From Geobacteraceae bacterium (GTDB taxonomy: Bacteria; Desulfobacterota; Desulfuromonadia; Geobacterales; DSM-12255): a stretch of 61,551 nt of DNA. A program made the translations under genes and the position numbers. This document shows positions 1-61,551 of this stretch, piece by piece (the stretch's first letter is position 1; each line of letters begins with the position of its first letter). Below the pieces are notes generated by a model that saw nothing but the letters and a program-made list of their open reading frames with translations, did not search any database and was not told where the DNA came from. The stretch covers positions 2,521 through 64,071 of the forward strand of contig JACABD010000016.1 in the NCBI GenBank assembly GCA_013377075.1, read 5' to 3'.

Positions 1-498
1 ATGCAGTTTCAGGTGATGCAGCGTTACCTCTGCGATCCCCGCCACCATGTCATCCCCATCGGCATCGAGGATGTCCCGCCAAATCTGGCCTGCTTTGACA
101 GCGTCTTCTCCATGGGGGTTCTCTACCACCGTCGCTCCCCCCTTGACCATCTTCTGGAGCTGAAGGGCTGCCTGCGTCCGGGCGGTGAGCTGATTCTGGA
201 AACGCTGATTGTCGAGGGTGGGCAGGATACGATCTTCATGCCACCAGGGCGTTACGCCAAGATGCGCAATGTCTGGTTCCTGCCGTCCATCGGGGCCATG
301 ACCCTCTGGCTGCAGCGCTGCGGCTTCACGAATATTGCCTGCGTTGATGCCACCCGTACAAGCTGCGAGGAACAGCGCTCGACTGAGTGGATGAGTTTTG
401 AGTCTCTGGCAGATTTTCTGGATCTGGATGGTGGGGAGAGGACGATTGAAGGACACCCCGCGCCGCTACGGGCGATCTTTATTGCGACGAAGCCGTAG
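1..498 (+). CDS. cmoB: tRNA U34 carboxymethyltransferase CmoB, C-terminal part (cut by window edge)
   Basis: This is the 3' half of CmoB, which transfers a carboxymethyl group from carboxy-SAM to 5-hydroxyuridine at the tRNA wobble position, giving cmo5U. The 165 visible residues contain the family signature [11 protein letters not shown] (about residues 37-47), then [19 protein letters not shown] and the C-terminal EEQRSTEWM block. Full-length CmoB has about 320 residues, so the N-terminal half and true start lie upstream of the window; the ATG at base 1 is an internal Met. A hairpin follows the stop codon. The partner CmoA would be expected nearby, upstream, but is not visible. Confidence 0.88.
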
Positions 499-539
499 AT
501 TTAGAGCAGGCCTGACAGTTTCTGTGCTTGATGGTTTTA

Positions 540-577
540 AAAGCCGCTTTACCGTGGATACCCGGCGAAGCGGCTTT
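540..577 (+). terminator. Hairpin after cmoB
   Basis: A 10-bp perfect stem (AAAGCCGCTT paired with AAGCGGCTTT) with an 18-nt loop lies 42 nt after the cmoB stop. The T-run behind it is weak, so it is a plausible but not classic intrinsic terminator. Confidence 0.45.
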
Positions 578-678
578 ACCAGTTTTGGAGAGTGGGAATA
601 AACGTGTAGAAGTTGAGTTGATTTATTGATTAGAAGAAAGTAGCCACCGATTCTCCTAACCATCCTGGATAGCTTTCG

Positions 679-1398
679 TCAGTTTGGCAGAACATCCAGA
701 GAATTCGGCTTTTGCCCCTTGCGTTTCTGTACTAACTCTTTGTAGCCTTTTGCATTGCGGAGTCTGTTCGTCATCTCCTGTGCGATGAAATCACCGATCG
801 GCTTCTGTATGGCAGCGTCCACTAACGGGGTGACATCATTATCATACTGCATGAAAACCAGTCCGCCGATAAAAGCGATCGCGCCGACTTCAAACCATGA
901 TATTTCAGTCCATGTCCGCTCGATTGACGCATGGCGGACATCGAGATTGATCGGCAGGGAAAATGATTCAATGGTGGAATTATCATCAGCCCTCATCATA
1001 TTGACATCTACTTTATAGGAGGGCTCATATACGTAGCCGTTCCAGGCGGGTGCCCAGATGAGGAAGCCGGGGAAATTTATCCAGAAGTTATAGCCGGACC
1101 CTTTATGGTCAGAGCTGATGGATATTTTGGAAATGATGTCAACGTCAACAGAATTGCCCGCTGAATAAGGATAGACTACCTGTCCTATATAGCCAGATAA
1201 AGCCTGGGCGGCTCCGGTTACCAGCAGCTGTCCATCTTTGCCGGAATTAGCGGTTATGATGCCCATTGACAGCTCTTTTGAAACCGTATTGAAGGAATTG
1301 GACTGATACTGTGATAAATTCTTGATCTCGAGTGAGTGTGAACAGCCGATAAGAGTGAACGTAAACGATGATAGGAAGAGCAACCCCAGCTTTTTCAT
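679..1398 (-). CDS. Putative lipoprotein of unknown function
   Basis: A 239-residue protein begins with a basic, hydrophobic signal and a lipobox (LIGC, Cys near residue 19), so it is probably a lipid-anchored envelope protein. The ATG at 1398 is preferred over an upstream in-frame one because GGGAGG lies just before it. The mature part has no family I recognise. It is followed by a hydrophobic stretch near residues 175-190 (VGAIAFIGGLVFMQ), which could be a membrane segment or a buried helix, and the C-terminus is basic. The gene stands alone between the cmoB hairpin and a divergent hypothetical gene. Function unknown. Confidence 0.75.
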   Translation of the reverse strand: MKKLGLLFLSSFTFTLIGCSHSLEIKNLSQYQSNSFNTVSKELSMGIITANSGKDGQLLVTGAAQALSGYIGQVVYPYSAGNSVDVDIISKISISSDHKGSGYNFWINFPGFLIWAPAWNGYVYEPSYKVDVNMMRADDNSTIESFSLPINLDVRHASIERTWTEISWFEVGAIAFIGGLVFMQYDNDVTPLVDAAIQKPIGDFIAQEMTNRLRNAKGYKELVQKRKGQKPNSLDVLPN

Positions 1399-1561
1399 AG
1401 GACCTCCCTTACTCAACATAATTTAGAAACACACTGTTTATAGTACCATGAATCAAAAATTTAACAAACATCTCATCTTCTGCTGACCTCTACACATGCC
1501 AAGCACGCAACGCCTTACACCGCCAAAACAGATCAAGCTGACGCCATTCATTCATTCCCAG

Positions 1562-1589
1562 TCGACACAAGCCGACTCGCTGGTACACT
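1562..1589 (+). promoter_or_regulatory. Possible sigma-70 type promoter for the hypothetical gene at 1642
   Basis: TCGACA and TACACT are separated by 16 bp, about 50 nt before the start codon. The match is moderate and the assignment tentative. Confidence 0.3.
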
Positions 1590-1641
1590 ATCGACACAGG
1601 TCACACACTGTCTGACTACGCAAACTTCCGAAGGGGGCCAC

Positions 1642-2064
1642 ATGTTCGACTGGTTCAGGAAAAAGGATTCTGCTCCGCTGGAGTTTGCTGACAACCGTGC
1701 TGCCTTTGATTACGCCTGCGGCAATCTGCCCAACCGCATGCTGCTTGAGGCGGTGCTTCCGGCTATTGTCGAGGAGGAGGGACAACGGGGGCATGACGGG
1801 GAGCGCTTTTACAGGATCAGGGTTGCTGCTGCCGACGGTGGTCGTGAGCTCTGGACCAGTACGGTTGCCGAAGCTGACGACTGGCCATGCATCGGTGATC
1901 TGGTGGGTTTCAGGGTGGTAATGATTGCCGAGGATATCGCCCCGGAGGCAGCACCGATCGGCTATATTGCCGCGGTTCTGGCACCGGTTCTGGTGGAGGG
2001 GAAGTGGTGGAAAATCGCACGGAACCTGACGCCGACAAATATCAAGACGGCAATGCGCTATTGA
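1642..2064 (+). CDS. Hypothetical protein
   Basis: A 140-residue, mostly acidic soluble protein with no signal peptide and no family I recognise. It begins MFDWFRKKD and ends with a more basic tail (WWKIARNLTPTNIKTAMRY). A purine-rich GAAGGGGG precedes the ATG. A strong hairpin terminator follows directly, which supports a real single-gene transcript. An overlapping 186-residue frame on the opposite strand is rich in Cys and His and looks like a shadow. Function unknown. Confidence 0.65.
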   Translation: MFDWFRKKDSAPLEFADNRAAFDYACGNLPNRMLLEAVLPAIVEEEGQRGHDGERFYRIRVAAADGGRELWTSTVAEADDWPCIGDLVGFRVVMIAEDIAPEAAPIGYIAAVLAPVLVEGKWWKIARNLTPTNIKTAMRY

Positions 2065-2108
2065 ATCTGGAAATGCATCAGTTGTCGTATCTTCATTTCT
2101 CTGCTGAC

Positions 2109-2161
2109 AAAATAAAACGCCGTGGAACCCTATGCAATAAGGCTTCACGGCGTTTTATTTT
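2109..2161. terminator. Bidirectional intrinsic terminator
   Basis: A perfect 16-bp stem (left arm 2109-2124, right arm 2146-2161; core AACGCCGTG) has A-rich and T-rich outer ends. It sits between the converging 1642-2064 gene and the VF530-like gene, so it can end transcripts from both sides. Confidence 0.85.
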
Positions 2162-2176
2162 GGAAATCTTTACACG

Positions 2177-2407
2177 TTAAAAAGTCTCTCCGGATTTAAC
2201 ATAAAGATACAGGTCTTCAACCTGTTTCCTTGCCCAGGGTGTCCGTCGCAGGAATTTCAGGCTGGACTGGATGTCAGGATTGTTGGTGAAGCACCTGATA
2301 TCAATGGCAAGCCCCATCCTTTCCCAGCCGTAAACCTCCACCAGATACTCGACAATGGTTTTCAGGTTCACCCCGTGAAGCGGGTCGCTGCTTGGCTTCA
2401 GTGTCAC
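2177..2407 (-). CDS. VF530-family small DNA-binding protein (DUF2132)
   Basis: A 76-residue protein matches the VF530 family in length and signature: DPLHGVNLKTIVEYL, YGWERMGLAIDIRCF, then SSLKFLRRTPWARKQVEDLYL. Members are small DNA-binding proteins of unknown cellular role. The start is GTG and shares four bases with the stop of the upstream helicase gene (GTGA overlap), so the two are probably translationally coupled. A bidirectional terminator follows. Linkage to an RNA helicase may hint at nucleic-acid metabolism, but this is inference. Confidence 0.85.
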   Translation of the reverse strand: MTLKPSSDPLHGVNLKTIVEYLVEVYGWERMGLAIDIRCFTNNPDIQSSLKFLRRTPWARKQVEDLYLYVKSGETF

Positions 2408-3714
2408 TGCCTGCTGCCCCTGCGACCTGTCTTTGGTGCCGGTCTCTCGGTTACCGGCCTTTTCCTTTTTGGGGTCGGTTTTGCCAGTTCAGCCCGAGCT
2501 GCCTTATCTTTAAGTTTCCTTTCGCCGGCAACTTTCTTGACATCCTTAACCGCTTTAACCTTAAGGCTTCGCCTGGACGCATACTGGGGAAATTCTGTCA
2601 GCTCCTGACGTGGAATCTTATAGGTGACCAGCTTCTCGATCGCCAGCAGCAGGGAATTCTCTTCCGGGCTGACCAGGGAGATGGCCACCCCCTCTTCTCC
2701 GGCACGACCGGTACGGCCGATACGATGCACGTAATCCTCTGCCACCTGGGGGAGATCGTAATTGACCACATGGGGAAGCCGTTCGATATCGAGCCCTCGT
2801 GCTGCCACGTCCGTTGCCACCAGTACGCGGAAGTCACCCCGTTTGAACTGGGCCAGGGTGCGGGTGCGGATAGACTGGCTCTTGTTGCTGTGAATGGCTG
2901 ATGCGGTGATGCTGTCAAAGAGCAGCTCTTCGGTCAGCTTGTCTGCGCCGTAGCGGGTCCGGCAAAAAACCAGTACCTGCTTCCAGCCGCCGCTACGAAT
3001 CAGGTGGGAGATCATCTCACGCTTGCGGCTCTTTTCAACCTGGTAGACGGCCTGACTTACGGCATCGGCAGTGATGGTGCGGCGGGCGACTTCAACCTTG
3101 CGCGGCTTGTTGAGCAGTTCGTCAGCCAGCTGTTTGATCTCTTTTGGATAGGTTGCCGAGAAGAGCATGGTCTGGCGTTTTTCCGGAAGGAACGCAGCCA
3201 CTTCCTTGATCGCATCGATAAAGCCGAGATCAAGCATACGGTCGGCCTCGTCAAGCACCAGAAACTTGATCCGGGAAAGGTCAATGGTGCCACGTTGGGC
3301 ATGGTCCAGCAGCCTCCCCGGTGTGGCAACGACAATATCGACACCACGGTGCAGCCGTTCAATCTGCGCCTGGATGGTGACACCGCCGTAGATCATGGTC
3401 GAGCGCAGCCCAAGCCGACGGGCATAGATGTTCATCTCTTCGCTGACCTGGGCAGCCAGCTCCCGGGTCGGTACAAGCACCAGGGCACGGGGCTTCCGCC
3501 GCTTTTCAACGGGTGTATTTTCGCCGAGCATCTGTACGATAGGGAGAGCAAAAGCCGCAGTCTTTCCGGTTCCGGTCTGGGCGCCGGCCAAAAGGTCGCC
3601 ACCCTCGAAAACCACCGGAATAGCTTCACTCTGTATCGGGGTAGGAGTTGTATAACCTTGGCTGGCAATGGCGCTCAGCAGTTCGGCCCGCAGGCCGAGA
3701 GTTTCAAAAGACAT
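2404..3714 (-). CDS. rhlE: ATP-dependent DEAD-box RNA helicase, RhlE type
   Basis: A 436-residue DEAD-box helicase that unwinds structured RNA, typically in ribosome assembly, mRNA decay or cold growth. Visible motifs in order: Q-motif region (TPIQSEAIP), Walker A AQTGTGKT (about residues 44-51), PTRELA, TPGRLLD, DEADRMLD, SAT, and the helicase C motifs ATDVAARGLD and HRIGRTGRAG. A basic, low-complexity tail (last 60 or so residues) probably adds RNA affinity, as usual in RhlE proteins. It is the first gene of a two-gene unit with the VF530-like gene and is divergent from the nitroreductase gene. Confidence 0.93.
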   Translation of the reverse strand: MSFETLGLRAELLSAIASQGYTTPTPIQSEAIPVVFEGGDLLAGAQTGTGKTAAFALPIVQMLGENTPVEKRRKPRALVLVPTRELAAQVSEEMNIYARRLGLRSTMIYGGVTIQAQIERLHRGVDIVVATPGRLLDHAQRGTIDLSRIKFLVLDEADRMLDLGFIDAIKEVAAFLPEKRQTMLFSATYPKEIKQLADELLNKPRKVEVARRTITADAVSQAVYQVEKSRKREMISHLIRSGGWKQVLVFCRTRYGADKLTEELLFDSITASAIHSNKSQSIRTRTLAQFKRGDFRVLVATDVAARGLDIERLPHVVNYDLPQVAEDYVHRIGRTGRAGEEGVAISLVSPEENSLLLAIEKLVTYKIPRQELTEFPQYASRRSLKVKAVKDVKKVAGERKLKDKAARAELAKPTPKRKRPVTERPAPKTGRRGSRQ

Positions 3715-3924
3715 GATATTCCTTATAAAATGCGAAGTGGTTGGCTGTAAAGCAGCGGTTTTCTGCTGACAGGTAGAGTTAATTGATGAAATATGATATA
3801 TCCAAACAGTCTAGCACAAGCAGTGCTATTTCGTAAACATTCGATTTCACTATATTTATCCCTTGTCAGACAGCCGCCAACTACCGGATTCAGGTTAAAT
3901 TCACTCATAAAGGAGATTTCCTGC

Positions 3925-4752
3925 ATGCTCAACTTTGAAATTCAAAAGGAACTTTGCACCCGCTGCGGCCTTTGTGTCGCCGATTGTCCGGCCATGATCA
4001 TAGCCATGGAGAACGGTTTTCCAGCCATTGCTCCGGAAAAAGAGGCCACCTGTTACAAGTGCCAGCACTGCCTGACAATCTGTCCGACCGGGGCGGTCTC
4101 CATACTCGGCTTGAAGCCTTCCGGCAGCCGTCCGCTGGCTGGCCATTTTCCCGATCCCGCTAAACTCGAAACTCTGATCAAGGGGCGGCGTTCAGTGCGG
4201 CGCTACAAGGATGAAAATCTCGAACCGGAGCTGCTGCAAAGGCTGCTTGATGTTGCCTGGCACGCTCCGACCGGCATGAATACCCGGCAGGTTCTCTTTA
4301 CTGTTGTTGATGACCGGGAAAAGATGTCGCTGCTGCGCGAGGATGTAATGAGCGGCCTGTCACGTCTTGTCCGTGAGAACGCCCTGCCGGTGGGGATGGA
4401 ATTTTATGCGAATTTCATCAGGATGTGGGATGAAAGCAGGCTTGATATTATTTTCCGTGGCGCTCCGCACCTGCTGATTGCATCAGTGCCGAAGAGTGTT
4501 GCTTCGCCGCTGCCTGACTGCCTGATCGCCATGTCCTATTTTGAGCTCTTTGCCCAGGCAAACGGGGTAGGCACCGTCTGGAACGGTCTTCTTAAATGGG
4601 CCATCAACGATCTGTTGCCTGAGTTCCGCCAGCGCCTCGGCATACCCGACGATCACACCATCGGCTACGCCATGGTATTCGGCAAACCGGCGGTTCACTT
4701 CGCCCGGACTGCACAGCACGGTCCGGCGCTGATCAACCGTTTCAAGGGGTAA
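3925..4752 (+). CDS. Ferredoxin-domain nitroreductase family protein
   Basis: A 275-residue fusion of an N-terminal two-cluster ferredoxin domain (CTRCGLCVADCP and CYKCQHCLTICP, residues about 10-60) with an FMN-dependent nitroreductase domain (starting around RRSVRRYKDE, residue 90). Such fusions pass electrons from the Fe-S clusters to the flavin; the substrate cannot be told from sequence. The ATG at 3925 is preferred over the longer frame (3793) because AAGGAGA lies 8 nt before it and the ferredoxin fold starts at once. Threonine aldolase follows after 33 nt on the same strand. Confidence 0.87.
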   Translation: MLNFEIQKELCTRCGLCVADCPAMIIAMENGFPAIAPEKEATCYKCQHCLTICPTGAVSILGLKPSGSRPLAGHFPDPAKLETLIKGRRSVRRYKDENLEPELLQRLLDVAWHAPTGMNTRQVLFTVVDDREKMSLLREDVMSGLSRLVRENALPVGMEFYANFIRMWDESRLDIIFRGAPHLLIASVPKSVASPLPDCLIAMSYFELFAQANGVGTVWNGLLKWAINDLLPEFRQRLGIPDDHTIGYAMVFGKPAVHFARTAQHGPALINRFKG

Positions 4753-4785
4753 CATGCACTGTTGTTTTCCAATAAGGAGCTTTCA

Positions 4786-5832
4786 ATGGCACAAATAGTC
4801 GACCTGCGTAGTGATACCGTAACTCAGCCAACTGCAGCGATGCGCAGCGCCATGGCATCGGCACCACTGGGAGATGATGTTTTCGGCGATGACCCGACTG
4901 TTAATGCTTTGCAGGAGAAAATCTGCGGTCTGCTCGGCTTTGAGGCGGCACTGTTTGTGCCTTCCGGGACACAGAGCAATCTCTGCGCTATCCTCAGTCA
5001 CTGCCAGCGGGGGGATGAATATATTGTCGGCCAATTTGCCCACTGCTACCGCTGGGAAGGGGGCGGTGCTGCGGTTTTTGGGAGTGTGCAGCCCCAGCCG
5101 TTGCAGCATCAGGCTGACGGCACCTTGAGCCTTGAAGATATCGAGGCTGCCATCAAGCCCGATGATGCTCACTTTGCCCGCACCCGTCTGCTGGCGCTGG
5201 AGAACACATTGGGGGGGAAACTGCTGCCACAGTCGTACATTGAGCAGGCAACCAGACTGGCGAAAGACTGTGGGCTTGCCAGCCATCTGGACGGCGCCCG
5301 GCTGTTCAACGGGGCAACCGCCCAGGCTGTTTTGACTGGCAGTGATGTACGCAAAGAGGCGCGCCGCATTGCCGGCTGCTTTGACAGTGTCTCAGTCTGC
5401 CTGAGCAAAGGACTTGGCGCTCCGGTCGGCTCGCTTCTTTGTGGCAACCGTGAGTTCATTTCCCGCGCCCACCGCATTCGCAAGATGGCAGGAGGCGGCA
5501 TGCGTCAGGCCGGAGTGCTGGCCGCAGCCGGCATTCATGCCCTTGATCACCATCTTGAGCGTCTGGCAGGTGACCATGGCCTGGCAAAGCGCCTTGCTGA
5601 AGGGCTTAAGGATCTGCCCGGCCTGCAGGTGGAAGCGCCCCAGAGCAACATTGTCTTTGTCGATCTGATTGGTGAGGCCAGGGAGCGTTCGACAGAACTG
5701 CTTGAATATCTGAAAGCCGCCGGCATATTGGCAACCGGCCTCTACCGTCTTCGCTTTGTGACCCATCTGGATGTAGATACCGCCGGAATTGACAGAGCCG
5801 TTGCACTAATTGCCCGGTTTTTCAAGAATTGA
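4786..5832 (+). CDS. ltaE: Low-specificity L-threonine aldolase
   Basis: A 348-residue PLP enzyme that cleaves L-threonine or allo-threonine to glycine and acetaldehyde. The N-terminus (VDLRSDTVTQPT), GDDVFGDDPTVN, the substrate region HLDGARLFNG and the PLP-lysine motif SVSVCLSKGLGAPVGS are all typical. The ATG at 4786 has an AAGGAG site and matches the family N-terminus; an upstream in-frame ATG at 4762 has no such support. The gene follows the nitroreductase gene by 33 nt and may be co-transcribed. Cytosolic; complete. Confidence 0.92.
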   Translation: MAQIVDLRSDTVTQPTAAMRSAMASAPLGDDVFGDDPTVNALQEKICGLLGFEAALFVPSGTQSNLCAILSHCQRGDEYIVGQFAHCYRWEGGGAAVFGSVQPQPLQHQADGTLSLEDIEAAIKPDDAHFARTRLLALENTLGGKLLPQSYIEQATRLAKDCGLASHLDGARLFNGATAQAVLTGSDVRKEARRIAGCFDSVSVCLSKGLGAPVGSLLCGNREFISRAHRIRKMAGGGMRQAGVLAAAGIHALDHHLERLAGDHGLAKRLAEGLKDLPGLQVEAPQSNIVFVDLIGEARERSTELLEYLKAAGILATGLYRLRFVTHLDVDTAGIDRAVALIARFFKN

Positions 5833-5989
5833 TCATCAACTGCCCCGTTAACCGCCTTAAAACTCACAATTCATCGCCATTTTGCGATGTTATGGTTGTC
5901 AGTTGCTGTTAAATATGGCATTTTATGCTGTTTAGTAATTACCCCCACAATGATATGCAGTGGATCATTATTCACCTGTCAGGAGCCCC

Positions 5990-7033
5990 ATGAAGTACTC
6001 GAAAGTTCAGATTACATCCCTCGGCTACGAACTTGCGCCGATTGTCGTTACATCAACGGAGCTGGAAAACCGTTTGGAACCGCTATACAAGGCGCTTCGT
6101 GTTGCTCCGGGACAACTTCAGGCACTTACCGGCATTCGTGAGCGTCGCTGGTGGGAGCCGGGCTATCCCCTTTCCCGAGGAGCTGCTGCTGCAGGGCGAA
6201 AGGCTCTTGATGCCGCCGGAATCAAGCCATCAGATCTTGGTGCACTGGTCTATACCGGCGTCTGCCGCGAACAGTTCGAGCCGGCCACTGCCTGCCGTGT
6301 TGCCGCAAACCTCGGTGTCAGCGGCGATGCCGCCATTTTCGACATCTCCAACGCCTGCCTCGGTGTCTTGAACGGCATTCTTGAGGTTGCCAACCGTATC
6401 GAGCTTGGTCAGATCCGCGCCGGTCTTGTGGTCTCCTGTGAAACAGCCCGGGAGATAAACGACATCATGATCGAACGGATGCTTACTGATAAAAATATGG
6501 CACAGTTTGCCTCTTCCCTAGCCACGCTTACCGGCGGCTCCGGCGCTGTCGCAGTTCTCCTCACCGACGGTTCATTCTCTTCAACTCCCGGGCACCGCCT
6601 TATTGGCGGTAAGACAAAGGCTGCTCCTGAGCATCACGGCCTCTGTCTCTGGGGAGTGATACCCGATGGCAGCGGCAAATATGTGCAGCAGATGTCTACC
6701 GATGCTGTCAATGTGATGAATCATGGCGTCGAGCTTGGTCGGCGCACCTGGGCGGCATTTCTGCCTGAGATGGGGTGGCAGGCAACTGATGTTGACCGCG
6801 TGGTCTGCCATCAGGTCGGTTCAGCTCACCAGAGTGCCATTCTCAAAACACTGGGAATCCCCGCTGACAAGGACTTCACCACCTTCGAATATCTCGGCAA
6901 CATGGGGACGGTGTCTTTGCCGCTGACTCTTGCTATCGCTGCGGAGCGAGAGGAGATTCTTCCAGGAGAAAAAGTCGGCCTTCTCGGCATCGGCAGCGGC
7001 CTTAACTGCCTGATGCTCGGAGTTGAGTGGTGA
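5990..7033 (+). CDS. oleA: OleA-type thiolase/3-oxoacyl-ACP synthase III homologue
   Basis: A 347-residue FabH/thiolase-fold enzyme. It most resembles OleA, which joins two fatty acyl-CoA chains head to head into a beta-keto acid, the first step to long-chain olefins or ketones. The active-site Cys lies in SNACLG (near residue 120). A Glu in REQFEPATA corresponds by motif to the Glu that sets OleA apart from ordinary FabH (from memory). Further support is CHQVGSAHQ and the late GNMGTVSLP motif. AGGAG lies 5 nt before the ATG at 5990. The stop overlaps the start of the next gene, an OleB-like hydrolase. FabH-like function is the alternative. Confidence 0.78.
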   Translation: MKYSKVQITSLGYELAPIVVTSTELENRLEPLYKALRVAPGQLQALTGIRERRWWEPGYPLSRGAAAAGRKALDAAGIKPSDLGALVYTGVCREQFEPATACRVAANLGVSGDAAIFDISNACLGVLNGILEVANRIELGQIRAGLVVSCETAREINDIMIERMLTDKNMAQFASSLATLTGGSGAVAVLLTDGSFSSTPGHRLIGGKTKAAPEHHGLCLWGVIPDGSGKYVQQMSTDAVNVMNHGVELGRRTWAAFLPEMGWQATDVDRVVCHQVGSAHQSAILKTLGIPADKDFTTFEYLGNMGTVSLPLTLAIAAEREEILPGEKVGLLGIGSGLNCLMLGVEW

Positions 7034-7911
7034 ACGAATTATTGAAAAATGAATACCCGTTTTCCGGCAAATATTTTGATCTGAACGGGATTAAATATCA
7101 CTATCTCGATGAAGGGGCAGGCTCTCCGGTGGTAATGGTTCATGGCAATCCGTCATGGTCCTTCTACTATAGAAATCTTGTAAAAGCCCTGAGCACAGGC
7201 CATCGCTGCATTGTCCCTGACCATGTCGGCTGCGGTTTTTCCGACAAGCCTGGTGATGATCGCTATGATTATACCCTTTCAAGGCGGGTCGACGATCTGG
7301 AGCGGCTGATTGATTCTCTTCATCTGCAGGAGAAGATCACCCTCGTTGTTCACGACTGGGGCGGCATGATCGGTATGACATGGGCCTCCAGGCATCCTCA
7401 GCGGGTCGAGAAGCTGGTAATTCTCAACACTGCGGCCTTCCCCATGCCAAAGGCAAAGAAACTGCCTCTGGGCATCAAAATCTGCCGCGATTCGCTGCTT
7501 GGCACTCTGCTGGTAAGGGGCTTCAATGCCTTTGCCAGAGGGGCTGCCTACGTCGGCTGCAAACTGAATCCGCTGTCCCAGGAGATGCAGAACCTTTACT
7601 GCCTCCCGTATGACTCGTGGCAGAATCGTATCGCAACGCTCCGCTTTGTGCAGGATATCCCTCTGAAAGCCGGTGACAAGGGCTACGATCTAATCAGCAG
7701 TACAGCAGAATCACTGAAGTTTTTTAAAGATCTGCCGATGCTTATTCTCTGGGGGGAGCAGGACTTTGTCTTTGACCGGCATTTTCTTGATGAGTGGATT
7801 CGCAGATTTCCGCAGGCAAAAGTTCACAGCTGGAAGGATGGCGGCCATTACATTCTTGAAGATGTGAAGGAAGAGGCTGTACCTTTGATTAAAGAGTTTA
7901 TTAACGGGTAG
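7027..7911 (+). CDS. oleB: Alpha/beta hydrolase, OleB/haloalkane dehalogenase-like
   Basis: A 294-residue alpha/beta hydrolase of the haloalkane-dehalogenase subgroup. The oxyanion region is HGNPSWSFYY, the nucleophile elbow is VVHDWGGMIG (Asp nucleophile), and the catalytic His is in GGHYILED near the C-terminus. OleB enzymes of this subgroup decarboxylate beta-lactones to cis-olefins; next to oleA this is the best reading, with a general dehalogenase or epoxide hydrolase as alternative. The start is GTG at 7027 or the adjacent GTG at 7030; both overlap the oleA stop, indicating coupling. No oleC or oleD follows: the next gene is convergent. Confidence 0.75.
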   Translation: MVNELLKNEYPFSGKYFDLNGIKYHYLDEGAGSPVVMVHGNPSWSFYYRNLVKALSTGHRCIVPDHVGCGFSDKPGDDRYDYTLSRRVDDLERLIDSLHLQEKITLVVHDWGGMIGMTWASRHPQRVEKLVILNTAAFPMPKAKKLPLGIKICRDSLLGTLLVRGFNAFARGAAYVGCKLNPLSQEMQNLYCLPYDSWQNRIATLRFVQDIPLKAGDKGYDLISSTAESLKFFKDLPMLILWGEQDFVFDRHFLDEWIRRFPQAKVHSWKDGGHYILEDVKEEAVPLIKEFING

Positions 7912-7939
7912 CAGTTGTCAGTGCCCTGTCTTGTTGTCA

Positions 7940-9946
7940 CTAATTTAAAGAAGCTGTAGTCGTTACTTGCATCACTTCATAACCGTTTTCGTTAAAAGTA
8001 CCACCGGCTATCCATATTTCTACATCCTCACGACTCATCGGTACGCCGATAAAGTATCCCTGCGCCTGGTCGCAACCGATCTCCTTCAATTTTTCCAGTG
8101 TCTCAATATTCTCCACACCCTCGGCAACAACTTTCAATCCGAGGTTATGGGCAAGGTTTATGGTTGAGGCAACTATAATTGCATCCTGCTCGCTTTTTTG
8201 CATCTGACTGACAAAGAGCAGATCAATTTTCAGGGCATTTATCGGCAGGCTCTTTAATAGCGCCAGTGAAGAATACCCGGTACCGAAATCATCTATGGAG
8301 AGCCGCACGCCTAGTGCGCTGATCCTGCTGAGGATCTCTCTTGCCCTCTCAGGCTCGGCTATAAGGGCGGTCTCCGTAATCTCAAGCTCAAAGGCTATTG
8401 GATCAACACCATAACTCTCAAGAAATGCCTCAATATGGTATGAGAGATCCTCATCCATGAGCAGCCTTGTAGATAGATTGCAGGCAATCGTGGTATTGAT
8501 GCCCGCATCGCGCCACATTTTGAGCTGTTTAATTGACTTCTCAATAACCTGGTAGGTCAGAGGCACTATCAGCTCCCCAATCTCTGCAAAAGGGATAAAT
8601 TCGGCTGGCATCAAAAGCCCCTTTTCAGGGTGATACCACCTGACAAGTGCCTCAAATCCTGCAAGACCACCTTCAGCCAGATTTATCTTCGGCTGAAAAT
8701 GAAGATCCAGCTGACCTGCCCGGATCGTTCGGGCAAGATCATTCATCAAGGCAAGCCGGTCAGGAGTATAGGGATCATGCTTTGTATCGTAGAGCGTGTA
8801 GCGGCACATCTCTTTTTTGGCTCTGTACATGGCAATATCCGCACAGCGCAGCAGTTGGGCGGTTGTTCGGCCATGGTCCGGGGCAATTGCGATGCCGAGA
8901 CTTGCCTCAATCTCAACTTTTATATTTTCGATTTCAAATGGCGCCTGAATTGATTTAAGCATCCTTTCAGCAAGCCAATAGGCATCTTTCTCATCGTTGA
9001 TTCTTGTGAAAATCACCGCAAACTCATCGCCGCCAAGCCTTGCCAACTCTCCCCCGACTGCTGAAACCACCGGGTGCAGCCTTTTTGCAAATTCACTCAA
9101 CAGCAGATCTCCGGCATGATGGCTAAGGGTGTCATTTACCTCTTTGAAACGGTCAAGATCAAGCATGATAAGAGCAATCCGGCCATGATCGTCAAGCATT
9201 TCAAGGTGTTTTTCCAGCGTATTCTTAAGGTAAAACCGGTTTGGCAGATCAGTCAGAGAGTCGTGATTCGCCTGGTATTCAAGCAACTCATGCTGGCGCC
9301 TTTTTTCCGTAACATCGCGCCTGATACCCCAGACGCGGTCTATCTTGCCGGTTTTTGGAATGCCGGTCAGTGATGAGGCAAGCCAGATCGGCTTTTTATC
9401 GCGGTCATACTGCATTGTCTCATACTCAGCAAGTGCGTAGCCATTTTGGACAAATTCCTCAAGGGACTCACGAACATCCTGAGACTGATCAAGGTCGTAG
9501 AAATTACGAGTCATTAGCCCTATCATATCTTCTGCCCGATCATAGCCGTAAATTCTGGCAAGAGCATCATTGCACTCAACTATACGTACCCCTGTAACAA
9601 AGCATTCAGTCTGCTTTTCCTGAGACCAGTTGATATCAACTGGTGGCGATAACTCACCACGCCAGATGCCATCACCGCTCATGGAGATAAAAGCTTTGTA
9701 GCGCTCTTCGCTCTCCTTAAGGATTTCATTGTTGAGCTGGCACTGCTTTACCGTAGTACCGTTAATCGTGCACTGATTACTGTTTTTTCTCGGTCTGAAG
9801 AGAATGGCTGTCAGGAGGAAACTGTTAACTATCAGCATTGCGGAGACAAAAGTAGAATTAAAAGAGTAGAAATAGCTTGCGACAATAATTGAAAGGGTAA
9901 AGGCAATTAGCAAAGATAGCACAAAGGTTCTCGATCCGTTTTTCAT
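7940..9946 (-). CDS. Membrane-anchored PAS-GGDEF-EAL protein
   Basis: A 668-residue c-di-GMP enzyme with two N-terminal membrane helices (about residues 8-51), a PAS domain (about 78-215), a GGDEF cyclase domain with intact RLGGDEF, and an EAL phosphodiesterase domain (from about 400). EAL catalytic motifs are present: FEALVRW, CNLSTR, ELEITE, DDFGTGYSSL, LKID, AEGVEN. The inhibitory I-site RxxD is absent five residues before GGDEF (the sequence there is AVGG). Both activities look possible. The gene is the last of the minus-strand run after dnaJ and ends 28 nt from the converging oleB end. Confidence 0.9.
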   Translation of the reverse strand: MKNGSRTFVLSLLIAFTLSIIVASYFYSFNSTFVSAMLIVNSFLLTAILFRPRKNSNQCTINGTTVKQCQLNNEILKESEERYKAFISMSGDGIWRGELSPPVDINWSQEKQTECFVTGVRIVECNDALARIYGYDRAEDMIGLMTRNFYDLDQSQDVRESLEEFVQNGYALAEYETMQYDRDKKPIWLASSLTGIPKTGKIDRVWGIRRDVTEKRRQHELLEYQANHDSLTDLPNRFYLKNTLEKHLEMLDDHGRIALIMLDLDRFKEVNDTLSHHAGDLLLSEFAKRLHPVVSAVGGELARLGGDEFAVIFTRINDEKDAYWLAERMLKSIQAPFEIENIKVEIEASLGIAIAPDHGRTTAQLLRCADIAMYRAKKEMCRYTLYDTKHDPYTPDRLALMNDLARTIRAGQLDLHFQPKINLAEGGLAGFEALVRWYHPEKGLLMPAEFIPFAEIGELIVPLTYQVIEKSIKQLKMWRDAGINTTIACNLSTRLLMDEDLSYHIEAFLESYGVDPIAFELEITETALIAEPERAREILSRISALGVRLSIDDFGTGYSSLALLKSLPINALKIDLLFVSQMQKSEQDAIIVASTINLAHNLGLKVVAEGVENIETLEKLKEIGCDQAQGYFIGVPMSREDVEIWIAGGTFNENGYEVMQVTTTASLN

Positions 9947-9981
9947 GAGGCATATTCTCAGAAAATAGAACGAAGTTCCAG

Positions 9982-10539
9982 TTAAAGATTGTTCAGGTAG
10001 CTAAGTACCTCTTCTGACAGTTCGGGCGAGTCGATCATTACGGAAAGTTCATTATTATATTTAAGCGCGCTCTGAGTCAGGTTATGGCTGCCAACATAGA
10101 GAAATCTCCGGTCTATGACCATCGCCTTTACATGGGTCACAGTGCGTGGAGTATCGAAGCGGACCTTGATCCCTGCATCAGCCATAAGTGAAGCTGCTCG
10201 TCTGTTCTGCTCGTAGACCGTACGTTTTTTGCCGGCATCCTGCTCCAGCTCAATAGTTACTTCAACACCACGATTTTTTGCAGCGACAAGCTCTCTTACA
10301 ATAGCCATAGGGAGACTGCTGTGGGTATCCGAAACCTTGAAAAGAAAAAAACAGCCGGTAATTTCCCGCTTGGCGCTGCGAATGCCGCTTATGAGGGCAT
10401 CTACATATTTATGATCCTGCAAGAGCGTGACTTTGCTGTTACGCACTTTTTCGGCACAGAAGGAAAACGAAGGGAGGATGAATGCGTTAGTCAGAAGCGC
10501 TGAAAGCGTGAGTGCTGCGAGTAATCTGGATGTTCGCAT
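9982..10539 (-). CDS. Exported single-HKD phospholipase D-like protein
   Basis: A 185-residue protein with a Sec-type signal peptide (hydrophobic to about residue 28, AEK as likely cleavage region) and one PLD domain. The HKD motif is HVKAMVIDRRFLYVGSHN (near residue 138), followed by the NNELSV element. Single-HKD proteins of this size, such as the Nuc endonuclease, act as dimers; nuclease or phospholipase activity are both possible. It lies 22 nt after dnaJ on the same strand and 35 nt before the GGDEF-EAL gene, so it could be read through from the heat-shock operon. Confidence 0.8.
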   Translation of the reverse strand: MRTSRLLAALTLSALLTNAFILPSFSFCAEKVRNSKVTLLQDHKYVDALISGIRSAKREITGCFFLFKVSDTHSSLPMAIVRELVAAKNRGVEVTIELEQDAGKKRTVYEQNRRAASLMADAGIKVRFDTPRTVTHVKAMVIDRRFLYVGSHNLTQSALKYNNELSVMIDSPELSEEVLSYLNNL

Positions 10540-10561
10540 AGCCTCCCCTTAAATAAATGCT

Positions 10562-11677
10562 TTAAGAAAGCATCTCCTTGACCTTGTCAAAGAACCCCTT
10601 GTGCTGTGGATTGACATCATGGCCACTTATCCTGGCAAACTCCTCAAGAAGTTCCCGCTGCTTACTATTCAGGTTGGTAGGCGTCTCTACTTTCAGGACA
10701 ACAAGCTGATCTCCTTTGCCGTAACCCTGTAGAGAGACAATCCCCTTGCTGCGCAGACGGAAGATCTTGCCGGTTTGTGTCCCTTCGGGAACCTTCATGG
10801 ATACATTGCCCTCAAGGGTAGGAATTGCAAGCTCGCATCCCAAAGCCGCCTGAGTGAAGCTGATAGGGATTTCGCAGATGACGTCATTTCCTTCTCGCCT
10901 GAAGATTGAGTGCTCTTTTACCTCAATATAGACGTAAAGATCGCCATTGCCGCCACCTTTAGTCCCCTGTCCGCCTTCATTGGTGAGCTTGAGCCTCACT
11001 CCGGTCTCTACCCCGGCCGGTACTTTGACTGTCAGAGTCTTCTTGTCACGCACAGAACCTGTTCCGCGACAGTCCGGGCATGGATTGTCAATGACCCGAC
11101 CTTCACCATTGCACTGGCCGCAGGTTTTGCTGACGCTGAAAAAGCCCTGCTGGAAACGAACCTGACCTGCACCCTTGCAGGTCGGGCAGGTTTTAGCCTC
11201 GGAACCGGCCTTTGCACCGCTGCCGCTGCATGTGCCGCAGCGCTTTGCATAAGGGATATCGATCTGCTTCTCCGTACCAGCTGCAGACTCTTCAAAGCTG
11301 ATGTTAAGGCTGTACTGGAGATCGTCACCCCTTCTTCCACGGCTGCGCTGGCGTTGACCGCCGCCACCACCGAAGATATCTCCGAAGATGTCGCCAAAGA
11401 TATCGCCAAATGGTGAACCGCCAAAGCCGCCTCCGGAGAAGCCGCCACCATTCAGGCCGGCATGGCCGAACTGGTCGTACTGTGCTCTTTTTTGGGCATC
11501 GGAGAGGACTTCATAGGCTTCAGTAAGCTCTTTGAACTTCTCTTCAGCGGCCTTGTCACCCTGGTTTTTATCCGGATGATACTGTACCGCCATCTTGCGG
11601 AATGCTTTCTTTATCTCGGCTTCTGCAGCATTTTTGTGAATGCCGAGCACTTCATAATAATCACGTTTGTCTGACAA
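10562..11677 (-). CDS. dnaJ: Chaperone protein DnaJ
   Basis: A 371-residue type I Hsp40 that delivers unfolded clients to DnaK and stimulates its ATPase. The J domain (residues 1-70) holds YHPDK, which carries the HPD motif. A Gly/Phe-rich linker follows (about 75-115). Then come four CxxCxGxG zinc motifs ([32 protein letters not shown]) and a C-terminal substrate domain. The start is TTG at 11677, with AGGAC upstream. It sits 89 nt after dnaK, with a GC-rich hairpin in the gap, in the CIRCE-headed operon. Confidence 0.96.
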
Positions 11678-11713
11678 AATTAAGTCCTTTTCTGCTTTAC
11701 TGGAAACAGATAT

Positions 11714-11737
11714 AGGGGCGGATTTAAACCCGCCCCT
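11714..11737. repeat. GC-rich hairpin in the dnaK-dnaJ gap
   Basis: A perfect 8-bp inverted repeat (AGGGGCGG and CCGCCCCT) flanks an 8-nt AT-rich loop. It could be a partial terminator or RNA-stability element that sets the dnaK to dnaJ ratio. The form (gggcgg-taaa-ccgccc) also resembles short dispersed intergenic repeats of many bacterial genomes. Which of these applies cannot be decided here. Confidence 0.55.
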
Positions 11738-11766
11738 ACGTTGATATAAACAGTTACATCTGAAAA

Positions 11767-13695
11767 TTATTTTTTGCTATCTTTAACCTCTTCAAAATCT
11801 GCATCAACGACGTTGTCTGCCTTCTTCCCCTTGTCGTCGGCGCAGCCGGCACCGCAGTGCTCACCATCTGCTCCGTGTGCAGCACCCTGCTGAGCCTGGG
11901 CATAGACAGCTTCTGCAAGTTTGTGGGAAGCCTGCATCAGCTCTTCACCGGCTTTTTTTATGGCCTCTGGATCGGTCCCTTCCATAATTTTTTTCAGTTC
12001 AGCCAGCTTCTCTTCAATTTTCTGCTTTTCAGCTGCATCGATCTTGTCGCCAAACTCTTTCAGTGACTTTTCAGTCTGGTAAACGGTGCTGTCAGCATGA
12101 TTTTTCGCTTCGATCAGCTCGCGCTTCGCCTTGTCTTCCGATGAGTGGGCCTCTGCATCACGCACCATCTTGTCGATCTCCTCTTTGGAGAGACCGGAAG
12201 ATGCTGTAATCTTGATGGACTGCTCTTTGCCGGTGCCAAGATCCTTGGCAGAGACATGAACAATACCGTTGGCATCGATATCGAATGTTACCTCGATCTG
12301 AGGGATGCCACGGGGTGCCGACGGAATGCCGGACAGCTCGAAATTGCCGAGAGTCTTGTTATCGGATGCCATCTCGCGCTCACCCTGAAGTACGTGGATG
12401 CTTACAGCGGGCTGATTGTCGGCTGCAGTCGAGAATGTCTGCGATTTGCGGCACGGGATGGTGCTGTTTTTCTCGATCAGCTTGGTCATGACGGAACCAA
12501 GCGTCTCGATCCCGAGAGAAAGAGGTGTAACGTCAAGGAGGAGAACATCCTTGACATCACCCCTGAGAACGCCACCCTGGATGCCTGCACCGATGGCCAC
12601 AACTTCATCCGGGTTAACACCACGGTTGGGAACTTTGCCAAAGATGTCCTGTACACGCTTCTGCACAGCCGGCATACGGGACATGCCGCCTACAAGGATT
12701 ACTTCGTTTATTTCGGAAGAGGAAAGTCCGGAGTCCTTCAGGGCGGCACGGCATGGACCTTCCAGTCTGGCGATGAGCTCTGCGCAGAGCGCTTCGAGCT
12801 TGGCACGGGAAAGTTTGAGGTTCATGTGTTTCGGACCTGTCGCATCGGCAGTGATAAACGGCAGATTGATGTCTGTCTCCATGGATGTGGATAGCTCGCA
12901 CTTTGCCTTTTCAGCGGCTTCCTTGAGCCTCTGAAGAGCCATTTTGTCGCTTCTCAGGTCGATGCCCTGCTCTTTCTTGAACTCATCGGCAATCCAGTCG
13001 ATTATAACCTGGTCGAAATCTTCACCGCCGAGAAAGGTATCTCCATTGGTTGATTTTACTTCGAATACGCCATCGCCAAGTTCGAGAATGGATATATCAA
13101 AAGTACCGCCACCGAGGTCGAATACGGCAATTTTCTCGTCATGCTTCTTGTCAAGCCCGTATGCAAGAGCTGCTGCAGTCGGCTCGTTGATAATCCTGAG
13201 TACATTAAGGCCTGCTATCTTGCCTGCATCCTTGGTTGCCTGACGCTGTGAGTCGTCGAAATAGGCCGGTACTGTAATGACCGCATCTGTTACTTCTTCG
13301 CCGAGATAATCTTCGGCAGTTTTCTTCATTTTTTGTAGCACCATTGCCGAAATCTCTGGTGCTGAGTACTTCTTGTCACGGACTTCTACCCAGGCATCGC
13401 CGTTGTCGGCCTTGACAATTTTGAATGGCGAAATCTTGATATCTTTTCTGACAGCCTCTGTATCGAATTTCCGCCCGATGAGACGCTTGATTGCGAAGAG
13501 CGTGTTTTCAGGGTTTGTTACTGCCTGACGCTTGGCCTGCTGACCTACAAGACGCTCGCCACTCTCGGTGATAGCTATCATTGAAGGGGTTGTTCTGCTC
13601 CCCTCTGCATTTGCTATGACAATCGGCTCACCACCCTCCATGATCGATACGCATGAGTTGGTGGTTCCCAGATCTATGCCTATTACTTTACTCAT
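11767..13695 (-). CDS. dnaK: Chaperone protein DnaK (Hsp70)
   Basis: A 642-residue Hsp70. The nucleotide-binding domain starts [14 protein letters not shown], with FDLGGGTFD and LVGGMSRMP further in. It is followed by the [10 protein letters not shown] linker and substrate domain and a C-terminal lid. The tail ends in VDADFEEV, close to the usual EEV-type end. Two adjacent ATGs are present; the second (13695) has the better distance to GGAGG. A His/Cys-rich insert ([14 protein letters not shown]) just before the tail is unusual for DnaK and might bind metal. It is third in hrcA-grpE-dnaK-dnaJ. Confidence 0.97.
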
Positions 13696-13795
13696 CATTC
13701 CCTCCGAAAATTATGTTGTGTCTGAAAACTAGTTACTCTTTCGCCTTAATGCAAGGGGGGAAGCAAAAAAAAGTCCGGTTTACCTGGCATTTTTA

Positions 13796-14335
13796 CTATT
13801 CTGCCCCTTTGGATACCATTACCATTGCAGGTCGCAGCAGTCTCTCGTTGAGGAGATACCCTTTCTGGAAGATGTCCGCAATACTGTTCGCTGGCAAATC
13901 CGAAACCATCTGACCCATTGCCTGGTGCAGAGCAGGATCAAATGCCCCGCCTTTTTCGGCGTCCACAGGGACTACACCGAATTTCTTCATTGCAGCTACC
14001 AGCAGATCCAGGGTCATCCTGATGCCGACAATAACCGGGTCGGTTGAATCTGACTCAATGTGAGCAAGGGCCCTCTCCATATTGTCAAGAGCCGGGAGAA
14101 TCTCGGACAGCAGCGATTCGTTGCCATACCTGATCAGCTCTTCTTTCTCCCTCTGGGTACGTTTGCGGTAATTCTCCAGATCCGCCCTCTCGCGGAGAAA
14201 CTTGTCCCAGTTTGTTGCTGCTTCCACCTCTTTTTCCACCAGCTTTGCCTGAAGTTCTGCCAGTGGATCTACGACAGTCTCACTTTCTGTAACTTCAACT
14301 TTATCCTTTTCTTCTGCATGTTTATCTTTTTTCAC
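13796..14335 (-). CDS. grpE: Nucleotide exchange factor GrpE
   Basis: A 179-residue GrpE that releases ADP from DnaK. An acidic, Lys-rich disordered N-terminus (about 35 residues) leads into a long coiled coil (AELQAKLVEKEVEAATNW and onward). The C-terminal beta domain has FGVVPVDAEKGGAFDPALHQA and ends KGYLLNERLLRPAMVMVSKG. The start is GTG at 14335 with GAGG upstream. It lies between hrcA and dnaK in the heat-shock operon. Confidence 0.95.
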   Translation of the reverse strand: MKKDKHAEEKDKVEVTESETVVDPLAELQAKLVEKEVEAATNWDKFLRERADLENYRKRTQREKEELIRYGNESLLSEILPALDNMERALAHIESDSTDPVIVGIRMTLDLLVAAMKKFGVVPVDAEKGGAFDPALHQAMGQMVSDLPANSIADIFQKGYLLNERLLRPAMVMVSKGAE

Positions 14336-14390
14336 CGTTTAACCTCGCAATTACTTTTATTAATTCTCTTCTTAAATTTACAAACTGCAT

Positions 14391-15422
14391 TTATTCCACA
14401 GTCAAGATCCTTGTAAGCATCTTTGCGGTATAGTCGACGATTGGAATTACCTTTGCGTACCCCATTCTTGTTGGTCCTATAACACCCAGTACACCCAACG
14501 TATTTTTCCCTGAAATATAGGTAGAGGTGATAAGGCTCATACCTGACATATTGTTAAGATGTGATTCAGAACCTATGAAAATATTGACCCCAGGAGCTTT
14601 AAGGCAGCCGTCCAACAGCGCAAGAAGCTGGTTTTTCTGCTCCATTGCCCTAAACAGCTCTTTCATCCGCTGGGCATCCGCAAATTCAGGCTGGGCGAAG
14701 ATATTTGCCTGTCCTTCAATAAAAAGACCGGAAGAATTTTCATCAAACGCCTGCTCTGATAGCTTCAAAGCACTTGCAAGCATGTTGTCGTAACGGATCT
14801 TTTCGCTCTGCATCTCTTCGAGAATACGCCTTTTTACCTCGGAAATAGTCAGACCCTGTAAAAGAGCGTTCAGGTAGTTTGCCATCTTTACCAGCATATC
14901 GGTAGAGATGTCCTCTTGTGGCTCTATGATACGGTTCTGAACAGATCCGCTCTGCGAGATGAGAATTGCTAGTATCCTGCGGCTGCCGAGCCTTATAAAA
15001 TCAATCTGCCTGAAAAAGTTTGCATTGAATCTGGGGGCAGCAACAATCCCCATATAATGGGACACAGAAGAGAGCATATGACTTATTTCGCGGAAGACAC
15101 CGTCAACATCCCTGCCGTCAACTGTGCAGCGACGGCGGATTTCTTCTCTTTCACTTCGTTCGACAGATTTGACCGCAAGAAGAGAGTCCACATAAAAACG
15201 GTATGCCTTATCGGTAGGAATGCGCCCTGCAGATGTATGCGGAGAAGCCAGAAACCCCATCTCCTCAAGATCCGCCATAACGTTTCTGATCGTTGCCGTG
15301 GAAAGAGATATGCCGTGACTACTCCGTATGGCACTGCTTCCAATCGGCTCTGCCGTGCAGATATAATCTTCGATAATTGCTTCGAGAATCTGACGACTTC
15401 TTATGTTCATATCCCCATCCAT
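14391..15422 (-). CDS. hrcA: Heat-inducible transcription repressor HrcA
   Basis: HrcA binds the CIRCE operator and represses the chaperone operon until heat depletes free chaperonin. The 343-residue frame has the N-terminal winged-helix (RSRQILEAIIEDYICTAEPIGS, with the recognition helix near STATIRNVMADLEEMG), then ASPHTSAGRIPTDKAYR and the GAF-like core. It ends GPTRMGYAKVIPIVDYTAKML. I take the ATG at 15422, 6 nt after AGAGG; a GTG at 15437 and an ATG at 15410 are alternatives. The perfect CIRCE lies about 20 nt upstream, so the operon is autoregulated. Confidence 0.95.
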   Translation of the reverse strand: MDGDMNIRSRQILEAIIEDYICTAEPIGSSAIRSSHGISLSTATIRNVMADLEEMGFLASPHTSAGRIPTDKAYRFYVDSLLAVKSVERSEREEIRRRCTVDGRDVDGVFREISHMLSSVSHYMGIVAAPRFNANFFRQIDFIRLGSRRILAILISQSGSVQNRIIEPQEDISTDMLVKMANYLNALLQGLTISEVKRRILEEMQSEKIRYDNMLASALKLSEQAFDENSSGLFIEGQANIFAQPEFADAQRMKELFRAMEQKNQLLALLDGCLKAPGVNIFIGSESHLNNMSGMSLITSTYISGKNTLGVLGVIGPTRMGYAKVIPIVDYTAKMLTRILTVE

Positions 15423-15443
15423 AAATACCTCTGACACAAAAAA

Positions 15444-15470
15444 TTAGCACTCCAAACGGCTGAGTGCTAA
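15444..15470 (-). promoter_or_regulatory. CIRCE operator (HrcA binding site)
   Basis: Perfect match to the CIRCE consensus TTAGCACTC-N9-GAGTGCTAA with no mismatch in either arm. It lies just upstream of hrcA and just downstream of the promoter elements, so HrcA bound here would block the hrcA-grpE-dnaK-dnaJ transcript. Confidence 0.97.
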
Positions 15471-15477
15471 CATCGTT

Positions 15478-15507
15478 AAAGTAATAACTTGGGAGCTCTT
15501 TTGTCAA
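15478..15507 (-). promoter_or_regulatory. Probable sigma-70 promoter of the hrcA operon
   Basis: On the minus strand a perfect TTGACA (15502-15507) is followed at 18 bp by TACTTT. The CIRCE begins 8 nt further on, the usual arrangement in which the operator covers the transcription start. The -10 choice is less sure than the -35. Confidence 0.6.
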
Positions 15508-15558
15508 GGAGTTAGTATAATAATTACGGAAAACTTGGTTGTACAGACATGTAAGGGT

Positions 15559-15587
15559 TTGACAGTAAGATCAACATTGTCTACTAT
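15559..15587 (+). promoter_or_regulatory. Sigma-70 promoter of nadA
   Basis: TTGACA (15559-15564) and TACTAT (15582-15587) are separated by exactly 17 bp, about 30 nt before the nadA start. This is the best sigma-70 match I noticed in the window. It is divergent from the hrcA promoter. Confidence 0.75.
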
Positions 15588-15617
15588 TTCGCGAAGAGTC
15601 AAACTAAGGAGTTATCC

Positions 15618-16529
15618 ATGCAGACCGAGCTGAAACAGGCCATAAGAGATCTTATTAAAGAGCGGAATGCCGTCCTACTTGCTCACAATTATATGCGTGA
15701 CGAAGTTCAGGAGATTGCCGATATTACCGGTGACTCTCTTGCCCTGTCCCAGGAGGCAGCAAAGACAGCAGCCGATATCATTGTCTTCTGCGGCGTTCAT
15801 TTTATGGCAGAATCTGCAGCAATACTCTCTCCGGATAAAACTGTTCTTTTGCCAAGACTAGATGCCGGTTGCCCGATGGCAGATATGATTACTGCTGATG
15901 AGCTCATAAAATTCAAAACTACTCTGCCTGGCATTCCTGTTGTTACCTACGTAAATTCATCGGCAGAAGTAAAAGCAGAAAGCGATATCTGCTGTACCTC
16001 AGCAAATGCCCTTAAAGTGGTAAATTCACTGCATGACAAAGAGATTATCTTTACCCCTGACAGAAATCTCGGCCATTATGTATCCCAGTTCTCTGATAAA
16101 AAATTTCACATGTGGGGCGGCTACTGTCCTACCCATGAAAGACTTAAACCCGAAACGGTCAAGGAGCTGAAATCCAGATATCCCGATGCTCTCTTCATCT
16201 GTCACCCCGAGTGCAACCCACTGGTAACCGCTCTTGCAGATCATGCCTGCTCTACTTCTGCCATGTACGATTTTTGTCGAAACAGTAGTGCAAAAACCTT
16301 TATCATTGGCACTGAAGCTGGAATTCTCTATCGCCTTAAGCTTGAAAACCCCGATAAAGAGTTCATCCTTGCCTCTCAGGCGCTCTTTTGTCCCAACATG
16401 AAGCTGACGTCACTTGAAGATATTTATGAAGCCCTGAAGACTCTTAAGCCGGTTGTAAGAGTTGAGGAGAGTATAAGATTGCGTGCTAAAACCGCGCTGG
16501 ACAGAATGCTTGCAGTTCCAAGGGATTAA
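15618..16529 (+). CDS. nadA: Quinolinate synthase NadA
   Basis: A 303-residue [4Fe-4S] enzyme that condenses iminoaspartate with dihydroxyacetone phosphate to quinolinate, the entry to de novo NAD synthesis. Visible signatures include [28 protein letters not shown], the DICCTSANA segment, CHPECNP and [22 protein letters not shown]; these hold the conserved cluster Cys residues. AAGGAG lies 8 nt before the ATG. It is a single plus-strand gene in a mostly minus-strand region and ends only 5 nt from the converging small gene after hemH. Confidence 0.96.
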
Positions 16530-16534
16530 TTGCC

Positions 16535-16723
16535 TTATCTGTTAACCTCATGCATGTACATCATGGCAAGACGGGCTCTGTTCTCAAGACACTGATTGCA
16601 GAGCTCGCCGCTGTCTTTCCAGAGATCTTCGCTCAGCCACTCCCCTGCAGCGGCATAAACAGAGCTTTTAACCTCTTCAATTTTTTTACCGCAAAATCTG
16701 CAGCCACGCTCTTCACTCACCAT
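16535..16723 (-). CDS. Small Cys-rich protein after hemH
   Basis: A 62-residue protein with two CxxC pairs: [11 protein letters not shown] near the N-terminus and CNQC near residue 42. This spacing could bind zinc in a ribbon-like fold. It overlaps the hemH 3' end by 11 nt, so it is probably coupled to it. Function unknown; the link to heme synthesis is by position only. Confidence 0.7.
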
Positions 16724-17666
16724 TTGCCTGCTTTACCATGACAGCCAGTGCATTAATAAATATCGGCGAGCTGTTTAATGACGGGATTCTTTCAAATTTG
16801 GCAATTCCAAGTTCCCACGCTTTTTTTGAATATTCGATATCAATCTCATGAAGCGTCTCAATATGATCTGAAACAAATGATAGGGGGATGACCAGGAGGT
16901 TCTTCACCCCTTTTTCGGCAAGCGATTTCAGCATATCATCGGTTGACGGCTCAAGCCATTTTACCGGTCCGGCTCTGGATTGAAAGGAAAGATGGTGCGG
17001 CAGATCGAACCTCTCCATTACCAGGCGCACAGTTTCTGTTATATGCATAAGGTAAGGGTCGCCTTCATCAATAAACGATTGCGGCAGAGAGTGTGCAGAA
17101 AACAGCAGATCAATGTCTGCAAGGGGGTGAAACTGGCTCATCCCCTCCCTAATCCGCTCCTCCAATGCATCTATATAGCCGGTATTATTGTAGAAACTGT
17201 CTATATACCTGACATTAAACTTAACCCCTGATTCACCGAGAACTCTTTTAAGCTCCTTGATACTCGAACCTGTTGTTGCCTTCGAATAGTGTGGATACAG
17301 AGATAATGCGGTTATCTCCGTTATCCCCTCTTTCCTCATACAAGCAAGAGCTTCAACCGTAGATGGCCGCCAGTAGCGCATCGCCACGAAGCAGCGATAC
17401 TCTCCGCCGAGAGCCTTCTCAAGATTAAGCGCCTGCGCCTCGGTGAGTTCCCGTAAAGGTGATTTCCCACCTATCTGAGCATAATTTTCTTCAACATGGC
17501 GCCTGCGTCTCTTGACTATAAATCTGGAAATCAACGGCTGCAGCCAGGCTGGCCCTATCCTGATAATGTCTCTATCTGAAAAGAGATTTAGAAGAAAAGG
17601 CTCAACAGCATCTATCGAATCAGGTCCCCCCATCTGCAACAGGAGCACCCCTTTTGTTTCAGACAT
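16713..17666 (-). CDS. hemH: Ferrochelatase HemH
   Basis: A 317-residue ferrochelatase that inserts Fe2+ into the porphyrin in the last step of heme synthesis. Signatures: [20 protein letters not shown] at the start, [21 protein letters not shown], and the active-site His in [19 protein letters not shown], followed by [15 protein letters not shown]. No strong ribosome site is visible before the ATG at 17666. It lies 9 nt after the lipoprotein gene. HemE is encoded at 44.6 kb, so both ends of the late heme pathway are present in the window. Confidence 0.95.
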
Positions 17667-17675
17667 ATATGTATT

Positions 17676-18404
17676 TTACAGGTTCAGTTGCAAATTATGA
17701 ACCTGTCCCCCTTCCAATTCTCTGATCTGTATTCTGATCCCACTCGTAGTTTTAGCTTCTGCAGGGAAGAAGAGGAAGCCATTTGAAAGAAATTCAGTCG
17801 GAATAGCCTTACCTTCAAGCCCTTTACTCCGAATATCATTCAGAATGGCAACCTGCCTGTCAGTAGATGTTGCTGTCGAAGCAGTACCAACTGCTGCGCC
17901 ACCAACCCCGCCTATTACCGCCCCCTTGCCAACTGCATTACCTACATTCTGTCCTGTGACTATCCCTACTGCAGCCCCAAGCAGCGCGCCACCTGCAGCC
18001 CCCATCAAAGCCCCTTTGCCAGCCCCTCTCCCCAGGGCGGCTAGCTGGGTGGAACCTTCTACCCTGTTAATTGCCACATTATTTGGAACCACCTGCCAGT
18101 AGCCGCCATATTTATCAATTAGAAAAGTCTGGTCCGTAACAATTTGTAATTGCCTGCCACTTTTGTTTTCTATGACTAACTGCACCGGAAGTAGTCCGGT
18201 TGCAAGAATATCAAAACCGAATGCTTCACTGGCAAGATCACTGTTGGCAAACGAAGCTCCACCGATAGATATTCCACCGGACTGCTGCATATTAGAATAT
18301 GCTTCTGGAGGTCGAAATGCGACATATTGACTTTTATATGATGTACAGCCGGCAATCTGTATAGCAACTAAAATGAACAGCACTATTTTCTTTATCGCTT
18401 TCAT
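17676..18404 (-). CDS. Glycine-zipper lipoprotein of unknown function
   Basis: A 242-residue protein with a lipobox (IAGCTS, Cys near residue 20), so it is probably anchored in the envelope. Its middle (about residues 128-175) is a glycine zipper: long runs of Gly and Ala with small residues every fourth place (GAGKGALMGAAGGALLGAAV). Such segments insert into or oligomerise at membranes. AAAGGGGGAG precedes the ATG. It lies between rsmG and hemH, where Geobacter-like origins often have parA and parB (from memory). Function unknown. Confidence 0.75.
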   Translation of the reverse strand: MKAIKKIVLFILVAIQIAGCTSYKSQYVAFRPPEAYSNMQQSGGISIGGASFANSDLASEAFGFDILATGLLPVQLVIENKSGRQLQIVTDQTFLIDKYGGYWQVVPNNVAINRVEGSTQLAALGRGAGKGALMGAAGGALLGAAVGIVTGQNVGNAVGKGAVIGGVGGAAVGTASTATSTDRQVAILNDIRSKGLEGKAIPTEFLSNGFLFFPAEAKTTSGIRIQIRELEGGQVHNLQLNL

Positions 18405-18612
18405 AATCTCCCCCTTTAAGCTTATATAAAAATCTTATCAGCTTAATCTTGATATTCAAGATACCGTTTTTTGCAATTATTTCCCAAAAAACTGCCTTTC
18501 ATATTTGCTGCAGAATCGGTTTTTAGAGAACAGTCTCGGCATTGCCCTATCTAGAAGCAATGAGCCTCTTTAAGGCAGCTTTTGGCGACCTGGGGAACAA
18601 TATCGTTTATTG

Positions 18613-19251
18613 CTACATTTTTGCCAAGGTAATCACCGATCGCTCATCCTTGACCATGGGCAGGTGGTACTCTTCTATGGATTTTATTGCAAGATTAAAC
18701 TTAACAAGCTCTGCTTCAGCAGCACCTGCCTCTCTTCGCCCGTCTCGACCCTTCATGGCGATAATGGTTCCATTTTCTATCAGTAGACGATATGAGACAG
18801 ACGCAAACATATTAATATCTGAAAAGGCCCTGGAGATTATCCTCTGAAAGTACCCGTCATATTCAGGGGAAAGCGCCTCGACCCTTGAATGCATTGCCTT
18901 AAAATCTCTGAAACCCAAAACCCTGGACATATGTTTCTGAAAATTGATTTTCTTTCCTACGGCATCAACTGAAATTACCTGCAGATCAGGATATAGTATT
19001 TTTAAAGGTATCGAAGGAAACCCGCCGCCAGACCCGATGTCGAGAAGGTTGCCGCAAGGATTAATGTACTTTGCCACTGCAAGCGAATCTATGAAATGCT
19101 TTACTGTAATCTCTTCTAAAGTAGTAATTGACGTCAGATTGATCTTGCTATTCCACTTGCGAAGTTCATTTGCAAAAAGCGTAAAAGCTTTTACCTGTTC
19201 TTCCGACACTGTTAACCCAAGCTCTTCAAGCCCCTTTTCAAGAATATTCAT
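18613..19251 (-). CDS. rsmG: 16S rRNA (guanine527-N7)-methyltransferase RsmG
   Basis: A 212-residue SAM-dependent methyltransferase that modifies G527 in the 530 loop of 16S rRNA. The SAM motif LLDIGSGGGFPSIPL, the preceding NLTSITTLEEITVKHFIDSL and the later ISRAFSDINMF are family hallmarks. Its ATG shares the A of the mnmG stop (TGATG), so translation is coupled. An ATG-like codon further upstream is less likely. It ends the conserved rpmH-to-rsmG block. Confidence 0.94.
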   Translation of the reverse strand: MNILEKGLEELGLTVSEEQVKAFTLFANELRKWNSKINLTSITTLEEITVKHFIDSLAVAKYINPCGNLLDIGSGGGFPSIPLKILYPDLQVISVDAVGKKINFQKHMSRVLGFRDFKAMHSRVEALSPEYDGYFQRIISRAFSDINMFASVSYRLLIENGTIIAMKGRDGRREAGAAEAELVKFNLAIKSIEEYHLPMVKDERSVITLAKM

Positions 19252-21134
19252 CAACTGCCACACCCTTCAATTTTAGCTTTCAATGCAATGGAAAGCACGG
19301 CAATTGCTGCAGGGGTGACGCCTGGAACCCGTGAAGCCTGCCCAAGTGTATCAGGTTTAAACTTCACCAGTTTTTCTCTTACCTCGGCAGTAATTCCTGT
19401 AATTTGCTCATAATCAAAACCAGCCGGTATTTTTGCGCTCTCCATTTTTGACATTCTCTTCACATGGTCGAGCTGCCTGTCAATGTAACCTTTGTATTTA
19501 ACCTGTATCTCAACCTGTTCCTTGACCTCTGGTGAAATCATGGCGAGTGACGGATCCAGCCTTGTAAGCTCTTGATACGAAATATCAGGCCTTTTCAGAA
19601 GATGTTCATATGTCACAGAATTCTTTATATCTAAAAGATCAAACTCCTTCATAAATTCCGGGTCAGCTTCAGAAAGCAATAGTTTGGATACTTTCAGCCT
19701 TTCATGTTCCTGGTCTACCGCATCCCTTTTCACTATAAACACATCGTAGTCCTCTTTTGACACAAGCCCTAGAGAGTGCCCAAGCTCTCTCAACCTGAGA
19801 TCAGCATTGTCCTCCCTCAACAACAACCGGTACTCTGCCCTGGAAGTAAACATCCTGTATGGCTCTTTAGTGCCGAGTGTTACCAGATCATCTATCATTA
19901 CCCCTATGTAGGCGTCACTTCGTCCAAGCACTATCGGCTCTTTACCATTAATCTTGAGCGCAGCATTAATTCCTGCAATCAGCCCCTGCCCTGCGGCCTC
20001 CTCATACCCGGACGTCCCATTAATCTGCCCCGCATGATAAAGGTTACCTATCAGCTTCGTTTCCAGGGAGGTGTGTAACTGAACTGGATTGGCATAATCG
20101 TATTCTATGGCATATGCAGGCCGCATTATCTCAACATTTTCCAGTCCATAAATACTTCGGTAGAAAGCCCATTGAATATCAATCGGCAACGACGTAGAAA
20201 GGCCTGACGGATAGTATTCCACCGTATTCAAACCTTCTGGCTCCAGAAACGTCTGATGTCTTTCCCTTTCAGGGAACCTAACAACTTTATCTTCAATAGA
20301 TGGACAGTATCTTGGCCCTACTCCCTCTATTATTCCTGCATAAAGTGGTGAACGGTCGAGACCTGATCTGATTATTTCATGGCTTTTAGAGTTTGTATAA
20401 GCGATGTAGCATGGAACCTGCTTCTGCATAATCCTTGTTTTTGAAAATGAAAACTTTGCAGGCGGATCATCGCCATATTGCGCCTCAAGACGGCTGAAGT
20501 CTATCGTTCGCCCGTCAAGTCTTGCCGGAGTACCGGTTTTCAGTCGTCCTATTTCAAACCCCAATTCTCGTAAATGATCTGACAACCCCAGAGAAGGGAG
20601 ATCTCCCGCCCTTCCGCCAGGATAATTCGTTAGCCCAATATGAATTAACCCTCTCATAAATGTGCCTGTTGTCAGAATAACTGTCTTACCTCTGAACAGG
20701 ACTCCTCCGCGGGTTTCAACACCGATCACCGCGTTATTGCTGATAGCGAGCCTGGTCACTTCACCTTGCTTCAAATCAAGATTATCCTGTTTTTCAAGCA
20801 CCTCTTTCATGCGCAGCCTGTAGAGCTGCTTATCGGCCTGAGCCCTTGAAGCACGGACAGCCGGCCCCTTCCTCATATTCAGTATCCTGAACTGAATCCC
20901 TGTAGCGTCGATATTTTTACCCATCTCTCCGCCGAGGGCATCAATCTCTTTAACGATATGCCCCTTTGCCTGCCCGCCAATAGCCGGATTACAGGACATA
21001 AGCGCTACCGCATCAAGATTTATTGTCAACAGCAGTGTTTTGCAGCCCATTCTTGCGCCTGCAAGCGCTGCTTCACACCCGGCATGACCAGCCCCCACCA
21101 CTATTACATCATAATACTTATCGTATTCGACCAA
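19251..21134 (-). CDS. mnmG: tRNA uridine-5-carboxymethylaminomethyl modification enzyme MnmG
   Basis: The FAD-binding partner of MnmE; together they make cmnm5U at tRNA wobble uridine 34. About 627 residues. The Rossmann motif VVGAGHAGCEAALAGARMG is near the N-terminus, followed by CNPAIGG, RGPAVRASRAQ-like RKGPAVRASRAQ, NGTSGYEEAAGQGLIAG and MFTSRAEYRLLLREDNAD. I place the start at a TTG (21134) with GGAG 6-7 nt before it; a TTG at 21164 would add ten residues. The parS-like site lies upstream. Confidence 0.95.
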   Translation of the reverse strand: MVEYDKYYDVIVVGAGHAGCEAALAGARMGCKTLLLTINLDAVALMSCNPAIGGQAKGHIVKEIDALGGEMGKNIDATGIQFRILNMRKGPAVRASRAQADKQLYRLRMKEVLEKQDNLDLKQGEVTRLAISNNAVIGVETRGGVLFRGKTVILTTGTFMRGLIHIGLTNYPGGRAGDLPSLGLSDHLRELGFEIGRLKTGTPARLDGRTIDFSRLEAQYGDDPPAKFSFSKTRIMQKQVPCYIAYTNSKSHEIIRSGLDRSPLYAGIIEGVGPRYCPSIEDKVVRFPERERHQTFLEPEGLNTVEYYPSGLSTSLPIDIQWAFYRSIYGLENVEIMRPAYAIEYDYANPVQLHTSLETKLIGNLYHAGQINGTSGYEEAAGQGLIAGINAALKINGKEPIVLGRSDAYIGVMIDDLVTLGTKEPYRMFTSRAEYRLLLREDNADLRLRELGHSLGLVSKEDYDVFIVKRDAVDQEHERLKVSKLLLSEADPEFMKEFDLLDIKNSVTYEHLLKRPDISYQELTRLDPSLAMISPEVKEQVEIQVKYKGYIDRQLDHVKRMSKMESAKIPAGFDYEQITGITAEVREKLVKFKPDTLGQASRVPGVTPAAIAVLSIALKAKIEGCGS

Positions 21135-21216
21135 AGCCCTCTCCTGTTTCACAAGCAGCTTCAAAATATACTGTATACCACGAATTTCATCAGCATTTAC
21201 GCTGCATTAAGCTATC

Positions 21217-21232
21217 TGTTCCACGTGGAACA
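21217..21232. promoter_or_regulatory. parS-like centromere site
   Basis: A perfect 16-bp palindrome, TGTTCCACGTGGAACA, fits the conserved ParB-binding parS core (GTTNCACGTGNAAC). It lies 4 nt past the mnmE stop and upstream of mnmG, within about 4 kb of dnaA, where chromosomal parS sites usually occur. ParB bound here would load the segregation complex near the origin. No parA or parB gene is in the window. Confidence 0.88.
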
Positions 21233-21236
21233 TTTT

Positions 21237-22607
21237 TTATTTACCTATGCAAAACTGACCGAAAATTAAATCAAGAATATCATCCGGTGTTGTTTCACCG
21301 GTAATATTGCCAAGCAAATCCAGTGAATCCCGCAAATCAATTGAAGCAAGCTCGCTCTGTGCAAGCTTGTCAGGTGAATCAGATAACAAGTTGAGTGCGG
21401 CTGAAACAGCCTTGAGAGTGTCACGATGCCTTGCCTTAGTGAGAAAAACTATATTGCGCGAATCAATCGCTTTGCCGTGAAGAAAAGTATCTGCAATTTT
21501 ACTTTTTAACTCATCAATGCCTGAACCCTTCAAAGTTGAAACAGAAACCGCCGATATTGACTGTAGCTCGTCAGGAAGATTTGAGATTCTGGGTAAATCG
21601 GACTTATTAAAAACAACAAGCATATTACGGCCTGAAATTGCTTTATATACATGCCTATCTTCGTCAGTAAACGGTGATGAAGCATCAACAACAAAAAGGA
21701 TAAGATCGACAGAAGAAATCCTCGCCAGTGCGAGATCAACCCCCAATTGCTCTACAGTGTCCTCAGAATTGCGTATACCGGCAGTATCAAGCAGTTTGAC
21801 TGGAAGCCCGTTAATATTTATGACTTCCTCTATCAAGTCTCTGGTTGTGCCAGGGATAGATGTAACTATTGCCCGTTTTTCCTTTAACAGGGTATTGAGA
21901 AGGCTTGATTTGCCAACATTTGGTTTTCCGGCAATCATAACTGAAACACCATCACGAAGGACCCTGCCCTCCTCATAGGTTGCAATAAGCGAATCTGAAA
22001 GCGATATTGCTTTTGCAAGCCTGCTAAGGATCATTTCCTGATCGTCTACGCCGATATCTTCGTCCGGAAAATCAATATAGGCTTCAACAAGGGCAAGTGA
22101 ATGACGGATATGATCTCGTAATTCCACAAGGGCAGATGAAAGAGCACCGCTTGACTGTTGCCTTGCTACATTAATCGAGGTTTCCGTCTTTCCTCTGATA
22201 AGGTCTATAACAGCTTCAGCCTGAACTAGATCTATTCTGCCATTTAGAAAAGCTCGTTTGGTAAACTCACCAGGCTCGGCCAGTCTGGCCCCCAAAAGAA
22301 TTACAATCCGGAGTATCTGCTCGACAATAAGAGTTCCACCATGACACTGAATCTCAACAACATCTTCACATGTAAAAGTTCGTGGAGCTTTCATGTAGAC
22401 GCACATGGCGTCATCTATAACTGTGAGTGAATCAGGTAAAACAACCTCACCATAATAAAAACGGTGGCTAAGAAAGCCACCGTCATTTTTACGTTTGAAT
22501 ATTTTTTTAAGGATGCAAAGTGAGTCCTGGCCACTGAGCCTGATTATGGCTATACCACCTTCACCGACAGGGGTGCTGACAGCAGCGATGGTGTCAGAAG
22601 GATACAT
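21237..22607 (-). CDS. mnmE: tRNA modification GTPase MnmE
   Basis: A 456-residue GTPase that binds the one-carbon donor and works with MnmG on tRNA U34. The tetrahydrofolate-binding N-domain (DTIAAVSTPVGEGGIAIIRLSG) is followed by the helical domain. The inserted G domain has GKPNVGKSSLLN (about residue 225), TTRDLIEE, DTAGIR and NKSD. The C-terminus ends FCIGK, the family's catalytic Cys motif. AAGGAGG lies within the end of yidC, 6 nt upstream gene to gene. No jag gene lies between yidC and mnmE. Confidence 0.96.
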   Translation of the reverse strand: MYPSDTIAAVSTPVGEGGIAIIRLSGQDSLCILKKIFKRKNDGGFLSHRFYYGEVVLPDSLTVIDDAMCVYMKAPRTFTCEDVVEIQCHGGTLIVEQILRIVILLGARLAEPGEFTKRAFLNGRIDLVQAEAVIDLIRGKTETSINVARQQSSGALSSALVELRDHIRHSLALVEAYIDFPDEDIGVDDQEMILSRLAKAISLSDSLIATYEEGRVLRDGVSVMIAGKPNVGKSSLLNTLLKEKRAIVTSIPGTTRDLIEEVININGLPVKLLDTAGIRNSEDTVEQLGVDLALARISSVDLILFVVDASSPFTDEDRHVYKAISGRNMLVVFNKSDLPRISNLPDELQSISAVSVSTLKGSGIDELKSKIADTFLHGKAIDSRNIVFLTKARHRDTLKAVSAALNLLSDSPDKLAQSELASIDLRDSLDLLGNITGETTPDDILDLIFGQFCIGK

Positions 22608-22613
22608 GGCAGA

Positions 22614-24221
22614 CTATGCCTCCTTGAGAGTTTTGTTGATGTACATCTGTTGGGCTATTGTCAGTATGTTGTTAACAAGCCAGTAAAGAACAAGACCCGA
22701 TGGAAAATTTAAGAACATTGCAGTAAATACAACAGGAAGTGCGAGCATCATTTTTGCCTGGACAGGATCCATATTGGTAGGCGTCATTTTTTGCTGGATA
22801 AACATAGTAATACCCATAATGATGGGCGTAATGTAGTAAGGGTCTCTTGAGGAAAGATCCATAATCCACAAGTAAAAAGGTGCGTGCCTAAGCTCAATGG
22901 AAAACATCAGGGCCTTGTAGAGACCGAAGAAAACCGGAATCTGCACTACCATAGGGAGACAGCCACCAAGCGGGTTAACCTTATGGGTCTTGTAAAGCTC
23001 CATGACAGACTTGTTTAATCCATCACGATCATCCTTAAATTTTTCCTTGAGCGCCTGCATCTGAGGCTGTAGCTTCTGCATCTCTTTCATTGACTTGTAG
23101 CTCTTGTGTGTCAGTGGGAAAAAGATGATCTTAAGGATTACGGTTATAGCTATAATTGCAAGACCGTAGTTATGAAGATACTTATAAAAAAGTTTAAGTG
23201 AGTGGAGAAGTGGCTTTGCAATAACAGCAAACCAGCCTAGATCGATTACCCCTTCCAGATTATGATTCTGTGCTTTAAGTACATCTATATCTTTAGGGCC
23301 AATATAGATTTCATATGGTACTGAAATTTCAGCTCCAGGATTGATGGTTATTTTTGGGGATGAAACTCTCTGCTCAATAAATCCTTCAGAAGACTTAATA
23401 TTAAGTGTTGAGATGCTCTTATCCTTAGCAATTAGTGCTGTAAGGAAATATTTATCACCGAATGCTGTCCAATTAACGGTGTTGCTAAAAGACTTTTCAG
23501 CCTTGGCGATATCATCCGGTGTGTTAAAAGTTACCCCTGATTCAGTTTTTGATGCAGCAGAAAATACTTCATAACGGCCGGCATCTTCCTTAGGTTTTGC
23601 TGAACGACTGCGTAGAACGGTCTGAATAGTGCCTTCAATTGAGGCTGCAGTGCCATTCTTAATGACATTCTCAAGAGTAATTCCGTACCCTGATCCACTG
23701 AATATATAGCGCTTGACCACCTTTGCTCCACTGCTAGTCACCGCAGAGAACTCGAGAAACTTCTTTTCATCTCCTGAAAGCACCAGCTTAGGACGATCCG
23801 GAGTAAATGTCATAGGGCCTAAGTTAAGTCCTGAGTAGTCGGTTAATAAATTATATCCCTTGGAGGCATTTTCGTTATGAAGCACAACCTGCTTAGCACC
23901 AGAGCCGACCAGATCAGTGAATTTCTTCAAGGTAACTTTTTTCAAAGCACCGCTAGTTGCGGAAAAAACAACTGAGAAATTATCAGTTTCTACTTGAACA
24001 TCAGAGTCGTTAGCGGCATTTACCGGTACTTGGTTAGCAACTTGTTGAGCTGTCAGCTCATTCGTCTTCAGCACCTTATTTGAAGCTGTTGTATCAACTT
24101 GCTGGGAGGTCTGAGCTGACTTGTTTTCAGCAGTAATCTGCTTGGCAGGAGGAAACAGGATTGAATAGCCGTACATTACAGCTATGGAGAGAACTACGGC
24201 TATTAAAACACGCTTTTCCAT
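22614..24221 (-). CDS. yidC: Membrane protein insertase YidC
   Basis: A 535-residue inner-membrane insertase. The first TM helix (about residues 5-23) is followed by a large periplasmic domain (to about 325). The conserved five-helix core follows, including LKIIFFPLTHKSYKSMKEM, LGGCLPMVVQIPVFFGLYKAL and FPSGLVLYWLVNN. This is the long Gram-negative form. GGAGC sits 6 nt before the ATG. It lies 15 nt after yidD in the origin-left operon. Confidence 0.96.
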   Translation of the reverse strand: MEKRVLIAVVLSIAVMYGYSILFPPAKQITAENKSAQTSQQVDTTASNKVLKTNELTAQQVANQVPVNAANDSDVQVETDNFSVVFSATSGALKKVTLKKFTDLVGSGAKQVVLHNENASKGYNLLTDYSGLNLGPMTFTPDRPKLVLSGDEKKFLEFSAVTSSGAKVVKRYIFSGSGYGITLENVIKNGTAASIEGTIQTVLRSRSAKPKEDAGRYEVFSAASKTESGVTFNTPDDIAKAEKSFSNTVNWTAFGDKYFLTALIAKDKSISTLNIKSSEGFIEQRVSSPKITINPGAEISVPYEIYIGPKDIDVLKAQNHNLEGVIDLGWFAVIAKPLLHSLKLFYKYLHNYGLAIIAITVILKIIFFPLTHKSYKSMKEMQKLQPQMQALKEKFKDDRDGLNKSVMELYKTHKVNPLGGCLPMVVQIPVFFGLYKALMFSIELRHAPFYLWIMDLSSRDPYYITPIIMGITMFIQQKMTPTNMDPVQAKMMLALPVVFTAMFLNFPSGLVLYWLVNNILTIAQQMYINKTLKEA

Positions 24222-24236
24222 GTAAGCTCCGAAAAT

Positions 24237-24476
24237 CTAGATAAGGGGGTCGTAACCACCTGGATGAAATGGATGACACTTGAGAATTCTTAAAGAAGAT
24301 CTTAAAGAACCTTTAATTAAACCATACTTATTTATCGCCTGGATTGAATACTCTGAGCAGGAAGGATAGAAACGACAGTTATTACCGGTGAATGGCGACA
24401 GGAAACGCTGATAGAGTCTAATCAGTGATATTGTTAAATTAGCGGTCGGAGTGCCGACCGACTCTGCTGACCCCAT
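24237..24476 (-). CDS. yidD: Membrane protein insertion efficiency factor YidD
   Basis: A 79-residue protein of the YidD family that helps YidC-dependent insertion. Family core: [27 protein letters not shown] and [14 protein letters not shown], with three conserved Cys. The ATG at 24476 is chosen because AGGAG lies 7 nt before it. The start falls within the last codons of rnpA (38-nt overlap), a common arrangement in this locus. A longer frame from 24533 has no such site. Confidence 0.92.
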
Positions 24477-24786
24477 TTGAAAGCTCCTGAAAAAGAGCAG
24501 CGTGCCCGAGAGCGGTTGCTCCGCTTCGGGCAATAATGTTGTAGTCGGCTAAAGGGAAAGAGTCTCTGTTATTACGGAAAAACTCTCTTAAAAGTCTCTT
24601 GATCCTGTTTCTATTAACGGCATTACCAACTTTTCTGCTTGCAGTAATTCCAAGACGAGAGACTGAAGTAGATGCATCATTATAAATCAAGATAAAGTTT
24701 TTTAAATAGAGCCTCTTTCCTGTCTTGGAAAGCTGAGTGAACTCTGCCCTACTTCTAATACGCCCCGATTTATCAAAGCCAGGCAT
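24439..24786 (-). CDS. rnpA: Ribonuclease P protein component
   Basis: A 115-residue basic protein subunit of RNase P, which helps the catalytic RNA trim tRNA 5' ends. The RNR motif region is [17 protein letters not shown] (about residues 54-70), with [15 protein letters not shown] before it. The start lies 14 nt after rpmH. The 3' end overlaps yidD. Confidence 0.94.
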
Positions 24787-24800
24787 GAACGAGCAAAAAC

Positions 24801-24950
24801 TTATTTTGCAGCTATAGTTACAGAAAGACGCTTTCTGCCTTTAGCTCTGCGGCGCTTTATTACAAGACGACCATTTTTTGTTGCCATACGTACCAAAAAA
24901 CCATGGGTACGTTTACGAGAGATATTACTTGGTTGAAAAGTCCGTTTCAT
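24801..24950 (-). CDS. rpmH: 50S ribosomal protein L34
   Basis: A 49-residue basic protein that I translated from the minus strand. It begins MKRTFQPSN, has [10 protein letters not shown] and [17 protein letters not shown], and ends TIAAK: a standard L34. AAGAGG lies 6 nt before the ATG at 24950. It is the first gene of the origin-left operon, divergent from dnaA. Confidence 0.97.
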
Positions 24951-24992
24951 ATATAACCTCTTAACTGTTATTTTTCTTATGCGAAATAGAAT

Positions 24993-25021
24993 TTTTAATC
25001 ATAAACACCTACTCTTGTCAA
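24993..25021 (-). promoter_or_regulatory. Possible promoter of the rpmH operon
   Basis: A perfect TTGACA (25016-25021, minus strand) is followed at 17 bp by a weak TTAAAA, about 45 nt before rpmH. The -10 match is poor, so this remains tentative. Confidence 0.4.
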
Positions 25022-25149
25022 TGTTTATTTTAAATTTCAATAGAATAAATGCCCTTGCAAATCCATTTCCTCTCTGTTAGCCTCTAAACCCTCCAAGAGG
25101 AATTAGATTAGCTAATTGCCTGTTTACTTTATGGAATTATCTTTATACC

Positions 25150-25181
25150 TTATCAACAGATGTTGATAAACCTGTTTATAA
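25150..25181. other. DnaA-box-like cluster upstream of dnaA
   Basis: Three 9-mers related to the DnaA box: TTATCAACA at 25150-25158 (plus), the same at 25161-25169 (minus), forming an inverted pair with 2 nt between, and TTATAAACA at 25173-25181 (minus). They lie 35-66 nt before dnaA, where they could serve origin function, dnaA autoregulation or both. Confidence 0.7.
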
Positions 25182-25215
25182 CTTATCTTCAGTTTGAGAT
25201 GGCGGTGTTATTTAA

Positions 25216-26562
25216 ATGAAACAAATATGGAACGATGCTCTACTAAAAATTGAGCATATAATCTCACCTCTGGCATACAACAGTTGGATTAGGCCTTTAA
25301 AATTTATTGATTCATATGGGTCTTCTTTTATAATCGAAGTTCCAAGTGAATTTCACAAAAATGAGGTTAAAAGCAGATATATTTCATTAATAAGAGAAGT
25401 TGTTTCAGGGGTAGCGAATGATACTTATGAAATAGAACTTAAAGTTGCCGAATCTTCCACTGATAACTCACCGGATTCCTACAATGAAATACAAGCATCC
25501 ACAGAAACAATTCAAAAAGAAAAAGTAATAGTGCCCAGATCACCATCATCATTAAATACCAGATATACTTTTGACTCATTTGTTTGCGGTACCAGTAACG
25601 AGTTTGCATATGCAGCATCCCAAGCTGTAGCAGAAACACCTGCAAACAGATATAATCCACTTTTCATATACGGTGGAACCGGTCTTGGTAAAACTCATCT
25701 TATGGTAGCAATAGGAAATCAGATTTTAAGTGAAAATCCTGTTGCCAAGATATGCTACTACACTTCAGAAACATTTATGAATGAAATGATAAATTGTATT
25801 CGTCACAAAAAAATGGAAGAGTTTCGTTCAAAGTTCAGAAAAGCTGATGTTTTACTAATTGATGATATACAATTTATGGCTGGGAGAGAGGCAACTGAAG
25901 TTGAGTTTTTCCACACATTTAATGCACTTTACGAATCACACAAACAGATAGTTATAACATCTGATAAATTCCCTAAAGAAATACCTGGACTGGAAGAAAG
26001 ACTGAGATCTAGATTTGAGTGGGGATTGATTGCAGATATTCAACCACCTGATGTGGAAACAAAAGTAGCAATACTTAAAAAGAAGGCAGAAGTTAATAAA
26101 ATAGACCTGCCTGACGACGTAGCCTTTCTAATTGGTTCAAGTAATGCAAGTAATATTCGTGAAATTGAAGGGATGTTAATACGCATAGGTGCATATGCGA
26201 GTCTCACAAAAAACAAAATCAACCTTCTAATGGCAAAAGACATACTAAAAGACATAATCGTTGATAAGAACCGTGAAATAAGTATTGAATCAATACAAAA
26301 ACATGTTGCCGACCATTTTAAGCTGAAAGTAGCTGACCTTAAATCTGAAAAAAGACTTAAATCATTCGTGATACCTAGACAGATTGCCATTTACCTATCA
26401 AGAGAACTTACCAAAGCATCATTCCCGGAAATTGGTGAAAAGTTTGGTGGTAAAGATCACTCTACTGTTATTTACGCAGTAAATAAAATAAATGCGGTAA
26501 TGAAAGATAAACCAGAAATTTTGGACAGTTATGAAACCATAAAAAGAAAGCTGTTGAACTAA
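25216..26562 (+). CDS. dnaA: Chromosomal replication initiator DnaA
   Basis: A 448-residue initiator that binds origin boxes and, with ATP, melts the origin. Domain I starts IWNDALLKIEHIISPLAYNSWI; a variable linker follows; the AAA+ domain has YGGTGLGKTHL (about residues 152-162) and LLIDDIQFMAGRE; domain IV ends with GGKDHSTVIYAVNKI, the box-reading signature. No strong ribosome site is at normal distance (GGCGG is about 11 nt away), which may keep expression low. Box-like sites flank the gene on both sides. The coding sequence is clearly AT-rich. Confidence 0.98.
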   Translation: MKQIWNDALLKIEHIISPLAYNSWIRPLKFIDSYGSSFIIEVPSEFHKNEVKSRYISLIREVVSGVANDTYEIELKVAESSTDNSPDSYNEIQASTETIQKEKVIVPRSPSSLNTRYTFDSFVCGTSNEFAYAASQAVAETPANRYNPLFIYGGTGLGKTHLMVAIGNQILSENPVAKICYYTSETFMNEMINCIRHKKMEEFRSKFRKADVLLIDDIQFMAGREATEVEFFHTFNALYESHKQIVITSDKFPKEIPGLEERLRSRFEWGLIADIQPPDVETKVAILKKKAEVNKIDLPDDVAFLIGSSNASNIREIEGMLIRIGAYASLTKNKINLLMAKDILKDIIVDKNREISIESIQKHVADHFKLKVADLKSEKRLKSFVIPRQIAIYLSRELTKASFPEIGEKFGGKDHSTVIYAVNKINAVMKDKPEILDSYETIKRKLLN

Positions 26563-26780
26563 TGATGAAAAACATGTTGATAACCTGCTTAGTATGTTTA
26601 TAAGTAATTAAGGCTGTGTATAAATAAAGTTATAAACAAAATATTTAACAGATTTACTAACAGATAAAAGATAATTATTTCAGTTATTTATATATTATAT
26701 GGTCTTATCAACAACAACTATTACTACTTCTACTATTCTTTTAGTTATATAAATAAACAGTAAATAGGTTTGGAGGAACA
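26563..26780. other. Candidate oriC (dnaA-dnaN gap)
   Basis: This very AT-rich 218-nt gap holds five DnaA-box-like 9-mers: 26575-26583 (minus), 26595-26603 (minus), 26615-26623 (minus, TTATACACA), 26630-26638 (plus) and 26705-26713 (plus). A trinucleotide tract and a further AT-rich run come before dnaN. Together these are the parts expected of a bacterial origin: initiator sites, an unwinding start signal and a duplex that opens easily. Confidence 0.85.
26705..26738. other. DnaA box plus DnaA-trio-like tract
   Basis: TTATCAACA is followed 4 nt later by CTA-TTA-CTA-CTT-CTA-CTA-TTC (26718-26738). Its complement read 3' to 5' is GAT-AAT-GAT-GAA-GAT-GAT-AAG, five of seven units fitting the (G/A)AT DnaA-trio repeat described for Bacillus-type origins. 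An AT-rich stretch follows. This would be where DnaA loads on single strand and opens the origin. Confidence 0.7.
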
Positions 26781-27899
26781 ATGGAATTTACAATTGAGAA
26801 AGAGACATTTGTAAAGGCACTACAAAAGATCCAGGGAATTGTTGAACGACGTAATACAATGCCAATTCTTTCAAATGTTCTTATAGAAGCATCTGATAAT
26901 AATCTTACTTTTACAGCAACAGACCTGGAAGTAGGCATGAAAAGCAGTTATAAGGCCAAAGTCTTAGAAGAGGGGCGTATAACACTCTCTGCAAAGAAAC
27001 TTTATGAAATAATCAGAGAATTACCGGATGAACAGGTAAAACTTACTACTAAAGGTAATGACTGGGTCGATATAACATGTGGTAAGGCAAAATTCAGTAT
27101 CGTCGGTCTTTCACCAGATGAATTTCCTTTTTTTCCTAAAATAAATGAAACTGGATTTGTGACTCTTGATTCTTCTACTCTTGCCAGAATGATAGAGCAA
27201 ACTTCTTATGCAATCTGCCATGATGAAACTAAATATAATCTTAACGGCATCCTCTTTAAAATCTCAAATAAGGAAGATGGAAAAACTTTAGTTATGGTTG
27301 CTACAGACGGTCACAGACTTTCTGTATCGGAACATAAAGTGGAAGGAGCTGATTTCGATATTCAGGAGAAAGGTGTAATCTTTCCTAAAAAAGGAATTAT
27401 TGAGCTTAAGAAGCTTTGTGATGAAGAAGAGAGTGGTATAAGGCTCGGTTTTGTAGAAAACAGCATAGCGGTTATAAAAAATGATACGACAGTCGTTATG
27501 AGATTGGTAGATGGTGAATTTCCTGACTATACCAGAGTTGTTCCGGTCGGTAACAATAAGGAAATTACAATAAAGAAAGATATTTTTCTCCATTCTTTGA
27601 AAAGAATGGCGATTCTTTCAAGCGAAAAATTTAAAGGCATCAAGTTTGAAATAGCGAATAATTCAATTGTAATATCTTCGAGTAATCCTGAACTTGGAGA
27701 GGCTAGAGAAGAACTTGATGCTAAATACAGTGGCGAAAATATGGTTACCAGATTCAATGCACGTTATCTGATTGATGTACTTAATATCATAACAGAAGAA
27801 GAAGTTGTACTGCTTCTAAGAGATGAAATGTCACCTGCAATTCTAAAAAAAGCAGGAACAGATGAGTTAATGGCTGTCATCATGCCAATGCGGCTTTAA
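26781..27899 (+). CDS. dnaN: DNA polymerase III sliding clamp (beta subunit)
   Basis: A 372-residue clamp that forms a ring on DNA and tethers polymerases. It shows the three-fold repeat of the family. It starts MEFTIEKETFVKALQKIQGIVERRNTMP-like (Met-1 confirmed by GGAGG 5 nt upstream), has VATDGHRLS near residue 175 and ends AVIMPMRL, the usual C-terminus that lines the client pocket. It lies right after the candidate oriC and before recF, with a hairpin in the gap. Confidence 0.97.
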   Translation: MEFTIEKETFVKALQKIQGIVERRNTMPILSNVLIEASDNNLTFTATDLEVGMKSSYKAKVLEEGRITLSAKKLYEIIRELPDEQVKLTTKGNDWVDITCGKAKFSIVGLSPDEFPFFPKINETGFVTLDSSTLARMIEQTSYAICHDETKYNLNGILFKISNKEDGKTLVMVATDGHRLSVSEHKVEGADFDIQEKGVIFPKKGIIELKKLCDEEESGIRLGFVENSIAVIKNDTTVVMRLVDGEFPDYTRVVPVGNNKEITIKKDIFLHSLKRMAILSSEKFKGIKFEIANNSIVISSSNPELGEAREELDAKYSGENMVTRFNARYLIDVLNIITEEEVVLLLRDEMSPAILKKAGTDELMAVIMPMRL

Positions 27900-27934
27900 T
27901 ATTTACACACAACCATTTAATCACAAAACCAGTG

Positions 27935-27970
27935 AAGGTCTCTCTGTATTAATTCAATCAGAGAGACCTT
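27935..27970 (+). terminator. Hairpin between dnaN and recF
   Basis: A perfect 12-bp stem (AAGGTCTCTCTG and CAGAGAGACCTT) with a 12-nt loop, followed by a mixed T-rich run. It could partly end the dnaN transcript and lower recF expression. It ends 15 nt before the recF start. Confidence 0.6.
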
Positions 27971-27985
27971 TCGTGTTATTTAGAT

Positions 27986-29077
27986 ATGCTTCTAAAAAAA
28001 CTTACAATTAACAAATTTAGAAATATTGAAAGATCTGTTGTCGAATTTGACCGCAAATTCAATATTTTTTATGGACAGAACGGACAGGGTAAAACTAACT
28101 TCCTGGAATCCATATTTTTTCTTGCGACACTGAAATCATTCAGAAATTCTAAACAGAAAGAGATGCTTAAGTGGAATGAAAATAGTTGTTTGCTAAACTG
28201 TACGATTCATGATGGAAATATCGGGCATGAACTTTCAGTTTTATTTGAAAACAATACAAAACAGCTGAAAATAGACGATAAATCCGCATCAAGAATCATA
28301 GATTACTGTAAAACCTTTACTGTAGTGGCTTTTTGCCCTGAAGAGCTGATAATGATTAATGGCGCTCCTGATCAAAGAAGACGTTATCTTGACAGGGCTG
28401 TATTCAGCAGCCAGCCTGAATATCTTAAGACGTATCATGATTATTACAGGATTTTGAAACAGAGAAATCATCTATTAAAACAAAGAAGTTATATCGATTT
28501 AGATGCCTGGACAGAGCAGTTGGCAAAAAGTGGTGCCAAACTGATATTTGAAAGATCAAATTATTTAGCAAAGCTGTCTGAAGGTTTTGCCAGCTTTTAC
28601 AAAAACATCTCTGGTAGTGACGAAGAGGCAGGTTTGTGTTATCATAACTCCTCTTATAGAGACAGCTTTGCGCAGAATGAGATACAAGCTCAATTACTCG
28701 GTGAAATAGCCCTATCCTGCCGGATTGAAAAAGAGCGTGGAACAACCGTAGTAGGCCCTCACAGAGATGATATCGAGTTTTACCTTAACAAAAGACTAAT
28801 TCGAGAACATGGTTCACAGGGACAGCAGAAAAGCTTTGTCATGGCTTTAAAAATGGCAGAAATCGATTACTTGGGCAATATGTCAGGAAATGTTCCGGTA
28901 CTTCTTCTTGACGACATGACTGCGGAACTTGACAGCAGCAGGATCGATCACCTTATGAACTTTCTGGTTCAAAGAGATATGCAGGTTTTTATTACAACCA
29001 CAGACAAGGATTCAGTACCCCTTCCTAAAGGAAGAGAGTGCTCGACTTTTCTTGTTGAAAATGGTCGGATTGTTTAG
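27986..29077 (+). CDS. recF: DNA replication and repair protein RecF
   Basis: A 363-residue SMC-like ATPase that helps load RecA at gapped DNA. Walker A is GQNGQGKTNFLESI (about residues 31-44), the ABC signature HGSQGQQKSFVMALKMAE, and Walker B VLLLDDMTAELD. There is no clear ribosome site before the ATG, and a hairpin ends 15 nt upstream, both suggesting weak translation. The gene is AT-rich like dnaA and dnaN. gyrB follows after 12 nt. Confidence 0.95.
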   Translation: MLLKKLTINKFRNIERSVVEFDRKFNIFYGQNGQGKTNFLESIFFLATLKSFRNSKQKEMLKWNENSCLLNCTIHDGNIGHELSVLFENNTKQLKIDDKSASRIIDYCKTFTVVAFCPEELIMINGAPDQRRRYLDRAVFSSQPEYLKTYHDYYRILKQRNHLLKQRSYIDLDAWTEQLAKSGAKLIFERSNYLAKLSEGFASFYKNISGSDEEAGLCYHNSSYRDSFAQNEIQAQLLGEIALSCRIEKERGTTVVGPHRDDIEFYLNKRLIREHGSQGQQKSFVMALKMAEIDYLGNMSGNVPVLLLDDMTAELDSSRIDHLMNFLVQRDMQVFITTTDKDSVPLPKGRECSTFLVENGRIV

Positions 29078-31468
<2,391 letters not shown>

Positions 31469-31519
31469 TCGTAACAACCCGTACAATCTATTATTTCAGG
31501 GATTTACATAGAGGAATCG

Positions 31520-34096
31520 ATGCTAAACCAGACAAACAAGATATCCGTAAATATTGAAGATGAGATGAAAAAATCCTACATGGATTATGCCATGTCGGTA
31601 ATCATAGGCCGGGCACTTCCTGATGTCAGGGACGGATTCAAGCCGGTTCACAGGCGCTGCCTTTATGCCATGTACGACATGGGGAATGACTACAACAAGC
31701 CTTACAAAAAATCAGCCCGTGTAGTCGGTGATGTTATCGGTAAGTACCATCCCCATGGTGATACTGCTGCCTATGACACAATCGTTCGTATGGCACAGGT
31801 GTTTTCGCTCCGCTATCCGATGGTCGACGGTCAGGGGAACTTTGGCTCAGTTGATGGCGATTCACCGGCTGCTATGCGATATACCGAGATTAGGATGTCG
31901 AAGCTCGCCCATGAGATGCTGGTTGATCTTGACAAAGAAACGGTCGATATGGGGTCAAACTACGATGACTCCCTGCAGGAACCACTGGTTCTCCCTTCAA
32001 AAATACCAAATCTTCTGGTAAACGGCTCTTCCGGTATTGCAGTCGGTATGGCGACAAACATACCTCCGCATAATCTTAGCGAAGTAGTTGACGGGGTTAT
32101 CGCAACTATTGACAATCCGGCAATTACGATAGATGAACTGATGGAATTTATCCCCGGTCCGGATTTCCCGACAGCCGGATTTATCTATGGTAGAGAAGGG
32201 ATTATATCGGCCTACCGTACTGGCCGCGGCATCATCCAGATGCGTGCCCGTGCCAGGGTTGAGAAGCAGAAAAAGAGCGAGCGCGAATCTATCATCGTTA
32301 CTGAGATACCTTATCAGGTAAACAAGTCAAGACTGATTGAGAAGATAGCCGAGCTTGTTCGTGAAAAGAAGATCGAAGGGATTTCCGACCTGCGTGACGA
32401 GTCTGACCGTGACGGCATGCGGATAGTCATTGAACTGAAAAGGGATGAAAACCCGCAAGTCCTTCTCAATCAGCTCTACAAGCATACTGCAATGCAGTCC
32501 TCCTTCGGTATCATCATGCTGGCAATTGTCAGTAATCGCCCGAAGGTTCTGACCCTCAAGGAGACAATCCGCCACTTCATCGATCACCGTCGTGACATTG
32601 TTACCCGCAGGACTATTTTCGAGCTGAAAAAAGCCGAAGCAAGGGCCCATATCCTCGAAGGTCTCAAGATCGCCCTTGACTGGCTTGATGCTGTCATCGA
32701 GCTGATCCGCGCATCCAAAAACCCAGCCGAAGCAAAAGAGGGTTTGATGGAGGGTAAATTTGCCGATTCTGCATGGATGGAGAAATTTGGCATAACAGCT
32801 CCTGCCGGATACGGTGACAAAACCCAGCTTTCCGACCTTCAGGCGCAAGCAATTCTCGATATGAGACTGCATAGGCTTACGGGTCTTGAGCGGGAAAAGA
32901 TAATCGACGAATTTAACGAGATCCTCCGCCTCATTGCCCGTTTGAAGGAGATTCTCGGCTCTGAAACAGAGATCCTTGCAATTGTCAAAAATGAACTGCT
33001 GGAAATTAAGGAAAAGTTCGGTGATGAACGGCGTACAGAGATAATTGCCCAGACAGCAGAAATAACCCTCGAAGACACAATCGTCGAAGAGGATATGGTT
33101 GTCAATATCACTCATACCGGCTACATCAAGCGGAGCGCCGTTTCTCTGTACCGTGCACAAAGGCGCGGTGGCAAAGGCAAGACAGGGATAAAGACAAAAG
33201 ATGAAGATTTTGTTGAGCACCTGTTTATTGCTTCTACCAAGGATTACCTCCTCTTTTTCACCGATGCCGGCAAGGTTTTCTGGCTCAAGGTTTATGAACT
33301 GCCAGAGGGTGGTAGAGCAACCCGTGGCAAGGCCATCGTCAACCTGCTGAATCTCTCGGCAGATGAAAAGGTGACCGCAATACTTTCTGTTCGTGAGTTC
33401 AGTGAAGATAAGTTCATCATGATGGCAACCCGTCAGGGTGTTGTCAAAAAGACACCGCTCCTTGAGTACTCGCATCCAAGGGCAGGCGGGATTCTGGCTG
33501 TGAACCTTGATGAAGGCGACAAGTTAATAGAAGTTGCTCTTACCGATGGGAAACAGGATGTGCTACTTGCATCCAAAAATGGCAAATCAATACGTTTCCG
33601 TGAAGAGGATGCTCGCCCGCAAGGTCGCGTCACACGGGGTGTCAGAGGTATGACCCTTGAGGATGACGATGTTGTCATCGGCATGGAAATCATCAACGAA
33701 ATGTCAGGCTCAACCATCTTTACCGCAACCGATAACGGCTTTGGCAAGCGTACAGAACTTGGTGAGTATCGCGCACAGTCACGGGGTGGCAAGGGTGTCA
33801 TCACCATTAAGACAAACGATCGAAACGGCTGTGTAGTTGCCATTAAGCAGGTTACTGACGAGAACGACCTGATGCTGATCAGCGATCAGGGGAAAATTCT
33901 CCGTCTGCCGGTTTCCGGTTTCTCTATCATAGGAAGAAACACCCAGGGTGTTCGCCTGATGGTAACTGAAACTGATGAACGGATCGTTGCGGTGGCAAAA
34001 CTTGCAGAAAAAGATGAGTCTGAAGATGGTGCAGAGGACGAGTTTGAAGATGGTATTTCTGAGGCTGAGTTGGTAACGGATGACAGTGAAGAGTAG
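31520..34096 (+). CDS. gyrA: DNA gyrase subunit A
   Basis: An 858-residue subunit that cuts and rejoins DNA. The N-terminus has [18 protein letters not shown], the quinolone-region [17 protein letters not shown] (Thr at the position of E. coli Ser83, Asp87 equivalent kept), and the active-site Tyr in [10 protein letters not shown]. The C-terminal beta-pinwheel contains the GyrA box QRRGGKGK and an acidic tail, both typical of supercoiling gyrases. The HEAT-like gene starts 6 nt after the stop. Confidence 0.97.
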
Positions 34097-34102
34097 GATT
34101 GC

Positions 34103-35656
34103 ATGGATAATCTCCAGAAGATAGATAGAAGTTTTAAAGAGCGTCAGGGAGTTCTTCACCTTCTGGAAAAACTGAAAAAGGAGAATATCACCTACGCTGA
34201 AATGGATGAGATAGGTTCACTTATCCGCAAAGTCGGGCGTTCTGCAGTGCAGCCGCTTCTTCGCAGGATTTCCCATGAGAAGAACGGTTCTCTCATATCA
34301 AAGTATACCTATCTACTCGATTTTCTCGACGACAGGTATTGGATCGATCAGATAGTTCATATTGCGCTTAAACGTCGTGACCTTGAAGTGGAAGGTAAGG
34401 CGGCGCTTTTAGCGACCCTTGAAGATTGCGGGATAGACGTCACTATCCCGCCCTTTTCAATGCTTTTATCTTCTTCGTCACTCTCTACAGAAGAACTTTT
34501 CACTAAGTTGATAGAAAAAGGAGAAGGTGGACTGACCTCTCTTCTGGAGCAGTTTGCCAGCATGGAGATGGAAGTCAGGCGGACTTTTCTGTTGGAGCTA
34601 GCCCCTCTTCCTGATGAGCGGATAGTGGGATTCCTTGAACTTCTCCTCTGGTTTGATAATTCTGACACCGTAAAGGAAGTAATTGCCGCTCTAGGTAGAG
34701 TAAGAGCTGAAGCTGCTGCTTCTGTGCTTTTGCAGTTCAGGCTTTATGCAGACCAAACAATTCACTCTGCCATAGATCAGAGCCTCAAAAGACTCTCCTT
34801 CGTAGGGGTTAATATTCCCGCCATGCCAGACAGAAAGGCGCTCCAGCCTTTTCATTCGGCTTACGCCAGTCCAGTTGACGGTAATGGTTTCAGGAATATT
34901 GTGATTGCAAGATGGCGCGAAGACGGAAATATAGATTTAATTGATCTGCATATGCACGATATTAACGGAGTGGAAGATGTCTGCGGTGAGACATCAATAC
35001 CGGTTGAGAAGTATGAAGAGCGTAGTTTGGACAGAGCAGGCCAGGAGCTGATTGAACCTGTTGCGCCAGAGTTTGCACTTGAGCTACTGCGCGATGGCCT
35101 GCTTAGAAACAGGGAGAGTGAGTACCCTTTGCCGCCGGAATTCATGCTGAGGCGTACGGTTTTCGATCCCCTTGAAATTACACCTGCACCATATATTCCA
35201 CCTGTTGCAGATAGGCCTTGCAAAGCTACGCCCGCAATGTTGGCACTTTCAAACAAGCTTTTTGAAGATGAGTTCTTTTCAGGATGGGCGATTGAGAGCG
35301 CTCTTGTTTACGATATTGCTGAAGAATGGCTTGCTCTGGAAAAAAGCACTTCAGTCAAAAAAATTGGAACAGAGTTGGAACGTCTTATCGAAAGGCTTTG
35401 CAAAGAAGAGTTCAAACCGAAGCTTGTGGACATTGCAAGGCGAATTACCCTTAATGCTGATTATCTTTCAAGAACAGGTGGCGATGACGAGCTTGTAAAG
35501 GCTGCTCTTGCAGCTGCCGGAAGTATCAGGGAGTTTTCACTTCCTTGTCATCTGCACCCTTTTCTGAGGCGTTTTGCCATGGAGAGCATGATTGTTGCCA
35601 GAGAGGCTCTTGAAGAGGGTTACGACATAAGGGATTATGAAGATGACTGGGAATAG
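34103..35656 (+). CDS. HEAT-repeat-like protein of unknown function
   Basis: A 517-residue soluble protein that starts 6 nt after gyrA and is surely co-transcribed with it. Its first half (about residues 10-240) is helical with repeating pairs such as SAVQPLLRRISH, GFLELLLWF and SDTVKEVIAALGRVRAEAAASVLL, which look like HEAT or ARM repeats. The second half has no family I recognise; it ends in an acidic EEGYDIRDYEDDWE. HEAT solenoids bind protein partners, so a link with gyrase or replication is possible but only by position. gpsA follows after 17 nt. Confidence 0.75.
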   Translation: MDNLQKIDRSFKERQGVLHLLEKLKKENITYAEMDEIGSLIRKVGRSAVQPLLRRISHEKNGSLISKYTYLLDFLDDRYWIDQIVHIALKRRDLEVEGKAALLATLEDCGIDVTIPPFSMLLSSSSLSTEELFTKLIEKGEGGLTSLLEQFASMEMEVRRTFLLELAPLPDERIVGFLELLLWFDNSDTVKEVIAALGRVRAEAAASVLLQFRLYADQTIHSAIDQSLKRLSFVGVNIPAMPDRKALQPFHSAYASPVDGNGFRNIVIARWREDGNIDLIDLHMHDINGVEDVCGETSIPVEKYEERSLDRAGQELIEPVAPEFALELLRDGLLRNRESEYPLPPEFMLRRTVFDPLEITPAPYIPPVADRPCKATPAMLALSNKLFEDEFFSGWAIESALVYDIAEEWLALEKSTSVKKIGTELERLIERLCKEEFKPKLVDIARRITLNADYLSRTGGDDELVKAALAAAGSIREFSLPCHLHPFLRRFAMESMIVAREALEEGYDIRDYEDDWE

Positions 35657-35673
35657 AGAGAAAGGATCGAAGA

Positions 35674-36681
35674 ATGTATAAATCTATCGGTGTGATAGGA
35701 GCCGGAAGCTGGGGTACAACCCTAGCTGATCTGCTTGCTAAGAAAATGCACAAGGTAACTCTTTGGGCATATGAGAATGAGCTTGTAGAAGAGATGCAAA
35801 GCAAGCGGGAGAACAGTATTTACCTTCCGGGTATCAGGCTTTGTGACAATCTGAATTTTACCGGTTCGCTAGAAGAGGCTGTCAGTAACAAAGATCTGGT
35901 TCTGTTTGTCGTCCCTTCTCAGGTATTAAGAAGGGTTCTGAGTGAAGCAGCCTTACATATAGCAGCAGATACAATAATTGCCAGTGCCTCAAAGGGGATA
36001 GAAGTTGAAACTTTAAAACTTGTATCTCAGATCTACGAGGAGATACTTGACGCAGAGCAGTTCAGAAGATTTGCAGTGCTTTCCGGACCAAGTTTTGCCC
36101 GTGAGGTTGCCCAGGAAATGCCTACAGCAGTAGTAGCTGCGGCATCGGATCCACATATTGCCAAAGGCGTTCAGGATATATTCAACTGTCGTTTTTTCAG
36201 AGTGTACACCAACAGTGACGTGATCGGTGTAGAGCTTGGTGGCGCAGTCAAGAACGTAATTGCCATTGCAGCAGGCATCACTGATGGACTTGGGTTTGGC
36301 TGCAACACAAGGGCAGCCCTTATTACACGGGGGCTTGCAGAGATATCCAGACTTGGACAGGCGCTTGGCGCAAGGGGGGAGACATTTGCCGGACTTGCCG
36401 GCATGGGCGATCTAGTCTTGACATGCACCGGCGATCTTTCAAGGAACCGTACTGTCGGTATCCAACTTGGACAGGGACGGACACTCACCGAAATACTTTC
36501 TGAAATGCGAATGGTTGCTGAAGGTGTAAAAACAACAGAATCAACCTGTCTTCTTGCCTGGAAACTCGGTGTAGATATGCCGATAGCATTCAAGGTCAAT
36601 GAGATTCTCTATAACAACAGGCCTGCAAGAGATGCGGTTATCGAACTTATGGCAAGGGATCTTAAAGCCGAAGGTTTCTGA
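35674..36681 (+). CDS. gpsA: Glycerol-3-phosphate dehydrogenase [NAD(P)+]
   Basis: A 335-residue cytosolic enzyme that reduces dihydroxyacetone phosphate to sn-glycerol-3-phosphate for phospholipid synthesis. The Rossmann motif GVIGAGSWGTTLADLLAKK is at the N-terminus. SGPSFAREVAQEMPTAVV and the catalytic Lys segment GGAVKNVIAIAAGI follow, then GLAGMGDLVLTCTG and RNRTVG. AAAGGA precedes the ATG. The acyltransferase plsC is also in the window, but on the other strand at 53.5 kb. Confidence 0.96.
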   Translation: MYKSIGVIGAGSWGTTLADLLAKKMHKVTLWAYENELVEEMQSKRENSIYLPGIRLCDNLNFTGSLEEAVSNKDLVLFVVPSQVLRRVLSEAALHIAADTIIASASKGIEVETLKLVSQIYEEILDAEQFRRFAVLSGPSFAREVAQEMPTAVVAAASDPHIAKGVQDIFNCRFFRVYTNSDVIGVELGGAVKNVIAIAAGITDGLGFGCNTRAALITRGLAEISRLGQALGARGETFAGLAGMGDLVLTCTGDLSRNRTVGIQLGQGRTLTEILSEMRMVAEGVKTTESTCLLAWKLGVDMPIAFKVNEILYNNRPARDAVIELMARDLKAEGF

Positions 36682-36696
36682 TTAAACTGGTGAAAT

Positions 36697-38988
36697 ATGA
36701 AGAGCGGTCTTACCATAAAAAGCAGACTCTTTTTTACCATTACCGCCATCCTTGCGGTTTCATACGGAATTCTCTTTTCCCTGTCAGTTCTAACCTTGCA
36801 GCGCTTTATTGATGATCAAACCGAAAAAGACCTCCAGTATTCCCTCAAATTTGCAAAAAACCAGTTCAGTGCCCGCCAGGAGCTTGTTGTAGAGGCTCTA
36901 AAACTATCGACTGTTACACCTTCATTTCGAGAAATATTTCAAAAAAATGATCATGCCGAACTTCGAAACGCAATATATCTGTGGGCCGGATCACTTGATT
37001 TTCTTGAAATGCTGACAGTCCTTGATTCCCGCCAGAATGTTATTGCACGAATTAACGGGCGAACTGACCACAATCCATTTCTTCAAACAGAACTGATCAC
37101 AACAGTTTTTGACCGTAAACAGCCAATTATAACTACCGAAATTGTGTCCCATGAACAGTACTGTCTTGAGGTAAAAAACGGAGTATGTCAGTCGCTTTCC
37201 GATAATCGGGATGTAATGGTACAGCTTATTGTTCTGCCGTTGAAGAATGATTCTGGAGATGTAATCGGCGCAGTTGTTGCCGGAGATGATGTAAACAAGG
37301 ATCCACATCTTCCTTACCAGCAGCAGAAAGTATTTGGAAAGACGGTAGAGATGCTTGTTACCCAGATGGGCGAGCAGATAGCAAGTACTATGACGGAATC
37401 TGCAGGCATTAGTTCAATTCTTGAGAACAGGGTACTTCAGGCGCTTAAAAGCGGATACTCATTTAGCGGTAAAACTGTTTTGAATGGCCGTCAGTATGAG
37501 ATGATAGCAGAACCGATTCATAACCATAAAGGTGAGTTTATCGGTTCAATCGCTGTTGCGCTAGGAGTTGACAGATTCAGCGGCCCGAGAAATGAAAATT
37601 ATACAAACCTTATAATATGCGGTTTATTGAGTCTTGGTCTGATATTCATCCTTGCCTATTTTACAGCCAGACAGTTTGCAGCGCCAATGAAGAGAATATC
37701 GGATGCCGTAAATGCACTTGAAGAGGGTGATTTTTCCATCAAGGTTCCTGAAAGTGGAATAACTGAGTTTAAATCTCTCGGTGAAGCATTCAATAAAATG
37801 GCCGAAACCCTAAGCGAAAGGGATTTGATGATAACGGCTCAAAACTCAGAGCTGGTAGCTCTTAATGAAGAGCTCAAGAAAAGAGCTATTGAGAGGTTTG
37901 GCGAACTGGAAAGCGAAACTGCTTTACAGAAATCAATGCTTGCCAGTATTGCAGATGGGATGATTGTTACGGATGGCCGCCGGATTATAATAGAAATCAA
38001 TCCCGCTGCTGAAAAACTACTGGGAATTAGCGCCGCGGAAATGACGGGTGCTCCAATTGCGAAAATCTGCAGAGAGTGCGGTCTGGATGAGTTAGACAGA
38101 TTAGTAAGTAAAAGCACTACACGCAGCATCTCTGATAAAGAGGCCGGGATTACTGTGAAGCATAATCGAAGGAGCCTCAGATTTACGGTAACTGTTTTAA
38201 GCTACAAAAAAGATGGCGAAAAAGGTTTGCTCATGGGAGTAAGGGATGTAACAACTGATGGAGAGCTTGACAGGTTAAAAAGTGGCTTCATAGCAAAAAT
38301 CTCTCATGAGCTTAAGACCCCGCTTACCTCGATGCAGGGGTCACTACAGTATATTTTAAAAAAGGGAAAATGGCTTACAGGAGTAGAGCGTGAAATGCTG
38401 TCAGTCTGTCTGAGAAATACAGAGCGTCTTACTTCACTTGTTGCCGGCATTATAGAACTTTCGAGGATCGAGGCCGGACAGATCAGCTTCTTACTAAGGC
38501 CATTGCAGATAGGTGAGGTGGTTCTCTACGCCCTTGAGGAGATAAAGGGTGCAGCACTGATAAAAAACATTTCTGTTGTTAACGATGTGCCTATGGATCT
38601 GCCCAAAGTAATTGGTGATTATGGAAGGTTGATTCAGGTTATGTCGAATCTTCTTTCAAATGCAGTCAAGTTTTCGCCTGAAAATTCGGTTATTACTCTA
38701 AGCGCGGCGACTGAAGACTCAATTCTGGGGATTTCGGTTGCTGATGATGGCAAAGGGATACCTGAAGAGGACAGAGGTGCTCTTTTCAGCACCTTCCAGC
38801 AAATGGGTCGACCCGAAGATGGTGAGTTCTGTGGAAGCGGGCTTGGGCTTGCAATTAGCAGAGAGATTATGGAAATACATGGAGGCACCATTTCGTATAC
38901 CCCTGGTACAGCGGGTGGTAATGTTTTTATAATAAAAGTGCCAATTTACGGAGAAGTCGATGGGATTCAACAAAATACTGATTGCTGA
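36697..38988 (+). CDS. Membrane sensor histidine kinase (Cache-like, HAMP, PAS)
   Basis: A 763-residue kinase with a TM helix (about 10-32), a periplasmic double-Cache-like domain (about 33-300), a second TM helix (about 306-326), HAMP, a coiled coil, PAS (about 410-520), HisKA with the phospho-His in ISHELKTPLTS, and an ATPase domain with NLLSNAVKFSP, DDGKGIP and GSGLGLAISREI. The signal cannot be told. The last 29 nt overlap the next gene, a receiver-kinase, making that protein its likely partner. Confidence 0.92.
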   Translation: MKSGLTIKSRLFFTITAILAVSYGILFSLSVLTLQRFIDDQTEKDLQYSLKFAKNQFSARQELVVEALKLSTVTPSFREIFQKNDHAELRNAIYLWAGSLDFLEMLTVLDSRQNVIARINGRTDHNPFLQTELITTVFDRKQPIITTEIVSHEQYCLEVKNGVCQSLSDNRDVMVQLIVLPLKNDSGDVIGAVVAGDDVNKDPHLPYQQQKVFGKTVEMLVTQMGEQIASTMTESAGISSILENRVLQALKSGYSFSGKTVLNGRQYEMIAEPIHNHKGEFIGSIAVALGVDRFSGPRNENYTNLIICGLLSLGLIFILAYFTARQFAAPMKRISDAVNALEEGDFSIKVPESGITEFKSLGEAFNKMAETLSERDLMITAQNSELVALNEELKKRAIERFGELESETALQKSMLASIADGMIVTDGRRIIIEINPAAEKLLGISAAEMTGAPIAKICRECGLDELDRLVSKSTTRSISDKEAGITVKHNRRSLRFTVTVLSYKKDGEKGLLMGVRDVTTDGELDRLKSGFIAKISHELKTPLTSMQGSLQYILKKGKWLTGVEREMLSVCLRNTERLTSLVAGIIELSRIEAGQISFLLRPLQIGEVVLYALEEIKGAALIKNISVVNDVPMDLPKVIGDYGRLIQVMSNLLSNAVKFSPENSVITLSAATEDSILGISVADDGKGIPEEDRGALFSTFQQMGRPEDGEFCGSGLGLAISREIMEIHGGTISYTPGTAGGNVFIIKVPIYGEVDGIQQNTDC

Positions 38989-40495
38989 TGATGAGACAGA
39001 TATTGCTCTGATTCTCAAGATTCAACTGGAAGATGCAGGATATAAAACTATCAGGGTAAAAGATGGGGTTGAGGCACTCGAAGCTCTTGCAAGAGAGAGT
39101 TTTGAGCTGCTGCTGCTCGATATAAAGATGCCACGGATTGACGGCTTGCAGGTTCTCAAGAAGGTTCGTGATACGTTGCCCTCCATGGTAGTAATAATGA
39201 TGACGGCTCACGGTAGTGAAGAAATTGCAGTTAATGCCATGAAGGATGGGGCGCTGGACTACATTGCAAAACCGTTTTCAAATGATGACATGCTTAAAAG
39301 GGTTCAAAGAGCCATTTCCTATAACAGGACACTCCAGGACAATCATCGACTCCAGCAGGAGCTTGCAGCCGAGCAGATAAAGACAGAGGCTATTTTGCAA
39401 GGGATGGCGGAGCTGCTTGTAGCGGTTGATACTGAAGGCCGGGTCATCTCGATCAACAGGATGGCTGAGTACTTTCTGGGTAGAAGTCGTGATATGATAA
39501 TTGGGAAAAGCCTGGATGAACTTTTGTATGTGGATCTTCCAGAAGACGTAGAGCTGCCACTGAGGAAAGTTCTTTTAACAGGTGTGCCAGTGATCGATAG
39601 CAGCTACTCCATTGCAGGTCCGACGGGTAATATTCCGGTACTCTCCAGTGCAGCACCTCTTTATGACAACTCTGGAAGTCTTATAGGTGCAGTAGAGATT
39701 ATCCGGGACATATCAAGTCTGAAAGCACTTGAAAGGGAACGGGAAGACTTTGTAAGCATGCTTTCTCATGATCTTAAAAATCCGATCACTTCAATAGTCG
39801 GTTCACTGGATCTAGTGCGTGAAGGGCGGCTGGGGCCAATAAACAAAGATCAGCGCGAGTTTATTGAAGCCGCAGAAGAGAGCTGTTCAGAGATGGTCGA
39901 GATGATAAACTCACTTCTCGATATTCACAAATTTGAGGCCGGCAGGATGATAATGGCATTCAAGCAGGAAAATCCGCGGCATCTCCTGGAAAAATTGGCA
40001 ACTCAATATTCAACTGCAGCTGAAAAAGCTGAGATAAGACTTGCTTTAGTCATTTCTTCAGAAATGCCGCAGTGCTTAATTGACAGAACTACTTTTGTCC
40101 GGATGATAGGAAACCTTCTTTCAAACGCCATTAAATTTACACCGGAGAAGGGAGAGATAACTGTTGAAGCTGACAAGTTAGATGATCTGTCCGGCTTAGA
40201 AAAGAGAGTTCCCAAGGGGCTTTATCCGGTTTCCATTTTCGCTGCAACCGGCAGCTTCCTAAGAGTTACAGTCAAGGATAGCGGCTGTGGAATACCGTCC
40301 GAAGCGCTGGGTGAGATTTTTGATCGTTTTGTTCAGGCCAAAAACCGCCGTGAGGGAAAATCCAGAGGGACTGGTCTTGGACTGGCTTTCTGCCGTAAGG
40401 TCATGGACGCACATAAGGGTTTTATCTGGGCAGAAAGCGAAGAAGGGAAGGGGAGCCTCTTTACATGCCTCTTTCCTGTTAATGATGAGGTTTAG
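38960..40495 (+). CDS. Receiver-PAS-histidine kinase hybrid protein
   Basis: A 511-residue soluble protein. The N-terminal receiver (about residues 4-120) has the phospho-acceptor Asp in LLLDIKMPRIDG, TAH, and the Lys of AKPF. PAS (about 140-250) follows, then HisKA with LSHDLKNPITS and an ATPase domain with NLLSNAIKFTP, DSGCGIPSEA and GTGLGLAFCRKV. There is no TM segment and no DNA-binding output. GGAGA lies before the ATG inside the previous kinase gene. It probably receives phosphate from that kinase and acts in a relay to an unlinked regulator. Confidence 0.92.
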   Translation: MGFNKILIADDETDIALILKIQLEDAGYKTIRVKDGVEALEALARESFELLLLDIKMPRIDGLQVLKKVRDTLPSMVVIMMTAHGSEEIAVNAMKDGALDYIAKPFSNDDMLKRVQRAISYNRTLQDNHRLQQELAAEQIKTEAILQGMAELLVAVDTEGRVISINRMAEYFLGRSRDMIIGKSLDELLYVDLPEDVELPLRKVLLTGVPVIDSSYSIAGPTGNIPVLSSAAPLYDNSGSLIGAVEIIRDISSLKALEREREDFVSMLSHDLKNPITSIVGSLDLVREGRLGPINKDQREFIEAAEESCSEMVEMINSLLDIHKFEAGRMIMAFKQENPRHLLEKLATQYSTAAEKAEIRLALVISSEMPQCLIDRTTFVRMIGNLLSNAIKFTPEKGEITVEADKLDDLSGLEKRVPKGLYPVSIFAATGSFLRVTVKDSGCGIPSEALGEIFDRFVQAKNRREGKSRGTGLGLAFCRKVMDAHKGFIWAESEEGKGSLFTCLFPVNDEV

Positions 40496-42091
40496 GTGAA
40501 GCTCAAAGTTTTACCCTATTTACCATTGTTTTTTGCGCTGCTGATTTTTATCTCTGCCATGCCGCTTTTCTTTTCGACTGCCGAGTTTACAGGCGATGAT
40601 TTCTACTTTGTTGTGAATAATCCAGTTGTAACCACCCCCGGTCTGTCGTCTTTTGCCAACATCTGGTTAAAGCCGATGAAAATCGAATATTTCCCGGCAA
40701 CAATAACCAGTTTTGCACTTGAATATCGTATTTGGGGTGACAGCGTCAGGCTCTACCATCTAACTAATATCCTGATTTTTGCCGGCATCGGCTTTGCTGC
40801 GTACAAGCTTGCCAGGCAGTTATTGGCAAGGTTTTATCCAGAAGAGCCTGATCATGGAAGGCTCGCGATTGCTTCTTTGGCTGCAACCATACTTATGCTT
40901 TGTCACCCGCTTAATGTTGAAAGTGTTGCATCAATATCAAACCGTAAAGAACTGCTCTATGTCCTGTTTGGCCTGCTCTCGCTTAATTTCTGTGTTCTGC
41001 CGGACAGAAAAGCGAAGGGATTTGCAGGTGCACTCATTTTTCTGCTTCTCGCACAGTTTTCAAAAGGTACGGCTGTAATTCTGCCAGGACTTTTCTGGGT
41101 ATGTGAACTCTTTGTCCTGAAAAGTCAGGAGCGCAAAAAGAGATTTATTCTTCCAGTAATAGCCTCTGTTATTTCAATAATTATTTTTAAATTTCAGTTC
41201 AGTGTGGCTTATAGAGCCGGTGTTGTTGAGAAGAGCACTGATATTGATCTAATAACAAGAGTCGGTGGGGTGATACGATCTCTTAATATCATGTTGAGTA
41301 AATTTCTCTTGCCGATAAATCTCTCATATGATTACGATTTTGCATGGCCAAAAACTTTTCCTCCATTGTCTGAATGGCTGCTTCCATCTGCATTTATATT
41401 GATTATTATTTTCATGACCATCAAAAAAAAATACGGATTTGTATCTGTTTCACTGATGATACTTTTAACGCTTTTTCCTTACTCAAATATAATACCACTT
41501 CACCATAACAGTGAGGGACAGATAGTTTTCTATGATCATTATCTTCTTTTTGCAATTATGTTGACGACAACACTTGTGGCAATGCTTTTGATGCATCTTC
41601 GTGAAAAAGCATTTGTCTGGGCAACAGTTTCCGCATTGACCCTTTCCATCCTCTTTACCGGCTATAATTATTACCTTTTCGGATTTTGGAAGGACAGAGA
41701 GAGCCTTTACAGCCGAATCATCCAGGTAACGCCGAATTTGCCTAAAGGTTATCTTTTTTTGGGCAAGCTGCTGAATGAAAAAGGTCGACATGTAGAGGCC
41801 GCTACGGTTTTAGCTAGGCTTTTTACCCTGGACAACTGGTTTCCTGTTTATATCGAAGCATATAAGGATATTGGAAACGCTTATGCTTTCAGCGGACAGT
41901 TACAGGAAGCAGAAAACTCCTATCGGCTGCACCTCAAATATCAGCCTAAAGATAGAGCAACTTTGCAGAATCTATCCGCAGCACTTTTAGAGCAGGGAAA
42001 ATATTATGAAGCAAAGGTAGTAATTTTATCATGGCTGCTGAACTACCCTGGAGATTCCGATGCGATCCATAATCTTCAGCTTTGTAGATAA
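40496..42091 (+). CDS. Multi-span membrane protein with C-terminal TPR repeats
   Basis: A 531-residue protein with about ten hydrophobic segments in its first 400 residues and tetratricopeptide-like repeats near the end (GYLFLGKLLNEKGRHVEAATVL, GNAYAFSGQLQEAENSYRLHL, SAALLEQGKYYEA). An early acidic loop (AEFTGDDFYFVVNN) resembles the DD/DE loop of GT-C glycosyltransferases, including the TMTC O-mannosyl type, so a lipid-linked sugar transferase is plausible. The start is GTG, immediately after the stop of the kinase gene. Function is inferred, not shown. Confidence 0.78.
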   Translation: MKLKVLPYLPLFFALLIFISAMPLFFSTAEFTGDDFYFVVNNPVVTTPGLSSFANIWLKPMKIEYFPATITSFALEYRIWGDSVRLYHLTNILIFAGIGFAAYKLARQLLARFYPEEPDHGRLAIASLAATILMLCHPLNVESVASISNRKELLYVLFGLLSLNFCVLPDRKAKGFAGALIFLLLAQFSKGTAVILPGLFWVCELFVLKSQERKKRFILPVIASVISIIIFKFQFSVAYRAGVVEKSTDIDLITRVGGVIRSLNIMLSKFLLPINLSYDYDFAWPKTFPPLSEWLLPSAFILIIIFMTIKKKYGFVSVSLMILLTLFPYSNIIPLHHNSEGQIVFYDHYLLFAIMLTTTLVAMLLMHLREKAFVWATVSALTLSILFTGYNYYLFGFWKDRESLYSRIIQVTPNLPKGYLFLGKLLNEKGRHVEAATVLARLFTLDNWFPVYIEAYKDIGNAYAFSGQLQEAENSYRLHLKYQPKDRATLQNLSAALLEQGKYYEAKVVILSWLLNYPGDSDAIHNLQLCR

Positions 42092-42141
42092 AGATACAAA
42101 AGCGTAGTTTTAAGCGTATCAAGGCGGTAAAGGTGGTCCCG

Positions 42142-43371
42142 ATGACCGAAAACCTGGAAAAACTTAAACGGGTTCTTGAATTCGAGAGTGAAATCTCGAA
42201 AATCAGGGACATAGATTTTCTTCTGGAAAAAATCCTGGGTGAAGCACGCTCTTTCACAGGTGCAGATGCCGGATCGATTTACATTCGCGAGGGAGATTTC
42301 CTCAAGTTCAGTTATACCCAGAATGATACATTGGAGGCAAAGCTGCCCCCTGGGAAAAAGCTGATTTACTCAACATTTTCAACCCCGATAAACAGTCAGT
42401 CTGTATCCGGGCATGTAGCTGTAACAGGTGAGATGGTAAATATTTCAGATGCATGGAACATCTCTGTTTCTGCTCCCTATTCGTTCAATAGAAGTTATGA
42501 TGAAATTTCAGGCTATCGAACCAAATCAATGCTGACAGTTCCGCTTACAGCGCAGCGTGGCGACATTTCAGGCGTTCTTCAGCTTATAAATGCCAAGGAT
42601 CAAAGTGGTGCTGTTATCTGTTTTCCCGAATCAGGTATGCCGGTTCTTGCCCATCTTGCTAATGCCGCTGCCAATGCTGTTGAGCGAGCTAAGTTAACGA
42701 GAGGAATAATTCTTAGAATGAACAAGATGGCTGAACTGCGCGATCCCAAGGAGACAGGTTCCCATGTGAACCGGGTTGCTTCCTACTCGGTTGCGCTGTA
42801 TGACGCGTGGGCAAAAGTTAAAGGTGTTTCGCAGGTGGAGATTGAAAGAACTCGGGATCTGCTTCGTCTGGCAGCCATGCTTCATGATGTCGGCAAGGTG
42901 GCGATTTCAGACCTGATTCTGAAAAAGCCGGGAAGGTTCACACCCGAAGAGTTTGATATAATGAAGAAGCATACGGTTTTTGGGGCCCGGCTATTTGGTG
43001 AACTATATTCAGATATTGATGAGACGGCAATGGAAGTAACTCTGAACCACCATGAACGCTGGGACGGTAACGGATATCCCGGGCATATGGATTTAAACAG
43101 CGGTAATCCTCTGCCAGGCTTTACTGATAGTGAAGGCAAGGCAAGAGGCAAGAAAGGTGAAGAGATACCGCTTATGGGGAGGATTGTGGCGATAGCGGAT
43201 GTTTTTGATGCACTGTCAAACAAGCGATGCTACAAGGATGCTTGGGATCCAGATGCGGTTGTTGAAGAGCTGAGAAATGAATCAGGTAAGATGTTCGATC
43301 CGGAGCTAACAGAAATCTTTCTGCAGAATATAGATACAATCCATCATATTTCTGCGCTTTACCCCGACTAA
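42142..43371 (+). CDS. GAF-HD-GYP domain phosphohydrolase
   Basis: A 409-residue soluble protein with a GAF sensor domain (about residues 10-185) and an HD-GYP domain that likely hydrolyses c-di-GMP. Motifs: AAMLHDVGKVAISD, KKHTVFGARLF, LNHHERWDGNGYPGH and AIADVFDALSNKR. Between GYP and EEIPL there is an insert of about 20 residues compared with the usual family pattern. The ATG at 42142 is chosen because AAGGTGG lies 6 nt before it; an in-frame GTG at 42133 is weaker. It lies 50 nt after the TPR membrane gene. Confidence 0.88.
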   Translation: MTENLEKLKRVLEFESEISKIRDIDFLLEKILGEARSFTGADAGSIYIREGDFLKFSYTQNDTLEAKLPPGKKLIYSTFSTPINSQSVSGHVAVTGEMVNISDAWNISVSAPYSFNRSYDEISGYRTKSMLTVPLTAQRGDISGVLQLINAKDQSGAVICFPESGMPVLAHLANAAANAVERAKLTRGIILRMNKMAELRDPKETGSHVNRVASYSVALYDAWAKVKGVSQVEIERTRDLLRLAAMLHDVGKVAISDLILKKPGRFTPEEFDIMKKHTVFGARLFGELYSDIDETAMEVTLNHHERWDGNGYPGHMDLNSGNPLPGFTDSEGKARGKKGEEIPLMGRIVAIADVFDALSNKRCYKDAWDPDAVVEELRNESGKMFDPELTEIFLQNIDTIHHISALYPD

Positions 43372-43464
43372 ATCTCAAGTCAGGTTACAAGCGCCCGATT
43401 CTGCTTGAGTTTAAAGCCGATTTCATACTATCATTAATGATTGAATCAGTTTTACGGAGAAATT

Positions 43465-44535
43465 ATGAGTCAAGAGTTTATCCCGAAATGGATCGCATGG
43501 GAGACGACACAGAAATGCAATCTTAAGTGTGTCCACTGCCGCTGTTCTTCAGATATGACCTCATCAGAAGGGGATTTTACAACTGAAGAGGGGAAAAAAC
43601 TGCTGAAGGAGATTTCCGACTTTTCCAAGCCGGTAGTCGTGCTTTCAGGTGGCGAACCGCTTCTCAGGCCTGACATTTTTGAGCTTGCCGAGTATGGAAC
43701 CTCACTGGGGCTGCGCATCTGCATGGCGACAAACGGTTCACTGGTAAACGACGAGATTTGCGAAAAGATGAAAAAAGCCGACATCAAGATGGTTTCGCTC
43801 TCACTGGATGGTTCTACTGCAGAAGTTCATGACAATTTCAGGCAGTCACCGGGTTCTTTTCAAGGGGTGGTAAATGCTGCCGAGTACTTCCGCAAGCATG
43901 GACAGAAGTTCCTGATCAACTCCTCATTTACAAAACGCAATCAGACCGATATTGCCAATACCTTCAAGGTCGCAAAATCACTTGGCGCGACTGCCTGGTA
44001 CATGTTCATGATCGTGCCGACCGGTCGTGGCGAAGAAATCATGAAAGAGCTCATCACAAAAGAGGATTATGAAGAGATTCTTGACTGGCATTACCAGCAG
44101 GAAAAACTTGAAGAAGATATTCTCATGCGTCCGACCTGTGCCCCCCACTACTACAGGATCGTTCCGCAGAAAGCCAAGGCAGAAGGGGTCAAGTTCGAGC
44201 GCCGCTCACTGACCTTCTCTACAGGCGGAGGCAAAGGGTGCATAGCTGCCCAGACAATCTGTCTGATCGACTGTTTTGGTAATGTAAAGCCATGTTCCTA
44301 TTTCCACAGGACAGCCGGAAATGTAAAGACCACCCCGTTCAAAGAGATCTGGGACAATTCTGAAATATTCAAGGACCTTCGTAATTTCAAGGCGTATAAG
44401 GGTAAATGCGGAGAGTGCGAATACATAAATGTCTGCGGAGGGTGCAGAGCCAGGGCTGATGCTGTTTATGGCGATTATATGGAAGAAGAACCATTTTGTA
44501 ACTATGTACCTATAAAAACCCAAAAGAAATCATAA
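43465..44535 (+). CDS. Radical SAM/SPASM protein next to hemE (heme-related type)
   Basis: A 356-residue radical SAM enzyme. The SAM cluster motif is [10 protein letters not shown] (near residue 20; CxxxCxxC), followed by LSGGEPLLR and [13 protein letters not shown]-terminal SPASM-like Cys set ([18 protein letters not shown], preceded by CSYF) can hold extra Fe-S clusters. This layout fits the AhbC/AhbD/NirJ group that trims heme or siroheme side chains. The gene is 22 nt before hemE, supporting a porphyrin role, but the exact reaction is open. GGAGA precedes the ATG at 43465. Confidence 0.85.
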
Positions 44536-44557
44536 ATCTCTGAGGAGGAGTTTTTAA

Positions 44558-45580
44558 ATGAATACACGTTTTCTTGATGCATGCTGGGGTAAACCGGTTG
44601 ATCGTACGCCAGTATGGCTGATGAGGCAGGCAGGCCGCTATCTGCCCGATTACATGCGAGTTCGTTCCAAGTGTACCTTTCTTGAACTCTGTAAAACTCC
44701 TGAACTTGCAGCTGAGGTGACAATTCAGCCGGTTGACATTCTTGGTGTTGATGCAGCGATTCTCTTTTCCGACATTCTCACCCCGGTTGAGCCTATGGGT
44801 ATGAAGCTCGATTTTGTTCCTGGCCCGGTATTCGAGAGTCCCATCAGGACAATGGCTGATGTTAACGCGCTTCGCATTCCCGATCCGGAAGCTGATGTCC
44901 CTTATGTGCTCGAAGCCATAAAGATACTTCGCCGTGAACTTGCAAACAAGGTTCCACTTATCGGTTTCGGCGGTGCTCCATTTACCCTTGCCTGCTACAT
45001 GGTCGAAGGGAAAGGCTCGAAAGACTGGGCAACAATCAAGAAGATGATGTATACCGCCCCTGATGTCTATGCAGCGCTGATGGAAAAGATAACCATGATG
45101 GATATGGAGTACCTGAATGCCCAGATAAAGGCAGGGGCCCAGGCTATCCAGATCTTTGATACATGGGGCGGTGTCCTTTCACCAACCGACTATGAAAAGT
45201 ATGTTCTTCCTTACACAACAAAGCTGATCAACGGACTCAATCGTCAGAACGTCCCTGTTATTCACTTTGTTAAAGGTGCAAACGCCATGTTCCCTATTGT
45301 CAAGAAAGCGGGCGGAGACGTCATGGGGCTTGACTGGCATATTAATCTGGGTGAAGCAAGGGATATACTCGGCCCTGAATTTGCAGTGCAGGGTAATCTT
45401 GATCCGACAGTTCTTTATGCGCCGAAAGATGTGATCGAGCGCGAAGTCAAGCGAGTTCTTGACGAGAATGCCGGAAGACCTGGGCATATATTCAATCTTG
45501 GTCACGGGATTCTGCCGACAGTGCCGCCTGAAAATGCCATTCATATGGTTGAATGCGTCCACAGACTGTCGCAGAAGTAG
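44558..45580 (+). CDS. hemE: Uroporphyrinogen decarboxylase
   Basis: A 340-residue cytosolic enzyme that converts uroporphyrinogen III to coproporphyrinogen III. Family signatures: RTPVWLMRQAGRYLPDY near residue 20, ILFSDILTPVEPMG, GFGGAPFTLACYMVEG, QIFDTWGG and HILNLGHG-like FNLGHGILPTVPPENA. GAGGAGG lies before the ATG. It follows the radical SAM gene by 22 nt and precedes slyX by 3 nt. Confidence 0.96.
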   Translation: MNTRFLDACWGKPVDRTPVWLMRQAGRYLPDYMRVRSKCTFLELCKTPELAAEVTIQPVDILGVDAAILFSDILTPVEPMGMKLDFVPGPVFESPIRTMADVNALRIPDPEADVPYVLEAIKILRRELANKVPLIGFGGAPFTLACYMVEGKGSKDWATIKKMMYTAPDVYAALMEKITMMDMEYLNAQIKAGAQAIQIFDTWGGVLSPTDYEKYVLPYTTKLINGLNRQNVPVIHFVKGANAMFPIVKKAGGDVMGLDWHINLGEARDILGPEFAVQGNLDPTVLYAPKDVIEREVKRVLDENAGRPGHIFNLGHGILPTVPPENAIHMVECVHRLSQK

Positions 45581-45583
45581 CTG

Positions 45584-45787
45584 ATGATCGACCGGATTAC
45601 AGATCTTGAGATTCAGCTTACCCATCATCAGAACCAGGTGGACGAGCTGAACTCAATGGTTTATCGCCAGCAGGTGCAGATTGATACGTTGTCTTTAGAA
45701 CTGAAACAGATTAAGGAGCAACTTCAGATTGCTCTTCCTTCCCTTGCACGGTCAGCGGAGGAAGAGGAGCCACCCCCGCACTACTAG
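45584..45787 (+). CDS. slyX: SlyX family protein
   Basis: A 67-residue protein with one long coiled coil (RITDLEIQLTHHQNQVDELN through LSLELKQIKEQLQ) and a PPHY end, the typical C-terminus of SlyX. The role of SlyX is unknown. It starts 3 nt after hemE and ends in front of a strong terminator. Confidence 0.88.
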   Translation: MIDRITDLEIQLTHHQNQVDELNSMVYRQQVQIDTLSLELKQIKEQLQIALPSLARSAEEEEPPPHY

Positions 45788-45809
45788 CAATCTTTGATTC
45801 TGTCCAGAT

Positions 45810-45847
45810 AAAGAAAGACCCGCTGTCGTCTAGGCGGGTCTTTCTTT
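45810..45847. terminator. Bidirectional intrinsic terminator
   Basis: A perfect 14-bp stem (AAAGAAAGACCCGC and its complement) with a 10-nt loop has A/T-rich outer ends. It separates the plus-strand dnaN-to-slyX run from the converging def operon. Confidence 0.92.
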
Positions 45848-45892
45848 GTCTATTTGAATAATGACTCTCTAGGCTTGTGAGACTTACAGCGG

Positions 45893-46399
45893 CTAACTGT
45901 AGTTTTTGCGCCTGAACAGCCCTGTCTTGAGCGAAACAATCCTGTCAAGAAACAGAATCCCGTCCAGATGATCCATTTCATGTTGAATCGCAACAGCCTC
46001 AAAACCACTTGCCTCAACCGTTTGTATCTTGCCGGAAAGATCCATGTATCTAACGGTTACATCAGTAGCTCTCTCTACATCGCCGGTATAATCAGGGACA
46101 CTCATGCACCCTTCTCGCATGACTGAGTTTCCGTTTGAGGAGATAATTACCGGGTTGAACATCACAAGAAGGCCGTGATTGTTCTCCTTGGCGTGACGAT
46201 TTTCTGAAACATCGACAACGCAGGCAGAGAGAGAAACACCGATCTGGGGGGCGGCAACTCCAACCGAGCCAGGGCCGGCTTTCATAGTATCAATGAGATC
46301 CTCAGCAAGGATTTTCATTGAGTTGTCAATTCGATCAACTTTATTGGCGCGCTTTTTTAGAAGTGGGTGCGGAAATGTAAGTATTTTCTGTACTGGCAT
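45893..46399 (-). CDS. def: Peptide deformylase
   Basis: A 168-residue metalloenzyme that removes the N-formyl group from new proteins. The three family motifs are present: GVAAPQIGVS (about residue 50), EGCMSVPD (the Cys metal ligand) and QHEMDHLDG (two His ligands and the catalytic Glu). A Met replaces the common Leu in the EGCLS motif, a known tolerated variant. It is the last gene of the minus-strand run that starts at plsC. Confidence 0.95.
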   Translation of the reverse strand: MPVQKILTFPHPLLKKRANKVDRIDNSMKILAEDLIDTMKAGPGSVGVAAPQIGVSLSACVVDVSENRHAKENNHGLLVMFNPVIISSNGNSVMREGCMSVPDYTGDVERATDVTVRYMDLSGKIQTVEASGFEAVAIQHEMDHLDGILFLDRIVSLKTGLFRRKNYS

Positions 46400-46417
46400 C
46401 TGAATTATCCGAAAAGA

Positions 46418-46984
46418 TTAGAGTGAAACAGGGGTTATGGCCCGGACGCCGATTTCAACAGTAAGTTCAGTTCTCAAAGTTTCGAACATTTCAGAAGTTG
46501 ACTCAACTGTCATTCCGGAAGGAAGAATTGCTTCCAGCATAAGTACATAGACAGGCTCATCCTTGTTGCCGATGAGCCTTGTATTCAGATCGGTAATATT
46601 AACCATATTGTCAGCCAGAGCTCTTGTTACTCTGTAGACTATGCCGGGCTGATCTGAGCCGTAAACAGAAATCAGGCAGAGTTCCCCTTCATCCTTGACA
46701 GGTGCAATCTCATCTTCATGCAAAGTTCTAAGATGCACAACAAGACCGGTACGCTCCTGCAGAACCCTGAACTCGTCGCTCAGTCTTGATTTAGAGAATG
46801 GTTTTTCATGGGTCACAATCAGAATCATTGCAAAATCTCCACCCAGCATCGTGCAACTGGAATCCTCGATATTGCATCCGAGCCTGAACAGGACTTCTGT
46901 TGTGTCGGCTACTATTCCAGGCCTATCCTTACTGATTATTGTTACTGCAAAATGTGCAAGATGCTTTACTTTATCCCGGTTCAT
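46418..46984 (-). CDS. Double ACT-domain protein, GcvR-like regulator
   Basis: A 188-residue protein with two ACT domains: residues about 10-90 (FAVTIISKDRPGIVADTTEVL) and about 100-185 (LCLISVYGSDQPGIVYRVTRAL). This matches the glycine-cleavage repressor GcvR and related amino-acid sensors that act by protein contact instead of DNA binding. Ligand and target are unknown here. It lies 18 nt before def and 21 nt after the sensor kinase gene. Confidence 0.85.
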   Translation of the reverse strand: MNRDKVKHLAHFAVTIISKDRPGIVADTTEVLFRLGCNIEDSSCTMLGGDFAMILIVTHEKPFSKSRLSDEFRVLQERTGLVVHLRTLHEDEIAPVKDEGELCLISVYGSDQPGIVYRVTRALADNMVNITDLNTRLIGNKDEPVYVLMLEAILPSGMTVESTSEMFETLRTELTVEIGVRAITPVSL

Positions 46985-47005
46985 AGGATCTCCCGTATTT
47001 GACTG

Positions 47006-48832
47006 TCACTGGCTCATGCTGAAGTAGAAAGTTGCGCCTTCATTCGTTACGCTTTCGGCGAATATGAAACCGTCATGGCGATGAACTATTCTGTACACAG
47101 TTGCAAGTCCGATTCCGATACCTTCATAATCCTTTTCAGAGTGAAGCTTGTGGAAAGGGAGAAAAAGCTTGTCAGAATACTGCATATTAAAGCCGCAGCC
47201 GTTATCCTTCACAAAATAACAGTTCTTGTCATTCTTAACTGTATAACCTATTTCAATAAGAGGGGCAGAAGTTTTGGCAGTAAATTTCCAGGCATTGTCC
47301 ATAAGGTTTCTTATTGCAATCTCAAGAAGGACTGGATCTGCATCTATAAACAGCTCCTCCTGAATCAGAATCTTTACAGACCTTTCCGGTGAAGATTCCT
47401 CAAGCTCAGTAAAGATAGTTCTGCATAGGGTAGACAGGTTGTTATTGATACAGGTCAGCTTTTTCTGGTTCAGATTTGAAAGCGCCAGAAGATGAGTAAT
47501 CATGTCACGCATTTTTTCACCGGCTTTTTTTATTCTCAGCAGGTGGTGACGGCTCTCTTCAGTAAGTTCATCAAGGTGGTTCTGTGAAATAATATCGCTA
47601 TAGCCGATCACATGTCTTGCCGGCGCCTGAAGATCATGTGAAACCGTATAAGCGAAAGCTTCCAGTTCGGTTTTGGCAGACAATAGCTCAGCTGTTCGCT
47701 CATTAACTCTCTTTTCAAGTGAGTCGGCAAGATGTTTTATTTCATTCTCAGCAAGTTTTCTTTCATTTATCATTCTGTTAAAAGCTGAAGCAGCGCATGA
47801 GAACTCGTCAGAGCCTCTGATGTTTACTTTATATTCAAGGTTGCCGGATGATATTTCGTTGAAGCCCTTGATCAAGAGCTCTACTTTTTTACCAATTTTC
47901 CTGCTGTATACCAGTGAAAAGATAAGTCCTGCAGAGCAGGTCAGGAAGAAGATGAGAAGATGCTGCAAAGCAGCGTGGTTGGCCTCGGCATAAACTTCTT
48001 TAACCGGCTGTCCTGCAATCACTTTCCACCCGGTGCTATTGATTGTAGCGTAGCTGTAAAAATAATCCTCACCGCTTTGGCTAAAATCAGTAAGTGATCC
48101 ACTCGACTCTTTTGAAATCCTCTGTAGCAGGGATGGCGGCTTGTAAACAGTGCCGATATTCTCTCGTTTTTGGGAGTCGATGAGAATTTTACCATTATTA
48201 TCAATTATACAGAAGCCACAATTGGCAGCAACCCGTTCAATCTGAATGAGATATTCCTGAAGTTTGAAGAGATTTGTAGCAAGTCCGAGTACTGCATTCT
48301 GACGACCATATTCATCAAAAACCGGCATCGAAACCATAAAAACAGGATGCTCCAAAAGTTTTGAAATAAAATAGTCTGAAACATAGGAGACGCCATTTCT
48401 GCTCTGTTTGAACCACTCGCGCTCAAGGTAGCGCAGCTTGTGGGCTGTTTTCTGCTCCAGGCCGCTGCCAATGTTAGTACCATTCATATCTGCGGCAATA
48501 ATGTTTTCGTAATGTGTGTAAAGGGGGAGAAGGCGGCCGAAAATCTCATCGGTCTTTGTCGGGTCATGATTTATAACCGCTGGATGGGTTGCAATCGAGT
48601 AGAGGATATTCTGGGTGCTCTGGATAAAGCGCTCGGTCTTTTCAGCAGTCTCTTCGGCTATAGCCTGGTTCTTGTTGATAACAGCAGTTTTATTGTCGTT
48701 TACAGTAGCTATGTAATGTGTAACGCCGTAAATCAGGAAAGGTAGTGCAGCAAGGAGGACGATACCGGTAAATTTGTAGCGCAAGGCAATCTTCAAGCGT
48801 GTTCTCCTTGGATTTTGGCCGTGAAAAGACAT
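47006..48832 (-). CDS. Membrane sensor histidine kinase (Cache-like, HAMP)
   Basis: A 608-residue kinase with a TM helix (about 20-40), a periplasmic double-Cache-like sensor domain (about 45-285), a second TM helix, HAMP (about 315-365), HisKA with YTVSHDLQAPARHVIGY, and an ATPase domain with IRNLMDNAWKFT, KDNGCGFN and GIGIGLATVYRIV. The HisKA/ATPase type resembles phytochrome-like kinases. No response regulator lies beside it. It starts 19 nt after ftsK on the same strand. Confidence 0.9.
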   Translation of the reverse strand: MSFHGQNPRRTRLKIALRYKFTGIVLLAALPFLIYGVTHYIATVNDNKTAVINKNQAIAEETAEKTERFIQSTQNILYSIATHPAVINHDPTKTDEIFGRLLPLYTHYENIIAADMNGTNIGSGLEQKTAHKLRYLEREWFKQSRNGVSYVSDYFISKLLEHPVFMVSMPVFDEYGRQNAVLGLATNLFKLQEYLIQIERVAANCGFCIIDNNGKILIDSQKRENIGTVYKPPSLLQRISKESSGSLTDFSQSGEDYFYSYATINSTGWKVIAGQPVKEVYAEANHAALQHLLIFFLTCSAGLIFSLVYSRKIGKKVELLIKGFNEISSGNLEYKVNIRGSDEFSCAASAFNRMINERKLAENEIKHLADSLEKRVNERTAELLSAKTELEAFAYTVSHDLQAPARHVIGYSDIISQNHLDELTEESRHHLLRIKKAGEKMRDMITHLLALSNLNQKKLTCINNNLSTLCRTIFTELEESSPERSVKILIQEELFIDADPVLLEIAIRNLMDNAWKFTAKTSAPLIEIGYTVKNDKNCYFVKDNGCGFNMQYSDKLFLPFHKLHSEKDYEGIGIGLATVYRIVHRHDGFIFAESVTNEGATFYFSMSQ

Positions 48833-48851
48833 TTCTGGGTTTTTACAGTTA

Positions 48852-51137
48852 TCACAATCTGTTTATAAAAACCTCACGGGGTTTGCTTGTTCCATCTGAA
48901 GGGCCGACAACACCTTCTCTCTCCATCCTCTCGACTATTCTGGCAGCCCGGTTGTAGCCGATTCTCAGGCGTCTTTGAATCATCGAAATTGATGCCTGCT
49001 TTGCATCGGCAACGAGTGCAAGGGCTGCATCATACTGGGGGTCATCATCTTCGTCATCGCCATGTCCACCCTTGCTATCCGTATCCTTCATCTCAAGAAT
49101 GGATTTCTCGTAGACAGGTTTCCCCTGTTTTTTAAGGAAATCAACGACACGGAGCACTTCGGCATCGGAAACAAATGCTCCATGGGAGCGGATCATTTTT
49201 GCTGTTCCAGGTGGCAGGAAAAGCATGTCCCCCATCCCCAGAAGGGATTCAGCGCCGTTACAGTCAAGAATTGTTCTCGAGTCTGTTTTTGATGAAACCT
49301 GGAACGAGATTCGGGCCGGGAAGTTTGCTTTTATGAGCCCGGTAATGACGTCTACTGACGGGCGCTGTGTCGCAAGAATCAGGTGAATACCGGCAGCACG
49401 GGCCATCTGGGCGAGTCTTGCTATGGACTCTTCGATATCCTTGCCCGCGACCATCATCAGGTCGGCAAGTTCATCAACGATTACGACGATATATGGGAGA
49501 TGGCCATGTTCCAGCTCCTCCTCTTTGGCAAGAAACTCCTTGATAGCAGCTTCATCGGTATCGATGAGATCTTCGACCTCTTCAACCGTTACAGTCGAAT
49601 TAGCCTGAAGTTCTGCCACCTCTTTCTCTTCTCGCAAAAGCTCCCTGTTGTAAGAGTCGATATTACGGACGCCTTTGTCGGCCATGAGCCTGTAGCGTCG
49701 GCCCATCTCTTCAACCGCCCATTTAAGGGCAAGAGACGCCTTTTTCGGGTTCGTCACAACCGGGAGTAGAAGATGGGGAATCCCCTCATAAATCGATAGC
49801 TCAAGCATTTTCGGGTCTACCATGATAAGGCGCACATCTTTCGGGGTTGATGTATAAAGAAGTGAAAGGATCATGGTGTTAATTGCAACTGATTTACCCG
49901 AACCGGTAGCACCCGCGACAAGAAGATGTGGAGCCTTTGCAAGATCCATCACCAGCGGTTGGCCGCTGATATCCTTGCCGAGTGCCATTGGGAGTTTCAT
50001 CTTTCCTTTGTGGAAATGGTCACTGGTAAAGATCTCCTTCAGAAAAACCATCTCTCTGTCGCGGTTTGGCAGCTCTATACCGACGACACCTTTACCGGGT
50101 ATTGGCGCTACAATCCTGATGGCAAAGGCTTTCAGCGCCATAGTGAGGTCATCAGCAAGCCCTGCAACCCTGCTTACCTTAATCCCTGCCCCCGGAGAGA
50201 ATTCGTACATTGTAATTACTGGCCCCGGGCAGATTTCTACAACTTCGCCATCTATACCAAAATCCTTGAGCTTTTTTTCAAGAAGCTTGGCATTCATGGC
50301 AAGCGCTTCTTTATCTATTTTCCGCTCAGTAGCCGGAGGGGTGTCAAGAAGCGAAAATGGCGGGGTCATGAAATCACCGTCATTTTTTATAAAGTCAAAA
50401 GTTTCCTGAACAGGTTTCAGCTTGTCGCTATCCTTCTTCTTTTCCTTTTTTGTTGGCAGAGCAGGCATCGAAGGCATACTGACAGCAAGAGGCTTGATCA
50501 CAGGGGCAGAAGAGTCTACCTTTTTATCACTTTTCGCTTCGAGTGCCTGATTAAGGCTCTTCTTCTCCTGGCGTCTCTTCCATCTGTCTCCCATTGCATT
50601 GATCCACCAGTCAGCATAGAGGATGAAGGAGAATCTTGAGAGAACCATGACCGAAGCGGCAAACATCGGTAGTAGGAGCAGGATCGCCCCGGGAGCGCCT
50701 AGATAGCGTTTGAGAATTTCTGAGGTTTTAAAACCGATGCCACCGCCGGTTGGAACCAGTTGGCCGAAAAGCTGGGTGAACTCGATGTTAAAGGCAAAGA
50801 GAGCTGATACGGTAACCAGCATACCGGTAAATGCGGCAATCTTGTAGGCGCGCCAGCGGAACTCTTTGAAGCGGAGTGAGCGATAGGAGAGGTAGAGAAA
50901 CGAAAACGGAATCGCATATGATGCCATGCCGAAAAGCTGGAACAACAAATCAGAAAGCTGTGCGCCGAATCTGCCGCCGAAATTTCTTACCGTGTGGTCA
51001 GAAGAGAAGGTGTTAAATGAGAAGTCATCTGCCTTGAATGAAAGTAATGAGATAAGGAGAAAAAGGCCGGCTGCGGCAAGTAGCATCCCTTTAATCTCAA
51101 CGGTGAGTTTTTCTTTTTTAACTGTCTGATCGTCCAT
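48852..51137 (-). CDS. ftsK: DNA translocase FtsK
   Basis: A 761-residue divisome protein that pumps DNA and helps resolve chromosome dimers. It has about four N-terminal TM helices, a charged linker, and the motor with Walker A VAGATGSGKSVAIN (about residue 415), VDPKMLELS and Walker B VIVDELADLMM. The C-terminal gamma domain has RLRIGYNRAARIVERMEREGVVG, which reads KOPS sites. The motor is complete and the linker is short, as in non-enteric FtsK. It is 45 nt after ribonuclease J. Confidence 0.96.
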   Translation of the reverse strand: MDDQTVKKEKLTVEIKGMLLAAAGLFLLISLLSFKADDFSFNTFSSDHTVRNFGGRFGAQLSDLLFQLFGMASYAIPFSFLYLSYRSLRFKEFRWRAYKIAAFTGMLVTVSALFAFNIEFTQLFGQLVPTGGGIGFKTSEILKRYLGAPGAILLLLPMFAASVMVLSRFSFILYADWWINAMGDRWKRRQEKKSLNQALEAKSDKKVDSSAPVIKPLAVSMPSMPALPTKKEKKKDSDKLKPVQETFDFIKNDGDFMTPPFSLLDTPPATERKIDKEALAMNAKLLEKKLKDFGIDGEVVEICPGPVITMYEFSPGAGIKVSRVAGLADDLTMALKAFAIRIVAPIPGKGVVGIELPNRDREMVFLKEIFTSDHFHKGKMKLPMALGKDISGQPLVMDLAKAPHLLVAGATGSGKSVAINTMILSLLYTSTPKDVRLIMVDPKMLELSIYEGIPHLLLPVVTNPKKASLALKWAVEEMGRRYRLMADKGVRNIDSYNRELLREEKEVAELQANSTVTVEEVEDLIDTDEAAIKEFLAKEEELEHGHLPYIVVIVDELADLMMVAGKDIEESIARLAQMARAAGIHLILATQRPSVDVITGLIKANFPARISFQVSSKTDSRTILDCNGAESLLGMGDMLFLPPGTAKMIRSHGAFVSDAEVLRVVDFLKKQGKPVYEKSILEMKDTDSKGGHGDDEDDDPQYDAALALVADAKQASISMIQRRLRIGYNRAARIVERMEREGVVGPSDGTSKPREVFINRL

Positions 51138-51182
51138 AATTCGGAAAGATATCCCTATCTGGTTAAATGGAAAAGCCCAAAA

Positions 51183-52859
51183 CTACATCTCCAGTATCAC
51201 CGGAAGGATTACCGGTCTTCTGGCGATACTTTTCTTGAAAAAGCGCTTCATTACAGCACGCACTTCCTGTTTTACTTCGGCCCAATCACCGAGTACTTCA
51301 ATGCTCAGTCCGGCAAGACATTCGACTACCAGAGACTTTGCCTGTTCGAGATATTCGCGGCTTTCATCCTCGAATACAAAGCCCCGTGAGACGATATCCG
51401 GTCCGTAGATTAGTTTGCCCGTTGACTGGTCTATGCCGATAATGACAACAACCATACCGTCTTCGGAGAGATGCTTTCTGTCCTTGAGGACGATTGCACC
51501 GACATCACCAATCCCTTTACCGTCGACAAAGATCCGGCCATGATCAACCTTGTCGATTATGCAGGCTTCACCATCGGCAAAGGCGACAATATCGCCGTTT
51601 GTCATGACAATGGTTCTCTCTTTGGGGATGCCGACCCGGTGGGCAAGTCGTGCATGCTGGACCAGGTGGCGGTATTCGCCATGTATCGGCAGAAACCAAG
51701 CCGGGCGCACCAGGTTCATCATCAGCTTCAGCTCTTCCTGGCTGGCGTGACCGGAGACGTGTACTTCGGAGACATTGTCGTGATAAACATAGGCTCCGCG
51801 CCGGTAGAGGTGGTTGATCAGATCTGAAATTGTCTTTTCATTTCCCGGAATAAATCTTGAAGAGAGGATTACCGTGTCGCCGGTCTCAAGCTTGATCTGC
51901 TTGTGATCATCCATGGCAATGCGCGACAGGGAGCTCATCGGCTCCCCTTGGGAGCCGGTGGTTATCATGCAGATTTCATTGCGCTGAAATCTTGGCAACT
52001 CCCTCAGATCGATGAGTACTCCGTCCGGAATGTTCATATAGCCCAGCTCCCGAGCTATCTGCACATTGGTGATCATCGAGCGACCGTTGAGAAGCACCTT
52101 TCTGCCACAGTTAATCGCCGCCTCGATAGCCTGCTGCACCCGGTGGATATTGCTGGAAAATGCGGCAACGATTATCCGTTCATTGCACTTGGGGAAGATA
52201 TCGTTGAATGCCTCACCAACAAGGCGCTCCGAGAGGGTATACCCTTCGCGTTCAACATTTGTCGAATCGGAGAGGAGTGCCAGCACCCCCTCCTGTCCGT
52301 ATCTGGCAAAAGTGGCGAGGTCGGTCAGTTCACCGTCAACAGGAGTCTGGTCAATTTTGAAATCACCGGTATGAATTACCACCCCTTCCGGCGATCTGAT
52401 TGCAAAGGCACAGCCATCTACAATGGAGTGGGAAACGCGGATGAATTCGACGGAAAAACAGCCACAACTCACAGTTTCACGGGGTTTGACAACGGTCATC
52501 TTTACCGCATCGTCCAACTCGAACTCTTTCAGTTTCCCGCGCACAAAGCCTATAGTAAGGGCGGTGCCGTAGATTGTCGGGGTGATGTCGCGTAGAATAT
52601 AGGGGAGGGCACCGATATGGTCTTCATGACCATGGGTGAGAAAGATACCGCGAATCTGCTCTTTGCGCCCATTGAGGTAGCTGATATCCGGGACGACAAT
52701 GTCAATGCCGAGCATGTAAGGTTCTGGAAACATCAGACCGCAATCGACGATGATGATATCTTCACCGTACTCATAGAGCATCATGTTAAGGCCGATTTCG
52801 CCAAGCCCGCCGAGGGGGATTATTTTCAGGCCGGTATTGTCTGTCAGGTGAGAGAACAT
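51183..52859 (-). CDS. rnj: Ribonuclease J
   Basis: A 558-residue metallo-beta-lactamase/beta-CASP nuclease with endo- and 5'-exonuclease activity on RNA. The metal motif is LTHGHEDHIGALPYIL (about residues 74-89), then SHSIVDGCAFAIRSPEGVVIHTGDFKID, and the late HGEYRHL block. The C-terminal domain includes MVVVIIGIDQSTGKLI. It starts 2 nt after the upstream small membrane gene. RNase J in a proteobacterial-type genome indicates 5'-end-dependent RNA decay in this organism. Confidence 0.95.
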   Translation of the reverse strand: MFSHLTDNTGLKIIPLGGLGEIGLNMMLYEYGEDIIIVDCGLMFPEPYMLGIDIVVPDISYLNGRKEQIRGIFLTHGHEDHIGALPYILRDITPTIYGTALTIGFVRGKLKEFELDDAVKMTVVKPRETVSCGCFSVEFIRVSHSIVDGCAFAIRSPEGVVIHTGDFKIDQTPVDGELTDLATFARYGQEGVLALLSDSTNVEREGYTLSERLVGEAFNDIFPKCNERIIVAAFSSNIHRVQQAIEAAINCGRKVLLNGRSMITNVQIARELGYMNIPDGVLIDLRELPRFQRNEICMITTGSQGEPMSSLSRIAMDDHKQIKLETGDTVILSSRFIPGNEKTISDLINHLYRRGAYVYHDNVSEVHVSGHASQEELKLMMNLVRPAWFLPIHGEYRHLVQHARLAHRVGIPKERTIVMTNGDIVAFADGEACIIDKVDHGRIFVDGKGIGDVGAIVLKDRKHLSEDGMVVVIIGIDQSTGKLIYGPDIVSRGFVFEDESREYLEQAKSLVVECLAGLSIEVLGDWAEVKQEVRAVMKRFFKKSIARRPVILPVILEM

Positions 52860-52861
52860 GG

Positions 52862-53266
52862 CTATCTGGCTGGCTGAACAGGCTTGGCCAGCAGATTGAT
52901 CTTTTCGTCACATTGGGCAATCCAGAGCATGCCGGGGTGAGTAAGCCCATGGGTGGAGTAAAATGCACTGCGCAAGGCCCTATAGGCAATGAGAGCCTTT
53001 TCAGTTTCTCCCCTGAGTTCCAGATCCCGGCCAATTATCCAGAGCCTTTTTGCACTTCTTTCAACCAGTGGACTGAAAGGTGTGTACATATGGATTGCAG
53101 ACTCGAATCCGGCGATAGCATTGATCTGGTCGCGGGCTGCCAGGGCGCTTTCACCGCGTTTGTACTGAGTCCATTGGCGAAACTGTGTTGCTGTTGCAAA
53201 GAGAAAAATTGAGATGACAGCAATAAAGAGGGCATTGACTATAATTATTTTTGTCTTTTCCAGCAT
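52862..53266 (-). CDS. Small membrane-anchored protein with TPR-like helices
   Basis: A 134-residue protein with one N-terminal TM helix (about residues 8-26) and a helical rest. The pattern YKRGESALAARDQINAIAGFESAIHMYTPFSP and RGETEKALIAYRALRSAFY suggests one or two TPR-like helix pairs, probably facing the periplasm. AAAGGGG precedes the ATG. It lies 2 nt before ribonuclease J. I do not recognise the family; the neighbouring 58-residue membrane protein may be its partner. Confidence 0.7.
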   Translation of the reverse strand: MLEKTKIIIVNALFIAVISIFLFATATQFRQWTQYKRGESALAARDQINAIAGFESAIHMYTPFSPLVERSAKRLWIIGRDLELRGETEKALIAYRALRSAFYSTHGLTHPGMLWIAQCDEKINLLAKPVQPAR

Positions 53267-53277
53267 CAGAACCCCTT

Positions 53278-53454
53278 TCAGAAAAATTTAGGAACAGTAA
53301 GGGCAAGCACCCCCCAAAGAGAGAGAATAACACCGGCAAATGCCGCCAATGCGGCAAATATGCGCCACGGTGAGCGGATTCTGTATGATGCGGGGAGCGC
53401 CCATGAGGTCAGGGCAAGGCCTGCTACTATAAGTATGGCGAATTTTATGTTCAT
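53278..53454 (-). CDS. 58-residue hydrophobic membrane protein
   Basis: A small frame I translated by hand: it starts MNIKFAILIVAGLALTSW and ends WGVLALTVPKFF. Two hydrophobic stretches (about residues 4-20 and 32-52) flank a basic loop (YRIRSPWR), so it is probably a two-helix inner-membrane protein. The ATG is 1 nt from the plsC stop, and the stop is 11 nt before the next gene, so it fills the gap in the operon. Function unknown. Confidence 0.65.
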   Translation of the reverse strand: MNIKFAILIVAGLALTSWALPASYRIRSPWRIFAALAAFAGVILSLWGVLALTVPKFF

Positions 53455-53455
53455 A

Positions 53456-54157
53456 TTATTGCTCCAGTCCTCTGGCTATTGCCGCTCGGACCTGTTCTGT
53501 CAGCAGGGTCGGGTGTATCTCCCCGTTTTTGTCAATCTCTATCGGCTGGCCGAACTTTACTGTTACCAGGCCGGGCCTTAGATACAAACGTTCTTTGGGG
53601 GTACTGATTTTTGCTGTTCCCGAGATCGAAAACGGAATAATCGGCACTCTTGCAAGTGATGCCAGGACAAATCCGCCACGCTTGAAAGGGAGTAGCCCCC
53701 CATTTCCTATGGTCCCTTCGGGGAAGATAGCTACGCTTTTCCCGTTTCTGACAAGTTCGGATGCCCGTTTGAGGCTTCTGATGGAATCCCTGCCATTGCC
53801 CCTGTTTATTGGTACGTAGCCGGCAGCCCGCATTGAATGTCCGAAGACAGGGATTCTGAAAAGCTCTTCTTTAGCCAGCCAGTTAAAAGATGCCGGACTG
53901 GCTTGAATCATCACAGGAATATCAAAATAGCTCTGGTGGTTCCCCATGAAAATACAGGGTCTGTCTGTCGGAACAAGTTCTGCACCTTCGACTTTCAGCC
54001 TGACACCGGCGGTAAGGAGGCAGATTCTGCTCCAGATTAGCGCAATGAGGTGAAAGATCCTGCCGCCTGGATCGGGAAATGTGGAGAGGGTCGCAACAAA
54101 GGTGCAAAACAGAGTCCACGGAACGAAGAACAGAAGGTAAAGACAGGCTCGTAGCAT
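53456..54157 (-). CDS. plsC: 1-acyl-sn-glycerol-3-phosphate acyltransferase
   Basis: A 233-residue inner-membrane acyltransferase that makes phosphatidic acid from lysophosphatidic acid. The catalytic HxxxxD motif is in NHQSYFDIP (about residue 80), with GYVPINR, the FPEGTIGN block and VPIIPFSI downstream. The ATG at 54157 has AGGTGG about 9 nt before it; an in-frame GTG at 54169 would overlap that site. It heads the minus-strand run to def and is divergent from ssb. Confidence 0.9.
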   Translation of the reverse strand: MLRACLYLLFFVPWTLFCTFVATLSTFPDPGGRIFHLIALIWSRICLLTAGVRLKVEGAELVPTDRPCIFMGNHQSYFDIPVMIQASPASFNWLAKEELFRIPVFGHSMRAAGYVPINRGNGRDSIRSLKRASELVRNGKSVAIFPEGTIGNGGLLPFKRGGFVLASLARVPIIPFSISGTAKISTPKERLYLRPGLVTVKFGQPIEIDKNGEIHPTLLTEQVRAAIARGLEQ

Positions 54158-54299
54158 AATTAAATCCACCTGATAATCTGCATAAAATTACTGTTTTTTC
54201 GGTTGATAGTCAATCAAATAGAGCTTGCCAAAGGGGGGCGCATTTTATAGACTGACCACTTCTTAAACTGCAAATACCCTTCAGGTGAGGAGTTTTAAA

Positions 54300-54722
54300 A
54301 TGGCAAGTCTTAATAAGGTCATGCTTATAGGTAATCTGGGGAAGGATCCTGAAGTGCGCTACACAACATCAGGACAGGGCGTGGCAAGTTTCTCCCTCGC
54401 AACTACCGAAAAGTACAAGAACAAAAGCGGCGAGTGGGAAGAGAAGACAGAGTGGCACAATATTGTCCTCTGGGGGAAATTGGCAGAGATTGCCAAGGAT
54501 TATCTCTCAAAAGGGAAGACCGCTTATATTGAAGGGCGTCTCCAGACCCGCAAATGGCAGGACAAGGATGGACGCGACCGCTACACAACTGAAATAGTAG
54601 GGGACAGGATGCAGATGCTCAGTCCCAAAGGTGGCGCAGGCGGCGGAAGATCAGGCTCCGAGCCGTCAGCACCTTACGACGATCCTGTCAGCTATAATCA
54701 GGACGATGATATCCCCTTCTAG
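54300..54722 (+). CDS. ssb: Single-stranded DNA-binding protein
   Basis: A 140-residue SSB. The OB fold starts [20 protein letters not shown] and has [13 protein letters not shown] and [17 protein letters not shown] short Gly/Ser/Pro linker leads to the acidic tip DDDIPF, which recruits replication and repair partners. The ATG at 54300 has GAGGAG 6 nt upstream; the frame start 15 nt earlier is a less likely ATG. A perfect hairpin follows. Confidence 0.97.
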
Positions 54723-54734
54723 AGAAGTCTATTT

Positions 54735-54769
54735 TGACAAAGGCAGAAATTTAATTTCTGCCTTTGTCA
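54735..54769 (+). terminator. Hairpin after ssb
   Basis: A perfect 16-bp stem (TGACAAAGGCAGAAAT and its complement) with a 3-nt loop lies 12 nt after ssb and 20 nt before cysM. No T-run follows, but the stem ends T-rich, so it may stop or pause transcription ahead of cysM. Confidence 0.65.
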
Positions 54770-54789
54770 TATCAGGAGATTTATCCAAT

Positions 54790-55710
54790 ATGAGGCAGCG
54801 TTTTGATCTTGGTAGTGCCATAGGTAACACTCCGCTTGTTGAGTTAAGAAGGATCAACCCGAATCCGCGAGTCAGGATTCTTGCAAAACTTGAAGGGAAT
54901 AATCCGGGCGGGTCGGTCAAGGACAGGCCCGCCTACTTCATGCTTTCAGGGGCTGAGGAGCGCGGTGATCTTACTCCTGACAAGGTCATCCTTGAGCCCA
55001 CATCAGGCAATACCGGCATTGCCATGGCGATGATCGCTGCTTCCAGAGGGTATCGGGTTAAACTGGTCATGCCGGCCTGTGTCAGCCTGGAGAGGCGCCG
55101 CGTGCTCGAAGCCTTTGGCGCCGAACTGGTGCTTTCTCCTGCCGAAGAGGCAACTGACGGGGCGATACGTCTGGCTCACCGGATTCTGTCCGAGTCTCCT
55201 GACAGTTACTACATGCCGAATCAGTATGCCAATCCCGACAACGTCCGTGCCCATTACGAGATGACTGCCCCCGAGATATATACCCAGACAGCCGGTGAGA
55301 TCGACTGTTTTGTCGCTGGCATGGGGACAAGCGGAACCCTTATGGGGTGCGCCAAATTTTTCCATGAAAAGACGACAAACGTCGAAGTAGTCGGTGTTGA
55401 GCCGCGCCTGGGGCACAAGGTTCAGGGACTGAAAAACATGAAAGAGGCGATTGTTCCTGAAATTTACCGGGAAGAGAGCCTTGATGCAAAGCTTTGTATT
55501 GACGATGAACCTGCCTTTGAGATGGCGCGTGAGCTTGCAGTCATGGAAGGGCTTTTTGTCGGCATGTCGAGCGGTGCCGCTGTTGCCGGGGCAGTGGAGA
55601 TAGCAAAGCAGATAAGCTCCGGCACCATAGTCGTTCTCCTTCCGGATAGAGGTGACAGGTACCTGAGCACAACCCTCTTCAGATCGGTATGCGGCTCCTG
55701 CCCCCCCTAA
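54790..55710 (+). CDS. cysM: Cysteine synthase B (O-acetylserine sulfhydrylase)
   Basis: A 306-residue PLP enzyme that makes L-cysteine from O-acetylserine and sulfide or thiosulfate. The PLP Lys is in GGSVKDRPA (about residue 42), followed by EPTSGNTGIAMA and the phosphate loop GMGTSGTLMG. MRQRFDLGSAIGNTPLVEL is the normal N-terminus, so the start is 54790, not the longer frame from inside ssb. AGGAGA lies about 10 nt upstream. The 3' end overlaps the next gene by 22 nt. Confidence 0.93.
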   Translation: MRQRFDLGSAIGNTPLVELRRINPNPRVRILAKLEGNNPGGSVKDRPAYFMLSGAEERGDLTPDKVILEPTSGNTGIAMAMIAASRGYRVKLVMPACVSLERRRVLEAFGAELVLSPAEEATDGAIRLAHRILSESPDSYYMPNQYANPDNVRAHYEMTAPEIYTQTAGEIDCFVAGMGTSGTLMGCAKFFHEKTTNVEVVGVEPRLGHKVQGLKNMKEAIVPEIYREESLDAKLCIDDEPAFEMARELAVMEGLFVGMSSGAAVAGAVEIAKQISSGTIVVLLPDRGDRYLSTTLFRSVCGSCPP

Positions 55711-56519
55711 GAATATTAATCTTCTGCCTGATTCTGGCTGTAACTGCCTGTAGCTCAGCGCATAAGCGCTTGAATATAAATGATCGACCTGCTGTTGCAG
55801 ATATGACAACAGATCTGGGGCAGGTACAGGTAGTTTTAATTGGTGAATTTCACGATCAACGTGATCATCATCGTCTCCAGCTTGAACTGATCAAAGAACT
55901 GCACAGGCAGGGGAAAAAGCTGGCAATCGCCCTTGAGATGTTCGATCTTGAGAAGCAGCATATCCTTGATGATTGGGTTAGGGGTGAGACTCCACTCAAG
56001 GAGTTTGTTGCCCGCTATCAGCAAGGGTGGAGCGTTAACTGGGCAGAGTATGACTCTATAATGCTTTTTGCCCGCAACAACAGAATCCCGCTCGTAGCTC
56101 TCGATGCTCCACCGGATATTGTCAAACTTGTTACCTATAAAGGTGCCGGTGCACTTGGTTACGACTCCCTCCTTCGTCTCCCCGAAAACACAACGACAGA
56201 GATGCTTCCGTCATACAGAAAATTCATGTCAACTGTGTTCAGGACCCATGATATCCCCGATTTCATGTTTGATAATTTCTGCGCAGCCCAGGGTCTTAGA
56301 AACAGTGCCATGTCTGAGAGGATTGCAGGTTTTGTCAGGGAGAATCCTCAGAAAACAGTGGTTGTGATAGCAGGGGTCGGTCATGTCATGCGCCGCGCCA
56401 TCCCTTCATTTATTTCGAAAAAAGGGATCTCGCACAAAATTGTCATACCGAAGGTGGATGGTCTTTATGAAGAGCTCGAGGGTGATGATATGGACTACTT
56501 TGTATCTTTTGTGGAATAA
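55689..56519 (+). CDS. ChaN-like lipoprotein (DUF399)
   Basis: A 276-residue protein with a lipobox (VTACSS, Cys near residue 21), probably outer-membrane anchored. The first conserved block VVLIGEFHDQRDHH (about residue 49) and the end block VVVIAGVGHVMRRAIP, plus ALEMFDLEKQHILDDW, match the ChaN family, whose founder in Campylobacter binds heme. A heme role here is an inference. The start overlaps the cysM end by 22 nt. A strong hairpin terminator begins at the stop. Confidence 0.85.
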   Translation: MRLLPPLRILIFCLILAVTACSSAHKRLNINDRPAVADMTTDLGQVQVVLIGEFHDQRDHHRLQLELIKELHRQGKKLAIALEMFDLEKQHILDDWVRGETPLKEFVARYQQGWSVNWAEYDSIMLFARNNRIPLVALDAPPDIVKLVTYKGAGALGYDSLLRLPENTTTEMLPSYRKFMSTVFRTHDIPDFMFDNFCAAQGLRNSAMSERIAGFVRENPQKTVVVIAGVGHVMRRAIPSFISKKGISHKIVIPKVDGLYEELEGDDMDYFVSFVE

Positions 56520-56555
56520 AAACGGGGAGCAGACTTATTGTTTGCTCCCCGTTTT
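56519..56555. terminator. Bidirectional intrinsic terminator
   Basis: A perfect 13-bp stem (AAAACGGGGAGCA and its complement) with an 11-nt loop has T-runs on both strands. It lies between the ChaN-like gene and the converging small gene at 56586. Confidence 0.9.
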
Positions 56556-56585
56556 CATGGGGTAAAGCAGTTATCGGCAAGCTTT

Positions 56586-56837
56586 TTAGTTGATTATCCC
56601 TTTTTTGAAATTGGTTCTGTCTCCCTGCTCTCCTAGTCTGTTTGCCATGATGGCTGTCCTGACAAAGGCGTGAATCTCGTTCTGCACAGCTTCAAGTGTC
56701 TCCTGTCTGTTGTCTACCAACAGAAACTTGCTGCTTTTGTCGCCTTTGTCATCATATTTACTCACTATGAAAATCTCTACAACCCTGAAACTGACCTCGT
56801 TCTCTCTATCCGTAGCTTTCTGATATCTGCACCCCAT
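56586..56837 (-). CDS. Hypothetical protein after the triheme cytochrome
   Basis: An 83-residue charged soluble protein. The middle FRVVEIFIVSKYDDKGDKSSKFLLVDNRQETLEAVQNEIHAFV has an alternating strand-helix pattern. No Cys pair or heme motif. GGTGG lies 3-4 nt before the ATG. It is 72 nt after the cytochrome gene on the same strand, and a terminator follows. I do not recognise the family. The opposite strand has an overlapping frame that looks like a shadow. Confidence 0.55.
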   Translation of the reverse strand: MGCRYQKATDRENEVSFRVVEIFIVSKYDDKGDKSSKFLLVDNRQETLEAVQNEIHAFVRTAIMANRLGEQGDRTNFKKGIIN

Positions 56838-56909
56838 GATCCACCAACCTTTTCCGAATATCCGGAGAGTTATAAATTGGCGCTCTTTTTTGAGAGCCTG
56901 AAAGTTCGA

Positions 56910-57536
56910 CTATTTGTTATGACATGCGAAGCAGAGTTCGCTCTTTTCATTGTTCATGACCAGGTGCCCTTTTTCTTTGTTCAGGGGGTTATGGCATGTG
57001 AGGCACCCGACCCGCCCTTCAGAAAAAACCATCTCGGTGGAGAACTTGACATCTCTTTTGTACTCTTTGCTGTCTACTGAAACGTAGCTGTCATACTCCA
57101 TCCCTACTGGATGCCCGCCGATGATGTCTTCAAGGTTCATAACTCTTCCACCAGGATTGTTTTTAATTCTGAGTTTGAAGTTCTGAGCCATAATGCCGTC
57201 GTGACATGAAAGACAATCATTGGAGAGGCGATCAATCCCTTTGGTCCCTTCGGCGAATGATACTGAGCTGTATCCGGCAGGTATGTTGGTTTCATAGATA
57301 AATTCGTCGCTGTCGTCTGCTACGGTGCCACCTCTAATGGCATTGATCTTTGTGATGAATTCGATTCTGAGGGTTTGATCAGCGGCAAGCTGCGTTGTGT
57401 AGAGGCATGTGCCGGTAGGTGAGCCTGCATCGGCGGCGTTTGTATTAGCGGCCATGGTGGTTACAGATATGATCACGCCGCAAGTTGCTGTTGCAAGAGC
57501 TTTAAGCAGCGATTTTCTTACAATATTGGTTAACAT
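56910..57536 (-). CDS. Exported triheme c-type cytochrome
   Basis: A 208-residue protein with a signal peptide (hydrophobic to about residue 35, cleavage near TNAADA) and three CxxCH heme sites: CLSCH (about residue 109), CLTCH (about 175) and CFACH near the end. The last two form a paired-CxxCH module with GHLVMNNEKSELCFACHNK between and after. It is probably periplasmic and may carry electrons in respiration. GAGGAGGAG precedes the ATG. A hypothetical gene follows 72 nt downstream. Confidence 0.9.
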   Translation of the reverse strand: MLTNIVRKSLLKALATATCGVIISVTTMAANTNAADAGSPTGTCLYTTQLAADQTLRIEFITKINAIRGGTVADDSDEFIYETNIPAGYSSVSFAEGTKGIDRLSNDCLSCHDGIMAQNFKLRIKNNPGGRVMNLEDIIGGHPVGMEYDSYVSVDSKEYKRDVKFSTEMVFSEGRVGCLTCHNPLNKEKGHLVMNNEKSELCFACHNK

Positions 57537-57918
57537 GGCGGCTCCTCCTCAATCGTTCGTCTTACTTATATGCTTTACACGGAGGGTGCCAGAAGGCCGG
57601 ATTCTGATTGATGCCGGCTAAGTGGTTGAAGCTACGCAGTAATTTAGTTAAGTAACACGTTCAAAAAAGGCAGAATTGAGAATGTTCGGTGTATAATATC
57701 TGAACAGATTAAGGCTCTGGCCGGAGTAAAGGCGTGTCTATACAGCTACTTGCAGAATGTGAGCAATATGTCTGTTTTGAACAGGTCAGGTGAAAAGCAC
57801 TATTGGTGCGGCTTGGCGCAGGAATTGTTCAATAGTTGAGCAGAAGGGATTGATTTTTTAACCCCTGGGGGGTATTATTTTCAAACAGTTGGAACTTGAT
57901 CTGTAATGGAGGTTGATA
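57537..57918. other. Intergenic region between the cytochrome and NtrC-type genes
   Basis: A 382-nt gap with no gene I can support. It should hold promoters for the two divergent genes. A perfect TATAAT (57692-57697) has no good -35 partner. A TGGCGC-N5-TTGTT stretch near 57814-57830 is only half of a sigma-54 site. A near-palindrome ACCCCTGGGGGGT lies about 45-60 nt before the regulator. I see no tRNA or riboswitch here. Confidence 0.6.
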
Positions 57919-59367
57919 ATGAAGAGCAAAATACTTGTTATAGAAGATGATCCATCAATCCTGCAGATGATTAAGCATCTTTTTGAAAGCGAAGGGATGG
58001 AGGTGTTTAGTGATGAGAGCGGAGATTCTGCCGAACGTATAGTCGCAGCCCAGCAGCCGAACGCAGCCATAATAGACATCACTCTGCCAGGCAGATCCGG
58101 ACTAGAAATACTTTCATCCATAAAGAAAATAGACCCGGGTCTTGCAATTATCATGATGTCTGGGCATAGCAATACCCAGTATGCAATTGAGGCGATGAAG
58201 TCAGGTGCCTATGATTATCTGACCAAGCCATTGGAGCTAGTGCGGCTCAAAGCTGTTGTTGACAAGGCGCTGGAGTGTAATCTCCTCAGCAGAAAAGTTC
58301 GTTATACAAAGGCTGTGGAGCTGGAAAAGATCGATGATGCCAGCAGCGACCTGATGATCGGCTCTTCGCCGGAAATGATCGAGATCTGGAAGATGGTCGG
58401 CAAAGTCGCCCAGACAGACGCAACGGTTCTTATTCAGGGCGAGAGTGGTACGGGCAAGGAGCTTCTGGCCAGAGCCATTTACAACAACTCGAAGCGTATG
58501 AATCGCCCCTTCATGGCGGTAAACTGTGCCGCTATCCCGGAAAACCTCCTTGAGAGTGAGCTCTTTGGCCATGAAAAGGGGGCTTTCACCGATGCTCACT
58601 CAAGACGGATCGGCAAGTTCGAACAGTGCAACGGCGCCACCCTTTTTCTCGACGAAATCGGCGAGATGAGCCTGGCCAATCAGGGCAAGCTTCTGCGCGT
58701 TCTTGAGAGCCAGACATTCGAGCGTGTCGGCGGTAATGAGACAATCAAGGTAGATGTCAGGATTATTGCAGCAACTAACAAAAGTCTGGTCGCTGCGGTC
58801 AAGGACAAGAGCTTCAGAATCGATCTCTTCTACCGGCTCAGGGTTGTCAATTTCTTTCTTCCGGCGCTCAGGGACAGGATTGAGGACATACCGCTCCTTG
58901 TTAACTACTTTACCGGGCTGTTCGGGAAAAAATATGGCAAAAGGAACAGCGGGCTCGCTCCGGAAGCCATGGATATGCTGCTTCGCCAGAAATGGGAGGG
59001 GAATATCAGGGAGCTGAAAAATGTTATAGACTCGGCAACTGTTATGAGTAAAAGTGACATGCTGATGGTCGATGATCTCTTCCCATTTCTTCAGACCAGG
59101 ACTGATAGCCAATCACCGGATACCTCGGTAAAAAATACCGACAATTATTATGCTATTTTCAGAACCATGCTGGAGCCGGTCTTCGACAGAATCTGCCTGA
59201 AGGATAAAGGGACGGTATTTGAGAATGTGAATACCGGCCTTGAAAGAGCTTTGGTAGAGATGGCCATGGAAAAAGGGAACAATAACCAGGTCCTGGTTTC
59301 AAAGCTGCTCGGCATAAGCCGCAACACACTCAGGGATCGGATTGAGAAGTTTAATTTAAGCAGTTGA
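57919..59367 (+). CDS. Sigma-54-dependent response regulator (NtrC family)
   Basis: A 482-residue regulator: receiver (residues 1-120; VIEDDPS, Asp in AAIIDITLPG, Lys in LTKPLE), AAA+ domain (about 140-375; GESGTGKELLARAIYNNS, then GHEKGAFTDA, FLDEIGEMS), and a C-terminal HTH (VSKLLGISRNTLRDRIEKF). The GAFTGA loop that contacts sigma-54 reads GAFTDA, a natural variant. The ATG at 57919 has GGAGG 6 nt upstream; a TTG two codons earlier is less likely. It lies 28 nt before the gabD-like pseudogene. No paired kinase is next to it. Confidence 0.92.
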   Translation: MKSKILVIEDDPSILQMIKHLFESEGMEVFSDESGDSAERIVAAQQPNAAIIDITLPGRSGLEILSSIKKIDPGLAIIMMSGHSNTQYAIEAMKSGAYDYLTKPLELVRLKAVVDKALECNLLSRKVRYTKAVELEKIDDASSDLMIGSSPEMIEIWKMVGKVAQTDATVLIQGESGTGKELLARAIYNNSKRMNRPFMAVNCAAIPENLLESELFGHEKGAFTDAHSRRIGKFEQCNGATLFLDEIGEMSLANQGKLLRVLESQTFERVGGNETIKVDVRIIAATNKSLVAAVKDKSFRIDLFYRLRVVNFFLPALRDRIEDIPLLVNYFTGLFGKKYGKRNSGLAPEAMDMLLRQKWEGNIRELKNVIDSATVMSKSDMLMVDDLFPFLQTRTDSQSPDTSVKNTDNYYAIFRTMLEPVFDRICLKDKGTVFENVNTGLERALVEMAMEKGNNNQVLVSKLLGISRNTLRDRIEKFNLSS

Positions 59368-59395
59368 ATTAAACATGCTGGAGATATTGTTACAA

Positions 59396-60460
59396 TGCTG
59401 AAACTAAAAGACCCGACACTTTTGAAGCAGCAGTGCTATCTGAACGGCAGTGGTCGGCAGCTGACAGCGGCGTCACCATTGACGTGACAAATCCAGCAAC
59501 TGGCGCAAAGCTCGGCACGATCCCGAAGATGGGAACTGACGAGATCCTCAGAGCCATTGAGGCTGCAAACAGTGCCCTGCCCGTCTGGCGGGCAAAGACT
59601 GCCAAGGAGCGGAAGAGACTCTAAGGTGACACCATCCCCGGACATGCCGCTGACAAGCGCATCGTTGTCATCAAGGAGCCGATCGGTGTCTGTGCTGCCA
59701 TAACCCCGTGGAACTTCCAGGCAGCCATGATCACCCGCAAGACCGGGCCAGCTCTCGCAGCAGGATACACCACGGTGGTAAAGCCTGCTACGGCCACACC
59801 GTTTTCAGCCCTTGCCCTTGCCGAACTTGGCGAGTAGGCAGGCATACCGGCCGGTGTCTTCAGTGTCGTCACCGGTTCTGCCGCCGCTATTGGCAAGGAG
59901 ATGAGTACAAATTCAATAGTCCGTAAACTAACCTTCACCGGCTCCACAGAGAGCAGAAAGGAGCTCATGGTCCAGTGTGCTGGCACAGTCAAAAAGGTCT
60001 CCCTGGAGCTGGTGGGAAATGCTCCGTTCATCGTCTTCGATGACGCCGATCTTGATGCCGCCGTAGAGGGGGCCATTGCCTCCAAGTATCGTAACACCGG
60101 CCAGATTGCGTCTGCACAAACCGCCTACTGGTGCAGGATGGCGTCTACGATGCCTTTATTGAAAAGTTGACAGCCGCAGTTGCCGAGATGAAGGTCGGCG
60201 ATGGTCTTACCGGCGATTTTCAGCAGGGGCCAATGATCGATATGGCCGCAGTTGAAAAGGTCGAAGAGCATATCGCCGATGCTCTAAGCAAGGGGGCTGG
60301 CATTGCCATTGGCGGCAGCTTTTTCGAGCCGACGATCATCTTCGACGTAACCCCCCAGATGCTTGTGGAAAAGAGGAGCCCTTCGGCCCCCTGGCGACGA
60401 TCTTCAGATTCAAGAGTGATGATGAGGCTATCAGGATGGCAATGACACAGTGGTTATAGA
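59396..60460 (+). pseudogene. gabD: Degraded succinate-semialdehyde dehydrogenase (GabD type)
   Basis: Pieces of a GabD-type aldehyde dehydrogenase in three frames. A single-base loss near 59447 shifts YLNG away from WSAADSGVTIDVTNPATG. After TAKERKRL there is a TAA (59622-59624); the match resumes in frame at [12 protein letters not shown], about 65 codons later in intact proteins. A TAG (59835-59837) interrupts [15 protein letters not shown] one-base loss near 60105 puts the catalytic TGC-GTC-TGC codons out of frame. Another near 60373 precedes FGPLATIFRFKSDDEA. The last 90 or so residues are absent. Non-functional. Confidence 0.93.
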
Positions 60461-60616
60461 TGGAGTGTCTGCGGAGTTGCCGGGCTGACAAATCTGAACC
60501 TGCTTTCGCTGGAGATTGACAGCAACGGCTATCTCTACACCGGTACGCAAGCCGGAGTGTTTTCAAGTTCTGATGGCTGCGTGACATGGACGGATATGAG
60601 TAAAGGGATGCTGTGA
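60461..60616 (+). pseudogene. Fragment of a BNR/Asp-box beta-propeller protein
   Basis: Right where the gabD-like match ends, a 51-codon open segment reads LTNLNLLSLEIDSNGYLY, then TGTQAGVFSSSDGCVTWT, and stops at TGA (60614-60616). The SSDGCVTW motif is an Asp-box, the mark of sialidase-like or BNR beta-propeller repeats. Only about one repeat remains and there is no start codon or ribosome site, so it is a remnant, probably left by a deletion that joined two once-separate genes. Confidence 0.75.
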
Positions 60617-60652
60617 TCGGTAGCAAAGCTTTAAACAAACCATCCTCAATCT

Positions 60653-60695
60653 CCCCTTGATAGGGGTGAAGTTTTGAAGCCTCCCTTGTTAAGGG
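60653..60695. repeat. Two short CCCCTT-type hairpins
   Basis: CCCCT-N4-AGGGG (60653-60666) and CCCTT-N3-AAGGG (60683-60695) stand in tandem within a run that alternates C- and G-blocks. Such sequences are often dispersed intergenic repeats. They could also act as a weak terminator. No coding sense. Confidence 0.5.
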
Positions 60696-60774
60696 GATGT
60701 TTGGATTGATTTAGGTAAAAATAGCAGTATAACTGTATTTACGAATAGCTTAACCCTTTGCTCAGGAGGAATGT

Positions 60775-61551
60775 ATGAAACGATTATTATGTCTGATTTT
60801 TATGGTTCTGGCGCTACTGCTGCCTATGACGGCCTTTGCCGTTCAGCCGCCGACGGTGACAACCAACGCAGCCACTAGTATAACGAGCAGCGGTGCGACC
60901 CTGAACGGTACGGCAAACGCCAACTTTGCCGATTCAGCGGTCAGCTTTGAATATGTCACCAGCTCGACGCTGGCAGCAACTCCGGCTACGGTTTCCGGTA
61001 ACACTCCAGTAAGTTTCTCTGGAGCTCTGACCGGCCTTACACCGGGCACCAGTTACAACTTCTGGGCTGTTGCCACAAACATTGGTGGCACAACTCTCGG
61101 CTCAGTATTGTCGTTTACTACCAAGCTGATACAGAGCATTACCTTTGGCTCTGCGCCGACCGTACTGAAGGACGGAACCGGGACAGTCAGTGCTACAGCC
61201 GCCCCTTCGGGACTGACTGTGGCTTTCACGTCGCTTACGCCGACAACCTGTTCAACAAGTGGAACCAACGGATCCACGGTGACCGGTCTGATAGTCGGAA
61301 ACAATAATTGCACCATAGCGGCAAATCAGACAGGAAACGGCACCTATGATACAGCCACGCAGAAAACTCAAACCTTCAGCATTTTAAAAGCGACCCCGAC
61401 AGTAACAGTGACCGTCGGGACATATACCTACAACGCCGCAGCACAAGGGCCGACAGTAGCAGTAACCTCACCGGTTTCCACCGGCACAGTAACCTGGAGC
61501 TACGTTGGTGTAAGCGGCACAACCTATGGACCGAGTGCAGCACTGCCGACA
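60775..61551 (+). CDS. Exported Ig-like/fibronectin-like repeat protein, N-terminal part (cut by window edge)
   Basis: An open frame from an ATG 4 nt past GGAGG runs without stop to the window end (259 codons). A signal peptide (MKRLLCLIFMVLALLLPM, cleavage near AFA) is followed by a fibronectin-III-like domain (GLTPGTSYNFWAVATNIGG), an Ig-like domain (FGSAPTVLKDGTGTVSATA through CTIAANQTGNG) and an MBG-like module (TYTYNAAAQGPTVAVTSPVS). It is Thr/Ser/Ala-rich with few charged residues. It is probably a large secreted or surface protein; role unknown. Confidence 0.85.
   Translation, partial: MKRLLCLIFMVLALLLPMTAFAVQPPTVTTNAATSITSSGATLNGTANANFADSAVSFEYVTSSTLAATPATVSGNTPVSFSGALTGLTPGTSYNFWAVATNIGGTTLGSVLSFTTKLIQSITFGSAPTVLKDGTGTVSATAAPSGLTVAFTSLTPTTCSTSGTNGSTVTGLIVGNNNCTIAANQTGNGTYDTATQKTQTFSILKATPTVTVTVGTYTYNAAAQGPTVAVTSPVSTGTVTWSYVGVSGTTYGPSAALPT

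Follow-up and report, generated by a model that had tools for sequence, protein, structure and literature searches.

The question raised by this locus is whether the short gap between dnaA and dnaN is the place at which the chromosome is opened for replication, and whether the DNA there belongs to a known kind of opening element. An earlier note, made from the letters of the window (the whole stretch of DNA analysed here, 61,551 nucleotides), had named the gap a candidate oriC carrying a DnaA-trio. We put at about 90% the probability that the element beside dnaN is the unwinding module of a bipartite chromosome origin flanking dnaA. Judged by its sequence, this origin is a normal, well-conserved new case of the published basal unwinding system (BUS) and not a new type. 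The genes are arranged divergently around the locus, with rpmH (TIGR01030), rnpA, yidC, mnmE and mnmG running leftward and dnaA-dnaN-recF-gyrB-gyrA rightward; the features discussed below are collected in Table 1.

Table 1. Positions in the window of the genes, DnaA boxes and unwinding element around dnaA
Feature	Positions	Strand	Remarks
Upstream DnaA box TTATCAACA	25150..25158	+	rpmH-dnaA gap
Upstream DnaA box, inverted partner of TTATCAACA	25161..25169	-	
Upstream DnaA box TTATAAACA	25173..25181	-	
dnaA	25216..26562	+	448 aa; TIGR00362, 563.9 bits; aligned to 8btg (B. subtilis DnaA)
dnaA-dnaN gap, candidate oriC	26563..26780		218 bp
DnaA box TTATCAACA	26575..26583	-	1 mismatch
DnaA box TTATAAACA	26595..26603	-	2 mismatches
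DnaA box TTATACACA	26615..26623	-	1 mismatch
DnaA box TTATAAACA	26630..26638	+	2 mismatches
BUS anchor box TTATCAACA	26705..26713	+	1 mismatch; aligned block in relatives
Spacer ACAA	26714..26717		4 nt; relatives often GGCA/GGAC-like
DnaA-trio tract	26718..26738		plus strand CTA TTA CTA CTT CTA CTA TTC; presumed bound strand is minus
AT-rich run adjoining triplets	26739..26772		presumed, from sequence, to melt with triplets
dnaN	26781..27899	+	TIGR00663, 342.9 bits

When a DnaA box is taken as a match to TTATCCACA with at most two mismatches, the gap holds exactly five, the number first reported for it. The sequence of features described at its right-hand end, in which seven triplets come 4 nt beyond the last box and an AT-rich run adjoins them, was likewise found as described, at 26705-26772. 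The minus strand of the tract reads 3'-GAT AAT GAT GAA GAT GAT AAG-5', with GAT or AAT in five of the seven triplets, in agreement with the count given earlier for the (G/A)AT rule, and with a central A on this presumed bound strand in all seven. The marks of a BUS (a box with no more than two mismatches, a spacer of 0-16 bp and at least three 3'-NAN-5' triplets) are thus all present, the spacer here being 4 bp. Among 5,000 dinucleotide-shuffled versions of the gap, searched on both strands with the same box threshold and spacer range, one had an unbroken run of at least five GAT/AAT triplets. A weak "BUS", meaning three NAN triplets in a row close to a box, arose in 42% of the shuffles; the length of the run and the identity of its triplets therefore carry the signal, the mere presence of a run does not, and the notion that any box with a NAN run counts as evidence was discarded. 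On both strands of the 61.5-kb window, no second site was found that combines a box with at least five NAN triplets of which at least four are GAT/AAT, and the string made up of box and tract occurs once in the window's own genome.

The initiator encoded next to this tract has the residues expected of one that reads it. Asn189 of the window's DnaA is the equivalent of B. subtilis Asn187 in the alignment to 8btg, and the trio-binding residues 183, 187, 190, 193, 202 and 228 (in B. subtilis numbering, used from here on) are identical in the two proteins, as is residue 223; positions 196 (Lys in the window) and 222 (Arg) differ. In the cryo-EM structure reported in PMC10721633, two bases of each triplet are captured and the amino group of the central adenine contacts Asn187; according to the same report, the B. 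subtilis origin is impaired more by an A-to-T change in trios 1-3 than by an A-to-C change. The Asn at position 187, together with the other B. subtilis-like trio residues, is what makes the window look like a normal BUS case.

Comparison with the systems already described points the same way. With the B. subtilis BUS, as presented in PMC8287927 and PMC10721633, the window shares the box, the short spacer, the 3'-GAT/AAT-5' triplets on the strand opposite TTATCCACA, the Asn at 187 and even an AAG triplet at position 4; it differs in having one strong box in place of a tandem pair, and a spacer, ACAA, that is not GC-rich. TAG-type triplets outside Firmicutes are also described for the eTrio of Thermotoga maritima and the oriC2 trio of Helicobacter pylori (PMC10316083, PMC8235120). 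The H. pylori origin is bipartite as well according to these two reports, whereas T. maritima differs from the window in its box sequence and in having essential TAG repeats beyond the annotated trio next to box 1. The ssDUE motifs of E. coli, as given in PMC5742627, lie in the 13-mers with no regular triplet array beside a box, and the window is not of this type. The proposal of a candidate oriC with a DnaA-trio accordingly holds as to box, spacer, triplets, DnaA residues and relatives, but the novelty that had been claimed for it, an extension of the element beyond Firmicutes, falls away, since PMC8287927 (Pelliciari et al. 2021) already predicts a BUS in 1,755 of 2,070 species across bacterial phyla. 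That report also describes activity for Gram-negative DnaAs, and demonstrates the BUS in vitro for species that include H. pylori, Synechococcus and Deinococcus.

The element recurs in relatives. A search of 58 genomes, that of the window among them, located dnaN in 56, and the gap measures 205-251 bp in 53 of the 55 extracted (again counting the window), the other two being 537 and 431 bp long. In an alignment of Geobacterales gaps, which the earlier note had suggested as a check, the boxes on the left are in reverse and those on the right in forward orientation, the triplets come directly after the last box, and the tract recurs with near-constant spacing; many relatives have two adjoining boxes beside the tract where the window has one good box. 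For a wider comparison 246 loci were processed, with L001 set aside; three lacked the dnaA end and seven a readable motif, and the resulting 236 reduced to 155 distinct gaps, of which 88 go with Asn at residue 187, 55 with Tyr and 12 with His. With the box placed by the alignment anchor and the spacer length chosen by best fit to Y[AT]A, the spacer is 4-6 nt in all 88 Asn rows (4, 5 and 6 nt in 45, 25 and 18, respectively). In many members the register slips by 1 nt after triplet one or two (CTA-T-CTACTACTA), which breaks strict triplet runs.

A second group of boxes recurs on the other side of dnaA, in the rpmH-dnaA gap. At least two boxes lie within 300 nt upstream of dnaA in 65 of the 71 Asn rows and all 54 of the Tyr/His rows that reach far enough, against a shuffled mean of 0.26, and the same inverted pair at the same distance from dnaA is present in 23 of 25 Asn rows among those listed. 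From its sequence and recurrence, this cluster (25150-25181) may be either the other half of a bipartite origin or a site of dnaA autoregulation. The cumulative G-C minimum, computed over the 61.5-kb window alone from an assembly of 126 contigs, falls at 22565; this is about 4.1 kb to the left of the triplets, within a shallow plateau extending from 22 to 26.7 kb. At 21217-21232, about 5 kb from the triplets, there is a parS-like palindrome, TGTTCCACGTGGAACA, with two mismatches to the consensus; 0.31 chance matches are expected in such a scan at up to three mismatches. The skew plateau, the gene layout, the upstream boxes and the parS-like site fit an origin near dnaA without fixing the base at which replication starts. 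The region from 24000 to 30000, around dnaA-dnaN-recF, is also a low-GC island, at 33-41% GC in 2-kb steps compared with roughly 42-57% in the remainder of the window.

These same observations lend something to a different account, in which the tract is merely AT-rich DNA in the promoter region of dnaN, its triplets owed to chance or to promoter constraint, and the real DUE lies elsewhere, for instance in the rpmH-dnaA gap. Origins are AT-rich, the gap must hold the expression signals of dnaN in any case, and both the recurrent second cluster and the skew minimum lie on the upstream side. That account nevertheless seems to us very unlikely, given that triplets next to the box are a recurrent feature of the class, with no such enrichment in the remainder of the gap, and that no tract with four of five YTA or YAA triplets beside a box was seen elsewhere in the 155 loci scanned.

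If the element is indeed the unwinding module of the origin, events can be pictured by analogy with the B. subtilis system. DnaA-ATP would bind the box at 26705-26713 as double-stranded DNA, and from this platform more DnaA would be added towards the right along the minus strand of 26718-26738, with the first two bases of every triplet captured by a pair of DnaA molecules. Such capture would open the AT-rich DNA beside dnaN for helicase loading, while the three leftward boxes and the cluster upstream of dnaA might help to load DnaA and to regulate dnaA.

Of more general interest is a sister family, which we label f4, in which the initiator and the tract differ together from those of the window. 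It includes Oryzomonas japonica, Pelotalea chapellei and Trichlorobacter thiogenes; NCBI places Oryzomonas and Trichlorobacter in Geobacteraceae, order Geobacterales, and dnaN was found in 70 of the 76 f4 genomes searched. Residue 187 is Tyr or His in all f4 rows except one. Conversely, 65 of the 67 Tyr/His rows belong to f4, the other two (L191 and L206) having no family code and L206 falling within the f4 clade of a DnaN tree; the 88 Asn rows comprise one from f4, 75 from other coded families and 12 without a code. The contigs of L206 and L191, labelled Chitinophagaceae and Desulfobacteraceae, carry a Tyr-type Geobacterales origin and are probably mis-binned or mis-named MAGs.

In f4 the box, the spacer and the triplet rhythm are kept (the last three letters of the anchor box are ACA in 85/88 rows with Asn, 47/55 with Tyr and 12/12 with His), and the triplets tend to be CAA/TAA instead of CTA/TTA. 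The central base of the second triplet, read on the plus strand, is T in 82 of the 88 Asn rows and A in 51 of 55 Tyr and 10 of 12 His rows. Tyr tracts often take the form CWA-CAA-nnnn-CWA-CAA-GG or are perfect repeats such as (CAA)5 in L101, and (TAA)n makes up several of the His tracts. YTA fills at least four of five in-register triplet positions beside the box in 29/88 Asn and 0/67 Tyr/His rows, and YAA does so in 0/88 and 11/67; no site of either kind beside a box was found in 399 kb upstream of the gaps. With the threshold lowered to at least three of five, the figures become 64/88 and 2/67 for YTA, and 1/88 and 21/67 for YAA, with six YTA and seven YAA chance sites upstream of the gaps. 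Of five other units counted at the stricter threshold, four gave 0 or 1 gap per group; the fifth, the reversed unit AAY, overlaps with YAA repeats and was seen in 0/88 Asn, 2/55 Tyr and 3/12 His.

The difference lies in the tract, where the densities of YTA and YAA per 100 nt are 16.3 and 3.5 in Asn rows, 6.9 and 11.7 in Tyr rows, and 5.9 and 11.7 in His rows; the corresponding values in the rest of the gap are 2.9 and 5.9, 4.0 and 5.3, and 3.3 and 6.3. A general shift of base composition in f4 is not supported as the cause, the rest of the gap having no matching difference; relocation of the trio was rejected, no four-of-five YTA tract beside a box having been found in the 67 Tyr/His loci scanned. 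Counted free of register, the mean number of T in the 15-nt tract is 5.94 with Asn, 2.55 with Tyr and 5.08 with His, which indicates that adenines on the bound strand have been lost with Tyr and leaves His ambiguous. In keeping with this, a run of at least three NAN triplets, sought with its start 0-7 nt beyond the aligned box and lying within 25 nt (the published program is more permissive, accepting further boxes and spacers up to 16), was found in 1/55 Tyr tracts, 7/12 His tracts and, slips and all, 49/88 Asn tracts, so that by this count the Tyr tracts lie outside the central-adenine definition of a BUS. With a 3-nt spacer, the (TAA)n tracts of the His rows also allow the reading 3'-TAT-5', in which the central A is kept. 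Nor are the Tyr tracts uniform: CTA is retained as the first triplet in 23 of 55, and YTA outnumbers YAA in 10 and equals it in six. His and Tyr have been exchanged within f4 without a change of tract (L105, L096), which rules out the choice between these two residues as the cause of TAA versus CAA.

It could be argued that the f4 initiator has simply turned to the plus strand, on which CAA repeats read 3'-AAC-5' and the central adenine would be kept. The plus strand of a CAA repeat does present 3'-NAN-5' in one register, and AAY units at three of five occur in 11/55 Tyr and 5/12 His gaps, with a further 19 such sites upstream of the gaps. Such a change would need the opposite polarity relative to a box and spacer that have not moved; according to PMC5742627 only a specific strand is bound in B. 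subtilis and in E. coli, and the T-rich strand bound in E. coli, like the presumed bound strand here, lies opposite the TTATCCACA strand, that of R1. We regard a change of strand as improbable.

In the order, then, this looks like co-variation between the base-reading residue of the initiator and the triplet of the origin, as far as sequences can tell. A paired change, from Asn with 3'-RAT-5' to Tyr with 3'-RTT-5', is what would be expected if residue 187 reads the central base. Somewhat short of an even chance, in our estimate, is the full form of this idea, a DnaA-origin triplet code read by residue 187, in which Asn would specify A (3'-RAT-5'), the Tyr and perhaps the His of f4 would specify T (3'-RTT-5', that is, 5'-TTG/TTA repeats), one lineage of the Tyr clade would have switched back in both partners, and the TTGT/TTATT motifs of E. 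coli, whose DnaA has Gln and not Asn at this position, would be a decayed form.

The lineage in question is L048 (f4 genome G038, a single MAG; the same gap appears as L188, record DUZX01000018), which has Asn at 187. Its tract, GTAC CTA CTA T CTA CTA CTT, contains five YTA and no YAA, while none of the 67 Tyr/His tracts is without YAA and the highest excess of YTA over YAA among them is 2, compared with 5 in L048. In the DnaN tree (quick method, 94 rows), which is independent of the residue, L048 groups with 26 Tyr rows in a clade of 27 that has support.

Against a code stands the possibility that Tyr/His and CAA/TAA are two unrelated markers of the f4 clade and that the residue does not read the triplet, an explanation to which we give a real but clearly smaller than even chance. 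Clade and residue are confounded, with 28 DnaA columns separating the Asn and sister-family groups; near the pocket, residue 190 has gone from Ile to Val throughout the Tyr/His rows, likewise in L048, and residue 223 from Glu to Thr or Val in 53/55 Tyr rows, with Glu in 11/12 His and 77/88 Asn rows. In a DnaA tree built with the motif masked, Asn and non-Asn differ in only two independent pairs, so that a sign test cannot reach significance; the tract agrees in a mean of 1.8 of the two, although 200 random pairings included two with one pair running the opposite way. The points against unrelated markers are that at the 28 separating columns L048 has the f4 state in 23, another residue in four and the Asn-group state in one, residue 187, which has returned together with the tract, and that residue 187 contacts that very base in the B. 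subtilis structure (PMC10721633). With so many columns separating the groups, it is the reversion and this structure, and not the comparison by itself, that single out residue 187.

Further from the order the pairing loosens, and this too favors unrelated markers. Among 60 phylum-level regions, 29 had no DnaA that passed the filter and 31 were aligned; the tract locator performs poorly there and the residue column alone was used. The 31 aligned proteins have 27 Asn, two Ser, one Asp and one misaligned position (L266); among the 29 filtered out, the residue, read separately, is Asn in L255, L278, L286 and L289 and Leu in L281. Ser (L308), Asp (L271) and Leu (L281) at 187 occur with TTA triplets, which shows that loss of Asn alone does not force a change of tract and disposes of the idea that every non-Asn residue goes with YAA. 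L281 and L308, the tracts of which are TTA-rich, and L291 come from other families of the phylum and have a divergent DnaA motif with Leu or Ser at 187; no clear tract was found beside L291 (Ser).

The bearing of a triplet code on E. coli deserves mention. There the T-rich strand needs TTGT and TTATT (PMC5742627), and the f4 CAA/TAA tracts amount to 5'-TTG/TTA repeats opposite TTATCMACA, like that T-rich strand, a resemblance short of demonstrated homology; putative trio-like triplets are also described for E. coli in PMC13220808. PMC10316083, PMC8235120 and PMC5742627 leave undecided how DnaA recognizes single strands and why the motifs of E. coli are unlike those of B. subtilis; a triplet code, if true, would join two models of origin opening now described as different. 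A natural switch between Asn and Tyr with a matching switch of triplet, reversed once, makes the recognition question one that a swap of a single residue can address; the sister family with its co-variation is thus the part most worth testing and may outweigh the window element, itself a clear BUS. In the literature covered on the DnaA-trio, Asn187 and origin-initiator coevolution, a coverage that largely omits subscription journals, the co-variation was not found among the titles and abstract openings listed and may be in print elsewhere; for chromosome origins of the Geobacter/Pelobacter group the same coverage listed no study, two of its papers naming only a plasmid origin and predicted DnaA boxes.

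Two smaller features of these genomes may be added. Directly after the triplets, many of the Tyr rows and some with His (L032-L114) have a block resembling AAGGTTTTAAA, and G013, G032, G046 and G122 encode a second, distant DnaN-like protein (25-31% identity).
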